NCBI RefSeq assembly: GCF_006094275.1
Contig: NZ_CP034412.1
Location: 2,108,001-2,172,000 of the forward strand
Direction: 5' to 3'
DNA: 64,000 nt
Source of the DNA: Glutamicibacter creatinolyticus
GTDB taxonomy: Bacteria > Actinomycetota > Actinomycetes > Actinomycetales > Micrococcaceae
Shown one piece after another: positions 1 through 64,000 of this stretch (within the stretch, counting starts at the first letter, position 1; each line of letters opens with the position of its first letter). The notes beneath the pieces were generated by a model that saw only the letters and a list, made by a program, of their open reading frames with translations, searched no databases and was not told the origin of the DNA. The translations under genes were made by a program, and so were the position numbers.

Positions 1-351
1 ACGCAACACCGCCGCGAATCTTGCGGCCGCAAGTTTCACCGTCTCGCTGTGCGCGGAAGGCTTGGGCGGCAGGGCTACCGTCTGCACGGCGGCGGCGCGG
101 ATGAGCCAGCGGGTCGCGGACTCTTCCAGGCACAGGTAGTCATTGCCAACCGGCCCCAGCCGTGCCGTGAGCTCCTCGCCCCCGGCCAGCCGGAGCGACA
201 AGCGCCGGCCCTGGCAGGTCAGCAGCCGTTCGGCCAGTGTCTGCCGCGCCTGCTCCACCCGAACCGATTCGGCGATTTCCGCTCGCAGGTCTTCTGCCAG
301 CTGTGCCTGCAGCTGGGATTCAAGATCCGCAAACAAGGATTCCCATCGCAT
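1..351 (-). CDS. Conserved actinobacterial hypothetical protein, C-terminus cut by window edge
   Basis: The minus-strand frame is open from an ATG at 351 to base 1 (117 codons) and runs off the window, so the C-terminus is missing. The protein begins MRWESLFADLESQLQAQ, with a charged, helical N-terminal part of about 45 residues followed by a beta-rich stretch (LRLAGGEELTARLGPVGNDYL). From memory this resembles short Micrococcales proteins that databases annotate loosely as hypothetical or Fis-type regulators. I see no helix-turn-helix or catalytic motif and assign no function. It is divergent from the LysM gene at 471. The reading frame and family resemblance are fairly secure; the role is unknown. 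Confidence 0.6.
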   Translation of the reverse strand, partial: MRWESLFADLESQLQAQLAEDLRAEIAESVRVEQARQTLAERLLTCQGRRLSLRLAGGEELTARLGPVGNDYLCLEESATRWLIRAAAVQTVALPPKPSAHSETVKLAAARFAAVLR

Positions 352-470
352 GTCCACACCCTACGGGCCTCCACAATTTTCAACAAGAGCCTTCCCTTAA
401 TCAACTTCAAGTGTCATCATCTTATTCAAATGACATCAAATGCCATTAAACAACAAAGGATGTGGTTGGG

Positions 471-1196
471 ATGTGGCAGAAACGGCTGGCTGCCTCGCTG
501 GTAACCGTGGCTGTGGCGGCGGCGCTGATCAGCCTGCTCTGGCTGCATCGGATGCTCTCTGGCCTTGAGCCGCAACGGTGGAGCAGCTGGCACCTGCCTG
601 TCTCCTGCGGCCTGTTCCTGCGCGCACTGACCTTGTTCCTCATTGGCTACCTGCTCTGGCTCTGCCTGGGCTGGCTCGCGCACTTGCTCTCACGCACGGC
701 GGCCCTTCGAGGTCATCAGCGCTTGGCGCTGATGCTGGGAAGGGTGGGTCCGCGGTTTTTGCGACGCCTCTACATTTCCGGGCTGGGGGTTGGACTGGTG
801 ACCGCCATGCCGCTGGGGACCGCTGCCGTGGCCGCTCAGGCCGCCGCCAATACCATTCCCGGTCCCGGCCTCCCTGTCGGTGCAGGGACATCGGATGACC
901 GGAGGGAACCGGGCGTACCGGTGCCCACCTGGAACGCGCAGCGCACCGCAATTCCCCTCGGCCGCACCCTGGGTACTCCCCCGGGCGCGGCGCAGTCCCG
1001 GCCCGTGGTGCAGGAAGTGATTATCCGGCACGGAGACACCCTGTGGGACATCGCCCGGACCCGGCTGGGCGAAAGCGCTTCCATCGGTGACGTGGCCGCC
1101 TACTGGCCACGCATCCATCAACGCAACCGGGACGTGATCGGTGCCGATCCGGATCTTCTACAGGTCGGCATGGTGCTGCACCTGCCCACACCCTGA
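471..1196 (+). CDS. Membrane protein with C-terminal LysM domain
   Basis: About 241 residues. The N-terminal half contains three hydrophobic segments (roughly residues 5-25, 45-70 and 100-125). A Pro/Gly-rich linker follows, then a LysM module at about 180-238 (VIIRHGDTLWDIARTRLG ... LLQVGMVLHLP). LysM domains bind peptidoglycan, so the protein probably sits in the membrane with its C-terminus at the cell wall. The ATG at 471 is preferred over an in-frame GTG at 462, because AAAGGA at 455-460 lies 10 bases before 471 but only 1 base before 462. The next gene follows after about 50 bases in the same direction and may be co-transcribed. The precise function is unknown. Confidence 0.75.
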   Translation: MWQKRLAASLVTVAVAAALISLLWLHRMLSGLEPQRWSSWHLPVSCGLFLRALTLFLIGYLLWLCLGWLAHLLSRTAALRGHQRLALMLGRVGPRFLRRLYISGLGVGLVTAMPLGTAAVAAQAAANTIPGPGLPVGAGTSDDRREPGVPVPTWNAQRTAIPLGRTLGTPPGAAQSRPVVQEVIIRHGDTLWDIARTRLGESASIGDVAAYWPRIHQRNRDVIGADPDLLQVGMVLHLPTP

Positions 1197-1248
1197 TACC
1201 CAGATCAGCCCCGGCCCCACGGGTTGATCCTCTTGAAAGGTCATCACC

Positions 1249-1767
1249 ATGTCCACCACCACCCTCCACCCCAGCGTCACCTCGGTGAGCTGGCTACAAC
1301 GACCCGCTGCTCACCTGACGGTGCGCCTGCAGGGCCCGGCGTTGCCACATCCGACGCGCCATCAAAGCCCGCAGGCCATTGCCAAACCCATGAACTGGAT
1401 CTTCCACCGGGCCCCGGCACCGCGTACCGGCAGAATGGCCGCGGTCCAGCTGTGCCACGCCGTGGCCCGCGCCGTCTTCGAGGTGCTTTCCGGGTACCGC
1501 AGCATCCGCCAGCTCAATTTCGCGATGGAGCCAGGCTGTGTTGAAAAGATTAAACGGCAGATGCTCATCGAGACCCGCAATTTCACCACCACCGCGCAGC
1601 CGGGGACCACCCACGGCTGTGTGCGCACCATCCGGATGGAGCAAACCCAGTCCGGGGCCTATGAATGCGCTGCGGTTCTGGCCTTTAAGCACCGCGTCCG
1701 TGCCGTGGCTCTTCGAATCGAGCCCTGGCACGGACGCTGGCAGGTGACGGAACTGGAAGTGCTCTAG
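1249..1767 (+). CDS. Rv3235-family protein
   Basis: 172 residues, preceded by GAAAGG at about 1235-1240. The first 65 residues are polar and probably disordered. The rest forms a compact alpha/beta domain (QLCHAVARAVFEVLSGYRS ... VRTIRMEQ ... ALRIEPWHGRWQVTELEVL) that matches my memory of the Rv3235 family, small actinobacterial proteins encoded beside secA1. There is no signal peptide or membrane segment. It is convergent with secA, the stop codons being almost adjacent (1767 and 1769). The molecular function of the family is unknown to me. The family call rests on sequence resemblance plus the conserved neighbourhood. Confidence 0.7.
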   Translation: MSTTTLHPSVTSVSWLQRPAAHLTVRLQGPALPHPTRHQSPQAIAKPMNWIFHRAPAPRTGRMAAVQLCHAVARAVFEVLSGYRSIRQLNFAMEPGCVEKIKRQMLIETRNFTTTAQPGTTHGCVRTIRMEQTQSGAYECAAVLAFKHRVRAVALRIEPWHGRWQVTELEVL

Positions 1768-1768
1768 G

Positions 1769-4453
<2,685 letters not shown>

Positions 4454-4533
4454 GTGGTAGCTCCCAATATCTCAAGCACAGTAAATTCTGGCGGTTTACA
4501 GTCTACGTGAGTAATTTGAACTGCAAACTCATT

Positions 4534-5784
4534 TCAGACCGAGGCCTGGTGTTTCGCGGACAACCGCCATGGGCTGCACAGCACCCGCTCAGTTCCCACG
4601 GTAACCGATGAGAGTCCAAGCCACCGTGCCATCAGCCACAGTTCGGCGTCGGTCCCCTGCAACACCGATTCGGTGGGGGCCGCTTCGAAATGCACGGATT
4701 TCACCTGCAGCTCCCCGAGCTTGCGGTCCGCCTTCAGATCCACCCGGCCCACCAGGTCGTCGCCGTGCAGGATGGGAAAGACGTAATAGCCGTACCGGCG
4801 TTTGGGTTCGGGCACATAAATCTCGATGCGGTAATGGAATCCGAACAGCTTCTGCAGTCGGCGCCGGTTGAAGATCATGGAGTCAAACGGCGAAAGGATG
4901 CGGGTGGTACGTGACCGGCGGGTGGCAATCACCAGCCCGGGGCGCAGGTAGAAGTCTTCGGTGAGCGATTCAACCCGGCAGCGTTGCAGCTCACCGGCAT
5001 GCACCAGTTCGTGGACCATCGTTTTGACCGGGGCGGCGGGGAGCCGGAAATACTCGCTGACGCAGTGCAGGCTGGCCACCCCCAACGCGTCCACGGCGGC
5101 CAGCACCAGGCGCCGCAGGGATTCCTGCGCCGAATGGGCTGGCTCCAGGTACTGTGCCTGGATGACGGTGCTGGCCGGGGCGAAGCGGCGTTCAAAGTGC
5201 TGGTTGCGCCCCAGCGAGAGAATCCGGGTTTGCCAGAACAGTGATTCGGTGACCAGTTTCGTGTCGTTCCAGTTCCATCCCCAGTGGTCCTTGTCCGTCG
5301 TGGCCGGGATGTCCAGGGCCTGGCTGATTTGGCGGGCCGAGGAGCCGGGGTTGGAGTCCAGGAATTCCAGGACCGGGGCGACCAGCTGGTGCTGTTCGGG
5401 GGTGAAGCGGTGGGAGGCGTCGGCCCAGTGCCGCGGACGCCAGCGCCGCAGGTCCCCCACCAGGTCGCTGCGCACGTAGCTGGCTTCGTGGGACCAGTAC
5501 TCGGTGACCGGGCTGGCCGCTCCGGCCACCAGCCGGTCCAATTGGGCGCGGCTGTAGTCCCCGAGTCGGGCGAATACCGGCTGGTAGTGGGCGCGGGCCA
5601 CGACGTTGACCGAGTCGATTTGGGTTTGCGCGATCTGCTGGTAGACCTGCAGGATTTTTGCCCGTCCGCTGCGTGCGGGGCTGCGTGTCCCGGACAGGCC
5701 CTGGGCGGCCACGGCGATCCGTCGAGCCTGTTGCAGGCTCAGGTCGCTGTGGCCGCCCATGGTCATAATGACGTGGTGTTCCAC
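4534..5784 (-). CDS. YcaQ/AlkX-type winged-helix DNA glycosylase family protein
   Basis: 416 residues from a GTG at 5784; an ATG at 5766 is an equally possible start, and no Shine-Dalgarno settles it. The protein resembles the HTH_42/YcaQ family, monofunctional glycosylases made of tandem winged helices that excise alkylated or crosslinked bases. The catalytic-loop pattern Q-x-D of the YcaQ branch is present as QIDSV near residues 55-59, followed by the typical NVVARAHYQPVFARLG. It lies just downstream of hpf and upstream of secA on the same strand, and the stop of hpf is 6 bases before the GTG, so co-transcription is likely. Family assignment is good; substrate range is inferred. Confidence 0.8.
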   Translation of the reverse strand: MEHHVIMTMGGHSDLSLQQARRIAVAAQGLSGTRSPARSGRAKILQVYQQIAQTQIDSVNVVARAHYQPVFARLGDYSRAQLDRLVAGAASPVTEYWSHEASYVRSDLVGDLRRWRPRHWADASHRFTPEQHQLVAPVLEFLDSNPGSSARQISQALDIPATTDKDHWGWNWNDTKLVTESLFWQTRILSLGRNQHFERRFAPASTVIQAQYLEPAHSAQESLRRLVLAAVDALGVASLHCVSEYFRLPAAPVKTMVHELVHAGELQRCRVESLTEDFYLRPGLVIATRRSRTTRILSPFDSMIFNRRRLQKLFGFHYRIEIYVPEPKRRYGYYVFPILHGDDLVGRVDLKADRKLGELQVKSVHFEAAPTESVLQGTDAELWLMARWLGLSSVTVGTERVLCSPWRLSAKHQASV

Positions 5785-5790
5785 CGCCTG

Positions 5791-6489
5791 CTAGGCGTCG
5801 GTGGACACTTCGGAGTCACGGTAGCCGCGGACCTCGGTCGGCAGCTCATCGTCTTCATTCAGTGACGGATCCAGGGTGAGCACGCCGTACTGGTACTGGT
5901 GGCGGCGGTACACCACCGAATGTGACCCGTTGGCTTCGTCGATGAACAGGTAGAACGGGTGTCCCACCAGTTCCATGCGGTCCACGGCGTCGTCGATGCT
6001 CATGACCTCGGCAGGGAAGACCTTGCGGCGAATCACCACCGGGGTGTACTGCGAATCCTCGCTGTTTTGCGCGGCTTCCTCGGCGGCCTGGTTTTCCATG
6101 GCCTGTTCGACCAGGGTCTTTCCGGCGCCTATCGTCGGCAAGCCGCTGGTGGCCTGGTGGACGGCGACCGGGGTGTGATTCCCGCGGTGCACCTTCTGCT
6201 TGTCCCGCGCCTTGCGCAGGCGCTCCAGCAGCTTGGAGAAGGCCACGTCGAATGCTGCGAACTTTTCTGCGCCGGTGGCTTCGGCGCGAATCGCCGGTCC
6301 TCGGCCAACCACGGTCAATTCCACGGACAAGGCGGTGGATTGGTTGCGGGCGTGGGGTTCCTTCACGACTTTGACGTCGATCCGCTGCACCTTGTTGGTC
6401 AGTTGCTCGATCTTGACCATTTTCTCGTCCACGTATTCGCGGAAACGATCGGAAACGGTGACGTTACGGCCGCTGTAGTTCAGCTCCAT
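5791..6489 (-). CDS. hpf: Long-form ribosome hibernation promoting factor
   Basis: 232 residues. The start is placed at the ATG at 6489 (MELNYSGRNVTVSDRFREY) because GGAGGA sits immediately upstream; an upstream in-frame extension of ten codons lacks this signal. The N-terminal ribosome-binding domain (about 1-105) has the S30AE fold pattern. A variable linker follows (about 110-165), then the C-terminal dimerisation domain (VIRRKVFPAEVMSIDDAVDRMELVGHPFYLFID). Long HPF dimerises 70S ribosomes into inactive 100S particles in stationary phase. The order comF-like, hpf, (ycaQ-like), secA matches other actinobacteria apart from the inserted glycosylase gene. Confidence 0.95.
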   Translation of the reverse strand: MELNYSGRNVTVSDRFREYVDEKMVKIEQLTNKVQRIDVKVVKEPHARNQSTALSVELTVVGRGPAIRAEATGAEKFAAFDVAFSKLLERLRKARDKQKVHRGNHTPVAVHQATSGLPTIGAGKTLVEQAMENQAAEEAAQNSEDSQYTPVVIRRKVFPAEVMSIDDAVDRMELVGHPFYLFIDEANGSHSVVYRRHQYQYGVLTLDPSLNEDDELPTEVRGYRDSEVSTDA

Positions 6490-6673
6490 GGTGTCCTCCA
6501 AAATAGAGTCGGGTGACACAACAATCCAGGGATTTTCCAGCCCCTGGACTGAAGATGGGCCTTACGCTGCATCTGCGATGCAACCCATACTTCACCATAT
6601 GCCACTTCGTGTGGATTCCACTACTTACCGCCCAGATTTCTTATCGCGTTCAGCGAAACCGACGCTTCAGCGG

Positions 6674-7495
6674 CTACCTCGTTTCGGTGCTCGGTGGCGG
6701 TGTCAAGGCCAGGGCGACCGCTCCAATCACCCGGTACCCGGCCGCCCGGCAGGCGTTTGCCGCGGCGATGAGGGTGGCACCCGTCGTGACCACGTCATCC
6801 ACCAGCAGCACCTGCTGTCCGGGCCGGGCGGCGTCAAAGGCGTATAGTGCCCCACCGCTGCTGCGCCGCTGGGAGCGGCTCTTGCCCTTCTGGGCCCCGG
6901 CAGGACGCAGGGAGAACCGGTGACGCAGGATCGGCCGGCAGCTCAGCCGGGCGGGGATCAGCCCGTCGGCCTGGGCCCGGCACAGGATTCGTTGCACCGG
7001 CCAGTATCCGCGCCGGGTCCGCGCGGCCGGTGAGGAGGGAACCGGCACCAGCCACACCTGCTCCCCCGGAACGCACGGTGGGCTCAGCGCGGCGGCGGCG
7101 GCCGCCAGGTAGGGCGCGAACTGCGCGGCGAGGAATACCCGCTGGCGGTTCTTGAACGCCAGGATCGCCTGGGCCAGCTCGTTGGCGTAGAGCCCGGCGG
7201 CGCAGACCAGGAACAGTTCCTGGTGCTGGGGCAGTTCCAGCCGGCAGCGCAGTGCCGGGCCCAGCGGAGGCAAATGCAGCTGGGCGACCAGTTGCCGGGC
7301 ACACCGCGGGCAGAGCCGGTGATCGGGGGCTTGGCACAGTGCGCAGCTGGTGGGCAGCAGCAGGGCTGCAAGCTCGCGCAGGCCAAAGGCGGCGGCGCGC
7401 GCCGGGGTCAAGGACAGGGCCCGGTCCACCCAGGCCGCCAACGGGGAACCCATGGCGCCCAGTGTGCGCTGCCCGGGCACGGCAGGTGCCAGCAC
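6674..7495 (-). CDS. ComF family phosphoribosyltransferase-like protein
   Basis: 273 residues from GTG 7495; the ATG at 7453 (MGSPLAAWVDRAL) is an alternative. A four-cysteine zinc-finger region is visible near residue 55-75 (CALCQ ... CPRCARQL). The C-terminal half has the type I phosphoribosyltransferase PRPP loop VLLVDDVVTTGATL. ComF proteins take part in DNA uptake in naturally competent bacteria, but the family is widespread in actinobacteria where its role is unclear. It follows lpqB by 18 bases and probably belongs to the same transcript as mtrAB-lpqB. Confidence 0.88.
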   Translation of the reverse strand: MLAPAVPGQRTLGAMGSPLAAWVDRALSLTPARAAAFGLRELAALLLPTSCALCQAPDHRLCPRCARQLVAQLHLPPLGPALRCRLELPQHQELFLVCAAGLYANELAQAILAFKNRQRVFLAAQFAPYLAAAAAALSPPCVPGEQVWLVPVPSSPAARTRRGYWPVQRILCRAQADGLIPARLSCRPILRHRFSLRPAGAQKGKSRSQRRSSGGALYAFDAARPGQQVLLVDDVVTTGATLIAAANACRAAGYRVIGAVALALTPPPSTETR

Positions 7496-7513
7496 GGCGG
7501 CCGGTTGGGGATG

Positions 7514-9268
7514 CTAGCCGGGGTAGGACACGTCGGCGGCGAAGTCATCGAGCTTGCGCCAGGTGTTGCCCACCCGGGTGTGCAGGTCCTCCGGGGTTCC
7601 GGCGTAGACCGGGCGGCGATCGCCGGGGCCGGCGGCCAGGGACACCATGCCCAGCAGCGGGGAGAACGGTTCGGAGCCCGAGGAGAAGGTCAGCAGCTCG
7701 GCTTCCACCGATTCGGTGCGGCTGAACCTGGCCACGATGATGGACTGGTCCGAGTTCCACAGCGCGGTGTTCACCGGAACACTGGGGAAGATCTCCATCG
7801 GATGCTCACTCAGTCCCCGGGGCACCCCGTCGGCGTCGCGCACCACGCCGCTGACCAGAACCCGGGTCTGTGAACCATCACGCACCACCAGCAGCGCCCG
7901 GGCCCCGTCCCGGGAAATCCGCAGCGACTGCACCTGTTGGCCCTTGAGCCAGTCCACGCTGATCGGCCGGGTTTCCCCGGAGACCGCCGGATCGGCGGGG
8001 GCCACCAGGATGGGGGTCTTGGCGGAATTATCCGCGGTCCAGGTCCACCCGGCCACATCCATGGAGGGGCGCAGCAAATTGGTGCCGGTCGCGACCTGGC
8101 GGACCCGGCCGTTTTCATCCACGGTCATCAGTGCGCTGCGTTTGCCGTTCAGGAACGCGTAGCGGTTGCCCACCGGCGACATCGCCGGGTCGCGGGGCGA
8201 GTATTCGGACAGGTCCGGCACCCCGCCCACCGGGATCACGCTGCCGCCCTTGACGTAGACCAAGGACCCCTCGTCGATGCCGATCAGCGTGTCCGGGGTG
8301 CTGGGGTTGCGTTCGGCCTTCTCGAATTCCGGCGGCACCTGTTCCAGGTTCACGTCCGCTTCCTCGGACTGCATCTGGACGCGTTCCACGGAGGTCAGTT
8401 CGTCCAGCGAGGCGACCAGCTGCTGCTGCATCAGCTGCTTGGCCAGGTCGGTGCTGTCCACGAAGGTCTCGGCGTTCAGGTCCACCGTGGCGGTGCCGTC
8501 CTTGACCGGGACCGCCGGGCGCACCAGGGAGCTGGCCGAGGAGAACGCGGAGACGACCGCGTTTTCCAGGTAGGGGGCCGGGCCCTCCAGCAGGGCCTCG
8601 ACCACGGAGGTCGCCGCACCGCTGCGGGAGGAGAACCAGCGGATGTCCGGGACCAGGTACTTGTAGCTGGCGTCGTAGAAGTACAGGGTGCGCGGGGTGA
8701 AGATCCGCTCGAAGAAGCTGCTTTCGAGCATGATCCCGTCAGGGGCCTTGGAGATGCGCCATTCCCCGTCGATTTCGCTGAGCTCCACGTCCACCGCCCG
8801 GGTGGAATGGGAGGGGTATTCGGTGCGGATCCCGTTCGCGTCGACCTCGGCGGTGATTTCCAGCTGGATGGTGTAGCGGTTTTCCGCCCCCGCCTCGATG
8901 ATCGAGCTGGCGTCGTACACCAGGGTGCGGCTGCTGCCCTTCCAGGCGTTTTGCAGCTGCGGGGTCATGAACTCGCGCGCCACCGCGTAGTCCTGGGCCA
9001 GGGACACCCCGGCCTCTAAGAAGCCCTCCACGATGCCGCGCGGGCTGGAGCCCGGCTGCGGTCCCAACGCGTCAAAGCTGTAGTTCTCATCGCTTTCATC
9101 ATCGGGCTGGGACTGGATCTGCTGGACCGGGGAGGAACGCGGGATGGAGGCGCAGCCGCTGAGCACCAGGACCCCGGCCAGGGCCAGGACCAGGGCGTGC
9201 AACAGCCGGGCGACGGGGAACCTCAAGGTGCCCCTCGGCCGCGGGGTGCGGGGTGCCGGTGTGCTCAT
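7514..9268 (-). CDS. lpqB: LpqB lipoprotein, MtrB-associated
   Basis: 584 residues. A lipoprotein signal ends in the lipobox LSGC with the acylated Cys at residue 39, so the protein is anchored outside the membrane. A GerMN-type domain (about 190-320) is followed by a beta-propeller-like C-terminal half. LpqB interacts with the sensor kinase MtrB and modulates MtrA phosphorylation in mycobacteria. The start codon overlaps the mtrB stop by four bases (ATGA at 9265-9268), showing translational coupling and confirming the start. Confidence 0.95.
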   Translation of the reverse strand: MSTPAPRTPRPRGTLRFPVARLLHALVLALAGVLVLSGCASIPRSSPVQQIQSQPDDESDENYSFDALGPQPGSSPRGIVEGFLEAGVSLAQDYAVAREFMTPQLQNAWKGSSRTLVYDASSIIEAGAENRYTIQLEITAEVDANGIRTEYPSHSTRAVDVELSEIDGEWRISKAPDGIMLESSFFERIFTPRTLYFYDASYKYLVPDIRWFSSRSGAATSVVEALLEGPAPYLENAVVSAFSSASSLVRPAVPVKDGTATVDLNAETFVDSTDLAKQLMQQQLVASLDELTSVERVQMQSEEADVNLEQVPPEFEKAERNPSTPDTLIGIDEGSLVYVKGGSVIPVGGVPDLSEYSPRDPAMSPVGNRYAFLNGKRSALMTVDENGRVRQVATGTNLLRPSMDVAGWTWTADNSAKTPILVAPADPAVSGETRPISVDWLKGQQVQSLRISRDGARALLVVRDGSQTRVLVSGVVRDADGVPRGLSEHPMEIFPSVPVNTALWNSDQSIIVARFSRTESVEAELLTFSSGSEPFSPLLGMVSLAAGPGDRRPVYAGTPEDLHTRVGNTWRKLDDFAADVSYPG

Positions 9269-11136
9269 GACTGATCCCCCGCATCCGGGTTGGCGGCGCC
9301 GGGCAGGTCCCTGCCCGGCTTGTCGGTGCCGGGCCGTTCGCTGCCCGGTTTCTGGGTGCCAAAGGCCCCGCGCGGGTCGATGACGTCATCGACCAGCGGT
9401 TCATCCAGCAGCAGCGGCACGAAGCCGATCTTGGGCAGCTCCCCGGTCAGCGGGAAGTGTTCCGGGATTCCGGCGGCACCCAAATCCGGCAGCACGGTGG
9501 GCTCCAGCGGCAGCGGTGAGCTGGAGATCGTGTGCCCGGCGGTACGGGGCAGGGTCAGCCGGAAGTTCGAGCCGACCCCCTCCTCGCCCCAGGCCTCCAG
9601 GCGTCCACCGTGCAGCGCGGTGTCCTCCTTGGCGATGGCCAGCCCCAGCCCGGAGCCGCCGGTGGTGCGCTTGCGGGCCGGGTCGGCGCGCCAGAAGCGG
9701 TCAAAGACGTGGGAGGCGGCCTCGGCGCTCATCCCGATGCCGTGGTCGCGCACCGAGATCGCCACCGCGTCCTCATCCTGGCCGATGCTGATGTCGATCG
9801 GGTTGCCCTCCCCGTGCTCGGCGGCGTTGAGCACCAGGTTGCGCAGAATCCGCTCGACCCGCCGCGGGTCCACTTCGGCCACGCAGCCCTCGGCGGGGGC
9901 CGAGAGGCGCAGCACCGAACCGTATTCGTCGGCGACCGGGGTGGCGGTGTCGATGACCTTGCGGGCGATCACGTTCAGGTCCGTGGATTCACGGTCCAGC
10001 ACCGCCACCCCGGCATCGAAGCGGGAGACCTCCAGCAGGTCATTGAGCAGGTTCTGGAAGCGTTCGATCTGGTTGTACATCAGTTCGGCCGAACGCGAGG
10101 TCAGCGGGTCGAAGGACTCCCGGGCGTCATGGATCACCTCGGCGGCCATGCGCACCGTGGTCAACGGGGTGCGCAGTTCATGGGACACGTCCGAGACGAA
10201 GCGCTGCTGCATTGCCGAGAGCTGGTTCAGCTGGGTGATCTGGTCCTGCAGGGAGGCGGCCATGTGGTTGAAGGCGGTGCCCAGGCGGGCGACCTCGTCC
10301 TCGCCGATCACCCGCATGCGCCGGTCCAGGTCCCCGGCGGCGATCCGCTCCGAAACGTAGGCGGCGTCGGCGACCGGGCGCACCACGGTGCGGCTGACCG
10401 ACCAGGAGATCACCCCGACCACCAGCAGCAGGATCATGCCGGTGAGCACCATGGCGCGGTTGATGAATTCCAGGGTGCTTTGCACGCTGGAGAGGTCATA
10501 GACCAGGTAGAGGCCGTATTCCCGGCCCGGGGGCAGCAGCACCTTGGTGCCGAAGATGATCCCCGGCGCCTGGCTGCCGGCGGTGGGGATCTCCACCGAA
10601 CGCCAGTAGATCCCCGAATCGTTCATGACCCGTTCGGACAGGTCCGCCGGGATGATCCGGCTGGTCAGCTGCCCGGAGGCGGTGGGGGCCACATAGATGT
10701 TCTCATCGCCCGGGAAGGGCATCAGCACGAAGTCTCGCACCACGCTGGCCCCGTCGCCCTCCAGGGTGCTTAGCGTGCTGTTGACCAGCGACTGGGTGGA
10801 GACCCGGTCGGTGGTGGCCGCGGATTCGAAGATGGACCGGGCCTGGGTCAGCCCGCGCTCGGACTCGGTGGCGACCTGGTTGAAGCGCTCGGTGAACAGG
10901 GTGCTGGCGATCTGGTTGGACAGGAACGCCCCGGCCGCCAGCAGCGCCAGGGAGGAAAATAGCAGCGTGGACGCCACGGTGCGGTACATCAGGTGGCGGT
11001 TCCAGCGTCGGCGCACCGCCGCCAGCGGACGGCGCAGCCACAGCCGCAGCCGGTAGAAGGGTGGGGCCTTGGGAACCGCCGAGTCGCGCACGTCGACCGG
11101 GACAAGTTCGCTTCCGGTCGTGGTGCGCTGACTCAA
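9265..11136 (-). CDS. mtrB: Sensor histidine kinase MtrB
   Basis: 623 residues. Two membrane segments (about 53-76 and 225-250) flank an extracytoplasmic sensor domain and are followed by a HAMP linker. The H-box is FVSDVSHELRTPL with the phosphoacceptor at about His319. The N-box NLVLNAAEHGEG and G-boxes (DHGIGM, GGSGLGLAIAKED) complete the catalytic domain. A proline-rich C-terminal tail contains several PGxxxPG-type repeats. MtrB phosphorylates MtrA to control cell wall and division genes. It overlaps mtrA at 11133-11136 (ATGA) and lpqB at its 3' end. Confidence 0.97.
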   Translation of the reverse strand: MSQRTTTGSELVPVDVRDSAVPKAPPFYRLRLWLRRPLAAVRRRWNRHLMYRTVASTLLFSSLALLAAGAFLSNQIASTLFTERFNQVATESERGLTQARSIFESAATTDRVSTQSLVNSTLSTLEGDGASVVRDFVLMPFPGDENIYVAPTASGQLTSRIIPADLSERVMNDSGIYWRSVEIPTAGSQAPGIIFGTKVLLPPGREYGLYLVYDLSSVQSTLEFINRAMVLTGMILLLVVGVISWSVSRTVVRPVADAAYVSERIAAGDLDRRMRVIGEDEVARLGTAFNHMAASLQDQITQLNQLSAMQQRFVSDVSHELRTPLTTVRMAAEVIHDARESFDPLTSRSAELMYNQIERFQNLLNDLLEVSRFDAGVAVLDRESTDLNVIARKVIDTATPVADEYGSVLRLSAPAEGCVAEVDPRRVERILRNLVLNAAEHGEGNPIDISIGQDEDAVAISVRDHGIGMSAEAASHVFDRFWRADPARKRTTGGSGLGLAIAKEDTALHGGRLEAWGEEGVGSNFRLTLPRTAGHTISSSPLPLEPTVLPDLGAAGIPEHFPLTGELPKIGFVPLLLDEPLVDDVIDPRGAFGTQKPGSERPGTDKPGRDLPGAANPDAGDQS

Positions 11137-11813
11137 CTTGCCGATCCCGCCTTGTAGCCGACGCCGCGCACGGTCTGGATGATCGTGGGCTTCTCCGGGT
11201 CCTTCTCAATCTTCGACCGCAGCCGCTGCACGTGCACGTTCACCAGCCGGGTGTCCGCCGCGTGGCGGTAGCCCCACACGGCCTCCAGCAGCTGTTCGCG
11301 GCTGAAGACCTGCCAGGGCTTGCGGGCCATGGTGACCAGCAGGTCAAATTCCAGGGGGGTCAGCGACAGCACGCTCTGCCCGCGGGTGACCCGGTGGCCG
11401 GCCACGTCGATGGTCACATCGGCCACGTTCAGCATTTCCGGGGCGTGGGTTTCGGCCGGGCGCAACCGGGCCCGCACCCGGGCGACCAGTTCGGCCGGCT
11501 TGAAGGGCTTGGGCACGTAGTCATCGGCCCCGGACTCCAGCCCGCGCACCACGTCGGCGGTGTCGGACTTGGCGGTGAGCATCACGATGGGCACATCGGA
11601 TTCGCCGCGGATCTGCTTGCACACCTCAATGCCGTCGATGCCCGGCAGCATCAGATCCAGCAGGACCAGGTCGGGGTTCGCCTCGCGGAAGGCCTCCAGC
11701 GCGCCGGAACCGTCGTAGCAGAACACCGGGTCGAACCCGTCGTTTTGCAGCACGATGCCGATCATCTCCGACAGCGCCTCATCGTCATCGACGACCAGGA
11801 TCTTAGCCTTCAT
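11133..11813 (-). CDS. mtrA: Response regulator MtrA (OmpR family)
   Basis: 226 residues. The start is set at ATG 11813 (MKAKILVVDDDEALSEM), preceded by AGGGGGAA; an in-frame extension eight codons upstream has no such signal. The receiver domain has the acidic pocket DDD and the phosphoacceptor Asp53 (LVLLDLMLPG). The C-terminal winged helix (about 130-225: LTPLEFDLLVTMARKPWQVFSREQLLEAVWGY) is the OmpR/PhoB type. Together with MtrB and LpqB this is the conserved actinobacterial system coordinating envelope homeostasis and cell division. It is the first gene of an mtrA-mtrB-lpqB-comF operon. Confidence 0.97.
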   Translation of the reverse strand: MKAKILVVDDDEALSEMIGIVLQNDGFDPVFCYDGSGALEAFREANPDLVLLDLMLPGIDGIEVCKQIRGESDVPIVMLTAKSDTADVVRGLESGADDYVPKPFKPAELVARVRARLRPAETHAPEMLNVADVTIDVAGHRVTRGQSVLSLTPLEFDLLVTMARKPWQVFSREQLLEAVWGYRHAADTRLVNVHVQRLRSKIEKDPEKPTIIQTVRGVGYKAGSAS

Positions 11814-11933
11814 ACATTTCCCCCTGAATAGCGACAAGCCGGCTACTGGCGCGGCCCAGCGAAACGGCAGGCAGCAAACTTACCCGCTGCTCTTTAAGAT
11901 ACATGAGTTCCGGGGCCTTTCTCCCGGTCAGGG

Positions 11934-11962
11934 CGCACCCCGGGCGTGTACTCCCGGGTGCG
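11934..11962 (-). terminator. Hairpin after the MetE-like gene
   Basis: The arms CGCACCCCGGG (11934-11944) and CCCGGGTGCG (11953-11962) pair with one bulged base around an 8-base loop. It lies 3 bases past the stop of the gene ending at 11966. There is no U-tract, so it could be a stabilising hairpin rather than a classic terminator. Confidence 0.45.
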
Positions 11963-11965
11963 GGC

Positions 11966-13087
11966 CTAGGCGTCCACACGGGTCTGCTCCAGCGCCTGGG
12001 CGTACCCGGTCAGCGCCTGCAGGCAGCTGATCACCTCGGCGGAGCCGGAGGCGGAGAAGTCCCCGCGCGGCATCAGGCGCAGCGCCCCGAGCCGCTCCAG
12101 CCCCAGCCCCAGCATCCGCCAGGGACGCAGGATGTCCTTGACCGCCTGCACCACCCCCGGCGGCTTCTGCCCGGGCTCCAGGACCTGCAGGAAGAGCCGG
12201 CCCCCGGAATCGACCAGCGCCGCGGCCCGCTCCCAGCCGGCATGGTCCAGGCCCACCGGGTCCAGCACCAGGGCATCGATCCCGGCCTGGTGGACCAGGT
12301 CCACCCGTTCGCGCCAACGCCCGTCCTGCTGCGCCAGCTGCGCCACCCAGGACACGTTGTGGTGCTGGTTCACGTGCTCCACCAGTGCCCCCAGCAGCTG
12401 GCGCACCTCCTGGCGGGGCACCGAGCGCAGGGTGCGGTACCCGCTGGCGGTGGGCAGCGCCCCATCCAGCACGGCGCCCAGCGCCGGCTCCTCCAGCTGC
12501 ACGGTGAAGTGGCGCAGCGCGGTGATCCGGGACAGGCGGGTGAGCCAGTCCCCCAGCCCCTGGGCGTAGGCCTCGATGATGTCGCGCCGGGCCCCGTGGT
12601 CGGCCACCGCCCGTTCCCCGTTGCCCAGGTGCAGGCCGGCGGCCAGCGACCAGGGCCCGAGCACGTTCAGCTTGATCCGCGCGGCCGGTTTCTTCTCCGC
12701 GCCCAGCACGTCGGCCAGCAGGTTCTCGTCACTGCGCAGCAGGCTGCGGGCGCGGCGGGCGTCCATCCCGTCCGGCACCCCAATCCGCCAGCCGTGCGGC
12801 TGCAGGTCAAAGCCCAGCTCGGTGATCATGGCGGTGCTGCGCGCCTGCTGGCGTGCCCAGACGCCGCGGTCGGGCAGCTGCGGGAAGACCGCCAGGTTCG
12901 GTTCCCCCAGTTCCCCGCGCACCACCTTGTGCACTTCCACGGCTTCGGTGCCGGCAAAGCGGGGCTGGCAGGTGACGTGCACCGCGGCCTCGGCGGCGGC
13001 CACCGCAGCGGCGGCCGGATCTGCTGCCGGGCCCGGTTCGGCGGGCTGGTTGCCGGATAGGGCTTGTCGTTCACTCATCGTGCTCAC
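11966..13087 (-). CDS. MetE/UROD-fold conserved protein (Rv3015c-like)
   Basis: 373 residues from GTG 13087 (ATG at 13078 is close by). The N-terminal 35 residues are Ala/Pro-rich. The remainder resembles the small single-domain proteins related to the C-terminal barrel of cobalamin-independent methionine synthase that actinobacteria encode near ligA and mnmA. I do not see the zinc-binding His-x-Cys...Cys set of real MetE enzymes, so methionine synthesis is doubtful. The stop of the upstream chorismate mutase gene is 9 bases away, so the two are probably co-transcribed. The fold is inferred from family resemblance; the reaction is unknown. Confidence 0.65.
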   Translation of the reverse strand: MSTMSERQALSGNQPAEPGPAADPAAAAVAAAEAAVHVTCQPRFAGTEAVEVHKVVRGELGEPNLAVFPQLPDRGVWARQQARSTAMITELGFDLQPHGWRIGVPDGMDARRARSLLRSDENLLADVLGAEKKPAARIKLNVLGPWSLAAGLHLGNGERAVADHGARRDIIEAYAQGLGDWLTRLSRITALRHFTVQLEEPALGAVLDGALPTASGYRTLRSVPRQEVRQLLGALVEHVNQHHNVSWVAQLAQQDGRWRERVDLVHQAGIDALVLDPVGLDHAGWERAAALVDSGGRLFLQVLEPGQKPPGVVQAVKDILRPWRMLGLGLERLGALRLMPRGDFSASGSAEVISCLQALTGYAQALEQTRVDA

Positions 13088-13096
13088 CGGGCGGGG

Positions 13097-13468
13097 TTAC
13101 TCGTTGTTGTGCGCGTTGGAGATGTGCTGGTGGTGGCGGATCACCTCGGAGATGATGAAGTTCAGCACCTTCTCGGCGAACTCCGGGTCCAGGTGCGCCT
13201 CACGGGCCAGGTGGCGCAGCCGCTCAATCTGCGCCTTTTCCCGGTTCGGGTCGCTGGGCGGCAGCTGGTGCACGGCCTTGAGGTGGCCCACCCGCTGGGT
13301 GGCCTTGAAGCGTTCGGCCAGCAGGTAGACCAGCTGGGCGTCGAAGTTGTCGATGCTGCCGCGGATGGAATACAGCTCATCGAGCACCGCCTGGTCGACC
13401 TCGCCGTGTAGGGAGCTGGCGTGCGGGTCGAAGTCCGTGGGCAGGGGGTTCGTGTTCGGCTCGCTCAT
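13097..13468 (-). CDS. AroQ-class chorismate mutase
   Basis: 123 residues. The all-helical AroQ pattern is clear: an N-terminal helix with R-x-x-I-D-x-x-D (IRGSIDNFDAQLVYLLAERF), the central KA...PPSDPNREKAQIERL segment, and the C-terminal helix EKVLNFIISEVIRHHQ. It converts chorismate to prephenate for phenylalanine and tyrosine synthesis. There is no signal peptide, so it is cytoplasmic. It stands upstream of the MetE-like gene, probably as the first gene of a two-gene unit. Start ATG 13468 agrees with the family's usual length. Confidence 0.9.
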   Translation of the reverse strand: MSEPNTNPLPTDFDPHASSLHGEVDQAVLDELYSIRGSIDNFDAQLVYLLAERFKATQRVGHLKAVHQLPPSDPNREKAQIERLRHLAREAHLDPEFAEKVLNFIISEVIRHHQHISNAHNNE

Positions 13469-13511
13469 GCGCCCAGTTTACGTGGGATTAGGCCACGGCC
13501 CGCATTAAGTG

Positions 13512-13550
13512 ACGCGCCGCCACCGGCCCCGGGGGCTGGTGGCGGCGCGT
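13512..13550. terminator. Strong GC hairpin between ABC transporter operon and chorismate mutase
   Basis: A perfect 13-bp stem (ACGCGCCGCCACC at 13512-13524 with its complement at 13538-13550) encloses a short GC-rich loop. It lies just after the stop of the ABC ATPase gene (13558, minus strand), where an operon-end terminator is expected. There is no T-run. Confidence 0.7.
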
Positions 13551-13557
13551 GGTGCGC

Positions 13558-15234
13558 TCACTGTGCCAGGTTCAGCTGCTCGATCAGCGCCCGGCGCTTG
13601 GCCTGTTCACGCGGGTCGGGCACCGGCAGGGAAGCGATCAGCCGCTGCGTGTACGGGTGCTGCGGGGCGCTGAGCACCCTGGAGCCCAGCCCCTCCTCGA
13701 CCAGTTCGCCGCGCAGCAGCACCCCCACCCAGCTGGCGAGCATGTCCACCACCGCCAGGTCGTGGGAGATGAACAGGGCCGCGAAGCCCAGCTGCTGCTG
13801 CAGCTCCAGGAACAGCTCCAGCACCTTGGCCTGCACCGAGACATCCAGCGCGCTGGTGGGTTCATCGGCGATCAGCAGCTTCGGCTCCAGGGCCAGCGCC
13901 CGGGCCAGCGAGGCGCGCTGGCGTTGGCCGCCGGAGAGCTCGTGCGGGTAGCGTTCGGCGTAGCCGGCCGGCAGCTGCACCGACTCCAGCAGCCCGCCCA
14001 CCCGGGCCCGGGTTTCGCGCGGGCCCAGGCTGCGGTGCACGTTCAGCGGTTCGGCCACGCACTGCCCGATGGTCAGCTGCGGGTTGAAGCTGGCGGCCGG
14101 GTCCTGGAAGACGAACCCGATCTGCTCCCGCAGCGGCTTGAAGCTGCGTTCACGGAAATCGGCCATCTCATAGTCCAGCACCCTCAGCGACCCGCCGGTC
14201 ATCCGGTTCAGCCCGGCGATGGTGCGCCCGATGGTGGTCTTGCCCGAGCCGGATTCACCGACCAGCCCGTACACCTCACCGGCGTGGATCTTCAGGGACA
14301 CCCCGTTGACGGCCGTGAACCCCGGCGCGCCCAGCCGCCCCGGGTAGTGCACGCTCAGGTCCCGGGCCTCGACCAGCACCGGCTTCTCGGCGTGGGCGCG
14401 GGACTCCAGGTCCTTCGAGGCGCTGGAGCGGCCCAGGTGCGGCACCGCCTCCAGCAGTGAACGGGTGTAGTCCTGCTGCGGGTTCTCGAACAGGTCCAGC
14501 GCCTTGGCCTGTTCGATCACCAGGCCCTGGTTCATCACGATCACCCGGTCGGCGATGTCGGCGACCACGCCCATGTTGTGGGTGATGATCACGATCGCGG
14601 TGCCCAGCTCCTCGCGCACCTGGCGCAGCAGCTGCAGGATTTCGGCCTGCACCGTCACATCCAGGGCGGTGGTCGGTTCGTCGGCCACGATCAGTGAGGG
14701 GCGCAGCGCCAGCGCCGCGGCGATCACCACGCGCTGCTTCTGCCCGCCGGAGAACTGGTGCGGGTAGTAGTCCACCCGGCGTTCGGGGTCCGGGATGCCG
14801 ACCTGGCGCATCGCCTCCACGGCGCGGGCCTTGGCCTGCCTGCGGCCGATCTTGTTGTGCGCCCGGATGCCCTCCATGATCTGCCAGCCCACCGTGTACA
14901 CCGGGTTCAGCGCGGTGGAGGGTTCCTGGAACACCATGGACACGTCCCGGCCGCGGGCCCGGCGCAGCTGGGCGCCGCTGGCGTGCAGCATGTCCTGGCC
15001 CTTGAGGTAGACCGCGCCGTGCGCCGCCCCGTTCTCGGCCATGATCCCCAGGGCGGTGCGGGCGGTGACCGACTTGCCGGACCCCGATTCCCCGACGATC
15101 GCCAGGATCTCCCCGGGCTGGACGGAAAAGTCCACCCCGCGCACGGCCGGGACCGGCCCGGAGTCGGTGACGAAGTCGATGGACAGGTCCTGGACGCTGA
15201 GCACCTGGTTCGGTTCGCTGTGGGTGTGGCTCAT
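13558..15234 (-). CDS. Peptide-type ABC transporter, fused double ATPase (DppD-DppF like)
   Basis: 558 residues containing two complete ABC domains. The first has Walker A GESGSGKSVTARTAL and signature FSGGQKQRVVIAAAL. The second has Walker A GESGSGKTTIGRTIAG and signature LSGGQRQRASLARAL. Each carries a C-terminal oligopeptide-transporter extension (cf. NPQQDYTRSLLEAVP and APQHPYTQRLIASLP). One polypeptide therefore supplies both ATPases that other bacteria encode separately. It is the last gene of a four-gene operon, overlapping the upstream permease by 4 bases. It energises uptake of di/oligopeptides or a similar solute; the exact substrate cannot be read from sequence. Confidence 0.93.
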   Translation of the reverse strand: MSHTHSEPNQVLSVQDLSIDFVTDSGPVPAVRGVDFSVQPGEILAIVGESGSGKSVTARTALGIMAENGAAHGAVYLKGQDMLHASGAQLRRARGRDVSMVFQEPSTALNPVYTVGWQIMEGIRAHNKIGRRQAKARAVEAMRQVGIPDPERRVDYYPHQFSGGQKQRVVIAAALALRPSLIVADEPTTALDVTVQAEILQLLRQVREELGTAIVIITHNMGVVADIADRVIVMNQGLVIEQAKALDLFENPQQDYTRSLLEAVPHLGRSSASKDLESRAHAEKPVLVEARDLSVHYPGRLGAPGFTAVNGVSLKIHAGEVYGLVGESGSGKTTIGRTIAGLNRMTGGSLRVLDYEMADFRERSFKPLREQIGFVFQDPAASFNPQLTIGQCVAEPLNVHRSLGPRETRARVGGLLESVQLPAGYAERYPHELSGGQRQRASLARALALEPKLLIADEPTSALDVSVQAKVLELFLELQQQLGFAALFISHDLAVVDMLASWVGVLLRGELVEEGLGSRVLSAPQHPYTQRLIASLPVPDPREQAKRRALIEQLNLAQ

Positions 15235-16214
15235 GCCGCGGCCCCCTTCTGGATCATGCGCTTGGCCTTCTTGCGGCTGATGCGCCGCAGCCGCGGGTCG
15301 TTCAGGTCGTTCATCGATTCACCGACCAGGGTCAGCCCCAGCACGGTCAGCACAATCGCCAGGCCCGGGAACAGCCCGGTCCACCAGATCCCGCCGGTGG
15401 CGTCGCTCATCGCCCGGTTCAGGTCAAAACCCCATTCGCTGGCGGCGGTTGGTTCGATGCCAAAGCCCAGGAAGCCGAGCCCGGCCAGGGTCAGCAGCGC
15501 CTCGGAGGCGTTCAGGGTGAAGATCAGCGGCAGGGTGCGCGTGGCGTTGCGCAGCAGGTGGGTGCCCATGACCCGCCAGCTGCTGGCGCCGATCACCTGC
15601 GCGGATTCGACGAACGGTTCGGCCTTCAGCCGGATCACCTCGGCGCGCACCACCCGGTAGTACTGGGGGATGAACACCACGGTGATGGACACCGCCGCGG
15701 CCATGATGCCGCCGAACAGGGAGGACTGGCCCTGGGAGATCACGATGGACATCACGATGGCCAGCAGCAGGGAGGGGAAGGCGTAGATGGCGTCGTTGAG
15801 CACCACCATCACCCGGTCGAACCAGCCGCCCAGGTACCCGGAGACCAGCCCCAGGAACACCCCGAGGAAGATCGACATGACCACCGCGGCGATGATCACC
15901 CAGACGGCGGTCTGCGCGCCGTACAGGGTGCGGGAGAAGACGTCGTACCCGGAGACCGTGGTCCCCCAGATGAACTTGTCATCCGGGGCCGACTGGCGCG
16001 GGAACGCGCCTGAGGCATCCCGGTTCTGGGCGAAGTCAAACGGTGCGATCACCGGGGCCAGCAGTGCGGTGAACACCAGCAGCAGGGAGAGCACCAGCCC
16101 GGCGATCAGCATTCCGCGCTGCAGCCCGGAGGACATGCGCAGGTGGGAGATCACCGGCAGGCGCAGCCACCAGGGCGCGTGGGCCTTGATTTCAGTGACG
16201 GTGGTGGTGCTCAT
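15231..16214 (-). CDS. Peptide-type ABC transporter permease (DppC-like)
   Basis: 327 residues. An N-terminal membrane segment (about 30-55) precedes a binding-protein-dependent permease domain with five further helices and the EAA-type loop (EVIRLKAEPFVESAQVIGASSWRVM). The C-terminus is basic and cytoplasmic (RRISRKKAKRM). It starts one base after the stop of the partner permease, and its 3' end overlaps the ATPase start (ATGA, 15231-15234). It forms the translocation pore together with the 16216-17307 protein. Confidence 0.93.
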   Translation of the reverse strand: MSTTTVTEIKAHAPWWLRLPVISHLRMSSGLQRGMLIAGLVLSLLLVFTALLAPVIAPFDFAQNRDASGAFPRQSAPDDKFIWGTTVSGYDVFSRTLYGAQTAVWVIIAAVVMSIFLGVFLGLVSGYLGGWFDRVMVVLNDAIYAFPSLLLAIVMSIVISQGQSSLFGGIMAAAVSITVVFIPQYYRVVRAEVIRLKAEPFVESAQVIGASSWRVMGTHLLRNATRTLPLIFTLNASEALLTLAGLGFLGFGIEPTAASEWGFDLNRAMSDATGGIWWTGLFPGLAIVLTVLGLTLVGESMNDLNDPRLRRISRKKAKRMIQKGAAA

Positions 16215-16215
16215 G

Positions 16216-17307
16216 CTAGTACCTCACTCTCGGGTCGATCAGCGCGGCGACCACGTCCACGATGAAGTTGGTGACGGCCACGATGATGGCCAGCAGCACC
16301 ACGATGCCCTGCACGGCCACGAAGTCGCGGGCGGTCAGGTACTCGGCCAGCTTGAAGCCCAGCCCCTGCCATTCGAAGGTGGTTTCGGTCAGCACCGCCC
16401 CGCCGAGCAGCATGGCGATCTGCAGGCCCATCACGGTGATGATCGGGATCAGGGCCGGACGGTAGGCGTGCTTGGTCAGCAGCCGGTACTCCCCCACCCC
16501 GCGGGAGCGGCCGGCCTCCACGTATTCGCGGCCCAGCGTGCCGATCACGTTGGTGCGCACCAGGCGCAGGAACACCCCGCCGGTGAGCAGGCCCAGGGCG
16601 ATGGCCGGCAGCAGGGCGTGGCGCACCACGGCCCAGAAGGCCTCGAAGTTGCCGCTGCGCAGCGCGTCCAGCCAGTAGATGCCGGTCGGTGAGCCCAGGT
16701 TGGTCAGCTCCAGCTCGGTCTGCCAGTCCGCGCGTCCGGAGATCGGCAGCCAGCCCAGCCAGATCCCGAAGATCAGCTTGAGCAGCAGCCCGGCGAAGAA
16801 CACCGGGGTGGCGTAGCCCAGGATCGCGAAGATGCGCAGCGCCGCGTCGGAGTAGCTGTCTCGGAAGCGGGCGGCCAGCAGTCCCAGCGGGATGCCCAGC
16901 AGCAGGGCGACAATGACCGCGTTGATGGACAGTTCCAAGGTGGCCGCGCCGTAGGTGATGAGCACCTCGGTGACCTCCCGGTTGTCGCTCATGGTGCGGC
17001 CCAGGTCCCCGCGCAGGATCTGGCCGAGGTATTCGAAGTACTGGACCATGATCGGCCGGTCATAGCCGGCCTCGGCGATGCGTTCGGCCAGCTGGGTGGG
17101 GGTCAGCCGCCCGCCCAGGGCCGCGGTGATCGGGTCGCCGGTGACGCGCATCAGGAAGAAGACGACGGTGATCAGGATGAACACGGTCGGGAAGATCAGC
17201 AAAAAGCGGGTGATCAGATAGCGCAGGAAGCCGCCGCCGGCTCCCTTGGACTTTTTCTTGGTCGGTGTACTGGATGTGGGTTCTTCCACAGGCAGGGTGA
17301 TGGACAT
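16216..17307 (-). CDS. Peptide-type ABC transporter permease (DppB-like)
   Basis: 363 residues, with GAGGA upstream of ATG 17307. A polar N-terminal extension of about 25 residues (SSTPTKKKSKGAGGG) precedes the first membrane helix (FLRYLITRFLLIFPTVFIL), which is unusually basic for the family. Six helices and the EAA loop (GTLGREYVEAGRSRGVGEYRLLTKHA) follow. This is the DppB/OppB half of the transport channel. It lies 141 bases downstream of the solute-binding protein gene, with a stem-loop in between. Confidence 0.93.
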   Translation of the reverse strand: MSITLPVEEPTSSTPTKKKSKGAGGGFLRYLITRFLLIFPTVFILITVVFFLMRVTGDPITAALGGRLTPTQLAERIAEAGYDRPIMVQYFEYLGQILRGDLGRTMSDNREVTEVLITYGAATLELSINAVIVALLLGIPLGLLAARFRDSYSDAALRIFAILGYATPVFFAGLLLKLIFGIWLGWLPISGRADWQTELELTNLGSPTGIYWLDALRSGNFEAFWAVVRHALLPAIALGLLTGGVFLRLVRTNVIGTLGREYVEAGRSRGVGEYRLLTKHAYRPALIPIITVMGLQIAMLLGGAVLTETTFEWQGLGFKLAEYLTARDFVAVQGIVVLLAIIVAVTNFIVDVVAALIDPRVRY

Positions 17308-17366
17308 GGTGGTGTTCCTCTTAGGTGTTTGGTCTGCCGGCCCACGCCCCGGTGGGGGCTGGGCAT

Positions 17367-17422
17367 GCCAAAGGGGCCTGCGGCGGATTCTCCCTGCAAC
17401 GGGCCCGCAGGCCCCCTTTGGC
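17367..17422 (-). promoter_or_regulatory. Intra-operon stem-loop between binding protein and permease genes
   Basis: The arms GCCAAAGGGGCCTGCGG (17367-17383) and its complement at 17405-17422 pair with one bulged G around a 21-base loop. It lies 27 bases past the binding-protein stop and about 60 bases before the next start, on the same strand. Stem-loops in this place commonly limit read-through or protect the 3' end of the binding-protein message so that it outnumbers the permeases. That role is inferred here. Confidence 0.65.
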
Positions 17423-17448
17423 TCATCTCAGGCCGCCTGGGCCGGGGC

Positions 17449-19086
17449 CTACTTGCTCAAGACGCCCATGCGGAACTTGAAGGAGGCATCCAGGGTCTTG
17501 TCAACGCCCTGCACGTCCTTGCCGGCGACCGCGACCTGGGCGCCCTGCAGCAGCGGCAGGGTGGAGAGGTCATCGGCCACCATGTCCTGCAGCTGGCCGA
17601 TCATTTCGCTGCGCTTGCCTTCATCGGTTTCACCGCGCTGCTCGGAGATCAGCGAGTCAACTTCCTGGTTGTCGTACCCGTTGGACAGGAAGTTGTCCTT
17701 GGCGAAGAACGGCGCGAGGTAGTTATCGGCATCCGAGTAGTCCGGGAACCAGCCCAGCTGGTAGGCCGGGTAGTCGGTGACGCGCTGCTTCTGGTAGGTG
17801 ACCCATTCGGTGGACTTCAGGTCCACCTCGAACAACCCGTCGGCTTCCAGCTGGCTCTTGACCATCGCGTACTCGTCCCCGGAGCTTGGACCGTAGTGGT
17901 CGGGATTGTACTGCAGCGCCAGCTTGACCGGGGTCTGCACCCCGGCGTCCTCCAGCACCTTCTTGGCCGCCTCGGCATCCGGGCCGCCGTCCTTGCCGTA
18001 CTTTTCCTTCAGCGGCTCGGTGGCTCCGGTGAATCCCTGCGGGACGAAGGAGTAGGCCGGGGTGTAGGTGTCCTTGTAGACCTGGGTGGCGATCGCCTGG
18101 CGGTCCACCAGGTTGGCGGCGGCCTGGCGCACGGCCAGGGCCTTGGCCGGGTCGGCGTCGGCGGTTTCCTTGCCGTAGGGCATGGAGTCGAAGTTGAACA
18201 CGATGTAGCGCAGTTCCCCGCCCGGGCCCTTGTGGACGGTCAGGTTATCCTGGCCCTCCAGGTCCTCGATGTCGGTGGGGGTCAGCGAACGCCAGGCCAC
18301 GTCGATCTTGCCCTGCTGGATTTCCAGTTTCATGTTGTTCGCGTCCGCGTAGTACTTGATGGCCGCCTGGGAGTTGGCCGGTTCACCCAGCACGCCCTGG
18401 TATTCATCGTTCTTGCTCAGCGAGACCAGGGTGTTCTTGTTGTAGGAGTCGATCACGTATTGTCCGCCAAAGGCCTTGGCGTCCACGATTTCCTTGTCGT
18501 CGATGACCTTGTCGGCCGGGAAGACCTCGTCATCGACGATCGGGCCCACCGGGGAGGAGAGCACCTGGGCGAAGGTCTGGTCGTTGGGGACCTTCAGGGT
18601 GAACACCACGGTGGTGGCATCCGGGGCCTCAACCTTGTCCAGGTTGCCCAGCAGCGAGCTTGGGCCGTTCGGGTCGGCGATCTTCAGCTGGCGGTCGAAG
18701 CTGTGCTTGACGTCCTTGGAATCCAGGTCATGGCCGTTGGCCCACTTCAGCCCCTCCTTGAGCTTGACCGTGTACTCGGTCGGCGAAGTGAAGTCCGCGC
18801 TGGCCGCGATGGCGGGCACCGGGTCCGGGGAGCCGGGCTCGTTGTTCAGCAGGAACGGATAGATCTGGTTCATGACCATGAACGAGCCGTTGTCGTAGGA
18901 CGCGGCCGGGTCCAGTGAGGTGACCTTGTCGGTGGTGCCCAGCGTGATGACCGCGCTGCCGCCGCCCTGATCCCCGGACTGGCCCTCCTCCTGGGAACCG
19001 GAAGGGCCGGTGCAGGCACTCAATGCCAGCGCACTGGCCGAGAGGATGACCGCGGCCCGCGAGAGGCGCGAAAACTTTGATGACAT
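17449..19086 (-). CDS. Peptide-type ABC transporter substrate-binding lipoprotein
   Basis: 545 residues. The start is ATG 19086, because AAGGA stands 6 bases upstream; an in-frame extension 12 codons longer lacks this. The signal peptide ends in lipobox LSAC (Cys25), so the protein is anchored on the outer face of the membrane. The rest is the SBP_bac_5 fold (ITLGTTDKVTSLDPAASYDNG ... YTVKLKEGLKWANGHDLDSKDVKHSF). It delivers substrate to the two downstream permeases. Substrates of this family include peptides, nickel and sugars; the DppA-like context suggests peptides but is not proof. Confidence 0.93.
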   Translation of the reverse strand: MSSKFSRLSRAAVILSASALALSACTGPSGSQEEGQSGDQGGGSAVITLGTTDKVTSLDPAASYDNGSFMVMNQIYPFLLNNEPGSPDPVPAIAASADFTSPTEYTVKLKEGLKWANGHDLDSKDVKHSFDRQLKIADPNGPSSLLGNLDKVEAPDATTVVFTLKVPNDQTFAQVLSSPVGPIVDDEVFPADKVIDDKEIVDAKAFGGQYVIDSYNKNTLVSLSKNDEYQGVLGEPANSQAAIKYYADANNMKLEIQQGKIDVAWRSLTPTDIEDLEGQDNLTVHKGPGGELRYIVFNFDSMPYGKETADADPAKALAVRQAAANLVDRQAIATQVYKDTYTPAYSFVPQGFTGATEPLKEKYGKDGGPDAEAAKKVLEDAGVQTPVKLALQYNPDHYGPSSGDEYAMVKSQLEADGLFEVDLKSTEWVTYQKQRVTDYPAYQLGWFPDYSDADNYLAPFFAKDNFLSNGYDNQEVDSLISEQRGETDEGKRSEMIGQLQDMVADDLSTLPLLQGAQVAVAGKDVQGVDKTLDASFKFRMGVLSK

Positions 19087-19242
19087 TTCATATCCTTCGC
19101 ATAGTGATGCAAGTGACCCCATTGGGTGTTCAGGGTCACACCCAAGTCAACTATACGACACTTCTTTCACGTTTCTGTGTCGCGCATCACGCCGATTGTG
19201 TGAAGGATCCGGGCCGAAGCAAGGGACGCCCGGGCGCGGGGA

Positions 19243-19629
19243 CTACATCGCCAGCAGCACCGAGATGATGTTGCTCAGCGCCCAGGCGCCCAGCAGCGAC
19301 CACCCGATGGCGCCCAGCATCCGGGCGTGGGACACCGGCGCGGTGGTCTGGGGGTGCTGCTCGTGTCCGATGCGGTAGTACACGACGCTGGGCGCGGCGG
19401 TCTCGGTGAGCGCGTGCTCGTGCAGGGTGCTGCGCCGGGTGCCGTCGGCGGTGCTCCACACCAGGCAGGGCTGGCCCTCCAGGACGATCAGCTCGCACTC
19501 GGCCCGCCGCCATCTGCGCATCGAGCGCCTGGAAACCTGGGCGGCAAAGAGGAAGCCGAAGCAGGCGGCCAGCAGCAGCCAGCCGATCAACTCCAGTGCA
19601 GGTTGCAAGCTGCCCGACGCGTCGCCCAT
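19243..19629 (-). CDS. Small membrane protein of unknown function
   Basis: 128 residues from ATG 19629 (a GTG one codon upstream is possible). One hydrophobic helix lies near the N-terminus (about 10-30) and one at the C-terminus (about 105-127). Between them is a soluble loop with two Cys and a basic face (QVSRRSMRRWRRAECELIV). It resembles small two-helix proteins of Micrococcales, but I recognise no named family. It sits between the ABC operon and the nitrite reductase gene, 66 bases downstream of the latter on the same strand, so it could be the last gene of that operon. Confidence 0.55.
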   Translation of the reverse strand: MGDASGSLQPALELIGWLLLAACFGFLFAAQVSRRSMRRWRRAECELIVLEGQPCLVWSTADGTRRSTLHEHALTETAAPSVVYYRIGHEQHPQTTAPVSHARMLGAIGWSLLGAWALSNIISVLLAM

Positions 19630-19695
19630 CACCCCATGATAAGGGCAGCACCGTCCGGCCGGGGTGCTCCCGGTGATCGCCCAGCCCAGATGCAG

Positions 19696-22440
19696 CTAGC
19701 GGTTCTCCCCGGTGATCTCGAACAGGCCGTGGGCGCCGCGCTCACCGTCGGACATGTAGTGGGTGACAAACGGGTAGTGCCCGGCCTCCGGGAAGATCAG
19801 CTCGACGAAGCCGCCCTGGGCCGGGGCCAGGGCCAGCGCCTGGCTTCCGCCCTGCGGGTCCTGCCGGTGATCCAGCCGGTAGCCGCCTTCGAACCAGACG
19901 GTGTCGAACTGACCGCCGATGACATGGAAGGAGGAGGGACGGTTGGGTCCGGCATCCAGCAACCAGATCCGCACCCGTTCCCCGGCCCGGGCCTTGAGCG
20001 GCTGGTGCAGGTACTGGTTGGCGTAGCCGTTGAAGGCCACGATGTCCGGGGTGCCGGCCAGCAGCTTGTCCATGTCCACTTCCCCGCCCTGCGCGCCCAG
20101 GTAGAAGTCCGACTGGGTGAGCACAAAGCTCTTGTCCACCTGCGGCAGGTCATCGGGTTCGATGATCACCGTGCCAAACATGCCGTTGGCGATGTGGGCG
20201 CTCATTGGCGCGGTGCCGCAGTGGTACATCCAGATTCCCGCCTTGGTGGCGGTAAACCGGTAGGTCAGGCTCTGGCCGGGCGCGATGGTGCGCATCGGCT
20301 CATCCGGGGCCAGGGCACCGGCATGGAAGTCGATGGAATGGCCCATGCTGCCGTCGTTGTACAGGGTGATTTCAAACTTGTCCCCCACCCTGCCGTGCAG
20401 CACCGGGCCGGGCGCGGTGCCGTTGAAGGTCCACAGTTTTTGGGTGACCCCGGGGGCGACGGCGGCCTGCAGCTCACTGACGGTGAACCGGTGTCGGTGG
20501 GTGACCGGTTCGCCGGCGTCCTTCGCCAGCGGCTCCAGTGCGGCCTCGCGCGCGGTGAACCCGTCCTGCGGGGCGGCGTTGAAGTCCAGCTCGCTGGCCG
20601 CGTCGGGTGCTGCCGGGCCCTGGTCCTGAGGTTCGCGGCCCATCATGTGGTGGGAGCCGTCCTGGGCGGGCGCCTCGCCCTCGCCCGGGTCCTGCTGCTG
20701 CCCGGGACCGGCGGAGAACTGCCCGGTCGCCACAATCTCCAGGACCATTCCCATCTGCTTGTGCCCGACAATTGAGCACCAGCCGTCCACCGAAGCGCCA
20801 ACGACCCCGGCATCGACTTCCGCGCTTTGGCCCGGGGCCAGCCGCCCGCTGTCCTGCCCGGTGCCCAGCACCAGGTCGTGGGTCTGCTCGGCGTCGGTGT
20901 TCGTCAGCTCAATGATCAGGTGGGTGCCGGCCTGCACGTCGATGCGAGCCGGGAAGAAGCGCATGTCCTGGGCGGTGACCTGAACACGCTGCACCGGGGC
21001 GTCCACTTCCGCCGGGGACTGCTGCTGCCCGGCGGACGGGGCCGGTTCGCGCAGCCCGGCCGCGGCCGGATCCAGGGCCACCCCCAGGGCGATGGCCACC
21101 ACCACGGCCATGAACCCGGCCACCGCCTGGCCGGCGCGTTGCCCGGCCGGGCGTTCGCCTTCCGGGGCCCGCGGCCCGCGCGGACGCCCGGCGGCCGGCA
21201 GCGTCTTGGCCTGCTGCACCTGGGCCTTCACCTTCCGGTGGGTGCGCAGCGCGGCAAACAGCAGGGGCAGGAAGCTGGCCATGGCCACCAGGTAGAGCAC
21301 CGAACAAACCACACGCACCAGGGAGGAAACCGGCAGGGCGCACACCAGCAGGGCGGTGTTGGCCATCGACACCCGCCACGCCGCTCCCCGGTCAAACACC
21401 GTCGCGGTTTCCCGCACCGGCCGCGGCCCGCCGCCCAACGCCACCGGAATCAGGTAGGACAACGCCCCGAGCAGGACCTGGGCGGCAAAACCGGCCACCA
21501 GGTAGGGCGCCAGGGTGTCAAAGGCGCGCCCCATGGCCCGCCAGTCCGAGGTGGTCACGAGCCCCACCAGCATCCACACCAGCATGCCCACCCACCAGCA
21601 GACTGCGGCGAGCACCGAGAGCGTGGCGAAACTGCGCGGCGGCTTGTTGCGGGCCGCGTAGATGAACGGGGAAGCCAGCAGGCCCAGCCCCACCAGGTAT
21701 CCGGCCACCCCGGCGGCGGCCACCGGAAGCACACCGAACCCGGCCCCGGCCGCCGCGATCAGCACCGCCGCCAGCAGCACCGGCAGGCTGTGCCGCAGCC
21801 GGGCGGCGGCCTGCGGGGCGATGCGGGTGCGCAGCATGGTGGGCCACAAGGTGATCAGGGTGCCGGCCACGGTCAGCCCGACCCAGCCGAGCAGGTTCAC
21901 CAGCGCGTGCGCCAGGGTCAGCCGCTCATGCAGCGGGGAGGGCAGGCCGGTGGAGATCCAGGTGCCCAGCGCGGCGCCGATCGGCAAAAGCGCCGCGGCG
22001 GCCACATAGTAGCGCACACTGGCCCCATAGGGTGAGGGCAGCGCGCCGCGCAGCCGCCGGTACAGCCACACCCCGTGCCACAGTGCGGCCGCGGCGACCA
22101 GGCCCGCCCCACAGGCAGTGACCGGCCACCAGGCGCCAAGCACGCCGGTCATCACCACCACGGCCCCGGCGTTCAGCAGCAGCAGGCGCCGGGACTGCTG
22201 CCGCCGGGAGGCCTGGGTGACCGGCAGCTTGAGCAGGGCGGTGGCAAAATACTGGGACCAGACCAGGATGGCGTGGGACAGGGCGCCGAGCAGCAGCAGG
22301 TGAATCATTAGCCAGCGTGGGGCCGGCAGCTGGCGGTGGATCAGCGTGCTGAGCACCAGCAGGATCAGCCAGATCGCGGTGGGAAGATCCCGCAACGGCC
22401 AGAAACCCCGCCCCGGAACCTTGGCCGATGCCTCACTCAT
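19696..22440 (-). CDS. Membrane-fused copper nitrite reductase (NirK-type) with extra cupredoxin
   Basis: 914 residues from ATG 22440, with AAGGGA upstream. Residues 1 to about 410 hold roughly a dozen membrane helices. After a polar linker and one more helix (about 440-465), a cupredoxin domain spans about 490-590 with a blue-copper ligand set His521, Cys555, His560, Met563/565. A His/Met-rich linker leads to a two-domain NirK (about 645-914). Type 1 copper ligands are His701, Cys741, His749 and Met754. Type 2 ligands are His706, His740 and His894. The catalytic pair is Asp704 and His839. All residues needed to reduce nitrite to NO are therefore present. The extra cupredoxin could pass electrons internally; that is inference. 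The start overlaps the upstream gene by 8 bases. Confidence 0.88.
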   Translation of the reverse strand: MSEASAKVPGRGFWPLRDLPTAIWLILLVLSTLIHRQLPAPRWLMIHLLLLGALSHAILVWSQYFATALLKLPVTQASRRQQSRRLLLLNAGAVVVMTGVLGAWWPVTACGAGLVAAAALWHGVWLYRRLRGALPSPYGASVRYYVAAAALLPIGAALGTWISTGLPSPLHERLTLAHALVNLLGWVGLTVAGTLITLWPTMLRTRIAPQAAARLRHSLPVLLAAVLIAAAGAGFGVLPVAAAGVAGYLVGLGLLASPFIYAARNKPPRSFATLSVLAAVCWWVGMLVWMLVGLVTTSDWRAMGRAFDTLAPYLVAGFAAQVLLGALSYLIPVALGGGPRPVRETATVFDRGAAWRVSMANTALLVCALPVSSLVRVVCSVLYLVAMASFLPLLFAALRTHRKVKAQVQQAKTLPAAGRPRGPRAPEGERPAGQRAGQAVAGFMAVVVAIALGVALDPAAAGLREPAPSAGQQQSPAEVDAPVQRVQVTAQDMRFFPARIDVQAGTHLIIELTNTDAEQTHDLVLGTGQDSGRLAPGQSAEVDAGVVGASVDGWCSIVGHKQMGMVLEIVATGQFSAGPGQQQDPGEGEAPAQDGSHHMMGREPQDQGPAAPDAASELDFNAAPQDGFTAREAALEPLAKDAGEPVTHRHRFTVSELQAAVAPGVTQKLWTFNGTAPGPVLHGRVGDKFEITLYNDGSMGHSIDFHAGALAPDEPMRTIAPGQSLTYRFTATKAGIWMYHCGTAPMSAHIANGMFGTVIIEPDDLPQVDKSFVLTQSDFYLGAQGGEVDMDKLLAGTPDIVAFNGYANQYLHQPLKARAGERVRIWLLDAGPNRPSSFHVIGGQFDTVWFEGGYRLDHRQDPQGGSQALALAPAQGGFVELIFPEAGHYPFVTHYMSDGERGAHGLFEITGENR

Positions 22441-23704
22441 CACGTTTCCCTTCATGTTCTTCTCGGTTCCCGGCCCCGGCCCGGCCGGTCGAAGGGGCCG
22501 GAGCCATCCCGGGACGCAAGCCAATGGAATGCCCAGGCCTACCGCTAGGCACCGGCACGCTGCGTTTGGGCGTGTGCGCGGCGCCGCTACCCGGCGGCCA
22601 TGGCAGGGCACGCTCCCCCAGCAGCGCACTGGCCAGCGCCACCAGAACGAACAGCACCACCGCCACCACGTTCAACACCCCGCCAGCCTGCCACAGCAGC
22701 TCGTACCCCAGGCCGTCACCCAGCCACAGGCGCAGCACCAGTCCGGCGTGCAGCAGCACCGCGGGGACCCACATCAGTGCCCGATACGGCAGCTTGATGG
22801 CCAGTACCGCCGGCAGGATCGTGGGGGCGTGGGCCATGATCATGGACATCACGAAGCCCAGGAACACTCCGTGCACCACCGTGTCGTACGCCGCAACACT
22901 CACCGGGTACCCGAAACACCAGGTCACCGCGGCAACCAGCAACCAGAAGTATCCCGCCAGCAGGCACGCGGCCATGAAGCGCGGTGCCCCCTGGGCGTGT
23001 ATGGTGCGCCGGGCAACGTCCTGGCGCATGAGCCACAGCACCAGCAACGCCAGCGCCGCCCCGAACAGGACGGTGCCGGCCCAGACCCACAAGACGGAGG
23101 CCGCCGCGCAGCCCACCACGGCGCAGCACAACACCAGGGCCACCATCTCTGAGCGTGGGCCCAGATGCAGCCGGGCCAGTTCCACGCGCTCGCCGGCGAT
23201 GGTGATCACCAGAAAGCTGCACAGCCAGGGCAGGATCAGGGAGGTTTGCACGCCCGCCAGCCACAGCAGCGTCGCGGCCACCCCGGCCCCCGCCCCGAGC
23301 ATTTGGATCAGCACCGCCACCGCCCGTTGGCGTCGCCACAGCGGAACGTAGAGCGCCACGGTGGCCACCATGCCGGCCAGCAGCAGCGTGCCGGCAAGGA
23401 TCCGGGGCAGGGAAACCAGCAGGCCCAGCCCGCCCAGGGCGAGCAGCAAGGGGGCCAGGTAGCCCCAGGCCCTGCCCAGTGCCACGGCCCGCTCCAGGGC
23501 AATGAGGGCGCCGACGAATCCAAAGACCAAGACCATTCCGTGGGCCTGGCCCCAACTGGCGACGGGCAGCGGCGCATGCACATCCAGCAGGATCAACCCC
23601 GCATCCAATCCGGCCAGCAGGCACAGGCCCGCAGGGATCATCAGCAGCAGACGCCAGCGCCCGCTGCGGCGGATCGGGCCGGGCTTGCGCAACGGGTGGC
23701 TCAT
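22433..23704 (-). CDS. NnrS-like polytopic membrane protein
   Basis: 423 residues with about 12 hydrophobic helices and a polar C-terminal tail of about 55 residues. Histidines inside helices (GQAHGMVLVFGFVGALIAL; VVHGVFLGFVMSMIMAHAP) recall NnrS, a haem- and copper-containing membrane protein linked to nitric oxide tolerance in denitrifiers. Similarity is by pattern only. It is translationally coupled on both sides: its ATG overlaps the regulator stop (ATGA, 23701-23704) and its stop overlaps the nitrite reductase start. The context supports a role in NO handling or in maturing the reductase. Confidence 0.6.
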   Translation of the reverse strand: MSHPLRKPGPIRRSGRWRLLLMIPAGLCLLAGLDAGLILLDVHAPLPVASWGQAHGMVLVFGFVGALIALERAVALGRAWGYLAPLLLALGGLGLLVSLPRILAGTLLLAGMVATVALYVPLWRRQRAVAVLIQMLGAGAGVAATLLWLAGVQTSLILPWLCSFLVITIAGERVELARLHLGPRSEMVALVLCCAVVGCAAASVLWVWAGTVLFGAALALLVLWLMRQDVARRTIHAQGAPRFMAACLLAGYFWLLVAAVTWCFGYPVSVAAYDTVVHGVFLGFVMSMIMAHAPTILPAVLAIKLPYRALMWVPAVLLHAGLVLRLWLGDGLGYELLWQAGGVLNVVAVVLFVLVALASALLGERALPWPPGSGAAHTPKRSVPVPSGRPGHSIGLRPGMAPAPSTGRAGAGNREEHEGKRDE

Positions 23705-24405
23705 GAGTCACGGTCCTGCGCATCATCCAGGCGCAGCAGGCAGTACCCCGGGCCGGCAAACGGCGTGATCGCGGTGCTCTCGGCCGGGTGGGGGTCAGCC
23801 TCCTGGCCCAGCACCCCGCGCACGATGCCCAGGTGCACGTTGCACACCACCTCGGGGTGTTCGCGGGCGGCGCCCAGCAACGGGCAGGCCTGCAGCCTGA
23901 TCTGTCCGTCCGCCGCCTGGCTGGGGTCAAATCCCATGCGCCGCAGGACGGGCAGGACCCGCTGGGCCGCGCTGGCCTGAGGGTTCTCCAGGTCCTGGGT
24001 CGAGTCTGCGTGTTGTTCCCGGGCCAGTTCCCGGCCCCAGCTGGTGCCGGCCTCCAGGCCGGCGCTGACCGGGTCGGCGCTGCTGGCAGCGATCTGCCGG
24101 GCCAGCACCCTGGCCAGGGTGGCATAGGGGCTCTCGGGAGTCGGGGCGGGGGACCAGATCCAGGGCGGACGGCCGCGGCCGGTGACGGCGGCGGGTGTGC
24201 GCCGCACGTAGCCATCGCGCAACAGCGCCTCCAGCTGGGCGCGCACCGTGTTTTCATGCATACCGGCAGCTTGGGCCAGCTGCGGGATGCTCAGTGCCTC
24301 GTTTGCCTCCTGGAGCAGGTGCAGGATGAGTTCGCGGGAGGGGGAATGCATTCGGCCGGCGCCGCTGCGCCGGTTTTCCCGCGGACTGCGTGGCCGAGTC
24401 GTCAA
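23701..24405 (-). CDS. Winged-helix regulator with SufR-like C-terminal cysteines
   Basis: 234 residues if started at TTG 24405, which has GAGGGG 6 bases upstream. A GTG at 24456 and an internal ATG at 24351 are alternatives. Residues about 20-75 form a winged helix (ELILHLLQEANEALSIPQLAQAAGMHENTV is the region, split here by function into helix 1 and the recognition helix). The C-terminal half has Cys174, Cys188 and Cys222 in a setting (ACPLLGAAREHPEVVCNVH) that recalls SufR-type regulators, which hold an Fe-S cluster. Such a cluster would suit NO sensing next to a nitrite reductase. It is the first gene of the operon and may control itself and the divergent DUF2249 gene. The sensing role is inferred. 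Confidence 0.7.
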   Translation of the reverse strand: MTTRPRSPRENRRSGAGRMHSPSRELILHLLQEANEALSIPQLAQAAGMHENTVRAQLEALLRDGYVRRTPAAVTGRGRPPWIWSPAPTPESPYATLARVLARQIAASSADPVSAGLEAGTSWGRELAREQHADSTQDLENPQASAAQRVLPVLRRMGFDPSQAADGQIRLQACPLLGAAREHPEVVCNVHLGIVRGVLGQEADPHPAESTAITPFAGPGYCLLRLDDAQDRDS

Positions 24406-24477
24406 TGCTTTCCCCTCACCGTGCCGGTCTCCGTTGCCGAAACCGCTATTTTCCACTGAGTTAATTGTAATAAAATA

Positions 24478-24509
24478 GTGGCGGGCATGCCATGTGGCAT
24501 CCCCGCCAC
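24478..24509. promoter_or_regulatory. 32-bp near-perfect palindrome, candidate operator of the nitrite reductase locus
   Basis: The sequence reads GTGGCGGG, c, ATGCCA, tg, TGGCAT, c, CCCGCCAC. The outer 8-base arms and inner 6-base arms are exact complements, with a single C:C mismatch on each flank. It lies between the divergent regulator and DUF2249 genes and follows a TAAAAT at 24471-24476, so a transcript toward the DUF2249 gene would begin inside it. That placement fits a repressor operator. A 5'-UTR hairpin is the alternative. Confidence 0.7.
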
Positions 24510-24537
24510 CTGGCGGATCAGAGTGAAGGAGTCGGTG

Positions 24538-24852
24538 ATGGCCGAGAACATTGAAATCTCAGCAACCCGGGAAGAGGCGCTGAAGCAGACGGCGGCAGGC
24601 ACCTGCGCCTGCGGTGGGCATGACGAGCAGCTGCCGGTCCTGGATGTGCAGACGATTCCGCATGCGGTGCGCCACGCGGCAATTTTTGGCGCCCTGGGTT
24701 CACTGCGCAGCGGGTCGGGGCTGGTGCTCAGCGCAACACACAACCCGTTGCCGCTGCTCAGGCAGCTAGATGAGCGCCATCCGGGCGAATTCGAGGTCAG
24801 CTACCTGCAGCAGGGCCCGGAGGTTTTCAAGCTCAAGCTGGTGCGCAACTAG
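24538..24852 (+). CDS. DUF2249 domain protein with N-terminal CxCGGH motif
   Basis: 104 residues. ATG 24538 is preceded by AAGGAG at a 6-base spacing. An N-terminal motif Cys23-Ala-Cys25-Gly-Gly-His28 could bind a metal. The DUF2249 domain follows (LPVLDVQTIPHAVRHAAIF ... LVLSATHNPLPLLRQLDE). DUF2249 proteins are often encoded beside nitrite/nitric oxide metabolism and haem-protein genes. The gene is transcribed away from the regulator-NnrS-NirK operon and shares its palindromic control region, which points to a shared role in NO or nitrite stress. The biochemical function is not known. Confidence 0.82.
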   Translation: MAENIEISATREEALKQTAAGTCACGGHDEQLPVLDVQTIPHAVRHAAIFGALGSLRSGSGLVLSATHNPLPLLRQLDERHPGEFEVSYLQQGPEVFKLKLVRN

Positions 24853-24883
24853 CGCCCCCGGGGCGGTCCCGCCAGCGGCTACG

Positions 24884-26020
24884 TCAGCTGACCTTGGCCG
24901 GGTCCCAGGCCGTGGAGCGGGCCGAGTCGATGGTGGCCTGGCCCAGCACCCGGCTGTCCTGGTAGATGACCATGGTCTGGCCCGGGGCCACCCCGCGCAT
25001 CGGCTCCACCAGCCGGGTCACCAGCTGGCACACCCCGTCGGCCTGCTGCTCGACGTGGGCCACCGCCGCCACCGGATCCCCGTGGGCGCGCACCTGGACC
25101 ATGCAGTCGAACTCGGTGCCGAGCCCAACCTCGCTGATGGGCCGCCCCGCCCAGGAGACGCGGATGCCGCGCAGCTCATCCACGGCCAGCAGCGCCTCGG
25201 GGCCAACGATCACCTTGTTGTCCTTGGGCCGGATTTCCAACACGAAACGGGGCTTGCCGTCCGCTGCCGGGCGGCCCAGGCGCAACCCCTTGCGCTGTCC
25301 CACGGTGAAGGCCTGGGCGCCGGTGTGCTCGCCCAGTTCGTTGCCGTCCTGGTCCACGATCTTCCCCGGCGTCATTTCGATCCGTTCGGCCAGCCAGCCG
25401 CGGGTGTCCCCGTCCGGGATGAAGCAGATGTCATGGCTGTCGGGCTTGTTCGCCACGGTCAGCCCGCGCTCGGCGGCCTCGGCCCGCACCTGCGCCTTGG
25501 ACGGGGTCTCCGCCAGCGGGAACATGCAGTGCTCCAGCTGCTGGTGGGTCAGCACGCCCAGCACATAGGACTGGTCCTTGGCCCAGTCCGCCGCGCGGTG
25601 CAGTTCCGGGTTGCCGGCCTCATCGCGGATGACCTTGGCATAGTGCCCGGTGCACACCGCGTCGAAGCCCAGCGCCAGCGCCTTTTCCAGCAGTGCGGCG
25701 AACTTGATCTTCTCATTGCAGCGCATGCACGGGTTCGGGGTACGTCCGGCCTCGTATTCGCTGATGAAGTCATCGACCACGTCCTCGGCGAAGCGGTCCG
25801 AGAAGTCCCAGACGTAGAACGGGATGCCCAACTTGTCGCAGGCGCGCCAGGCGTCCGAGGAGTCCTCGATGGTGCAGCAGCCGCGCGAGCCGGTGCGCAG
25901 GGTGCCCGGCATCCGGGACAGGGCCAGGTGCACCCCGACCACGTCGTGCCCGGCCTCGACGGCTCGGGCGGCGGCCACCGCCGAGTCAACGCCGCCGGAC
26001 ATCGCTGCTAAGACCTTCAT
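24884..26020 (-). CDS. mnmA: tRNA-specific 2-thiouridylase MnmA
   Basis: 378 residues. The ATP-pyrophosphatase P-loop [14 protein letters not shown] is at the N-terminus. The catalytic cysteines lie in [14 protein letters not shown] (about 103-116) and [11 protein letters not shown] (about 200). It makes the 2-thio group of wobble uridine in tRNA-Lys, -Glu and -Gln using sulfur from a cysteine desulfurase. The start overlaps the stop of the upstream desulfurase gene by 4 bases (26017-26020), a coupling that fits their shared pathway. Confidence 0.97.
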
Positions 26021-27252
26021 CGTGTAAATCCTGTTCCCGCAGTATGGATACTGCTCTCGTCGGCCGCCATTCCGGCCTTCTTCGCCCGGGCGTAGGCCTC
26101 GGGCAGTGCTTCCAATAGTCTGTCAACGTCGGCCCGGGTGGTGCTATGCCCAAATGTGAAGCGTTGCACACTGCGGGCGCTGCGCGCATCGCGGCCCATG
26201 GCCAGCAGCACGTGGGAGGGCTGGGGCACCCCGGCGGTGCAGGCCGAGCCGGTGGAGGAGCAGATGCCCAGCATGTCCAGCACGAACAGCAGCGAGTCCC
26301 CCTCGCAGCCGGGGAAGGTGTAGTGCAGGTTTCCCGGCAGCCGGGCCTGGGTGTGCCCGGCATCGGCCGGGCCGTTCAGCTGGGCCTCGGGGATGCTGCG
26401 CGAAATCTCGGCGACCGCGTAGTCGCGCAGGCCGGCCAGCCGCTCGTATTCGGCCTCGCGCTGCGCGGCCGCTTCCTGGGCGGCGGCGGCGAACCCGGCG
26501 GCCAGGGCAGCGTTCAGGGTGCCCGAGCGCAGCTTGCGTTCGTGTCCCCCACCATGCTGCACCGGGGTGAGCACCACGTCGCGGCGCACCAGCAGCGCGC
26601 CAATGCCCACCGGCCCGCCGATCTTGTGGGCGCTGATGGCCATGGTGGCCACCTGGCTGGCGGCGAAGTCGGTGGCCACGGCCGTGAAGGCCTGGACCGC
26701 GTCGGTGTGTACCGGGATCTGGTAGCCGGCGGCGTGCCGCGCCAGTTCGCTCACCGGCTGCACGGCCCCGACCTCGTTGTTCGCCCACATCAGGGTCGCC
26801 AGGGCGATCCGTTCGTGGTGCTCATCCAGCAGGGCGGTGGCGGCGGGCAAATCCAGCACGCCGTCCCGGTCCACCGGCATCCACACCAGCTCGGCGCCCT
26901 CGTGTGCGGCCAGCCACTCAGCGGTATCCAGCACCGCGTGGTGTTCAATGCCCGAGAGCAGGATCTTGGTGGCCTGCGGGTTGGCGGCCACCCGGTTCCA
27001 GTACAGCCCCTTCAGGGCCAGGTTGTCCGACTCGGTGCCTCCGGAGGTGAAGATCACCTCGGAAGGGTGGGCGCCGGCTGCCCGGGCGATCTGCTGGCGG
27101 GCCTCATCCACCACCCGGTTCGCGGCGCGCCCGGCCCCGTGCAGGGAGGAAGGGTTGCCGGTGCGCGCGAACTGGGCGGTGACCGCCTGCAGGGCGGCAC
27201 CGCTCAGCTGCGTCGTCGCGGCGTGATCCAGGTATACGGCCGAAGTGTTCAT
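26017..27252 (-). CDS. Cysteine desulfurase (IscS/NifS family)
   Basis: 411 residues. The PLP lysine is in [17 protein letters not shown], and the nucleotide-fold start is [15 protein letters not shown]. The active-site cysteine loop is [18 protein letters not shown] (about 325-345), the longer IscS-like type. It releases sulfur from cysteine as a persulfide and, being coupled to mnmA, probably feeds tRNA thiolation and possibly Fe-S assembly. The upstream unknown gene ends 27 bases before the start, so a three-gene transcript is likely. Confidence 0.95.
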
Positions 27253-27279
27253 CCCTTCAATGGTACGAGTTCGCCGCCC

Positions 27280-28098
27280 CTAGGCTGAATGGCCGATTCG
27301 TGTGAGTTCTCCTACCTCCAGCGCCTCCAGCGCGTCGCTGCCCAGCACCGCATCGATCAGTGCCCGGCTGCCGCCGAGGATGGTGGAGTCATCGTAGGGT
27401 TCGGTGGACAGCATCCAGGAATGGTCGTGGGGGAAGGCCAGGGAGGGACGCTGGCGCTGCTCTCCGGCGGTGGTGCTCGCCCACAGCGGGTTGGCCAGCT
27501 GCTCCCGGTTGAGGGCGAAGAGCAGGTAGTTGCGGTAGCCGCCGCCCAAATCCAGGCGGGGCGCGGTGCGGACCGCTGCGGGCAGTCCCGGGCGCTGGGC
27601 CTCGGCGAGCGCCCGCGCATGGGCCTGGCGGTTGTGTTCCGCGTCGGCGTCGGGGTCCGGCTCGAAGTCGATCTGGATGCGTTCGCCTCCCTCGATGAAG
27701 GCGTACCCTCCCCACAGCCCGGCCACATAGGGGGCTGCGGCGGGTCCTGGTTCAGTGTGCCGGGACAACAGCTCCACCAGGGCGCCCCACTGATCGATGG
27801 GCAGTTCGTAGGCCGGTACGTCCCCGTCCACCCAGGCGTCCTCCTGCTGCGGGTCGCCGTGCTCGTCCAGCCCGGAGACGTCCTCGAACAGGTCGGCGCC
27901 CTGCAACCGGTGCCCACGCAGGGCCGCGATGCTGCCCCAGCTGACCGGGGCCCCGTCCTCGTCCATGGCCGGGTGCAGGATTCGGGCGTAGGCGGCATAG
28001 CCTGCGGGGACCTGGGCGGCGATGGTCCCGGGGGCGGCGCTGTCGATGGCCTGGCGGATCCAGGTCCCGGTCTGGGCGGGAAGATGTGGCATGTCCAT
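27280..28098 (-). CDS. Conserved hypothetical protein upstream of desulfurase
   Basis: 272 residues, acidic, with no signal peptide or membrane helix. It is rich in Trp, Tyr and Asp and has a conserved-looking core (YELPIDQWGALVELLSRHT; GLWGGYAFIEGGERIQIDF; NYLLFALNREQLANPLW; LAFPHDHSWMLSTEPYDDS). I recall similar proteins in Arthrobacter genomes annotated only as hypothetical and can give no function. It is probably co-transcribed with the cysteine desulfurase and mnmA. Divergent from the folP-like gene. Confidence 0.65.
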   Translation of the reverse strand: MDMPHLPAQTGTWIRQAIDSAAPGTIAAQVPAGYAAYARILHPAMDEDGAPVSWGSIAALRGHRLQGADLFEDVSGLDEHGDPQQEDAWVDGDVPAYELPIDQWGALVELLSRHTEPGPAAAPYVAGLWGGYAFIEGGERIQIDFEPDPDADAEHNRQAHARALAEAQRPGLPAAVRTAPRLDLGGGYRNYLLFALNREQLANPLWASTTAGEQRQRPSLAFPHDHSWMLSTEPYDDSTILGGSRALIDAVLGSDALEALEVGELTRIGHSA

Positions 28099-28232
28099 GT
28101 CACCAGCCTACTGTTTGCGCGGCGACGGCTGTGGGGCCGCCGGCTCGGGGCACCGGTTCCGGCTGGGGGTTCAGTGGTATGTATTAAGTGAGAGTTGTCC
28201 CCGAAAAATCTGCAGTAAGGGTTTAGATAGCG

Positions 28233-29156
28233 ATGTTCCTGCCGGATCTGAAATACCCCGTACACGATTTTTCGCACCGGAGCATCGATTTTTCGCAGCG
28301 CATCGCGGTGATGGCGGTCGTGAACCGCACCCCGGATTCCTTCTTCGACGCCGGGTCAACCTTCGGATTGGATCAGGCCATCGCCGCGGCGATGCAGGCC
28401 GTGCAGGACGGGGCGGATTGGGTGGATATTGGCGGGGTGCCCTTCTCCCCCGGCCCGGCACTGTCCTGGCAGGAGGAGGCCGAACGCGTGGTTCCGGTGA
28501 TCCGGGCAGTGCGTGAGCGCAGCGATGTGCTGATCTCCGCGGATACGTTCCTGCCGCAGGTGGCGCAGGCCGCGATCGAGGCCGGGGCCGATGTCATCAA
28601 CGACACCACGGGCCTGTCACAACCCGGCATGGCCCAGGTCGTGGCGGACAGCGGCGCCCACCTGGTGCTTACCCATTCGCTGGCCAAGCCGCGTACGGTG
28701 TACCCGCGCCCGCATTATGCGGACGTGGTCGGTGAGGTGCGAGACTACCTGGCGCGCAAGGTCGAGCTGGCGGTGCAGGCCGGGATCGGTGAGCAGAAGC
28801 TGATCATTGACCCGGGGCATGACCTGAACAAGAACACCCGCCATACCCTGGAGCTGACCGGCAACTTCTCCCCCATCGCCGAGCTCGGCTACCCGGCGCT
28901 GGCCGCGGTGTCGAACAAGGACTTCATCGGCGAAACCCTCAACCTGCCCAAATCGGAGCGGATGGTCGGTTCGATGGTCTCGGCCACCATGTGCATCATG
29001 GGAGGGGCGCGGATCATCAGGATGCACAATGTTCCCGAGGCGGTGCAGACCGTGCACCTGATCGAAGCGGCCGCCGGTTGGCGCGCGCCGGCCTACCAGG
29101 TCCACAACATGTCGGACATCAATCCCCCGGCCCACCCCGAACACAGCCGCAACTAG
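28233..29156 (+). CDS. FolP2-like dihydropteroate synthase homologue
   Basis: 307 residues. Pterin-binding signatures are VVNRTPDSFFDAGS (first loop), ISADTFLPQ, INDTTGLSQPGM, IDPGHDLNKNTRH, SNKDFIGETLN (catalytic-site Lys) and RMHNVPEAV. The first loop reads NRTPDSFFDAGS rather than the NVTPDSFSDGG of housekeeping FolP, and the DIGG is not followed by ES. Both features fit the FolP2 branch, whose Mycobacterium member is reported not to act as a normal dihydropteroate synthase. No other folate genes are adjacent. An RibD-like reductase gene follows after 11 bases. AAGGG lies 11 bases before the ATG. Confidence 0.82.
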   Translation: MFLPDLKYPVHDFSHRSIDFSQRIAVMAVVNRTPDSFFDAGSTFGLDQAIAAAMQAVQDGADWVDIGGVPFSPGPALSWQEEAERVVPVIRAVRERSDVLISADTFLPQVAQAAIEAGADVINDTTGLSQPGMAQVVADSGAHLVLTHSLAKPRTVYPRPHYADVVGEVRDYLARKVELAVQAGIGEQKLIIDPGHDLNKNTRHTLELTGNFSPIAELGYPALAAVSNKDFIGETLNLPKSERMVGSMVSATMCIMGGARIIRMHNVPEAVQTVHLIEAAAGWRAPAYQVHNMSDINPPAHPEHSRN

Positions 29157-29167
29157 GAGCTATCTGC

Positions 29168-29935
29168 ATGCACGGAATCTTCCCGGAACCCACGCCCGAA
29201 CTGAGCGACAACCAGCTGCTGGAGCGCTACGCCATCGATCGCCGGCCCTATGTCCGGTTCAACTTTGTCTCCAGCCTGGACGGCAGCGCCCAGGTCGGCG
29301 GGGTCTCGGCCGCCTTGGGCAGTGCGGCCGACCAGCGCCTGTTCAAGTTGCTGCGCCGGCAGGCCTCGGTGGTTTTGGTGGGGGCCGGAACCGTGCGCGC
29401 CGAAGGGTATGACGGACCGCTGGTGGACCCCGAATCCCAGATTTGGCGCGAGGCCAACGGCTTTGACCGCCACCCGGTGCTGGCGATCTTGAGCAACGGG
29501 CTGAACATCTCCCCCACCTCCGCGGTGGTGCGCAACAGCCCGGCCCCGATCCTGCTGTTCACCGCCGTGAACGTGGACCCGCAGACCGCCCGGCACTACC
29601 CGCAGCATGTCCAGCTGATCCAGGTCCCACAGTTCAATGGGCTGATCAGCGCCACGCACGTGGTCCACGAACTGACCGAACGGGGCCTGGAGTGCATCCA
29701 CGCCGAAGGCGGTCCCACGATCTTTGGCCAGTTCATCGACCAGCAGATGGTTGATTCACTGTGTCTGAGCATCAGCCCGCAGCTCATTGGCGGGCAGGGG
29801 GCGCGCATTGCCTCCGGCACCGGGGAACACCCCCAGGCGCTGCAGCTGCATTCTGTGCTGCACGAGGAAGGGATGCTGCTCACCGAATACCGGCGCTCAC
29901 GTCCATCAGCGACAGACACCCCGGACGCACCGTAA
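29168..29935 (+). CDS. RibD C-terminal-domain (pyrimidine/dihydrofolate reductase-like) protein
   Basis: 255 residues, AGGAGC 7 bases before ATG 29168. The domain is the RibD reductase / DHFR-like fold: YVRFNFVSSLDGSAQ (substrate loop), VVLVGAGTVRAEGYDG (NADPH region) and LECIHAEGGPTIFGQF (second nucleotide-binding GGP motif). There is no deaminase domain. Relatives reduce a riboflavin intermediate, and a mycobacterial homologue can substitute for DHFR. Coupling with a FolP2-like gene suggests pterin or flavin-type chemistry. The last 56 bases overlap the convergent lipid kinase gene. Confidence 0.82.
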   Translation: MHGIFPEPTPELSDNQLLERYAIDRRPYVRFNFVSSLDGSAQVGGVSAALGSAADQRLFKLLRRQASVVLVGAGTVRAEGYDGPLVDPESQIWREANGFDRHPVLAILSNGLNISPTSAVVRNSPAPILLFTAVNVDPQTARHYPQHVQLIQVPQFNGLISATHVVHELTERGLECIHAEGGPTIFGQFIDQQMVDSLCLSISPQLIGGQGARIASGTGEHPQALQLHSVLHEEGMLLTEYRRSRPSATDTPDAP

Positions 29936-30797
29936 CCCTGAAGTCCCCGGTGCCCAGCTGCTCCCCGTCCCCGTAGCTGGTTCCGGCAAATTCCACCCGG
30001 GCAGTGCTGAACACCCCGGCACGCCGGTAGCGGTGTTCACGCCCGGTGAGGATCTGCACGATCCGGGGCAGCACCCGGTACAGCGGGGCGGCGGTGACTA
30101 TCATGGCGTCCATGCGCCCGTCATCGTCCCGGGCTGCGGGAAACAGACTGATGCCGCCGCCCAGGGTGCGGATGTTGGCCAGGCTGGCCAGGTACACTCC
30201 GCCGTGGAAGGAGAACCCGTCAGCGCTGATGCTCAGCTGCCGGGGTTTGATCCGAGGCAGGCACAGCAGCAGCGCCAACCCGTAGCGGGTGGCCCCCAGC
30301 CAGCGCGGCAGGGCGTTGGCCGCCTCGTTGACCTGCGCTTCAAAACCGCAGGAGACCGCCCCAAGCACGAAGCGCGTGCGCTGCGGCTCGTTGGCGAAGC
30401 TGACCTCCAACACGTCGCTGGTGCGGATCCTGCCGTGACCGGCCAGGAACCCGAGGATCGCCTCCCGGGTGGAGCGCACCGAGGAGGCCCGGCCCATCCG
30501 CCACGCGTCGTTGCCGCTGCCGGCCGGAAGAATCCCCATCGGGATGCCCAGGTCGATCAGTGCGGGCAGGCAGGAGTGCACGAGCCCGTCACCTCCCACA
30601 ATGACCACGGCGTCACTGCCGCGCAGCCGGCTGGGCAGTTCACTGCGCGGCACCTGCGAGGTGTCCACCAGCTGCGGGTTCCGTCCGGCGTCCTGCAGGG
30701 TGGCGTGCAGCGCCCGCGCCCGGGACAGGCCGCGGCCGTGGCCGGAGGCGGGGTGGAAGACAATGGAAACGCGGTGATACCCGCGCGGGGTGTTCAT
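29880..30797 (-). CDS. Diacylglycerol/sphingosine kinase-family lipid kinase
   Basis: 305 residues. The N-terminal catalytic lobe has the ATP-binding motif VVIVGGDGLVHSCL (the usual GGDGT has Leu in place of Thr here) and the second motif MGILPAGSGNDAWR. The C-terminal lobe is beta-rich with DGRMDAMIV and YGDGEQLGTG patterns typical of the DagK/YegS family. Such enzymes phosphorylate diacylglycerol or similar lipids at the cytoplasmic membrane face. It is monocistronic and overlaps the 3' end of the convergent RibD-like gene by 56 bases. Confidence 0.88.
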   Translation of the reverse strand: MNTPRGYHRVSIVFHPASGHGRGLSRARALHATLQDAGRNPQLVDTSQVPRSELPSRLRGSDAVVIVGGDGLVHSCLPALIDLGIPMGILPAGSGNDAWRMGRASSVRSTREAILGFLAGHGRIRTSDVLEVSFANEPQRTRFVLGAVSCGFEAQVNEAANALPRWLGATRYGLALLLCLPRIKPRQLSISADGFSFHGGVYLASLANIRTLGGGISLFPAARDDDGRMDAMIVTAAPLYRVLPRIVQILTGREHRYRRAGVFSTARVEFAGTSYGDGEQLGTGDFRVTVRPGCLSLMDVSAGIR

Positions 30798-30918
30798 AGC
30801 CTCACAGCCTACCCATGGGCGGGCGGTGGGCGGAAAAGCGCCGGGGGCATTTATGCTTGTTACACCGCAGCTTCACCCGCGCCCTGCCCCACATCGTTGA
30901 AAGGACTTGCTCCTGACC

Positions 30919-31830
30919 ATGAGCTCGCCAAGTCCCTATGAAGTCCTTGGCATTGCGCGCACCGCCTCCCAGGCCGAGATCAAGATGGCTTACCGCAAGG
31001 CCGCCCGCGAGTCCCACCCGGACCTGGGCGGCTCCGCCGAACGGTTCCGTGCCGTGCAGCGGGCCTACCAGCTGCTCTCGGATGAGGCGGACCGTTCGCG
31101 CTATGACCGCTCCTTCCAGGCCCCCGACACCCGCTCCACTGGATCCGCCACCTCCGCCGGCACCGGCTCGCGTCCCTTTGACGAGCGCGTGCGCACCTCC
31201 ACCCAGCCCAAGGCGCAGATGCAGGTGCAGTACGTTCCGCCGCTGGAGGATACCGGTTTTACCGACCTTTCCGCCCAGCTCTCGCGCCGCCAGGTCCACG
31301 GCGAGCCGCGCAAGCGGGGGCTGTTCACCTCCCGCTCGCGGCTTGAACGGGAGGCAGCCACCATTTCGCTGCTTGAGCGCAACGTCCTGTCGGTGCTGCC
31401 CGCGGCGCGGCTGATCAATGGAGTGCACTCCCCCGGCGGCGGACACTATGACCATGTGCTGTTGGCCGGGTACCGGATGGCGGTCATTGGCACCATGACC
31501 CTGCCCGAAGGGTACTACATGTTTGACGGGCAGGTCCTGCGCCACGGCAATCGCATGACCCAGCCCCCGGTCCTGCAGATCTCCGGTCTGCAGCGCGCCT
31601 TCATGAACCTGAACGTGGTGCCCTACACGCTGGTGCTCACCGGACGGGACAACCCCCATGAGCCGGTCATTGAATACGGCCGCAAGGGCGCCCCGGCGTT
31701 GGCCGCCTCCCCCAACGTGCTGAACGCCGCAGGGCTGGTGCGTGAGCTGAAACTGTTCCTGGGCTCCGGCCCGCAGCCCAACCTGGTGGATCGTCCCACT
31801 CTGGCGCGTCTACTGGCCGGCATGTACTGA
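30919..31830 (+). CDS. DnaJ-domain protein with NERD-like C-terminal region
   Basis: 303 residues. A J-domain occupies residues 6-70 with the DnaK-stimulating His33-Pro34-Asp35. A linker of about 45 residues is rich in Ser/Thr/Gly. The remaining part (about 120-300) has none of the zinc or substrate domains of true DnaJ. Part of it (YDHVLLAGYRMAVIGTM ... GYYMFDGQVLRHG) resembles the NERD nuclease-related fold, but the E-x-K catalytic strand reads G-T-M, so nuclease activity is unlikely. ATG 30919 gives the natural J-domain start although AAAGGA lies 13 bases upstream. It is followed by trmL. Confidence 0.75.
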   Translation: MSSPSPYEVLGIARTASQAEIKMAYRKAARESHPDLGGSAERFRAVQRAYQLLSDEADRSRYDRSFQAPDTRSTGSATSAGTGSRPFDERVRTSTQPKAQMQVQYVPPLEDTGFTDLSAQLSRRQVHGEPRKRGLFTSRSRLEREAATISLLERNVLSVLPAARLINGVHSPGGGHYDHVLLAGYRMAVIGTMTLPEGYYMFDGQVLRHGNRMTQPPVLQISGLQRAFMNLNVVPYTLVLTGRDNPHEPVIEYGRKGAPALAASPNVLNAAGLVRELKLFLGSGPQPNLVDRPTLARLLAGMY

Positions 31831-31878
31831 GCACCAGATCCATAACCACAAATCACCGTTGCGCAGGGTCTGAAGCAC

Positions 31879-31884
31879 TACAAT
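31879..31884 (+). promoter_or_regulatory. Candidate -10 element for leaderless trmL transcript
   Basis: TACAAT stands 7 bases before the GTG start of trmL, the distance at which transcription would begin on the start codon itself. No Shine-Dalgarno sequence is visible. Leaderless messages are common in actinobacteria. There is no good -35 match at normal spacing. Confidence 0.4.
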
Positions 31885-31891
31885 TGGGTGA

Positions 31892-32353
31892 GTGTTTCGA
31901 ATCCTGTTTAACGCCCCCGAAATTCCGGGCAACACCGGTAATGCCATTCGTCTCGCCGCGGTAACCGGCGCCGAGCTGCACCTGGTCAAACCACTGGGTT
32001 TTGACTTTGATGACGCGAAACTGCGCCGTGCCGGGTTGGATTACCATGACCTGGCGGTGATGAGCATCCATGAGGATTTGGATGCCGCATTCCAGGCGTT
32101 GGGTGAGGGCCGGGTTTTCGCCTACACCAGTGAGGGAACGACCCTCTACACCGATATCGACTACCGCCCCACCGACATCCTGCTCTTCGGCAAGGAGTCG
32201 GTCGGGCTCTCCGCGCAGGACAAGTCCCACCCGCGGGTCAGCGACCTGGTGCGCCTGCCAATGCTGCCGGCGCGCCGGTCCATGAACCTGGCCAACTGCG
32301 CCTCCATTGTGTTGTTTGAGGCATGGCGGCAGCACGGTTTCGCCACCGTATAG
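31892..32353 (+). CDS. trmL: tRNA (cytidine/uridine 34-2'-O)-methyltransferase TrmL
   Basis: 153 residues, a minimal SPOUT methyltransferase. Signatures of the trefoil knot are ILLFGKESVGLSAQ, LVRLPMLPARRSMNLANCAS and the N-terminal NAPEIPGNTGNAIRLA. It methylates the wobble nucleotide of leucine tRNAs using S-adenosylmethionine. The start is GTG 31892 (MFRILFNAPEIPGN), which fits the family's N-terminus. Confidence 0.95.
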   Translation: MFRILFNAPEIPGNTGNAIRLAAVTGAELHLVKPLGFDFDDAKLRRAGLDYHDLAVMSIHEDLDAAFQALGEGRVFAYTSEGTTLYTDIDYRPTDILLFGKESVGLSAQDKSHPRVSDLVRLPMLPARRSMNLANCASIVLFEAWRQHGFATV

Positions 32354-32484
32354 GACATTCAGCCTCGACACCCTTCAGTCACAGGTTGATAACAACTTTG
32401 TGCAGTAGGCTCAGTTAACGCGGTGCAGCGGAATTCCGGCTGGACCAGACACAACCGACGAAACTCTCGGGAGACTCCATCACC

Positions 32485-33066
32485 ATGAACGGTAGCTTCG
32501 ATCAGCGCCGCAACGAACAGCACGATGACGACCTGGGACTGGGAATCGTTGACGAACTTGCCAGCACCTCCCGGGCCGAGAAGTCCCATAAACCACGCGG
32601 CTGGATCTTTGCCGTGGTGGGTGTCGTGGTGTTGGCGGTCCTGGCCCTGGTGCTGTTCTCCCTGCTGAACTCCGGGGCGACGAACGACACCTCCGCGCTG
32701 AAGGCCAAGGACTCGGTGTCCAACACCCTGGAACTGCGCAGCGGCGGCAAGGCGACGGTGACCACCTCCGAATCCGATCGGGCGGTCGCCGTGGAACTCT
32801 CGGGTCTACCGGCCCTGGATGAGTCCGAGCGCTACGTGGTGTGGGGCATCGATGACGAGGGCAACACGATGGTGCTGTTGGAAACCGCCAAGAGCGCGGA
32901 TCAGGCCGGGGTGAAGGACAAGCCGGCCCTGGCTTCCATCCTGGTCACCGTCGAGACCACGCCCACCCCGGAAACGCCAACCAGCGAGTCCGAGGCCTCG
33001 GTGGATCTGCCCCTGGATCCCAACGCGCCGCAGGAAGACGGCACCACCAACGGCGACGACGCCTAG
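32485..33066 (+). CDS. Single-pass membrane protein with RskA-like extracellular domain
   Basis: 193 residues. A polar cytoplasmic N-terminus of about 40 residues leads to one membrane helix (WIFAVVGVVVLAVLALVLFS, about 44-63). An extracellular domain (about 80-150: KATVTTSESDRAVAVELSGL; ERYVVWGIDDEGNTMVLLE) is reminiscent of the C-terminal domain of anti-sigma-K factor RskA. The tail is Thr/Pro/Glu-rich. No zinc-binding anti-sigma motif (H-x3-C-x2-C) is present and no sigma factor gene is adjacent, so an anti-sigma role is unproven. Confidence 0.65.
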   Translation: MNGSFDQRRNEQHDDDLGLGIVDELASTSRAEKSHKPRGWIFAVVGVVVLAVLALVLFSLLNSGATNDTSALKAKDSVSNTLELRSGGKATVTTSESDRAVAVELSGLPALDESERYVVWGIDDEGNTMVLLETAKSADQAGVKDKPALASILVTVETTPTPETPTSESEASVDLPLDPNAPQEDGTTNGDDA

Positions 33067-33086
33067 CGTCCGTCCACGAGCAGCAA

Positions 33087-33126
33087 CGAAGGTCCGTGAA
33101 TCCCCGCTGGGGTTCACGGACCTTCG
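33087..33126. terminator. Bidirectional terminator hairpin
   Basis: The arms CGAAGGTCCGTGAAtCCCC and GGGGTTCACGGACCTTCG pair over 18 bp with one bulged T and a 3-base loop. It lies between the convergent RskA-like (stop 33066) and PIG-L (stop 33170) genes. The A/T-rich ends are short. Confidence 0.75.
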
Positions 33127-33169
33127 TCATGCCGGGCCGTTTGCGCGGCCGCAGTTCAAGCCGGTGCGG

Positions 33170-33931
33170 CTAGAACCCGGCAATCGTGTCATCGGCGTTC
33201 ACCGCCACCGCGTGGAAGCTCTCGGCGTGCCGGGCCTGCTCCAGCCCGCCGCGCACCGCGTTCTCCCGACACTGTTGTTCGACGAACTTCTCCATGGCTC
33301 TAACATCCGGGTGCTGGGTGAAGTGCGAACGCAGCGCCTCCATTTTGCGTCCGAAGTGCTCGGTGATGTCCACGAACGCGTTTTCCCGTTCCTTCGGCGC
33401 CCCGTAGAGCCACAGCCAGGGAACCTTGTAGGCTTCCAGGCCCTGCTCGGTGATCAGCTCCGGGAAGCTGAACGGGTTCTCCACCGCCGGATAGATGGCC
33501 CGGGTCACCGCCTCACCACAGGCCAGGTGGTCCGGGTGTGAACGCTGCAGGCGGTCCCACGCCCGTTCCGGGTGCATGGCCATGACAATGTTCGGACGCA
33601 CCTGGCGGATCAGCCGGACCACTTCGCGGATCACCCGCTGGTTCGGCTCCAAGAAGCCGTCGCGTTCGCCCAGGAAGTGCACCGTTTGCACGCCCACCTT
33701 GGCTGCGGCCTCGCGCTGTTCCAAGTGGCGCAGCCGGGCGGTTTCCTGTGGGTCCCGGTCATCAAAGCCGCCGGCGTCCCCGTCGGTCATGACGCAGTAT
33801 TCCACCTGCACCCCGGCGGAGGTCAAGGCGGAGACGGTGCCGGCGGCCCCGAAGTCCAGGTCGTCCGGGTGCGCGGCAAAGGCCAGCACGCGGGCGGTGG
33901 ATGGTTGAATAAATGGCAGGGTATCGATCAT
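33170..33931 (-). CDS. PIG-L (LmbE-like) deacetylase
   Basis: 253 residues. The zinc-binding signature [10 protein letters not shown] is near residue 18-27, and a second ligand motif SHPDHLACG near 150. The family removes acetyl groups from N-acetylglucosamine-type substrates; actinobacterial members include mycothiol biosynthesis and mycothiol-conjugate amidase enzymes. Its ATG overlaps the etfA stop by 4 bases (33928-33931), so it is translationally coupled to the electron transfer flavoprotein genes. The exact substrate is not evident. Confidence 0.9.
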
Positions 33932-34866
33932 GACTTGCGGCGGCGAATCTCCTCGGCGGCCTGCGGCAGCACCTGGCGCAGGTCACCAATGATCCCGAAG
34001 TCGGCGATCTCAAAGATTGGCGCGTCTTCGTCCTTGTTCACCGCCACAATGTACTTGCTGGTCTGCATCCCGGCCTTCTGCTGGATGGCCCCGGAGATGC
34101 CCACCGAAATGTACAGCTGCGGGGAGACAGTGGTGCCGGTCTGCCCCACCTGGTAGTCGTGGTCGATCCAGCCGGCATCGGTGGCGGCACGCGAGGCACC
34201 CACCGCCGCGCCCAACGCGTCGGCCAGTTCCTCGATCGGTGCGAAGTCGCCATCGACGCCGCGCCCGCCGGCCACCACGATGCGTGCCTCGGACAGGGCC
34301 GGGCGTCCGGTGGAAACCTTCGCCTGGCGCTCGACAACCTGTACTGCACTGTTGGCGGCCGCGACCTGCAGGTCCTGCACCTGCGGCTGCTGCCCGGGGC
34401 CGGCGGGGGCGTCCTCAATGCTGTTGGGCTTCACGGTGACCAGCAGCACACCGGAGGCGGCATTGGCCTGGGTGGTGTATGAGCCGGCCAGTTCGTCCTT
34501 GGTCACGGTGCCGTCACCGGCCACATCCACGGCGTCGGTGATCACCCCGCCGTTGCAGCGGATGGCGGCACGGGCGGCGACCTCGCGGTTGAAGCTGTCG
34601 TTGGCCAGCAGCACCAGCTCGGGGTTCACCGAGCTGATTGCGGCTTCAAGGGCGGCCACCTCGTGGTCTTGGAAGGAGTCAGCGGCCGGGGCCTGCAGGA
34701 CGCTGGTGATCCCGTAGCCAGCAAGAACCTCAAGGGCCGGGGCCGAAACCTCACCCACCACCGCCACGGTGGCAGGGGAGAAACGGGTGGCCAGGGTCAG
34801 CAGTTCGCGCTGGGCCTTGGTTGGTTCCTGGCCCAGGGCGTCAAAGAATACTAATGCGGAAGTCAT
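33928..34866 (-). CDS. etfA: Electron transfer flavoprotein alpha subunit
   Basis: 312 residues. The C-terminal FAD-binding half shows [40 protein letters not shown] and [20 protein letters not shown]. The heterodimer with EtfB carries electrons from acyl-CoA and other dehydrogenases to the membrane quinone pool. It is 12 bases downstream of etfB and overlaps the PIG-L gene. Confidence 0.97.
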
Positions 34867-34878
34867 GTGGTTCAGTCC

Positions 34879-35700
34879 TTAGATCAGCTTCTGTTCGGCC
34901 AGGTAGTCGACCAGCGCGATTCCGGCCTGGCCGTTGTCCGTGATGACGGTACCGGCCCCGCGCGCCGGGCGGGCGTTGGCCGAGAGCACACGGGTGGGCG
35001 AACCGGCTGGGCCAACGCTGGACGCGTCCAGCCCCAGGTCGGCGGCGCTGACCTCTTCCACCTTCTTCTTCTTGGCCGCCATGATGCCGCGGAAGTTCGG
35101 GTAGCGCGGCTCATTGGCCTGGTCGGTCACCGACAGCACGGCCGGTAGCGAGCCACGCAGCGTCAGGGAATCGGCGCCGTGATCGCGGGTGATGCTCAGC
35201 GTCCCGGCCGCCGAATCGAAGTCCACGTTCGAGGCGTTGGTCAGGGCAGCGAAGCCCAGCAGTTCTGCCAGCTGAGCCGGCACGATGCCGGTTTCGGCGT
35301 CGGTGGAGGCCATGCCGGTGACCACCAGGTCGATGTCCCCGGCATACTTGATCAGCGCGGCCAGGGCCTTGGCGGTGGCCACGGCGTCGGAGCCGGCCAG
35401 GGCCTCGTCGTTCAGGTGCAGTCCGCTGGTGGCGCCCATCTGCAGGGCCTTCTTCACTGAAGCCACCGCCTTGGGTCCTCCCATGGTGGCCGCAATGACT
35501 TGGTTGCCTGCCTTGGGCCCGCCGCGGTCCTCGGCGATCGCCAGGGCCGCCTCCACGGCGTATTCATCCAGCTCGGAAAGGATTGACTCGCTGCGGTCGA
35601 TGCGCAGGGTGTCCAGGTCGATGTGACGGTCAAACTGAGCGTCCGGTACGTGTTTGACCAGTACCAAGATGTTCAGTGGCGTGCTACTCGCGTCGCTCAT
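34879..35700 (-). CDS. etfB: Electron transfer flavoprotein beta subunit
   Basis: 273 residues. The AMP-binding pocket and recognition loop are visible (NQVIAATMGGPKAVASVKKALQMGA; LVVTGMASTDAETGIVPAQ). It starts at ATG 35700 and is the first gene of the etfB-etfA-PIG-L operon. A 298-base hairpin-rich intergenic region precedes it. Confidence 0.97.
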   Translation of the reverse strand: MSDASSTPLNILVLVKHVPDAQFDRHIDLDTLRIDRSESILSELDEYAVEAALAIAEDRGGPKAGNQVIAATMGGPKAVASVKKALQMGATSGLHLNDEALAGSDAVATAKALAALIKYAGDIDLVVTGMASTDAETGIVPAQLAELLGFAALTNASNVDFDSAAGTLSITRDHGADSLTLRGSLPAVLSVTDQANEPRYPNFRGIMAAKKKKVEEVSAADLGLDASSVGPAGSPTRVLSANARPARGAGTVITDNGQAGIALVDYLAEQKLI

Positions 35701-35811
35701 TCTCGCCTTTCATGCAAAGTGTCTTCGCTGTCGTAAAGACCGTGGAAGGATCTCTTCCACCCTTATCGTATCGGCGCACCGGCAATACGCCAGAACCTTT
35801 TGAAAAATCCA

Positions 35812-35860
35812 ACGGCGGTACGTGACGCATGTCCTTGCATGTCGTAACACGTACCGCCGT
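35812..35860 (-). terminator. Intrinsic terminator candidate (minus strand)
   Basis: Perfect 13-bp arms ACGGCGGTACGTG and CACGTACCGCCGT flank a 23-base loop. Read on the minus strand the stem is followed by TTGGATTTTT, a U-rich tail, so it can end transcription coming from the protease gene or from the hairpin region. Confidence 0.65.
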
Positions 35861-35940
35861 GGCCTCATTGCCGGTTCACATTCTGCTTCCCCCGCCGCGC
35901 ATCGCTGCGCGGCCGGCCGGATCTTCGTCAACTTCTTCAA

Positions 35941-35987
35941 CACTGCTTCACACTTCGCCCCATAGGAGGGCGAAGTGTGAAGCAGTG
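35941..35987 (-). terminator. 20-bp perfect stem-loop after the protease gene
   Basis: The arm CACTGCTTCACACTTCGCCC (35941-35960) pairs exactly with 35968-35987 around a 7-base loop. It begins 12 bases beyond the protease stop (minus strand). There is no U-run directly behind it; a second terminator with a U-tail lies 80 bases further on. Confidence 0.7.
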
Positions 35988-35998
35988 CCTGCTGGGTT

Positions 35999-37474
35999 CT
36001 AGTCCTCCAGGGTGCCGACCGTGACCTCCACGTCCTTGGTTTGCCCGTCCCTGATGTAGGTGATCTTCGCCTGGCCCTTGGCCGGAACCTCACGGATGGC
36101 CGCGGTCAAGGTCTGTGAATCCTGGATGGGACGGTCGTTGACACCGGTAATCACATCCCCCGACTTCAGCCCCGCTTCCGCGGCGGCCGAACCGGAGCTG
36201 ATGTCCACGATCTTCGCCCCGGTGCTGAACCCGGAGCTTTGCTGCCCGGTGCGTGCCGCGGCGGCCTGGACGGTGGCGCCCAGCAGCCCGTGGGTGGCCG
36301 AGCCGTTCTCAATCAGTTCGCTGGAGATGCGCTTGGCGTAGTCGATGGGGATTGCGAAGCCCACGCCAATGGACCCCGAGTCTTCGTCCCCCGAGGAGGC
36401 GATGGCGACGTTGACCCCGATGATCTCGCCCTTCGCATTGACCAGGGCGCCACCGGAGTTTCCGTGGTTGATCGCCGCATCGGTCTGCATGACATTGATG
36501 TAGATGGAGCCCGAGTTGTTCTTCTGCTGCGGTGCGCCGGGGAATTCGAAGTTGAACTCACTATCGCCCCCGCCGTCGCTGGGCTGTTCCGGCACTGCGG
36601 AGGAGGCCACGGAGATCGTGCGGTTCAGCGTGGAGATGATCCCGTCGGTGACGGTGCCGCTCAGTCCCAGAGGTGCGCCGATGGCCACGGCGGTGTCCCC
36701 GACGTTCAGGCTGCTCGACTCGCCCAAGGTCGCTGGAACCAGGCCCTCGGCGTCAATCTTGATGACCGCCAGGTCCGACATCGGGTCGGTGCCCACCAGC
36801 TCCGCGGAATACACCTTGCCGTTGTTCAGTCGCACATTCAGCTGCGGATTGCCGGTGGCCCCGCCCAGGGTCACCACGTGGGTATTGGTCAGGATGTGCC
36901 CCTGATCATCCAACACGATGCCAGAACCCGAGCCGGCCGAACCGTTGCCGGAAGCCTCGATCGTCACCACGCTGGGCGCGGCCTTGGCGGCCGCGGCGGT
37001 GGCGGTGGTGACCGTTTCCGGGTTGTTGATGACCACGCCGTCCTGCGGACTTTGCACCTGGGCGGTGCCGCTGGAGTTGGGGTTGATCAGGTAGGTGGTC
37101 CCGGCGGCGGTGACCCCGCCGATCAGGGCGGCGGCGACCATGCCGGAGATCAGGGTGGTCCCGGCATAGCGCTTGCGCGGCTTGCGCTCGGGAGCCTGCG
37201 GCGACTGGTGCGGGTGGAAGTCCCCCTGCCCATACGGGTTCTGCCCGGCCGCGGAGTGCTGCTGGTCAGCGGCCGAGTAGTAGTGGCTGGCCGTGGGGTA
37301 TTGGGTGGTGGGCGCTCCGCTGTCGTGCTGGGAGCCGGCTGCCGAGCGCGGGTTTGGCTGGTTGGCATCCTGCGGGGTCACCGGTTCCCCGGCGTTGTGT
37401 GCCGGCTGGCCCACGCGCGGTTCGTGGTCCCCGCCCTGGCCCGGTTCCCTGGGATCACTCGGTGACTGGCTCAT
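35999..37474 (-). CDS. HtrA/DegP-type membrane serine protease with PDZ domain
   Basis: 491 residues. Start ATG 37474 (MSQSPSDPREPGQGG) has AGAGAGG upstream; the longer in-frame extension does not. A Pro/Gln/His-rich cytoplasmic region of about 95 residues precedes one membrane helix (TTLISGMVAAALIGGVTAAG). The trypsin-like domain has the triad His199 (TNTHVV), Asp234 (SDLAVIKID) and Ser340 (GNSGGALV). A C-terminal PDZ domain (about 395-485) follows. Such S1C proteases degrade misfolded exported proteins and take part in envelope stress response. Divergent from the TPM-pspA pair, which is also stress-linked. Confidence 0.95.
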   Translation of the reverse strand: MSQSPSDPREPGQGGDHEPRVGQPAHNAGEPVTPQDANQPNPRSAAGSQHDSGAPTTQYPTASHYYSAADQQHSAAGQNPYGQGDFHPHQSPQAPERKPRKRYAGTTLISGMVAAALIGGVTAAGTTYLINPNSSGTAQVQSPQDGVVINNPETVTTATAAAAKAAPSVVTIEASGNGSAGSGSGIVLDDQGHILTNTHVVTLGGATGNPQLNVRLNNGKVYSAELVGTDPMSDLAVIKIDAEGLVPATLGESSSLNVGDTAVAIGAPLGLSGTVTDGIISTLNRTISVASSAVPEQPSDGGGDSEFNFEFPGAPQQKNNSGSIYINVMQTDAAINHGNSGGALVNAKGEIIGVNVAIASSGDEDSGSIGVGFAIPIDYAKRISSELIENGSATHGLLGATVQAAAARTGQQSSGFSTGAKIVDISSGSAAAEAGLKSGDVITGVNDRPIQDSQTLTAAIREVPAKGQAKITYIRDGQTKDVEVTVGTLED

Positions 37475-37713
37475 GGTTGCCTCTCTAGTTCTCTTCGATC
37501 TCTTGGTAATTATTATTCCGATGCGAACTGTGGCCTTAAGCGGGAGAAACTGAGCAGCCGCTGTGAGTTCGGCGCAAGTCAACACGGCCAACCCGGGCTT
37601 TACCGGTCTTACCCTATGGAATCACGAAAATTCGTGGCACGGTCCTGAATTCGCCGAACGGGCACGGGTATTGTGTAACTCATATCCGCATGCAGATCTG
37701 AGTAAGGACGAAA

Positions 37714-39765
37714 ATGCGACGTACCGCACGGGGACTACTGGCGGCGGTCGTGACCGCCGTGGCCATGTTGTTTGCTCTGGCGCTGCCCACTCATGCCGAA
37801 TCCCCGGTGGATATTCCTCCGGGCAGCTTCGTGGTGGACAACTCCGGGGTGCTGGGCGGCGGTGAAGCCAACGAGCTGGAGGAGGAGATCTCCAAGCTGC
37901 GCTCCGAGACCGGGGTGAGCCTGTTCGTGGTGTTCGTCGATCAATTCAGCAATCCGCAGGATCCGCAGCAATGGGCCGCCGACGTGGCCGAGCGCAAGAA
38001 CATGGGCAGCAATGACACGATTTTGGCGGTGGCCACCGAGCAGCGCCAGGCCCAGTTCCTGACCTCGCAAAGCGGACCGCTGGGCGGCGCCGGTCAGCAA
38101 ATCTATACCCAGTACATTGCCCCGGAACTGAACAACCTCGATTGGCTGGCCGCGGCCGAAGGTGCTATCAACGGCATTGAGGATGCCGCCAGGGGCACCG
38201 GCTCGCGCGGTGGATCCTCTGGCTCGGGTTTCTCCCTGATGCCGATCCTGCTGGTTTTCGCCGGCGTGGCCGTCATCGGCTACTTCGTCTTGTCCCGCCG
38301 CAGCAAGAAACAGGTCCGCCGCGGTCAGGCCCAGCCCAACCAGCCGGTCCAGCCGGCCATCCCCCTGGACCAGCTGCGCAAGCAGGCCGACCACCTGCTG
38401 GTGGCGGCCGATGACTCGATCCGCTCCTCCGAACAGGAACTGGGTTTCGCCGAGGCGCAGTACGGCTCCGCGGCGATTGCCACGTTTACCCAGGACCTGT
38501 CCAAGGCCAAGGAGCACCTGCGCGAGTCCTTCAAGCTGCAGCAGCAGCTGGATGACGAGATCCCGGACACCGAAGAAGACCAGCGTTCGTGGCTCAACGA
38601 GATCATCCGCAGATGCCAGGAGGTCAATTCGAGCCTGGAAGCCCATGCCGCGGACTTCAAGTCCCTGCGTAAGCTGGAAACCAATGCGGAGAGCCACATC
38701 TCCGAGCTGGAGGCAGGACTGGAGCCGTTGAATCAGCGGTTGTCCCAGAGCGTTGCCCTGCTTGAGGACCTCTCCCAGCGCTACGCCCCGGAAGCCACCT
38801 CCCAGGTCTTGGATAATGCCTCGCAGACCTCCGAGCGCATCAGCTTCATCCGCTCGGCGCTGAACCAGGCCCGGACCGCGATCCAGAACGGCGAACGTTC
38901 CCAGGCCGCGGTGCTGGTGCAAAACGCGGAGGAAGCCCACGATCAGGCCACCGGCCTGCTGGATGCGATTGCCAAGTCCAACGAGGCGCTGACCAACGCC
39001 GAGGCGGATCTGCGGGCGGCAGTGGCCGAGGCCGAGCAGGAGCTGTCCCAGGCCAAAGCGCTCATGGGCGCGCAGGGCGGACAGCGGTTGGCCGCCCCGA
39101 TAGCAGCCCTGGAAACTGCCCTGGAATCCGTTAAGCGTTCCATGCGGCAGGGCAAGCCCAACCCCTTGGCCCTGATCGCAGCCCTGGACGAGGCGGGACA
39201 GGCGTTGAGCAATGAGCTGGGAACCCTGCGTGAGAAGGATGAGCAGGAACGTCACGCCCGCTCCCAGCTGCAGTCGGTGCTGCGCACCGCCGAATCGCGG
39301 ATCAACGGCACCGATGACTACATTCGGGCCCGCCGCGGCGGGGTGCGTTCCTCGGCCCGCACTCGCCTGGCCGAAGCGCGGCGCTGCCATGAGGATGCGG
39401 TGCGGCTCTCCGGCTCGGATCCCATCCAGGCCCTGGCCACCGCCCAGCGGGCCATTCGCCTGGCTGAGGAGGCCGCGCGCATGGCCGAGAGCGATGTTGA
39501 TAGCTTCGGAGGCCCGGGCGGCTATGGCGGTTACGGCCAGGGACGACGCGGTCCGTTCGACGGATTGGGCGGGGCCGTGCTCGGCGGCATCCTGATTGAT
39601 TCGATCCTGCACGGGGGACGTTCCTCCGGCGGCCATTCCGACGGCGGCTTCTTTGGCGGCGGAGGATTTGGCGGCTTCGGCGGCGGGGGCGGCGGCTTCG
39701 GCGGTGGAGGCGGCGGCTTCGGCGGCGGGGGCGGCGGCTTCAGCGGTGGAGGTGGCAGCTTCTAA
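37714..39765 (+). CDS. TPM-domain membrane protein with coiled coil and Gly-rich tail
   Basis: 683 residues. The signal peptide is cleaved near AHA-ES (about residue 28). A TPM domain (about 32-150: VVDNSGVLGGGEANELEEE; NDTILAVATEQRQAQF) faces outside, followed by one membrane helix (about 175-195). A long Gln/Ala/Glu-rich helical region (about 210-590) is probably coiled coil. The last 80 residues are glycine-rich repeats of the GGGGFGG kind. TPM proteins have been linked to photosystem repair and phosphatase activity elsewhere; the role here is unknown. pspA follows after 78 bases, suggesting membrane-stress work. Confidence 0.85.
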   Translation: MRRTARGLLAAVVTAVAMLFALALPTHAESPVDIPPGSFVVDNSGVLGGGEANELEEEISKLRSETGVSLFVVFVDQFSNPQDPQQWAADVAERKNMGSNDTILAVATEQRQAQFLTSQSGPLGGAGQQIYTQYIAPELNNLDWLAAAEGAINGIEDAARGTGSRGGSSGSGFSLMPILLVFAGVAVIGYFVLSRRSKKQVRRGQAQPNQPVQPAIPLDQLRKQADHLLVAADDSIRSSEQELGFAEAQYGSAAIATFTQDLSKAKEHLRESFKLQQQLDDEIPDTEEDQRSWLNEIIRRCQEVNSSLEAHAADFKSLRKLETNAESHISELEAGLEPLNQRLSQSVALLEDLSQRYAPEATSQVLDNASQTSERISFIRSALNQARTAIQNGERSQAAVLVQNAEEAHDQATGLLDAIAKSNEALTNAEADLRAAVAEAEQELSQAKALMGAQGGQRLAAPIAALETALESVKRSMRQGKPNPLALIAALDEAGQALSNELGTLREKDEQERHARSQLQSVLRTAESRINGTDDYIRARRGGVRSSARTRLAEARRCHEDAVRLSGSDPIQALATAQRAIRLAEEAARMAESDVDSFGGPGGYGGYGQGRRGPFDGLGGAVLGGILIDSILHGGRSSGGHSDGGFFGGGGFGGFGGGGGGFGGGGGGFGGGGGGFSGGGGSF

Positions 39766-39843
39766 CTTCCCTGGCGTCATTACCGGTTTGACCCTGTTGT
39801 TCAGATTCACCATTGTTTTACAACCAATAGGAAGGTTCACATC

Positions 39844-40575
39844 ATGACCAAGCAGTCCATTTTTGGCCGCGTTGCCCAGCTGGCCAAGGCGAACATCAAC
39901 GCCATGATCGATTCAGCCGAGGATCCGCAGAAGATGATGGATCAGATGATCCGCGACTACACGAACAACATCGCCGAGGCCGAACAGGCCGTGGCCCAGA
40001 CCATCGGCAACCTGCGGATGCTGGAAGACGACTACCGGGAGGACGAGCAGGCCGCCAGCGAGTGGGGCACCAAGGCCCTGGCCGCCTCGAACAAGGCCGA
40101 GGACTTCCGCACCTCCGGGGAGGACGCCAACGCCGCGAAGTTCGACAACCTGGCCAAGGTGGCCATCCAGCGCCAGATGCAGGCCGAAAGCGAAATGAAG
40201 AGCGCGCAGCCGACCATCGCTTCACAACGTGAAATTGTTGAGAAGCTGAAGACCGGCCTGGAGCAGATGAAGAGCAAGCGCACCGAACTGGTTTCCAAGC
40301 GGGACGAGCTGACGGCCCGTTCGAAGGCCGCTGCCGCCCAGAACCAGATCAACGAAGCGGTCAAGTCCGTGAACATCATGGACGCCACCAGCGAGATCAG
40401 CCGCTTCGAGGAAAAGGTTCGCCGCGAGGAGGCACGGGTCCGCGGCGCCTCCGAACTGGCTTCTTCCAGCCTGGACTCCCAGTTCGAGCAGCTGGAGGAT
40501 CTGGGAGAGCAGACCGAAATTGAGGCTCGTCTCGCGGCGCTGAAGTCCAAGCAGACCGGCGCCCTGGAGAACTAG
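39844..40575 (+). CDS. pspA: PspA/IM30 family protein
   Basis: 243 residues, almost entirely helical. The start SIFGRVAQLAKANINAMIDSAEDPQKMMDQMIRD is the diagnostic family N-terminus (shown in parts: amphipathic helix, then the DPxKMMDQ motif). Long coiled-coil helices 2-5 follow (to about residue 225). PspA/Vipp-type proteins are ESCRT-III relatives that form membrane-remodelling rods at damaged membranes. It is probably co-transcribed with the upstream TPM gene. Confidence 0.95.
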   Translation: MTKQSIFGRVAQLAKANINAMIDSAEDPQKMMDQMIRDYTNNIAEAEQAVAQTIGNLRMLEDDYREDEQAASEWGTKALAASNKAEDFRTSGEDANAAKFDNLAKVAIQRQMQAESEMKSAQPTIASQREIVEKLKTGLEQMKSKRTELVSKRDELTARSKAAAAQNQINEAVKSVNIMDATSEISRFEEKVRREEARVRGASELASSSLDSQFEQLEDLGEQTEIEARLAALKSKQTGALEN

Positions 40576-40597
40576 TACCTGTAGGCAGCAACAGCAT

Positions 40598-40630
40598 CCG
40601 TGGCCGTCACCGTTCTGGTGGCGGCCACGG
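40598..40630 (+). terminator. Terminator after pspA
   Basis: The arms CCGTGGCCGTCACC and GGTGGCGGCCACGG pair over 14 bp including one G:U, around the loop GTTCT, 22 bases past the pspA stop. It is followed by GTTTATC. Confidence 0.75.
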
Positions 40631-40701
40631 GTTTATCTGGTCCGCTTGAGGCTGCGCGCCAGGCCCGGAAATCGGCCAAGCGATTGCGCCGGATAAAGCA
40701 A

Positions 40702-40729
40702 AAGAGGAGATCCTTTCGAATCTCCTCTT
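40702..40729 (-). terminator. Terminator of the first initiator tRNA gene
   Basis: The arms AAGAGGAGAT and ATCTCCTCTT pair over 10 bp around an 8-base loop, 6 bases past the tRNA 3' end. Read on the minus strand it is followed by TTTGCTTT, so it is an intrinsic terminator for the tRNA. Confidence 0.75.
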
Positions 40730-40735
40730 ATCTCG

Positions 40736-40809
40736 TGGCGGGGGAAGGATTTGAACCTTCGACCTCCGGGTTATGAGCCCGGCGAGCTACCGAACTGCTC
40801 CACCCCGCG
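40736..40809 (-). tRNA. tRNA-Met (CAU), initiator type, copy 1
   Basis: 74 nt folding as a full cloverleaf on the minus strand. The anticodon CAU is at 40773-40775. The anticodon stem carries the three G:C pairs (GGG ... CCC) that mark initiator tRNA. The acceptor stem has a C:C mismatch at 1-72, another initiator mark. The T-stem is GAAGG/CCTTC. The CCA end is not encoded. Sequence is identical to the copy at 41240-41313. Confidence 0.95.
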
Positions 40810-41197
40810 TCGGTAAATACAACATTACCAATCCTTGAACTCCATGGCTAATCCTGGACCGGTGACCTTCGTCACCGGAGGCTTTCCCGCCCTGCCCGGG
40901 ACGACTTGGTTGGATTATGCCGCCACTGTTGAATGATGCCTGTCAGAGAATCCAGCCCCCGCCAACGCGGGGGCTGCCGGAACCACTGTCCCCGAAGTCG
41001 TGCACGCCCCTTGCGATCCCGTAAATGAGCCGGCAGGCCTTGCTGGACACAAAGTCTCATCCGGACCGCGCGGTGAGCCCTGAAGCGGCCATAGCGCCTA
41101 CCGCCGTCCGGCGTTGGGAAGCTTTAGGGCCACCGGGCCATTCCTGCGCCCCTTGCGACACGGCCCGGGTTGGAGGGCATCAAATCGTCCGGACATG
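40810..41197. other. Intergenic spacer between the two initiator tRNA genes
   Basis: About 390 bases with no credible gene; open frames here lack ribosome binding sites and family resemblance. A 10-bp GC hairpin (CAGCCCCCGC at 40953-40962 with GCGGGGGCTG at 40967-40976) is the only strong structure. The promoter of the first tRNA copy should lie just right of 40809. Confidence 0.5.
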
Positions 41198-41232
41198 CAA
41201 AAAGGTGGAAACGAATTGTTTCCACCTTTTTG
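41198..41232 (-). terminator. Terminator of the second initiator tRNA gene
   Basis: The arms CAAAAAGGTGGAAAC and GTTTCCACCTTTTTG pair over 15 bp around the loop GAATT, 7 bases past the tRNA 3' end. Read on the minus strand the stem itself ends in a T5 run, an efficient intrinsic terminator. Confidence 0.85.
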
Positions 41233-41239
41233 TCTTATG

Positions 41240-41313
41240 TGGCGGGGGAAGGATTTGAACCTTCGACCTCCGGGTTATGAGCCCGGCGAGCTACCGAACT
41301 GCTCCACCCCGCG
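41240..41313 (-). tRNA. tRNA-Met (CAU), initiator type, copy 2
   Basis: 74 nt with the same sequence as the copy at 40736-40809: anticodon CAU at 41277-41279, three G:C pairs in the anticodon stem, C:C at 1-72, no encoded CCA. The terminator and flanks differ from those of copy 1, so only the tRNA itself was kept identical. Confidence 0.95.
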
Positions 41314-41379
41314 ATGACTAGACTATTCTTCATCATCGCGGAGCGGAATGCAAATCGGGCTGCCTGGGGCTGGCCGGGA

Positions 41380-44300
41380 CTAGTTCCCGTCCTGCGGCTG
41401 CTCGGTCGGAGCGCCGCTTTCCTCCGGGGCCGGGGCCTCGGTCCCATCGGCCTCCAGCGCCCGGCTCAGGGCGTCCTCCAAGGCCTTCTGGGCTTCGCCA
41501 TAAGCACCGAAGTCACCATCGGACAGGGCCTGCTGGCCGCGCTTGATGGCTTCGTTCGCGTCCTTCAGCGCCTGGGTCAGCTTCTCCGAGTCGGTCTGCT
41601 CCGGGGCCTTGGGCTGCTCATCATCCGGCGAGTCGCCCGGGTCGGCGCCATCATGCTCCTGGGTCACCGCTCCGGAGTCGCCTCCGAAGATCTCATCCAG
41701 GGCTTCGCCCAGGGTGTCAGCGAACCCGACCTCGTCACCGAAGGCCACCAGGACCTTGCGCAGGGTTGGGAAGCTGGTCTGGCCCGAAGACTGCACGTAG
41801 ACCGGCTGCACGTAGAGCACACCGCCGCCCACCGGCAGCGAGAGCAGGTTGCCGCCCTTGACCTCGGAGGCACCCTGACGCAGCAGGTTCAGCTGGGTGG
41901 TGACCCGGGTGTTCGTGTCGAAGTTCTGCTGTGCCTGGCCGGGGCCGGGGACCGCGGTGTCGCGCGGCAGCTCCAGCAGCCGCAGCTTGCCGTAGTCCTC
42001 GTTCTTCACGCCCGCTTCCCCGCCGGCGTCAGCGTTGGCGGAGAGGAAACCGAACAGCACGTTGCGCTGCTGCCCGTTGCGTGAAGCGGCCGGGATGAAC
42101 GTGGTGGTCAGCGAGAACGTCGCATCGTCCTGGGTCGGCATCTTCAACGACATGTAGTACGGAGGCTGCTTCACGTCCCCGCTGCTGGCCGTCGGATCGC
42201 TGGGCACGGCCCAGGCGTCGTTGGCCTCGTAGAACGTGTCCGGGTTGGTCACGTGATAGGTGGTCAGCACCTCACGCTGCACCTTGAACATGTCCTCCGG
42301 GTAGCGCACGTGCTCGATCAGTTCGCCGGACATCTCCGACATCGGCTTGACCGAGGTCGGGAAAATTTGCTGCCAGGCCTTGAGCATCGGCTCCTGGTCA
42401 TCCCAGGCGTACAGGTCCACCGAACCGTCATAGGCGTCCACGGTGGCCTTGACCGAGTTGCGGATGTAGTTCACCCGGCCCGAGAGCCGGTCGAATTCCG
42501 AGGCGTTGGTCAACGAATCGGTCACCGCCGATTCCAGCTGCTGCTGCTGCGAGTACGGGTAGGCGTTGGAGGTGGTGTAGCCATCCACGATCCACTTCAC
42601 CCGACCGTCGATGATCGCCGGGTAGGCGTTCGAATCCAGGGTCAGGTACGGGGCGACCTTGCTCACGCGTTCGCGCGGGTTGCGGTCGTAGATGATCTGG
42701 GATTCGGCGTTCACCGCATCCGAGAGCAGCAGGTCGGTGGACGCGAACTTCAGCGAGTACACCAGGCGGTTGAAGAAGTTGCCGATGTTCGGCCCGCCGT
42801 CACCCTCGAAGGTGTAGCGCACGTCCTCACCCTCGGAGCCGGTGCTGGGGCGGTCCAGTTCACGCGGCTGCCAGTCCTCCGGGCCACCGACAATCGAGTA
42901 GTCCGGGGACCGCTCACCAAAGTAGATCCGCGGTTCGTAGCTTTCATCGCTGGCCAGCTCACCGCTGGTCGGCACGCCCCCGAGCATGAAGTCCGGGCGT
43001 CCGCCGGCGGCCACGCGGTTGCCGTAGGCTGCCACCAGGCCGTAGCCGTGGGTGTAGGTGATGTGCTGGTTGATCCACGAATCGTTCGGGTCCACGGTGA
43101 TCTCACGGGCGGCGATGACCGTGTCCTCGGTCTTGCCGTCGATCTCGTAGCGATCAACGTTCAGGTTCGTGGGGAACGCGTAGTAGCTGCGGAACTGCTG
43201 CAGCTGGGCGAACGCCGCGGAAACCAGGTTCGGATCCAACAGGCGGATGTTGGTGGTGGTCGCCTTCTCGGCGGCCAGCGCACCGGATTCGGCGGTCACC
43301 TTCGCCTCATACGGGGTCACCTCCACATCCTGCAGGCCATAGGCCTCCCGCGTCATCTTGATGTTGCGGTCAATGTATTCGCGTTCCAGGGACTTCTGCG
43401 AAGGCTGCACCTGGTATTCCTGGACCAGGAACGGGTAGATGCCCCCGGCCACGATCATGGTCACCACCAGCATCGCAGTGCCGATCAGCGGCAGGCGCCA
43501 ACGCCCGGTGAAGGCGGCAATGATGAAGGTGATGGCAATCAGCACGGCGATGATCGCCAGGATCATCCGCGCCGGGATGACCGCGTGCACGTCCTTGTAC
43601 AGGGCACCGGCCACGCGGCCGGACTGGTCGGTGAGCGTCTCGTACTGGCCAATCCAGTAGTTCACGCCCTGCAGCACCAGGAAGACGGCCACGACGACGG
43701 CGGTGTGCACCCGGGCGGCCTTGCCGATGGTCACTCCCCCGCGTTCCTCGATGCGGATCCCGCCGTAGAGGTAGTGGGTCAGCAGCCCGGCCACCCCTCC
43801 GAGCAGGACCACCGAAATCAGGAACCCGTTGATCAGTCCGATGAACGGCAGGGTGAACACGAAGAAGCTGATGTCCATGTTGAACTGCGGGTCGGTGGTG
43901 CCGAACTCCTGCTGGTTCATGAACAGCAGGATGGTCTGCCACTGGCCGGCCACCGCGATTCCGGAGAACACGCCGATCACAACGGGGATGCCGATCATCA
44001 AGAAGCGGCGGATCGGCTCCAGCTGCGCCTGGTAGCGGGACATCATGTCCGGGCGGTTTGAGCTGGGCGCGTACACCGGGCGGTGCTTGTAGGCGCTGCG
44101 CATGGACAGCCACATCGGCACGGCCATGAGGGCGGCGGCAACGATGAAGATGACCACCTTGGCGATCTTCTCGGTCCAATACACCTCCGAGTATCCCAGC
44201 TGGTTGAACCAGAGGATGTCGGCGTAGAAGTTCGAGAAGAAGACGAACAGCGCGACGAGGATACCCACCGCGAAAATCGTCAACGTCAGCGGCGAGGTTT

Positions 44301-44385
44301 TCCGATTCGGCGGGTTCGGTGGGCGCTTGGGTTCATCGGATCCCCGCGGGGGCCCTCCGAATGGACTGTCAGGTCCGAATGACAC
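41380..44385 (-). CDS. UPF0182 family membrane protein
   Basis: 1001 residues. The N-terminal 360 residues contain about seven membrane helices. A large soluble, probably extracellular, part follows (about 370-890) with the family's patterns (NDSWINQHITYTHGYGLVAAYG; GGPNIGNFFNRLVYSLKF). The last 100 residues are acidic, Glu/Asp/Pro-rich. The GTG start at 44385 has GAGG 8 bases upstream. The function of UPF0182 is unknown. The gene neighbours PDZ-Lon and the DUF2342 metalloprotease, an arrangement kept in mycobacteria. Confidence 0.95.
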   Translation of the reverse strand: MSFGPDSPFGGPPRGSDEPKRPPNPPNRKTSPLTLTIFAVGILVALFVFFSNFYADILWFNQLGYSEVYWTEKIAKVVIFIVAAALMAVPMWLSMRSAYKHRPVYAPSSNRPDMMSRYQAQLEPIRRFLMIGIPVVIGVFSGIAVAGQWQTILLFMNQQEFGTTDPQFNMDISFFVFTLPFIGLINGFLISVVLLGGVAGLLTHYLYGGIRIEERGGVTIGKAARVHTAVVVAVFLVLQGVNYWIGQYETLTDQSGRVAGALYKDVHAVIPARMILAIIAVLIAITFIIAAFTGRWRLPLIGTAMLVVTMIVAGGIYPFLVQEYQVQPSQKSLEREYIDRNIKMTREAYGLQDVEVTPYEAKVTAESGALAAEKATTTNIRLLDPNLVSAAFAQLQQFRSYYAFPTNLNVDRYEIDGKTEDTVIAAREITVDPNDSWINQHITYTHGYGLVAAYGNRVAAGGRPDFMLGGVPTSGELASDESYEPRIYFGERSPDYSIVGGPEDWQPRELDRPSTGSEGEDVRYTFEGDGGPNIGNFFNRLVYSLKFASTDLLLSDAVNAESQIIYDRNPRERVSKVAPYLTLDSNAYPAIIDGRVKWIVDGYTTSNAYPYSQQQQLESAVTDSLTNASEFDRLSGRVNYIRNSVKATVDAYDGSVDLYAWDDQEPMLKAWQQIFPTSVKPMSEMSGELIEHVRYPEDMFKVQREVLTTYHVTNPDTFYEANDAWAVPSDPTASSGDVKQPPYYMSLKMPTQDDATFSLTTTFIPAASRNGQQRNVLFGFLSANADAGGEAGVKNEDYGKLRLLELPRDTAVPGPGQAQQNFDTNTRVTTQLNLLRQGASEVKGGNLLSLPVGGGVLYVQPVYVQSSGQTSFPTLRKVLVAFGDEVGFADTLGEALDEIFGGDSGAVTQEHDGADPGDSPDDEQPKAPEQTDSEKLTQALKDANEAIKRGQQALSDGDFGAYGEAQKALEDALSRALEADGTEAPAPEESGAPTEQPQDGN

Positions 44386-44500
44386 TATTTTTTCCTCACA
44401 CTCAAGGTCCCGGTGAGCAAAGTTCGTGCCGAGACGCGTGTATTTACTTACATTGGTATCTGGTCTGCGGGGGTTTGGCTAGCGGAACCCGCCGCGGGGC

Positions 44501-45607
44501 TCACTTCAAGGTGCAGGTGGGCAGCTGCTGCGGGTCGGTTCCCGAGGCGATGCGGCTCAGGGCCTGGCGGGCCTCGGCCAGGGTGGACACCTTCACCACA
44601 TCCAGGTCCTTGGGGACCCGGTCCTGCACGTCGGGGCAGTTATCGGCCGGGGCCAGGAACACCTCGGCGCCGGCGCGCTGGGCGGCGGCCATCTTCTGCG
44701 CGATCCCGCCAATGGGTTCGACCTTGCCGTCATCGGTGATCGCCCCGGTGCCGGCCACGTGGGTGTCCCCGGCCAGGGAGCCTTCGGTGAGCTGGTCGAT
44801 GATGGCCAGGGCGAACATCATCCCGGCGCTGGGTCCCCCGATGTCCTCCACCCCGAAGTTCACGTCCATGGGGAAGGTGTATTCCGGCTTCAGGAACACG
44901 CCAATTTGCCGGGTCCCGTCCTCGGCCGCGGCGGTGCTCACCTCTTCGTCCACCGATTGGCCCTCACGCTTGACGGTCAGTGTGGACGGCTTCGTCCCCT
45001 GGCGGGTCAGGGCCTGCTTCAGCTGGGCCAGGTCCTTGATGGGCTCACCGTTGATCTTCTCCAGTTCATCCCCCTCACGCAGGGCGCCCTGGTTGAGCGG
45101 ATCGCCGAAGCCCACCACCTGCAGGGTGGTCGTGAAGGGGATCTGCAGTTCATTCAGGGCCGCGGCCACCGACAGCTCCTGGCTGGAGGCCATCAGCGAA
45201 TCGTTCTGCTGGCTCAGCTCATCGCTGGTCACCCCGCGCGGCAGCACGGTCTCTTCCTGCACCACGTCCTTGGTGGGATTCACCAACGCCTCCAGGATCA
45301 CCGGGACGGTCACCCGGTGCTGCCCGCCGCCCTGGACGTAGACCGTGGTCATGTCCAACTGGCTTTCGGTCTCAAAGGTCTTGGCGTCCTTGATGCTCAA
45401 CAGCTGATGTCCGTCCAGCTCGCCCAGCGTATTGACCACCGGGCCCGGTGATTCGACCACAAAGTTGGTGGGCAGAAAGGAAATCACCGCCACCAGCAGC
45501 AGCGCAATGGTTCCGGCGATGGTGCCCCGCGGCCGAGGGGAGCTGGTGGTTGCGGATTCCCGCGTTTGGGCTGGGTCAGCTCCTGGCAGTGGTTCCATCT
45601 CTTGCAC
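44501..45607 (-). CDS. PDZ-domain Lon-like (YlbL-type) serine protease
   Basis: About 368 residues from GTG 45607, chosen because GGGAG lies 8 bases before it; ATG 45631 is an alternative. One membrane helix near residue 30-50 (TIAGTIALLLVAVISFLP) anchors it. A PDZ domain spans about 170-240 (GALREGDELEKINGEPIKD). The S16 Lon-type proteolytic domain carries the Ser of GGPSAGMMFALAI and the Lys of IGGIAQKMAAAQRAGA, the catalytic dyad. Relatives act on membrane or secreted proteins. It is divergent from the DUF2342 metalloprotease gene. Confidence 0.93.
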   Translation of the reverse strand: MQEMEPLPGADPAQTRESATTSSPRPRGTIAGTIALLLVAVISFLPTNFVVESPGPVVNTLGELDGHQLLSIKDAKTFETESQLDMTTVYVQGGGQHRVTVPVILEALVNPTKDVVQEETVLPRGVTSDELSQQNDSLMASSQELSVAAALNELQIPFTTTLQVVGFGDPLNQGALREGDELEKINGEPIKDLAQLKQALTRQGTKPSTLTVKREGQSVDEEVSTAAAEDGTRQIGVFLKPEYTFPMDVNFGVEDIGGPSAGMMFALAIIDQLTEGSLAGDTHVAGTGAITDDGKVEPIGGIAQKMAAAQRAGAEVFLAPADNCPDVQDRVPKDLDVVKVSTLAEARQALSRIASGTDPQQLPTCTLK

Positions 45608-45791
45608 GTAAGTCGCTCCCGCCGCGGACATAAAAGTTGTGGCTCGGCCATTTGGGGACAAACGACCACTCCTAGCCTACTGAATAAGCCCAGGGAACTT
45701 CATCCGCACACGGAGGTATATTCGGTGTGCCGAAAGCGAACTGGGGCGTGGATCTATGTCAACGCTCAGCTCGAACGGGTACTTTTATTAC

Positions 45792-47219
45792 ATGGCACAG
45801 AACCCACCAAATAATCGACCGCACGGGTCGGACGACGAGAATGACCCACAGGATCCTTTTGCTGCGATGTTTGGACAACTCTTCGGTGGTGGATTCGATC
45901 CCAACAATCTTCCACCGCAGTTGCGGGCCGCGCTGGGCGACCAGGCGAACAATCCCGCGGCAATGCAGCAGATGATGCAACAGGCCCAGGCCTTCATGTC
46001 GGCGATGATGCAGTCCAATCCCGCCGAGGGCTCGGTGAACTGGAAGCTGGCTTCGGACACCGCGCTGCAGGCCTACGCCAGCGAAGACCCGGCCGTGAGC
46101 GAATCGCGGCGCAGCGCCATCGCCGACGCCTCCCACCTGGCCGGCATGTGGCTGGATAACGCGACCGTCTTTGAAGGCACGGGCATGCCGCTGGAGGCGT
46201 GGACCCGCCGCAAGTGGTTCGACAAGACCCTGGGCACCTGGAAGCAGCTGACCGAGCCGATCGCCGAATCGGTGATCAAGGCGATCACCTCCTCGATGCA
46301 GGAGCAGCTGCCCGAACAGATCAAGGGCATGCTGGGCAATTCCGACCAGATCTTCCGCAACCTGGGCGGCAGCATGTTCGGCGCCCAGCTGGGCACCGCG
46401 CTGGGCACCCTGGCCAAGGACGTGTTGGGCGGCACGGACATTGGTCTGCCCCTGGCGGGGAATACCCCGGGCCTGGTGGCCACCAACGTGCAGGCCTTTG
46501 GCGAGGGGCTGGAGATCCCGGAGCAGGAAATCCTGCTGTACGTGGTGCTGCGTGAGGCCGCCCATGTGCGCCTGTTCCAGCGGGTCCCGTGGCTGTCCTC
46601 GAAGCTGATCGGCGCGGTGGAAAGCTACGCGCGGGGCATCCACATCGACATGTCCCGCATCGAAGAGGCGGTGCGCGATGTCGACCCGTCAAATCCGGAG
46701 TCGCTGCAGCAGATGCTTGGCGAGGGCCTGTTCACCCCGCAGCGCACCGAGGCGCAGGAACGGGCGCTGAAGAACCTGGAACTGACCCTGGCGCTCATCG
46801 AGGGCTGGGTGGACCATGTGGTGTCCCTGGCCGCGAAGAACCTGCCGTTCTCCGAGCACCTGCGCGAAACCTTCCGTCGCCGCCGTGCCTCGGGCGGACC
46901 GGCGGAGAACACGTTCGCCTCCCTGGTGGGCCTGGAGCTGCGTCCCCGCCGCCTGCGCGAGGCCACTGCCCTGTGGGAGCACCTGGATGCCGAACGCGGT
47001 ACCGAGGGCCGCGACGCGGTCTGGGATCACCCGGACCTGATGCCCACCGCCGAGGATCTTGATGATCCGGCCAGCTTCACCAGCCGCCGGGAGACCGCGG
47101 CGTCGGAGTTCGAGGACTTTGACGCCCAGCTGGGCAAGCTGCTCGACGGCGGTTTTGAGGCCACCGATGATCCGCAGGATCCAGAAGACCCTGACGGCCC
47201 GCAGGAGCCGAAGCCGTAG
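45792..47219 (+). CDS. Zinc-dependent metalloprotease-like protein (DUF2342 family)
   Basis: About 475 residues from ATG 45792; an ATG at 45756 is possible and neither has a strong ribosome site. The N-terminus is Asn/Asp/Gly-rich. The core is a DUF2342 domain with the presumed metal motif VVLREAAHVRLFQRVPWL (about 245-265). The acidic tail is Asp/Pro-rich. Proteins of this family are labelled zinc-dependent metalloproteases or F420-associated by similarity, with little direct evidence. Its conserved neighbours are UPF0182 and PDZ-Lon. Confidence 0.88.
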   Translation: MAQNPPNNRPHGSDDENDPQDPFAAMFGQLFGGGFDPNNLPPQLRAALGDQANNPAAMQQMMQQAQAFMSAMMQSNPAEGSVNWKLASDTALQAYASEDPAVSESRRSAIADASHLAGMWLDNATVFEGTGMPLEAWTRRKWFDKTLGTWKQLTEPIAESVIKAITSSMQEQLPEQIKGMLGNSDQIFRNLGGSMFGAQLGTALGTLAKDVLGGTDIGLPLAGNTPGLVATNVQAFGEGLEIPEQEILLYVVLREAAHVRLFQRVPWLSSKLIGAVESYARGIHIDMSRIEEAVRDVDPSNPESLQQMLGEGLFTPQRTEAQERALKNLELTLALIEGWVDHVVSLAAKNLPFSEHLRETFRRRRASGGPAENTFASLVGLELRPRRLREATALWEHLDAERGTEGRDAVWDHPDLMPTAEDLDDPASFTSRRETAASEFEDFDAQLGKLLDGGFEATDDPQDPEDPDGPQEPKP

Positions 47220-47245
47220 CCAGACCGGCTGATTCGTTCACGGGT

Positions 47246-47277
47246 TGGGTCCCGACGACCGTGGTCGTCGGGGCCCA
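47246..47277. terminator. Bidirectional hairpin between convergent genes
   Basis: TGGGTCCCGACGACC and GGTCGTCGGGGCCCA pair with one G:U around GT, so the real loop is probably 4 bases. It lies between the convergent metalloprotease (stop 47219) and YgjP-like (stop 47332) genes and may stop both. Confidence 0.7.
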
Positions 47278-47331
47278 GCCCGTTTCTCAAGGGATGCAGC
47301 CCCGGAAGGACGGCGAGCGCCGGCGGACCGC

Positions 47332-47952
47332 TTAGCCGTGCTCCACGTCCCCACCCTCATCCAGGTCCTCGAGCTGATCATCCGGGCGCCCCATCTCCCG
47401 GGCGTGGGCCCGGTAGCCGGCGCTAAAGGCCTTGAGGTATTCGTCGGCTTCGCGCCGCCGCTCGAAACGGTTCAGCAGCCCGTTGAAGCGCGGGCCGTGC
47501 CCGTCCGCCGGTTCCACCAGGTGGCACAGTTCGTGCACCAGCACATAGTCCTGAACCCATTGCGGCATGTACTGCAGGCGCGTGGAGAGCCGGATGCGGC
47601 GCTCGTACACGGTCGCCGAACCCCAGCGCTTGGTCTGGTTGCTGACCCAGCGCACCGAGGCCGGTGCGGCCAAACCCCCGGTGTAGTGCCGGTCCAGGGC
47701 TATGGCCCGCTGCATCAACGCCTCATCACTTAGCGCCCAGTCGGTGGTGCGCTTGCGCTGACGGAACTTCTTGAGCATCTCCTCGACAAAGGTGCGTTCG
47801 GCCGATTCGGTCAATGCCGCCGGGACCGAGACGACAAAGCGGTCATCCTTCCACTGGGAGGAGACGGTCTTGCGTCGTTTGGTGGAACGCACGATGCGTA
47901 CCGGGATGTCATCCTCGGCATAGAAATCCACTGTGGTGGGATGCGCTGGCAT
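47332..47952 (-). CDS. YgjP-like metallopeptidase (SprT/DUF45 type)
   Basis: 206 residues. The zinc motif is VLVHELCHLVEPADGHGPRF (about 140-160: H-E-x-x-H with the third His in HGPRF). The N-terminal part (VRIVRSTKRRKTVSSQWKDDRFVVSVP) is typical of the YgjP domain. There is no signal peptide, so it acts in the cytoplasm. The natural substrate is unknown. Single gene, convergent with the DUF2342 gene. Confidence 0.9.
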   Translation of the reverse strand: MPAHPTTVDFYAEDDIPVRIVRSTKRRKTVSSQWKDDRFVVSVPAALTESAERTFVEEMLKKFRQRKRTTDWALSDEALMQRAIALDRHYTGGLAAPASVRWVSNQTKRWGSATVYERRIRLSTRLQYMPQWVQDYVLVHELCHLVEPADGHGPRFNGLLNRFERRREADEYLKAFSAGYRAHAREMGRPDDQLEDLDEGGDVEHG

Positions 47953-48118
47953 GCCAAGCCTCCGATTCTAGAAGTTCGTGCCCGGGCTGCCGGACGTGGA
48001 ATCCCCACCCTAGGCCCGCACTCACCGCCCCGGGCGATGCGGGTCACCGGTTGGGGATAGACCGGCTGGCCCCGCGCCCCGCAGCGCGTTACCGCATCAC
48101 GGTACGGGCCGGCGGCTC

Positions 48119-50227
48119 TCAGCCCTGGTTCACCAGGTCCAGCACGGCCTGCCCGTAGCGTTCAAGTTTGGATTTGCCCACCCCGGAAATCCGGCCCAGC
48201 TCCTGTAGCGTACCGGGTTTGTCCTCAGCAATGGCCATCAGCGTTGAATCGGTGAACACCACGAACGCGGGAACCGAGTTCGCCTGGGACACCTCACTGC
48301 GCCAGCCGCGCAGTGTCTCAAAGAGCTGCTCGTCGTAGGCGGCCGGACAGTCCGAGCACCGGCGCAGCTTGCGTTCACGGGCGTTGCTGAGGAACGAGCC
48401 GCATTCCCGGCACACGGCCGGCGTCAGTTTCTGTTCCTTGCGCCGCCGGCTTGGCTGGCGGGCCGAGGAACGCGGCACGGCGCGGATCCCGTCCAGGAAG
48501 CGTGAGGGCTGGCGGTGGGCGCGTCCTCCTGGTGTGCGGGCCAACGACCAGGAGAGGAACAGCTGCAGCCGGGCCCTGGTGATCCCCACGTACAGCAGTC
48601 GCCGTTCCTCGTCGTAGCCGGCCTGGTCCTTGGCATAGGTGATCGGCACCAGCCCGTCACTGAGCCCGGCCAAGAAGACCACATCCCATTCCAGGCCCTT
48701 GGCCGCATGGAAGGAGGCCAGGGTGACCCCGTTCAGCGTGGGCGCGTGCTGGGTGGCGGCGCGTTCCTCAAGTTCGGTGATGATCTCCCGCAGGGTAATC
48801 TGCTCGCCTCCCTGTTCGCGGGCGGCGGCCATGTCGTCGGCCAGACGCACCAGCGCCGAGAGCGATTCCCAGCGTTGGCGTTGGGCCCCGCCGGCCGCCG
48901 GCGGCTGGGGGGCGTAGCCGTGGGAGGAAAGCACGTCGCGCACCATCTGGGGTGCCGGGATCTCCGATTCCACGTGCAGGGCCGCGCGCAGCGCGAGCAT
49001 CCCCTCCTTGACCTCGGTGCGGGAGAAGAAGCGTTCGGCGCCGCGCATCACGTACGGGATGGAGTGTGCGGTCAGGGCCTGTTCGAAGGCCTCGGACTGG
49101 CCGTTGGTGCGGTACAGGATGGCGATTTCACTGACGTCCTGGCCGTTGCCCAGCAGTGCCTTGATCCGCTGGGCGACTTCCTCCGCCTCGTGCGCGTCAT
49201 CACTGGCCTCGAAGAACTCCGGCTCCGGGCCGTGCTCGCGCTGGGCGATCAGCTCCAGGGGTTCAGGCCAGGTGACCGTGCGGTCCGGCACGGAGGTTTC
49301 AATGCGGCGCGTGGCCAGGATCTTATTGGCCAGGGCCACCACTTCGGGGGTGGAACGGTAGTCGCGCACCAGCTTGACCACGTCAGCCTCCGGGTAGCGT
49401 TGGCGGAACTTCAGCAGGTAGTCGGAGGTCGCCCCGGTGAACGAGTAGATGGTCTGGGAAGCGTCTCCCACCACGCAGATGTCCCGCCGCTCCCCCAGCC
49501 ACAAATCCAGCAGGCGCTGCTGCAGCGGGGAAACGTCCTGGTACTCATCCACCACGAAGTGCCGGTACTGGGCACGCACGCTGGCCGCGACCTTCTCATC
49601 GTCCTCCAGGATGGCAGCGGTGAGCATCAGGACGTCTTCAAAGTCGATGACCTGGCGGTCGTCCTTCAGCTCCTCATAGGTCTGGAAGATGCGCACCATC
49701 GTCACCGGCTCCAGCCCGTTGGGCAGCTCCCGGCCCTCGACCACCTTGGCGTAGGTTTCCACCGAATGCATCGAGACCTTCGCCCACTCAATTTCGGAGG
49801 CCAGGTCGCGCACCATCGCCCGGTCGCTGGAAATGCGCAACCGGCGCGCGCTTTCGGCCACCAACGGCGCCTTGTGCTCAATCAGGTTCGGCAGGGTGCC
49901 GCCAATGGATTGCGGCCAGAAGTACTGCAGCTGGCGCAGCGCCGCAGCATGGAAGGTGCGGGTCTGCACCCCGTTGGCGCCCAGGTGGCGCAGCCGGGTG
50001 CGCATCTCCGCTGCGGCACGGGTGGTGAAGGTCAGGGCCAGCACGGTGTTGGGCTGGTACACCCCGGTATAGACCCCGTGGGCGATGCGGTGGGTGATTG
50101 CCCGGGTCTTGCCGGTGCCCGCCCCGGCCAGGATGCACAGCGGTCCGGTCAGGCTTTCGGCCGCACGGCGCTGCTCGGCGTCCAGGCCCGCCAGCAGATC
50201 CGGGCTCACGCTGGACTGCTCGCTCAT
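48119..50227 (-). CDS. uvrD2: ATP-dependent DNA helicase UvrD2
   Basis: 702 residues. Superfamily 1A helicase motifs are Walker A LAGAGTGKTRAITHR, VVDEYQDVSPLQQRLL (motif II) and VTLASFHAAKGLEWDVVFL (motifs IV-V). A tetracysteine zinc element (CRECGSFLSNARERKLRRC, about 600) and a C-terminal HRDC domain (LQELGRISGVGKSKLERYG) are the marks of actinobacterial UvrD2. It unwinds DNA in repair and replication. ATG 50227 overlaps the nudC stop by 4 bases (50224-50227). Confidence 0.95.
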   Translation of the reverse strand: MSEQSSVSPDLLAGLDAEQRRAAESLTGPLCILAGAGTGKTRAITHRIAHGVYTGVYQPNTVLALTFTTRAAAEMRTRLRHLGANGVQTRTFHAAALRQLQYFWPQSIGGTLPNLIEHKAPLVAESARRLRISSDRAMVRDLASEIEWAKVSMHSVETYAKVVEGRELPNGLEPVTMVRIFQTYEELKDDRQVIDFEDVLMLTAAILEDDEKVAASVRAQYRHFVVDEYQDVSPLQQRLLDLWLGERRDICVVGDASQTIYSFTGATSDYLLKFRQRYPEADVVKLVRDYRSTPEVVALANKILATRRIETSVPDRTVTWPEPLELIAQREHGPEPEFFEASDDAHEAEEVAQRIKALLGNGQDVSEIAILYRTNGQSEAFEQALTAHSIPYVMRGAERFFSRTEVKEGMLALRAALHVESEIPAPQMVRDVLSSHGYAPQPPAAGGAQRQRWESLSALVRLADDMAAAREQGGEQITLREIITELEERAATQHAPTLNGVTLASFHAAKGLEWDVVFLAGLSDGLVPITYAKDQAGYDEERRLLYVGITRARLQLFLSWSLARTPGGRAHRQPSRFLDGIRAVPRSSARQPSRRRKEQKLTPAVCRECGSFLSNARERKLRRCSDCPAAYDEQLFETLRGWRSEVSQANSVPAFVVFTDSTLMAIAEDKPGTLQELGRISGVGKSKLERYGQAVLDLVNQG

Positions 50228-51147
50228 CGGGCGCCCGCCTCCGGCAGGGGCTGGCCGTACCAGTCGCGGATCAGGGCGTGGGCAATGGAGACCCCGCGCG
50301 GGATCTGGATGCTGCCGGCGGCCAGTTCCCGGCCCAGTTCCGCCCGGGAGAACCAGCGCAGGTCCAGGATTTCCAGTCCGTCGGGCACCAGGTCGGTGGT
50401 TTGGGCGTGCGCTGTATAGCCAAGCATCAGCGAGCGCGGCAGCGGCCAGGGCTGGGAGCCGCGGTAGTGGCATTCATCAACGCGCACCCCGGATTCCTCG
50501 AAGACCTCGCGCCGCACCGCCGATTCGCAGGATTCCCCGGCCTCAACGAAGCCGGCCAGCACCGAGTACACGGTCGTGTTCCAGCGGGCGTTGGCCCCGA
50601 GCAGGATCCGGTCCTGGTCATCGATGATCGCCACGATCACCGCCGGGTCGGTGCGGGGAAAGAGCTCATGCCCGTTCTTCACGCATTTAAGCACCCACCC
50701 GGCCGTGGTGGGGCGCACGGGGGAACCGCATTCGGGGCAGAAGTTGTAGCTGCGCCGCCAGTTGGTGATCGCCTGGGCGATCAGCATCAGGTGCTGGTGT
50801 TCGGGCCGCAGTTGGGTGAACGCGGTGCGCAGGTCCAGCAGCTCGTGGTGGGCCGGGGCCACCTGCTGCGGCAGCAGGGCCACCACGTAGTCGTGCTGCG
50901 CCGCGCGCCCCAGGTAGATGTACTCCCCGCCCTCGGGCAGGGTGGAGGATGGGCCGGGCACCAGCGCCAGCCCGCCGGCATCGGCCAGGGCCCTGCCCTC
51001 GACCATGCTCATGACCAGGGTGCTCTCACGTTGCAGAACCTGTTGCAGCAGATCCGGTTCATCATATTCGATAATCTGCCGTTCGAACCGGGCCTCCGCG
51101 AAGCTCAGGTCCTCCAGGGGCAGGTGGTATTTCTCTGCAAGCGCCAT
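50224..51147 (-). CDS. nudC: NADH/NAD+ diphosphatase NudC (Nudix)
   Basis: 307 residues from ATG 51147, the most natural start, though no clear ribosome site is seen. A zinc ribbon with CPECGSPVRPTTAGWVLKC precedes the Nudix box GFVEAGESCESAVRREVFEESG. The NudC-specific SQPWPLPRSLMLGY motif follows. The enzyme hydrolyses NAD(H) and removes NAD caps from RNA. It is coupled to uvrD2, as in mycobacteria, and divergent from the kinase-like gene. Confidence 0.93.
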   Translation of the reverse strand: MALAEKYHLPLEDLSFAEARFERQIIEYDEPDLLQQVLQRESTLVMSMVEGRALADAGGLALVPGPSSTLPEGGEYIYLGRAAQHDYVVALLPQQVAPAHHELLDLRTAFTQLRPEHQHLMLIAQAITNWRRSYNFCPECGSPVRPTTAGWVLKCVKNGHELFPRTDPAVIVAIIDDQDRILLGANARWNTTVYSVLAGFVEAGESCESAVRREVFEESGVRVDECHYRGSQPWPLPRSLMLGYTAHAQTTDLVPDGLEILDLRWFSRAELGRELAAGSIQIPRGVSIAHALIRDWYGQPLPEAGAR

Positions 51148-51313
51148 ATCTACAACTTTAGGCGTGCTGTCAAAATACGGGTGGTCCCGGGCCCCGGAGT
51201 GTGGGCGACCCCACCCTGCTTCCCCCAGGGCCGCACGGCGCCCCACCGATTTGCGGTGACATACCGTGAGTCTTTGGCCATCAGCACTGTGCCGGTAGTT
51301 TACGGTGGAACAT

Positions 51314-52594
51314 GTGAAACGCTCTGCCATGGAACTCGCCGCAATTGCCACCGCAGCAGTGCCCGGTCTCTGCCCGGTTGGCTACGCTGCGTTGTCCGAT
51401 GACCCCGAAGATTTTGATTCGGCGCTGCTCATCGACGACAAGAAAAACCGTTGGCGGGTGCGTTCGCCCAAACACGATGAGGCCAGCATGCGCTTGGAGG
51501 CCGAGCTGTCGGCGCTGCGCGCTTTTTCGGCCAAGGTCCGCGCCGCGCTGCCCTTCGCGCTGCCGGCGATAGCCGGCACCGTCCGCCAGGGACCGCTGCG
51601 CACCTTCGTTTACAAGGACCTGCCCGGACACGGGGTGATGCTGGAGGACCTGGTGCAGCTGGGTGAACCGCTGGCCCGGGAGCTGGGCAACACGATGGCC
51701 GCGATCCACAAGATCCCGGATGAATCGGTGGAGGTCGCCGGGCTGCCCACCTACACGGCCGACGAGGTGCGCCAGCGCAAGCTCAACGAACTGGACACCG
51801 CCGCCGCCACCGGCAAGGTGCCCAGCCGGCTGCTGCGCCGTTGGGAGCACGCGATGGAAGACGTGTCGCTGTGGCGGTTTAATGCCGCGGTGGTCCACGG
51901 CTCCTTCGATGAGGAGCAGCTGCAGGTGCTGGGCAGCCGCATCACCGCCGTGAAGGGGTGGACCGACCTGCACGTGGGCGACCCGGCCGAGGACTTCGCC
52001 TGGCTTTCGGCGGTGGAGGATCACGAGTTCGGCGACAAGGTGTTTGCCGCATACATGCAGGCCCGCGCCGACAAGGCCGACCCGCACATCATGCGCCGCG
52101 CGGCGCTGAACGCCGAGTTCGCCCTGGCCCAGTGGCTGGTGAAGTCCCTGGATTCGAAGGACGATGAACGCATCGCCGACGCCGAGCAGATGCTGCACGA
52201 GCTGGATGAGAACATCGCCGAGTACGGCGGCCAGCCGCTGTCCGTGGTTGAGGAGCCGCGACCGGTCAGCTCCGTGTTCGGCAAGCCGCAGCAGGAGCAG
52301 GACCCGGCCAACGAGCAGGGCAGCACCGCGCACGGCGAGGATTCAAACACCGCCAGCGCGCCGGATTCCTCCCAACGGGTCTCCAAGCTGCCCGAGCCTG
52401 CGCAGGCCCAGCCGACCGGGGCCGATGAGGCAGCCAAAGATGAGGCAGCCAAGGATGAGGCAACCAAGGATGAGACCGAAACGGGCCGGGAGGCGGACCA
52501 GCAGGAAACTGTGGCCCCCGAAACCGGCGGAACCCACACCGGCTCCACCGCGGCCAAGCAGCCCCCGGCACCGGAGCAGGATTCGACAAATTAG
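51314..52594 (+). CDS. Aminoglycoside-phosphotransferase-fold protein, probable pseudokinase
   Basis: 426 residues from GTG 51314 (GGTGGA 5 bases upstream). Residues 1 to about 310 follow the APH kinase fold. The catalytic loop, normally HGDxxxxN, reads His195-Gly-Ser197-FDEEQLQ. The metal-binding aspartate normally in IDW is Gly215 (AVKGWTDLHVGDPAEDFAWL). Both key aspartates are thus missing although the following GDPAEDFAWL is intact. The last 110 residues are low-complexity Glu/Lys/Ala/Pro. Phosphotransfer is unlikely; a binding or regulatory role is inferred. Confidence 0.8.
   Translation: MKRSAMELAAIATAAVPGLCPVGYAALSDDPEDFDSALLIDDKKNRWRVRSPKHDEASMRLEAELSALRAFSAKVRAALPFALPAIAGTVRQGPLRTFVYKDLPGHGVMLEDLVQLGEPLARELGNTMAAIHKIPDESVEVAGLPTYTADEVRQRKLNELDTAAATGKVPSRLLRRWEHAMEDVSLWRFNAAVVHGSFDEEQLQVLGSRITAVKGWTDLHVGDPAEDFAWLSAVEDHEFGDKVFAAYMQARADKADPHIMRRAALNAEFALAQWLVKSLDSKDDERIADAEQMLHELDENIAEYGGQPLSVVEEPRPVSSVFGKPQQEQDPANEQGSTAHGEDSNTASAPDSSQRVSKLPEPAQAQPTGADEAAKDEAAKDEATKDETETGREADQQETVAPETGGTHTGSTAAKQPPAPEQDSTN
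52424..52474 (+). repeat. 15-base tandem repeat in the kinase-like gene
   Basis: Three consecutive units of GATGAGGCAGCCAAA with one or two changes, then a partial fourth unit. They encode repeats of DEAAK/DEATK in the charged C-terminal tail, so the repeat keeps the reading frame and is a likely site of length variation. Confidence 0.8.
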
Positions 52595-52604
52595 GTCATG
52601 GCCC

Positions 52605-52656
52605 ACGGGCCCCGGCCGCGGCGGCACCCTTGGATGCTGCTGCGGCCGGGGCCCGT
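52605..52656. terminator. Terminator hairpin between convergent genes
   Basis: ACGGGCCCCGGCCGC (52605-52619) pairs exactly with 52642-52656 (15 bp) around a 22-base loop. It separates the convergent kinase-like gene (stop 52594) and adnB-like gene (stop 52691). Confidence 0.7.
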
Positions 52657-52690
52657 TGCGTTACCCCTGCCTGGTTGAACGCTGCTTGGT

Positions 52691-55600
52691 TCAGCCCTGC
52701 CGGGTTGGTTCGTCCAGCTGCTCGAACGCGGCGCCGATCATCTGTTCCAGCTCCGCTTCGGATTGCAGCTGCTGGGCGTGGATGGTGATCCCGGCCCCCA
52801 CATAGTAGAAGGCGGCCTGGATTTCCTCCAGCGGAATCCCGTGCAGGCGCGACCAGCCCAACCGGTACACGGCCAGCTGCACCAGTTTGTCCTTCAATGA
52901 CTTGCCGCTGGGCACGTGCCCGGTCTTCCAGTCCACCAGCAGCCAATGCCCCTCAGCGGTGCGGAACACCGCATCGATCCGGCCGCGCACCGCAATATCC
53001 CCGATGCGGGTTTCCAGGGGCACTTCCACGTGCACCGGTTGGCGTTCGGCCCATTCGCTTTGCCGGAACGCCTGCTTCATCCCCTCCAGGTCCAGGGTGT
53101 CGTCGATCAGCGCGTCGGCCGGTTCCAGGATCTCCCCCAGGTCCAGCATCTGGGTCTGTTCGTAGTATTCCTCCAGCCAGGCGTGGAACGCGGTACCGCG
53201 TCGTGCCGCCATGCCGGGGCGCCGCGGCACCGGGCGGCGCAGGTTCTCCAGCACCTCCTGCGGGTTCTCGGCCAATTCCACAAACAGGGAGGCCCGCACG
53301 TGTTCGGGCTTGTGCACACCGTGCTCCTGCTGGGCCGCGAACTGGCGTTGGGCGAGCAGCCGAGTAGCCTCCTCCGCCCAGGCCTGGCCCTGCTCGGTCT
53401 GCATCACCGCCTCCTGCGGGGTTTGGGCCGCCCCCAGCACCCCCTCGGCCATGGTCTGCAGGACTTCGCGGCGCGAGTACGGGTAGACGGTGCGTGGGTT
53501 GCCCCCGGTGACCTCCGGCCCCTGCAAAGGGTCGTAGGGCCAGCGCGCCTCAACCGGTTGCGAGCGGGTTGGGTTGGCTTCGGGCGCCTGCTCGTCCTGC
53601 ACCCACACCCCGATCTCGGCCCCAGGGGTAGGGCCCTCGGCCAGCGGCAGCAGCTGCTCTATGAAGATAGATGGGCTTGAGGGTTTGGTGCGGGTCCCGT
53701 ACCAGACGCTGCAGCTGCAGATCAGCAGCGATTTAGCGCGGGTCAGCGCCACATAGGCCAGACGGCGTTCTTCCTGTTCATTGTGCTCTGCCACGTCGGC
53801 GGCGAATTGCTTCTCGGCTTCGAGCAGCTCAAAAAAGGAGGCCTGGTCGGTGTCCCACTGCGGCAGGTCACGGCGGTCACCGCGCAGCGGCCAGGGCAGG
53901 GCCGCGTCCCCGCTGGTCCAGCGGTCCGAGGTGCGGTCCGGGAACACGCCCTCATTCATGGACATCACCGCCACGATGTCCCATTCCAGTCCCTTGGAGG
54001 CATGGATGGTCAGCAGCTGCACGCTGTTTGGGTCGGCGTCCTGGGTCGGCAGCGGCAGCCCCTTCTCCTTGTCGGCCGCCTGCTCCAGCCAGTACAGGAA
54101 CCCGGTCAGGTCCGCCTGCGGCGCGTGGCGGCAGTAGTCCTTGATGACATCGGCAAAAGCATCTAGGTTGGCCCGCCGCTGCCCTGGCTCCACCCAGGGC
54201 CGGGCCGCGACCTCGATGTCCAGGTTCATGGCGCGCTCAATTTCCCTGACAAGGGCCTCGAGGTCGTCGTTTGCCAGCAGCCGCAGCCGGCGCAGTTCAT
54301 CACGCAGGCTACTCAGCCGCAGGTACCCGGTCTCACTCAGTGTCCGCCCATCGGCGCTGGTCCAGCCGGCCGGCGGCAGGAAGTCCAGCGCCTCAATCAG
54401 GCTCGCGGCGTCGTTGACCTCCGCCCGGGCCAGGGTTTGCTCATCTTCTTGCGCGTCCTGCACCAGCAGCTGCGCTTCGAGGGTTCCGGTCAGGGCGTGT
54501 TCACGGCGCCGGGCCAGGAAACGGGACCAGTCGGCGAAGGCCATCAGGTCCGCCGGGCCGATGCGCCAGCGGGCGCCGGCCAGCAGCCGCATCAGCTTGT
54601 CGCTGCGCAGCGGGTCCACCAGCACGTGCAGACAGGAGACCAGGTCGTTGACTTCCGGGGTGCTCAACAGCCCGGAGAGCCCCACCAGCTGGTACGGGAT
54701 TTCCTTCTCGGAAAGCACCTGGGCCATCAGGCCCAGCTGGGCGCGGTTGCGGCTGAGCACCGCAGCGGTGGTCTCCTGGCCTGCGGAGCGGCGCTGGAGG
54801 ATTTCTGTCTCGATCGTTTGGGCGATCGCCTCGGCTTCCTGCCGGTCGGTCGCACAACGGTTGAGCACCACCCGCCCGGGCTGGGCGTGGGCGGAGGCCT
54901 CCAGCGGTTTGACGGCCACCGGGCCGGGAGCCTGCTGTCCGCTGCCGGAGACCAGGTTGGCCGCCTGCAGCACGTTGACCGTGTTGCGCCAGGCGATCGT
55001 CAGGTGGCGCACGTGGGCGTTGCGCCGCTGCCCGTCCGGCTCGACGATGGGAAATTCGTTGGGAAAGTGGAAGAGCTGTCCGGCGCTGGCTCCGCGGAAA
55101 CCGTAGATGGACTGGTTCGGGTCCCCCACCGCGGTGACCGGGTGTCCGTCGCCGAAGAGCTGGGAGAAGAGCACCATCTGGGCGTGGGAGGTGTCCTGGA
55201 ACTCGTCAAGCAGCACCACCTTGTACTTGGAGCGTTCGGCCACCGCTGCGGCCGGGATCTGCTCGGCGATGCGTGCGGCGTGGGCGACCAGGTCCCCGTA
55301 GTCCATGACCCCGCGCCGCGCCTTCTCCTCGGCGTAGCGCTGGCTGAGTTCGGCGATGGTGGCCCGCGAGGCGATCTTGTCGATGAGTTTGCCGGCGACC
55401 GCGGTCTGCGCCTTGTCCTTGTCCGGGTACATGGGCAGACGGCGCAGCCGCTGCTCCAGGTCCCGCAGCCAGGCTTCGGCCTGCGCGGTGCCCACCAGGT
55501 GTTCGGAGGCCTCGGAGGAGAAGCTGACGATCGCGTTGATCAGGGTGCTGGTGGCGCTGCCCAGGTGTTCGTAGTCCCCGGTGTAGGCCTCAAGGACCTC

Positions 55601-56044
55601 GCTGGCCAATTCCCAGGATTGGGCGGCCCCCAGCAGGGCGCTGTCCTCTTCAATGCCCAGGCGCAGCCCGTAGTCCTGCACGAGCGTGTTCGCGTAGGAA
55701 TGGTAGGTGGACACGGACGGGTCCAGGTAGTCCTCGGTGGTCTGCCCATCCAGCAGGCCGGTGTTCACCAGGGCGGCGATCTTCGCGCGGATGCGGGCGG
55801 ACAGTTCCCCGGCGGCCTTGCGGGTGAAGGTCACCCCGAGCACTTCCTCCGGGCGCACCAGCTCGTTGGCCACCAGCCAGACAACCTTGTCGGCCATGGT
55901 CTTGGTTTTCCCGGACCCGGCCCCGGCGATGACCAGCATCGGTTCCAGCGGGGCGCAGATGATCCGGCTTTGCTGTTCGGTGGGCGGGAACTGTTCGCCC
56001 AGGGCGGCGGAGAGCTCTTCGGGGGTAAAGCGGATTTCACTCAT
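52691..56044 (-). CDS. adnB: AdnB-type helicase-nuclease subunit
   Basis: 1117 residues. Superfamily 1A motor with Walker A VIAGAGSGKTKTMADKV, motif II LLDEFQDTSHAQM and motif VI-type VALTRAKSLLICS. The C-terminal PD-(D/E)xK nuclease shows GHWLLVDWKTGHVPSGKSL. The mycobacterial AdnAB heterodimer resects DNA ends at double-strand breaks. ATG 56044 overlaps the adnA stop by 4 bases, so the subunits are made together from one message. Confidence 0.92.
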   Translation of the reverse strand: MSEIRFTPEELSAALGEQFPPTEQQSRIICAPLEPMLVIAGAGSGKTKTMADKVVWLVANELVRPEEVLGVTFTRKAAGELSARIRAKIAALVNTGLLDGQTTEDYLDPSVSTYHSYANTLVQDYGLRLGIEEDSALLGAAQSWELASEVLEAYTGDYEHLGSATSTLINAIVSFSSEASEHLVGTAQAEAWLRDLEQRLRRLPMYPDKDKAQTAVAGKLIDKIASRATIAELSQRYAEEKARRGVMDYGDLVAHAARIAEQIPAAAVAERSKYKVVLLDEFQDTSHAQMVLFSQLFGDGHPVTAVGDPNQSIYGFRGASAGQLFHFPNEFPIVEPDGQRRNAHVRHLTIAWRNTVNVLQAANLVSGSGQQAPGPVAVKPLEASAHAQPGRVVLNRCATDRQEAEAIAQTIETEILQRRSAGQETTAAVLSRNRAQLGLMAQVLSEKEIPYQLVGLSGLLSTPEVNDLVSCLHVLVDPLRSDKLMRLLAGARWRIGPADLMAFADWSRFLARRREHALTGTLEAQLLVQDAQEDEQTLARAEVNDAASLIEALDFLPPAGWTSADGRTLSETGYLRLSSLRDELRRLRLLANDDLEALVREIERAMNLDIEVAARPWVEPGQRRANLDAFADVIKDYCRHAPQADLTGFLYWLEQAADKEKGLPLPTQDADPNSVQLLTIHASKGLEWDIVAVMSMNEGVFPDRTSDRWTSGDAALPWPLRGDRRDLPQWDTDQASFFELLEAEKQFAADVAEHNEQEERRLAYVALTRAKSLLICSCSVWYGTRTKPSSPSIFIEQLLPLAEGPTPGAEIGVWVQDEQAPEANPTRSQPVEARWPYDPLQGPEVTGGNPRTVYPYSRREVLQTMAEGVLGAAQTPQEAVMQTEQGQAWAEEATRLLAQRQFAAQQEHGVHKPEHVRASLFVELAENPQEVLENLRRPVPRRPGMAARRGTAFHAWLEEYYEQTQMLDLGEILEPADALIDDTLDLEGMKQAFRQSEWAERQPVHVEVPLETRIGDIAVRGRIDAVFRTAEGHWLLVDWKTGHVPSGKSLKDKLVQLAVYRLGWSRLHGIPLEEIQAAFYYVGAGITIHAQQLQSEAELEQMIGAAFEQLDEPTRQG

Positions 56045-59000
56045 GGTTCGGTCACCTGTCGTCCTTCGCTGCACAAGGGGCAGATGTCTGGCAGGGCGCA
56101 CCCGCTGGAGAATCCGGCGCCGCGCGAGGCATCGTGCCGGGTCACGAACTCGGCGTCGCCCATCAGGGCCGCGGCCTCGATGATCAGCTGCTGCGCCCAG
56201 TCATCGGTGGGGGCCTGCTGGGTGCGCAGGCTCGGCTTTTTGGTGTTGGATCCCACGAACACCAGGGTCGCCCCGGCCGGTTCGGCCGGCAGGTGGCTGG
56301 TTTCGGGGGTGGAGTCCAGGGCCCCGAGCGTGATGGCGGCCTGGTAGACGCCCAGCTGCGGGTGGGTTAGCGCGTCCTTGGCGGAGGGCATCCGGGCCCC
56401 GGTCTTCAAATCCACCACATAGGGCCGGCCCTGCCCGTCCACCTCGATGCGGTCAATGACCCCGCGCAGTTCCACCTCCCGCCCCTCATGGGGCACCGGC
56501 ACGTTGAACGGCAGTTCGCGGGCGACCAGGGAGCGCCCCTCGGAGCGCATCTGCAGCGAGTACAGGGCCAGCTTCTTCAGCATCTCCTCGGCCCGGTCAT
56601 GGTCGCGCCTGCCTTCCCAGTTGTTCGGCATTTCCAGTTCCGGCCACCGCTCATCGAGCACCTTCAGGTATTCGCTGCCGGCGGCGTCGGGGTGCTCCTC
56701 GGCGATGGAGTGGATCAAGGTGCCCAGCGAGGCGGCAAAGTCCACGGCGCTTTGCCCGCCTGCGGCCTGCACGAACCAGTTCAGCGGCGAGGCGTGCACC
56801 GCCTCCACCTTGGAGGGCGAGACCCGGATGGGCTGGTCCTGGGGGAAGACCGGGGCCTGGGTGCTCAGCGGCGCCAATCCCCACCAGGTGGCCGGGGCCG
56901 CCCCGCGCACCGCCGGCTGTGCCGCGGTGAGCTGGCCCAGGACCGCCACCGCATCCTGGGCGACCGAGGAGACCGTTTGGGAAGAGTCCTGCTGCCAGGC
57001 GCCCATGGCGGCGGCGATGTGGCTTTCGGCCTCGCAGCGCAGCTCGGCGACCAGGGAGGGCAGGGACCGGATCCGGGGCACCGCGGTGTAGCTGCCCTGC
57101 TGGTCCGCGGCGGGGTCGATGATCTGCAGGAAGGAGGAGGGCTGCTGTTCCTCGCTGGCCACGGCGGTGCAGATCAGTGACTGGCTGGCGCGGGAGATCG
57201 CGTTGGAGAAGGAGCGCAGCTCGTCGTTGCGGATTTCGCGCACCAGCCGGCTGGGGGTGCGGGTGCCAAGGAAACCGACCCCGTGCTCCACCGCCTCGGC
57301 CAGGGCGTTGGAGCCGAGCAGTTCACCGCGCAGCCGCAGGTTGGGCCAGGAGCCCTCCTGCAGCCCCGGGACGAACACGACCGGCCATTGCCGGCCGGCG
57401 GCTGCCGCGGTGGTCAGCACCGTGACGGTCTGGTCGCTGGCCGAACGGCTGGCCAGGGAGTCCATGGGCAGCTCCTGTTCCAGGATGTGTTCGACGAACT
57501 GTTCGACACTGGCCCCGGGCAGCTGGTCAACGAAGCGTTCAGCCGCCTGGAACACGGAGAGCACCGCGTCCAGGTCGTGGTCGGCGCGGCGGGCCGCCGG
57601 TCCGGTGCCCAATGCCTCGGTACGCCAGGCCTCGGCCCGGCCGCTGGCCTCCCACAACGCCCACAGGGCGGTTTCCGGGGTGGCGTTGCCGGTGGCCAGT
57701 TCTTCGCGCAGGCGCTGGTACATGCCCAGGAGGCGTTCCAGCCCACGGGCCACCGGGCCCAGGTCCTGGGCCAGCTCCGGTTCATGCAAGGTGGCTTCGA
57801 GCAGTTCCTGGCTCGAACGCCGGCCTCCACCGGCACTGTCCTTCTGGCGCAGCAGCTGGCGCAGCCGCCGGATTTCCAGCGCGGTGCTCATCCCGTAGCG
57901 GGAGAGCAGCAGCGACTGCATGCGCAGCGGGTCCTCGTTGGCTTCGGGGTTCACCGCCAGCGCCAGCAGGTCCAGCAGCGGGCGCACCGCGTTCTCCTCC
58001 TTCAGCGGCACTTCCGCCGGAGGGGTGGTTACCGCGATTCCCTGGCCTTCCAGGAAGCGGCTGAGATTGCGCACCTGGGAGCCGGTGCGCACCACGATCG
58101 CCATCTCCGCTAGGGGGCGGTGTTCGTAGAGATTCAGGTGCACGATGTGCTGGGCGAGGAACCGCTCCTCCTGGGTGGAGTTTTCAAATAGATGCGTTTG
58201 CACCGTTGCAGGGTGGGGATCTTCCCCGAACTCCAGGGTTCGGCCGTGCAGTCCGGCGGCCACCGGGACCCGGCGCACCACGCGTTTCCACGCCTGGGCG
58301 ATGGCGGGGCCCATCCGGTAGCTGGTTTCCAGTTCGTAGATGCCAGCCGGGTTGCGGGGCGTTGAGTAGCGCTGGGTGAACTGTGCCAGCTCATCGGCGC
58401 GGGCGCCGCGGAACCCCTGCACCACATTGTCGGGGGCGGCGAAGGCCACCAGGTTTCGGCCACGCCCCAGCAGGGTCAGCAGCCGGTGTTGGGAAAGGCT
58501 GGCCTCCTGCAGGTCATCGACCAGGACCAGCTGCAGCTGATCCTGTTCGGCGGCCAGGAATTCGGGGTTGGCTTCCAGCAGTTCCGCGGCCCGGGTGATC
58601 AGCCCGGCCGGGTCGAAGGCCTCGGCGCTGCCCAGGTCCAGCAGGTCCCGGTACTCCTGGTAGAACATGGCCGCGGCCACCCATTCGCCGCGTTCGGCCT
58701 GCTCCCCCAGCTGCGCGATGTCGTCCGGTTCCAGGCCGAGTTCGGAGACCCGGTCAAAGAACTCACGCACCTCCTTGCGAAAACCCCGGGTGCCCACCGC
58801 CAGGCGCAGTTCCTCCGGCCACGGCGGGGATGGGGTCAGCCCCTGTTCGTGGCCTTCGAGCAAGTGCCCGAGCAAGGTGTCCTGTTCCGGCCCGGAGAGC
58901 AGGCGCGGGGCCCGCTCCACCATGGGCAACAGCCCCTGCAGCCGGGCGCGGCGAATCAGGTCGAAGGCGTAGGCGGACCAGGTGCGCACCACCGGTTCGG

Positions 59001-59244
59001 TAAAGGTTTGCTCGGCCCGTGCGCTAAGTTCATTGCGCAACATGGCGGCGGTGTTGCGGGTGGGGGCCAGCACCAGCAGGGAGAGCGGGTCCAGCCCGGC
59101 ACGCAGGCGCTGCACGGCGACTTCAACCAGCAACGTGGACTTTCCGGTTCCCGGGGCGCCGGCGACCAGTGAGGGCCGGCGCGAGGTGACCAGGTGATCC
59201 AGCAGTTCTGGGGTGCCCGTTGCCGTGTCTGCCGATTCGCTCAT
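56041..59244 (-). CDS. adnA: AdnA-type helicase-nuclease subunit
   Basis: 1067 residues. UvrD-like motor domain with Walker A LVAGAPGTGKSTLLVEVA and QLVLVDDLQEASLSQHRLL in the motif II position. The C-terminal nuclease has PYVVDLKTGARMPSAKD. Three cysteines at the end (CALPDICPLC, about 1053-1062) look like part of an Fe-S cluster as in AddB/AdnA-type nucleases. It pairs with AdnB for end resection. The start overlaps the stop of the alkyltransferase-like gene (ATGA, 59241-59244). Confidence 0.92.
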   Translation of the reverse strand: MSESADTATGTPELLDHLVTSRRPSLVAGAPGTGKSTLLVEVAVQRLRAGLDPLSLLVLAPTRNTAAMLRNELSARAEQTFTEPVVRTWSAYAFDLIRRARLQGLLPMVERAPRLLSGPEQDTLLGHLLEGHEQGLTPSPPWPEELRLAVGTRGFRKEVREFFDRVSELGLEPDDIAQLGEQAERGEWVAAAMFYQEYRDLLDLGSAEAFDPAGLITRAAELLEANPEFLAAEQDQLQLVLVDDLQEASLSQHRLLTLLGRGRNLVAFAAPDNVVQGFRGARADELAQFTQRYSTPRNPAGIYELETSYRMGPAIAQAWKRVVRRVPVAAGLHGRTLEFGEDPHPATVQTHLFENSTQEERFLAQHIVHLNLYEHRPLAEMAIVVRTGSQVRNLSRFLEGQGIAVTTPPAEVPLKEENAVRPLLDLLALAVNPEANEDPLRMQSLLLSRYGMSTALEIRRLRQLLRQKDSAGGGRRSSQELLEATLHEPELAQDLGPVARGLERLLGMYQRLREELATGNATPETALWALWEASGRAEAWRTEALGTGPAARRADHDLDAVLSVFQAAERFVDQLPGASVEQFVEHILEQELPMDSLASRSASDQTVTVLTTAAAAGRQWPVVFVPGLQEGSWPNLRLRGELLGSNALAEAVEHGVGFLGTRTPSRLVREIRNDELRSFSNAISRASQSLICTAVASEEQQPSSFLQIIDPAADQQGSYTAVPRIRSLPSLVAELRCEAESHIAAAMGAWQQDSSQTVSSVAQDAVAVLGQLTAAQPAVRGAAPATWWGLAPLSTQAPVFPQDQPIRVSPSKVEAVHASPLNWFVQAAGGQSAVDFAASLGTLIHSIAEEHPDAAGSEYLKVLDERWPELEMPNNWEGRRDHDRAEEMLKKLALYSLQMRSEGRSLVARELPFNVPVPHEGREVELRGVIDRIEVDGQGRPYVVDLKTGARMPSAKDALTHPQLGVYQAAITLGALDSTPETSHLPAEPAGATLVFVGSNTKKPSLRTQQAPTDDWAQQLIIEAAALMGDAEFVTRHDASRGAGFSSGCALPDICPLCSEGRQVTEP

Positions 59245-59711
59245 GGTTCCATCCCATCACGCGGCTCCGACGTTTTGGTTCCACGGCCCGCCTGCTGCCC
59301 GAAGGCTGGGTCGGTGCGCGGCCGCTCTTCATCCGCCCTGGAGGTCCGCGGCCCGTCGAGGCTGGCGGACAGTTCCTGGATTTGGCGCCACTGCCGGTCA
59401 TTGGGCTGCCAACGGGCCCGGGCGACATCCACTCTGCCCCCGCGCCGGGGCATGCGCTCTTGATCCCAGTGGGCGCGCGCCTGCTCCAGCAGGGATGCGG
59501 TGATGTTGCCATCTGCCCGGATGATCCGCCACCAGGGCGTGCCCGGCGCGGTGCCCTGCATCGCCTTGCCGACCTGGCGGGGGCCGGCGCGGCCAAGCAG
59601 CTCCGCCACGTCCTTGTAGGTGAGGATCCGCCCGGCGGGAACCAGGCCGGCCAGCTGGTGGACGGCCTCTTCGAAGTCCAGCGGCGGCGGGGAGGGGGAC
59701 GGCAGGTGCAT
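59241..59711 (-). CDS. Alkyltransferase-like protein (MGMT family, active-site Cys replaced)
   Basis: 156 residues. The MGMT DNA-binding domain is at about 12-75 (DFEEAVHQLAGLVPAGRIL; VGKAMQGTAPGTPWWRIIR). The reactive motif PCHRV of true methyltransferases reads Pro59-Trp60-Trp61-Arg62-Ile, so no alkyl group can be taken up. ATL proteins bind O6-alkylguanine and flag it for nucleotide excision repair. The C-terminal half is polar and unlike known domains. Its stop overlaps the adnA start, making it the first gene of an ATL-adnA-adnB operon. Confidence 0.88.
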   Translation of the reverse strand: MHLPSPSPPPLDFEEAVHQLAGLVPAGRILTYKDVAELLGRAGPRQVGKAMQGTAPGTPWWRIIRADGNITASLLEQARAHWDQERMPRRGGRVDVARARWQPNDRQWRQIQELSASLDGPRTSRADEERPRTDPAFGQQAGRGTKTSEPRDGMEP

Positions 59712-59798
59712 GCCCCTATTGTGCCAAGGCCCATGCTTCTGTCCCCAACCGGTGGGTCACGCCGCGTCAGCGCACCTTGGGACGGTAGCGTTATTTGC

Positions 59799-60482
59799 AT
59801 GAGTGAATGGCATATCGGCCCCTGCCTGGGTTTTGACTTGGAAACCACCGGTGTTGACACGAATACCGCGCGCATCGTAACCGCTTCGGTGGTGTTGCTG
59901 GATTCCTCCGGGCAGATCCTGAACCAACGCGAGTGGCTGCTGGATCCCGGAGTGGAGATCCCGGAGGCGGCCACAGCGGTGCATGGGGTCACCACCGAGC
60001 GGGCGCGCGCCGAGGGCGTCGCGGCCGCTCGGGGGGTTGGCGAAATCCTGAACCTATTGCAGTTCGCGTCCCAGCAGGCACCGATCATTGCCTTCAATGC
60101 CTCCTATGACTTCTCGGTCCTGCACACCGAGGCACTGCGCCACGAGCTGGTGCCCTTCATCCCGGGCAACGTGATCGACCCCTACGTCCTGGACCGGCAA
60201 ATGGACCGCTATCGCAAGGGCAAGCGCACCCTGGAGGCGGCGTGCCAGCACTATGGGGTGGTCTTGGAGAACGCGCACACCTCCTTCGCGGATGCGGTCG
60301 CCTGCGTTGGGGTGGCCCGCGCCCTGGCCTCCCGTTACCCGGACCTGCTGGTGGATCCGGCCGAGCTGCACGGCCAGCAGATCCGCTGGGCCCGGGAGCA
60401 CGCCGAGAATTTCCAGCAGTACCTGCGCCGCACCAAGCCCGAGGCGGTCGTCGACGGCGCCTGGCCCATCAAGGATTCCTAG
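59799..60482 (+). CDS. DEDDh 3'-5' exonuclease (DnaQ-like)
   Basis: 227 residues. The DEDDh catalytic set is complete: Asp and Glu in GFDLETTGVD, Asp in FNASYDFSVLHTE, and His/Asp in HTSFADAVACVGVARAL. No polymerase or other domain is fused, and the C-terminal 40 residues (QQIRWAREHAENFQQYL) are a helical extension. It resembles epsilon-subunit-like exonucleases of actinobacteria that act in repair or RNA turnover. The ATG has no ribosome site and TAGCGT lies about 7 bases upstream, so the transcript may be leaderless. Confidence 0.9.
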   Translation: MSEWHIGPCLGFDLETTGVDTNTARIVTASVVLLDSSGQILNQREWLLDPGVEIPEAATAVHGVTTERARAEGVAAARGVGEILNLLQFASQQAPIIAFNASYDFSVLHTEALRHELVPFIPGNVIDPYVLDRQMDRYRKGKRTLEAACQHYGVVLENAHTSFADAVACVGVARALASRYPDLLVDPAELHGQQIRWAREHAENFQQYLRRTKPEAVVDGAWPIKDS

Positions 60483-60514
60483 GCGCTTCGAGACCTAATT
60501 CACAGCCGTGCCCA

Positions 60515-60562
60515 GCGGCCCGTGATGGCCGCCACGAGCCCGGCGGGCGTCCATCCTTTTTT
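60515..60562 (+). terminator. Terminator after the exonuclease gene
   Basis: Two small hairpins, GCGGCC/GGCCGC (60515-60532) and GCCCG/CGGGC (about 60538-60548), are followed by the T6 run of CCTTTTTTG. The second hairpin with the T-run is the likely terminator. Confidence 0.55.
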
Positions 60563-60577
60563 GTGAATGATATTCAC
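60563..60577. promoter_or_regulatory. 15-bp inverted repeat upstream of metNIQ, candidate operator
   Basis: GTGAAT-GAT-ATTCAC, perfect 6-base arms around 3 bases, about 145 bases before the metN start. It is just after the exonuclease terminator's T-run. It may bind a regulator of the transporter, but no known consensus fits. Confidence 0.35.
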
Positions 60578-60722
60578 TCAAAGATTCTTCGACCTCATCC
60601 GTGAGATAGCGGAGCTTTACGGCGCATTACCGAATGTGCAGGGCGATTCGGTCGATAATATTCGACGGTGATTCAATTGGGGGTACTCTCTTTACCCTTG
60701 AGAATTGAAGGACCACCACCCT

Positions 60723-61718
60723 GTGATTACGATCAAGGACCTGCGCAAGGTCTACCGCCAAGGCAGCGATACCGTTGTTGCCCTTGACGGGGTTAGCCTC
60801 GAAGTCCCCACCGGGAAAATCCACGGCATCGTCGGACACTCCGGTGCCGGCAAATCCACCCTGGTTCGGTGTTTGACCCTGTTGGATCAACCCACCAGCG
60901 GAACGGTTGCCGTCAACGGCCAGGAGCTGACCAACATCGGCGACAGCCAGCTGCGCGAAACCCGCCGGCGCATCGGGATGGTGTTCCAGCACGCGAATCT
61001 CTTCGATTCACGCACCACCGCCCAGAACGTGGCCTACCCGTTGGAACTGAGCGGGATGTCCAAGAAGGACAGCGCACACAAGGTCCGCGAACTGCTCGAG
61101 CTGGTGGGGCTGGGCAAGTTCAGCAACGCCTACCCCTCCCAGCTCTCGGGCGGGCAGCGCCAGCGCGTGGGCATCGCCCGCGCCCTGGCCACCGACCCGG
61201 ACGTGCTGTTGTGTGATGAGCCGACCAGCGCCCTGGACCCGAAGACCACCGATGAGATCCTGGACCTGGTCAAGGCCCTGCGTGACCGGCTGAACATCAC
61301 GGTGCTGATCATCACCCACGAAATGCACGTGGTGAAGCAGGCCTGCGATTCGGTCTCCCTGCTGGAGGCCGGGCGCATCGTGGAGCACGGGGACCTGGAA
61401 AGCGTGATCAACACCCCCGGCTCCACCCTGGCGGCCACCTTGCTGCCGTTGCCCGGCGAAGCGCCGCAGGCCGCCGGGCAGGGCCCGGTGCTGGACATCA
61501 TCTACTCCGGGGCACAGGCCAACGAGCCGGTGCTGTCCGGGCTGTCCCGGCACTTCGACATGGACGTCAACGTCATGGCCGGCTCGGTGGAACAGATGGG
61601 CGAGCACCAGTTCGCCCGGCTGCGCATCCAGCTGCCGGCCAGCGCCAACACCGAAGAAGTGGTGGCCTACCTCGAATCCATTGACGTCGCCGTGGCTCTG
61701 AAGGGAAGCGGAAAGTGA
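60723..61718 (+). CDS. metN: Methionine-type ABC transporter ATPase MetN
   Basis: 331 residues from GTG 60723 (MITIKDLRKVYRQG; AAGGA upstream). A TTG 18 bases earlier is less likely. Walker A GHSGAGKSTLVRCL, signature LSGGQRQRVGIARAL and Walker B VLLCDEPTSALDP are all present. The C-terminal NIL domain (about 255-331) is the regulatory methionine-binding domain of MetN. It powers uptake of methionine through MetI with MetQ as receptor. Confidence 0.95.
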   Translation: MITIKDLRKVYRQGSDTVVALDGVSLEVPTGKIHGIVGHSGAGKSTLVRCLTLLDQPTSGTVAVNGQELTNIGDSQLRETRRRIGMVFQHANLFDSRTTAQNVAYPLELSGMSKKDSAHKVRELLELVGLGKFSNAYPSQLSGGQRQRVGIARALATDPDVLLCDEPTSALDPKTTDEILDLVKALRDRLNITVLIITHEMHVVKQACDSVSLLEAGRIVEHGDLESVINTPGSTLAATLLPLPGEAPQAAGQGPVLDIIYSGAQANEPVLSGLSRHFDMDVNVMAGSVEQMGEHQFARLRIQLPASANTEEVVAYLESIDVAVALKGSGK

Positions 61719-62398
61719 ACGAATTTTTCAACGACCTGCTGACCAATCCGGGGATCACCAAGGCCATGTGGCCGGCGACCGTCGAAACCCTGCAGATGAC
61801 CGCGATTTCCGGGATCTTCACGGTGCTGATCGGCCTGCCGCTGGGCATCTTGCTGCACACCACCGACAAGGGCGGGCTGACCCCGGTGCGCTGGCTGAAC
61901 GTGGTGCTCTCGGGCATCATCGTGAACATCACCCGGTCGATCCCATTCGCCATCCTGATGGTGGCCCTGATCCCGTTCGCGGCACTGGTCGTCGGCCAGG
62001 CGCTGGGGCCGATCGCGGCCTCGGTGTCGCTGACCATCGGCACCGTGCCGTTCTTTGCCCGCCTGGTGGAGACCGCGCTGCGTGATGTCTCCTCCGGCAA
62101 GGTGGACGCCGCCCTGGTGATGGGCTCGACCAAGATGCAGATCATCCGCAAGGTGATGGTTCCCGAGGCCCTGCCCGGCCTGGTGGCCGCCACCACGACC
62201 ACGATCGTCACGCTGATCGGCTACTCGGCGATGGCCGGCCTGGTCGGCGGCGGCGGGCTGGGCCGCCTGGCCTACAACTACGGCTTCCAGCGTTACGAGC
62301 CGACCATCATGCTGGTGACCCTGGTGATCATCCTGCTGCTGGTGCAGATCGTGCAGCTGCTGGGCGACTGGCTGGCCCGCAGGGTCGACCACCGCTAA
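61715..62398 (+). CDS. metI: Methionine-type ABC transporter permease MetI
   Basis: 227 residues with five membrane helices. The coupling loop is VDAALVMGSTKMQIIRKVMVPEALPG (given here as its core VMGSTKMQIIRKV). GTG 61715 overlaps the metN stop by 4 bases, fixing the start and showing translational coupling. It forms the membrane channel of the MetNIQ importer. Confidence 0.95.
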   Translation: MNEFFNDLLTNPGITKAMWPATVETLQMTAISGIFTVLIGLPLGILLHTTDKGGLTPVRWLNVVLSGIIVNITRSIPFAILMVALIPFAALVVGQALGPIAASVSLTIGTVPFFARLVETALRDVSSGKVDAALVMGSTKMQIIRKVMVPEALPGLVAATTTTIVTLIGYSAMAGLVGGGGLGRLAYNYGFQRYEPTIMLVTLVIILLLVQIVQLLGDWLARRVDHR

Positions 62399-62481
62399 TC
62401 GGCCGCAGCCCCTCCACAACCCCGCAAACCCCGCCCGCCGCCGAAAACCCGGCGGGCATCAACCGAACAAAGGACAACACC

Positions 62482-63342
62482 ATGCTGCGCAAGAAACTCG
62501 CACTTGCCGCCACCGGCGTCGCCACCGTGCTGGCCCTGACCGCCTGCGGCGGCGGAAGCTCCCCGGAACCGGCCGCCGACGCGAGCCTGGACCCGGCGAA
62601 CCCGACCGTTGTGAAGGTCGGCGCCAGTGCGGTGCCGCACGCCCAGATCCTGGAGTACATCGATGCCAACCTGGCCAAGGATGCCGGCATCGACCTGGAC
62701 ATCACGGAAATCGATGACTACCAGACCCCGAACATCGCCCTGGAAGACGGCACCATTGACGCCAACTACTTCCAGACCGAGGCCTACCTGGCCGACCAGG
62801 TCAAGGCGAAGGGCTACAAGTTCGAGCATGGCGAGGGCGTGCACGTCGAACCGCTGACCGCGTTCTCGCAGAAGTTCGACAAGCCCGAGGACGTCACCGA
62901 CGGGGCGCGCGTGGTGCTGAACAACGACCCGGTGAACCAGCTGCGCGGCCTGCGCGTGCTGGAGTCGGCGGGTCTGCTGAAGAACCTGGCCGACGGGGAT
63001 TCGGCGTTGACCGTTGAGGGCGATGCCGAGAAGAACCCGAAGGGCCTGACGTTCGAGGAGGTCAACTCCGAGCAGGTGCCGCAGTTCTACAAGGACGGCA
63101 AGTCGGCGGACCTTGCCCTGGTCAACGGCAACTACATTGTCCAGGCCAAGCTGAACCCGGAGGAGATCCTGTACCAGGAATCGGCCGAGAACAACCCGAA
63201 CGCCAACTTCCTGACCTGGCGCGAGGGTGAGGAAACCGCGGCGATCGCCAAGCTCGAAGAGCTGCTGCACTCCGATGAGGTGCACAAGTACATCGAGGAC
63301 ACCTGGAGCGACGGCAGCGTGCTGCCGGCCACCAACAAGTAA
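62482..63342 (+). CDS. metQ: Methionine-type ABC transporter binding lipoprotein MetQ
   Basis: 286 residues. The signal peptide ends at lipobox LTAC (Cys22). The NlpA/MetQ fold is clear: VVKVGASAVPHAQILEYI, DYQTPNIALEDGTIDANYFQ, VVLNNDPVNQLRGLRVLESAG. A ribosome site (AAAGGA) lies before the ATG, and the gene is 83 bases after metI in the same transcript. It captures methionine or a related compound outside the membrane. Confidence 0.95.
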   Translation: MLRKKLALAATGVATVLALTACGGGSSPEPAADASLDPANPTVVKVGASAVPHAQILEYIDANLAKDAGIDLDITEIDDYQTPNIALEDGTIDANYFQTEAYLADQVKAKGYKFEHGEGVHVEPLTAFSQKFDKPEDVTDGARVVLNNDPVNQLRGLRVLESAGLLKNLADGDSALTVEGDAEKNPKGLTFEEVNSEQVPQFYKDGKSADLALVNGNYIVQAKLNPEEILYQESAENNPNANFLTWREGEETAAIAKLEELLHSDEVHKYIEDTWSDGSVLPATNK

Positions 63343-63383
63343 GCCGGTTCCGCGGCCCGGCCCGGCGCCAGCACCCGCATACC

Positions 63384-63435
63384 GGCAAGGCAACGGCCCG
63401 TCTCCCCTCGTGGGGAGGCGGGCCGTTGCCTTGCC
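63384..63435. terminator. Strong terminator between metQ and hemL
   Basis: GGCAAGGCAACGGCCCG and its exact complement, with CTCCCC/GGGGAG continuing the stem after one T:G pair and the loop TCGT, give about 24 bp. It lies between the convergent metQ (stop 63342) and hemL (stop 63470) genes. Confidence 0.85.
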
Positions 63436-63469
63436 CGCTTCCGGCGGGTTCGGGCTCAGCGTGGGCAGA

Positions 63470-64000
63470 TCAGGCGCTGGCGTTGGCGGCGGCGCGGGCC
63501 GCGGCCGGCAGCGCGTTGATGATCCGTTCCATGGCCGCATCATCGTGTGCCGCAGAGACGAACCAGGCCTCGAAGACGCTCGGGGGCAGGTAGACCCCGG
63601 AGTCCAGCATGGAGTGGAAGAACGGGGCGTAGCGGAACGCCTCCTGCTTCTGCGCCTCCGCGTAGTTCTGCACCCCGGTGTCCGCGGTGCCGAAGGCCAC
63701 CGAGAACAGCGTGCCGGCACGCTGGATCGAGTGGTTCACGCCGGCCTCGTTCAGCGCGTTGACCAGGGCGGTCTCCAGGGCCTGGGACTGCTTGGCGAGG
63801 TGGGCGTAGACCTCGTCGGTGGCGTGGGTCAGCTGGGCGATGCCCGCGGCCATGGCCACCGGGTTCCCGGAAAGGGTTCCGGCCTGGTAGACCGGCCCCA
63901 GCGGGGCCAGGTAGTCCATCACCTCGGCGCGTCCGCCCAGGGCGGCGGTGGGCAGGCCACCGCCGATGACCTTGCCGAAGGTGTACAGGTCCGCGTTCCA
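63470..64000 (-). CDS. hemL: Glutamate-1-semialdehyde 2,1-aminomutase, C-terminal part
   Basis: 177 codons up to the window edge, where the frame is still open, so the N-terminus is missing. The first visible residues include the PLP-lysine motif [37 protein letters not shown] and the C-terminal aminotransferase fold follow. HemL converts glutamate-1-semialdehyde to 5-aminolevulinate, the tetrapyrrole precursor. Confidence 0.95.

Follow-up and report, generated by a model that had tools for sequence, protein, structure and literature searches.

The window, a 64,000-nucleotide stretch of the Glutamicibacter creatinolyticus genome, carries a gene whose single open frame encodes a 914-residue protein composed of a polytopic membrane domain (MD), an extra cupredoxin and a copper nitrite reductase, NirK (Table 1). 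An alternative GTG start lies upstream in the same frame and would give a protein of 977 residues. Directly upstream is the gene for a second membrane protein, the upstream partner (UP). Because the ATG of the fusion gene at 22440 precedes the UP stop codon at 22433, the two coding regions share 8 bases, and their translation may be coupled. Neighbouring genes were compared over 113 loci (L031-L142 and the window), a set that includes short contigs, loci in which the MD is a gene of its own (solo loci) and at least two duplicates (L055 = L074, L056 = L125), so that the resulting counts are non-independent lower bounds. A small protein encoded downstream of the fusion, at 19243-19632 on the minus strand, has homologues in at least four further loci of this set (L065, L069, L070, L071), from Arthrobacter and Paeniglutamicibacter.

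Table 1. Features of the fusion gene and its neighbours (positions in the window).
Feature	Positions	Strand	Basis
MD-cupredoxin-NirK fusion, 914 aa	19696..22440	-	Single open frame; homologous fusions
MD, residues 12-404, 12 predicted helices, threefold four-helix repeat	21229..22407	-	Hydropathy, charge pattern, repeat matches, invariant residues
His47 codon, TM2, putative heme ligand	22300..22302	-	Invariant in 146/146
His178 codon, TM6, putative heme ligand	21907..21909	-	Invariant in 146/146; on first His of CcoN helix X HxH
Thirteenth helix, residues 438-456, anchor ahead of cupredoxin	21073..21129	-	Hydropathy, predicted topology
Extra cupredoxin, ~residues 475-575 (ends estimated), ligands H521/C555/H560/M565	20716..21018	-	Pfam, alignment
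NirK core, residues 637-914	19699..20532	-	NCBIfam, PDB, alignment
UP, second 12-helix membrane protein, marginally NnrS-like	22433..23704	-	Homologue in at least 80/113 loci
Winged-helix regulator	23701..24456	-	PF09339 6.3e-8; homologue in at least 88/113 loci
Divergent DUF2249 protein	24478..24852	+	PF10006 7.4e-23; homologue in at least 83/113 loci

Domain architecture and copper sites

The first-pass annotation had described a NirK joined to a polytopic membrane domain and an extra cupredoxin in one 914-residue protein, and the single frame and the domain matches confirm this. In Pfam, Cupredoxin_1 matches residues 480-543 (1.6e-9) and Cu-oxidase_3 residues 654-763 (4e-16); N-terminal to residue 470, and thus throughout the first 410 residues for which such a search had been proposed, there are two matches below cut-off and nothing else. 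The NCBIfam model for copper nitrite reductase, TIGR02376, matches residues 637-912 with an E-value of 1.2e-50, at 172.7 bits against a curated cut-off of 296.3 bits. The best solved relative is 1kbv (E 6e-49), named Major outer membrane protein PAN 1 in the PDB and which we take to be AniA of Neisseria. Hydropathy analysis yields 13 segments, 12 ahead of residue 402 and one at 438-456, in agreement with the roughly 12 helices and linker helix noted at first. Counts of Lys plus Arg alternate from loop to loop (2-9 for loops predicted inside, 0-2 for those predicted outside), which predicts the N-terminus to be inside and the cupredoxin and NirK to be outside.

The copper ligands were compared across 98 fused-length frames (>800 aa, the window protein among them). 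His521, Cys555 and His560 of the extra cupredoxin, the ligands assigned originally, are kept in 98/98 frames. The axial methionine had been placed at Met563, a residue present in only 77/98; Met565, found in all 98, is the axial ligand and completes the motif CX4HX4M, which is the one given for the cupredoxin of actinobacterial NirK in the accessible portion of PMC4770552. In the NirK core, residues H701, D704, H706, H740, C741, H749, H839 and H894 are present in 97/98 frames, the Asp704 and His839 noted earlier among them, and the sole frame that misses them (L119) has no NirK. With ligand roles presumed from AcNiR numbering, the window protein possesses the type-1 and type-2 Cu ligands and the catalytic Asp and His by which a NirK is recognized. 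The axial position of the core type-1 site, 754, is Met in 76/98 frames, including the window protein, and Leu in 21/98. Alignment removed no copper ligand and moved only the axial methionine of the extra cupredoxin, from Met563 to Met565. By reading, the separately encoded NirKs of loci L204 and L228 appear to carry Gln at the core axial position.

This architecture has been published. Actinobacterial NirKs of ~900 residues, of the Propionibacterium acnes type, were described by Decleyre in 2016 with credit to earlier work, likewise with a 400-residue transmembrane domain, a CX4HX4M cupredoxin and NirK, and in the portion of that article available nothing essential differs from the window protein (PMC4770552). 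All the defining traits of the actinobacterial transmembrane NirK, a transmembrane domain of ~400 residues, the cupredoxin motif and NirK in one chain, are present here. The membrane domain was at that time said to be "of unknown function" (PMC4770552, available portion), and we recognized no later paper in the open-access literature that assigns it. What is new here is what the membrane domain looks like.

Distribution and evolution of the membrane domain

The MD is present in 48/296 genomes of the class. A scan of named genomes, from which the best 80 of 453 places were kept, found the nearest relatives among those 80 in Glutamicibacter, Arthrobacter and Paeniglutamicibacter (Micrococcaceae). 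In these 80 named actinobacterial loci (best 80 of 453), 79/81 MD frames also hold NirK, so the fusion is not the product of a sequencing error that merged two genes. Of the two exceptions, L099 covers the first half of a frame that is interrupted. The second, L119:2476-5139, comes from a metagenome-assembled genome and encodes MD and cupredoxin but stops short of NirK, for which this 11.7-kb locus gave no significant match; the protein would fit an MD-cupredoxin electron-transfer unit.

Across 396 genomes of the phylum, the MD occurs in 35/44 of those that have NirK (E<=1e-40) and in 21/352 of the rest (Fisher 3e-27, uncorrected for ancestry); at four other NirK E-value thresholds the same table gives values between 4e-19 and 4e-28, the five thresholds having been picked after the table was seen and two 396-genome draws having been taken as one set. 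Nine of the 44 NirK genomes lack the MD. A quick tree groups the 98 fused-length MDs with 11 solo ones in a clade (support 98) that lies within the solo MDs, with seven changes of the fused/solo label. This pattern is most simply read as one fusion that was followed by several losses.

Outside the fused clade, in sister classes, the MD is a separate gene. We collected 51 solo loci, including genomes that carry two domains (G105, G531, G616), and in 7/51 a NirK-like gene adjoins the solo MD. The modules are arranged in several ways: a cupredoxin-NirK with a separate MD (L228, L215), a NirK-cupredoxin with a separate MD (L203, L207, L210), NirK, cupredoxin and MD as three genes (L232), and a NirK without cupredoxin beside a divergently encoded MD (L204). 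Across solo loci the cupredoxin is thus found at either end of NirK, as a gene of its own, or not at all. Multicopper oxidases with an N-terminal cupredoxin (L199:7097-8797 and L229:5060-6379) lie near two further solo MDs. At 42/51 solo loci neither a NirK nor a related multicopper oxidase is present in the stretch examined, some stretches stopping at contig ends. Among the neighbours that recur at the 51 loci, a winged-helix regulator related to that of the window is seen at 12, LuxR-type response regulators at 8, members of an Rrf2-type family at 6 and molybdoenzymes at 5, with each family named from one scanned representative.

The split arrangements bear on the possibility that the MD is a plain anchor that merely keeps NirK at the membrane. 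The predicted topology, in which NirK would lie outside, is what such an anchor would require, yet a single helix could serve this purpose and one is already in place ahead of the cupredoxin, at 438-456. Moreover, the split NirKs of L228 and L215 have a hydrophobic stretch ahead of their own cupredoxin, as read from the sequence and unscored. Solo forms of the MD, and the two invariant histidines described below, likewise argue against mere tethering, which we consider very unlikely.

Neighbours of the solo MDs also raise the possibility that the MD serves maturation or transport, delivering copper to the enzymes encoded nearby or moving nitrite or nitrate for them. Solo MDs are found beside narG-like, narJ, moeA and apparent narK genes (narK by reading only), and in L199 and L229 the neighbour is a different multicopper oxidase. 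However, no Cys or Met is conserved in 50 membrane domains, and such similarity as the MD shows points to oxidases; a role of this kind is distinctly improbable.

Invariant residues and internal repeat

In an alignment of 48 MD homologues (A1), W43, H47, G52, G159, H178, G185, P200 and R356 are invariant. H47 and H178, in TM2 and TM6, are invariant in 146/146 membrane domains, a set that omits the partial solo domains L208, L222, L223 and L224 as well as L038, L099, L055 and L056, and both are predicted to lie on the outer side. None of the remaining histidines of the window MD is invariant among its homologues. H122 was considered as a mark of coupling to NirK and rejected because its distribution follows clade: it is present in 97/98 fused-length, 7/48 solo and 0/7 NirK-neighbouring solo domains.

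The three thirds of the MD match each other at 94, 76 and 66%, compared with 7, 0.1 and 0.3% for reversed thirds, and a second run gave 89, 67 and 54% compared with at most 2.2%. The same repeat test returned one pair in CcoN, subunit I of cbb3 oxidases (37%), none in CtaD, NnrS or UP, and in a control family it returned one pair at 82% that spans 28 columns. Subunit I of heme-copper oxidases has 12 helices on a four-helix plan with threefold pseudosymmetry, a plan that the matching thirds of the MD would fit.

Similarity to respiratory oxidases

Profile searches of Pfam, NCBIfam and the PDB gave no family name for the MD and no credible PDB match. The commonest weak Pfam match among MD homologues is COX1 (PF00115), seen in 9/48 (best 1e-5) and in 2/36 more distant solo domains; the matches inspected singly (4 of 10 proteins) are all below the Pfam cut-off, and the window protein has no COX1 match up to E 1. 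In profile-profile alignment with hhalign, the MD (146 domains) matches CcoN (8 sequences) at 58% with a score of 43.7, and matches CtaD in the same register with a score of 31.2. Controls taken from the flanks, six other families of polytopic proteins with 2-11 sequences each, score 12.4-15.6, two further control clusters that proved to be CtaD and UP relatives score 18.6 and 27.6, and reversed profiles score 15.5-25.9. UP itself scores about as high as CcoN, at 42.3 (57%) over almost the whole length, and NorB and NnrS give no signal (NnrS 0.3%). The MD has a weak similarity to subunit I of cbb3 oxidases that stands above the controls. Homology between MD and UP is suggestive only and was not retained: besides the 57%, other runs gave 15% and 56% depending on input order, and UP lacks the threefold repeat.

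The profile alignment with CcoN pairs H178 with the first His of the HxH motif in helix X, a histidine that is a heme ligand in cbb3 oxidases. Taken alone, the first third of the MD pairs with helix II of CcoN and sets H47 against the His there, a match that at 8% is no stronger than a reversed control (6.6%) and carries no weight. The case for a heme is built on the invariance of H47 and H178. Heme-copper oxidase subunit I has six conserved histidines that bind a low-spin heme, a high-spin heme and CuB. This six-His set with its copper-site histidines is absent from the MD, where H47 and H178 are the only invariant histidines, and the MD is thus without the ligands that O2 and NO reductases usually have. 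It resembles CcoN in the 12 predicted helices, the apparent sequence repeat, the weak profile match and the position of H178, but differs in having two invariant histidines only, no CuB set and a coupling to cupredoxin and NirK. Judged by these features, the MD resembles a distant and reduced relative of the respiratory oxidases.

A possible role in handling NO

The main rival to an electron-transfer role is that the MD, in the manner proposed for NnrS-type proteins, binds, senses or conducts the NO produced by NirK. Like the MD, NnrS (PF05940) is a polytopic protein of denitrification loci. UP, whose H41, H264 and H278 are invariant in 47 rows, has no Pfam family of its own, with PF05940 marginal in 7/47 of its homologues (best 0.22), and is possibly a distant relative of both NnrS and the MD. 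The loci contain DUF2249, and one Agrobacterium NnrS gene adjoins a DUF2249 gene. A family with an Rrf2 regulator as its representative lies near 6/51 solo domains, and nitrate reductase delta and molybdoenzyme genes are found near others. The genome itself has one narG over cut-off and a single COX1-family gene, and so has no NorB by that test. Against this stand the lack of any profile similarity between the MD and NnrS and the two invariant histidines, too few for a CuB/FeB-type ligand set for NO reduction, and NO handling would leave the swaps of the cupredoxin unaccounted for. We regard it as unlikely. NnrS as the identity of the MD was rejected, given the 0.3% profile match and no PF05940 match in the genome, a search that also gave none in 14 control genomes and recovered two NnrS genes in pSymA; actinobacterial NnrS amounts to one weak match below cut-off among 149 genomes.

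A candidate electron inlet for NirK

The reading that we prefer, with a probability of roughly 0.45, is that the fusion is a nitrite reductase bound to the membrane and equipped with an electron inlet of its own, in which the MD would be a bis-His heme b domain that passes electrons from quinol via the cupredoxin to NirK. A single low-spin heme b would sit between TM2 and TM6, ligated by H47 and H178; the MD would oxidize menaquinol in the membrane, and electrons would run from the heme to the type-1 Cu of the extra cupredoxin and on to the type-1 and type-2 Cu of NirK, where nitrite would be reduced to NO outside the cell. The whole protein would work like a quinol:nitrite reductase. Consistent with this are the 146/146 invariance of H47 and H178, the repeat in thirds, the CcoN similarity with H178 on the HxH motif and the weak COX1 matches, as well as the varied gene arrangements of the three modules, the co-occurrence of MD and NirK and the clade of fused domains. 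Counting against it are the weakness of the oxidase link, with UP scoring like CcoN, control families that are small and one control repeat pair at 82%, the 42/51 solo loci with neither NirK nor a related multicopper oxidase, and the 9/44 NirK genomes without an MD. The first-pass annotation had offered tethering or transfer from quinol to the cupredoxin as alternatives; the invariant histidines, the H178 match, the topology and the gene arrangements lend indirect support to the second, and the first has become less likely.

The NirK of Hyphomicrobium denitrificans (HdNiR) presumably lacks a 12-helix domain, unlike the window protein. Its cupredoxin is N-terminal to NirK, as here, and in the hexameric enzyme about 24 A separate the copper of this domain from the core type-1 Cu (PMC7201279, available portion), a distance that also weighs against electron delivery through the cupredoxin. 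Another parallel to the proposed inlet is offered by the quinol-dependent NO reductase qNOR and the cupredoxin-bearing NORs eNOR and sNOR, which, according to the available portion of PMC8756737, combine a membrane oxidase fold with a quinol or cupredoxin partner. These enzymes reduce NO in the membrane subunit, whereas the catalytic site of the window protein is that of NirK, predicted outside. The electron supply of NirK in Gram-positive bacteria is unsettled (for Bacillus, see PMC3475470), and the MD may feed NirK with electrons from the membrane.

A more general and more tentative proposal is that the MD could be a so far undescribed branch of the heme-copper oxidase fold, with the O2/NO site lost and one bis-His heme b kept, that acts as a quinol:cupredoxin oxidoreductase. 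The fusion would then be a self-contained quinol:nitrite reductase, and the solo gene might serve other copper enzymes in Actinomycetota. With two invariant histidines, a candidate fold and split homologues, both the heme and quinol-driven nitrite reduction can be tested directly.

One solo locus, L031:3-6418, at first appeared to encode a NarI-MD fusion. This was rejected on codon-position GC, which shows that ~residues 1-260 overrun a gene in another frame. The solo MD of this locus lies downstream of a narG-like molybdopterin oxidoreductase gene and of narJ, which encodes a nitrate reductase delta subunit, with one more coding frame between narJ and the MD.
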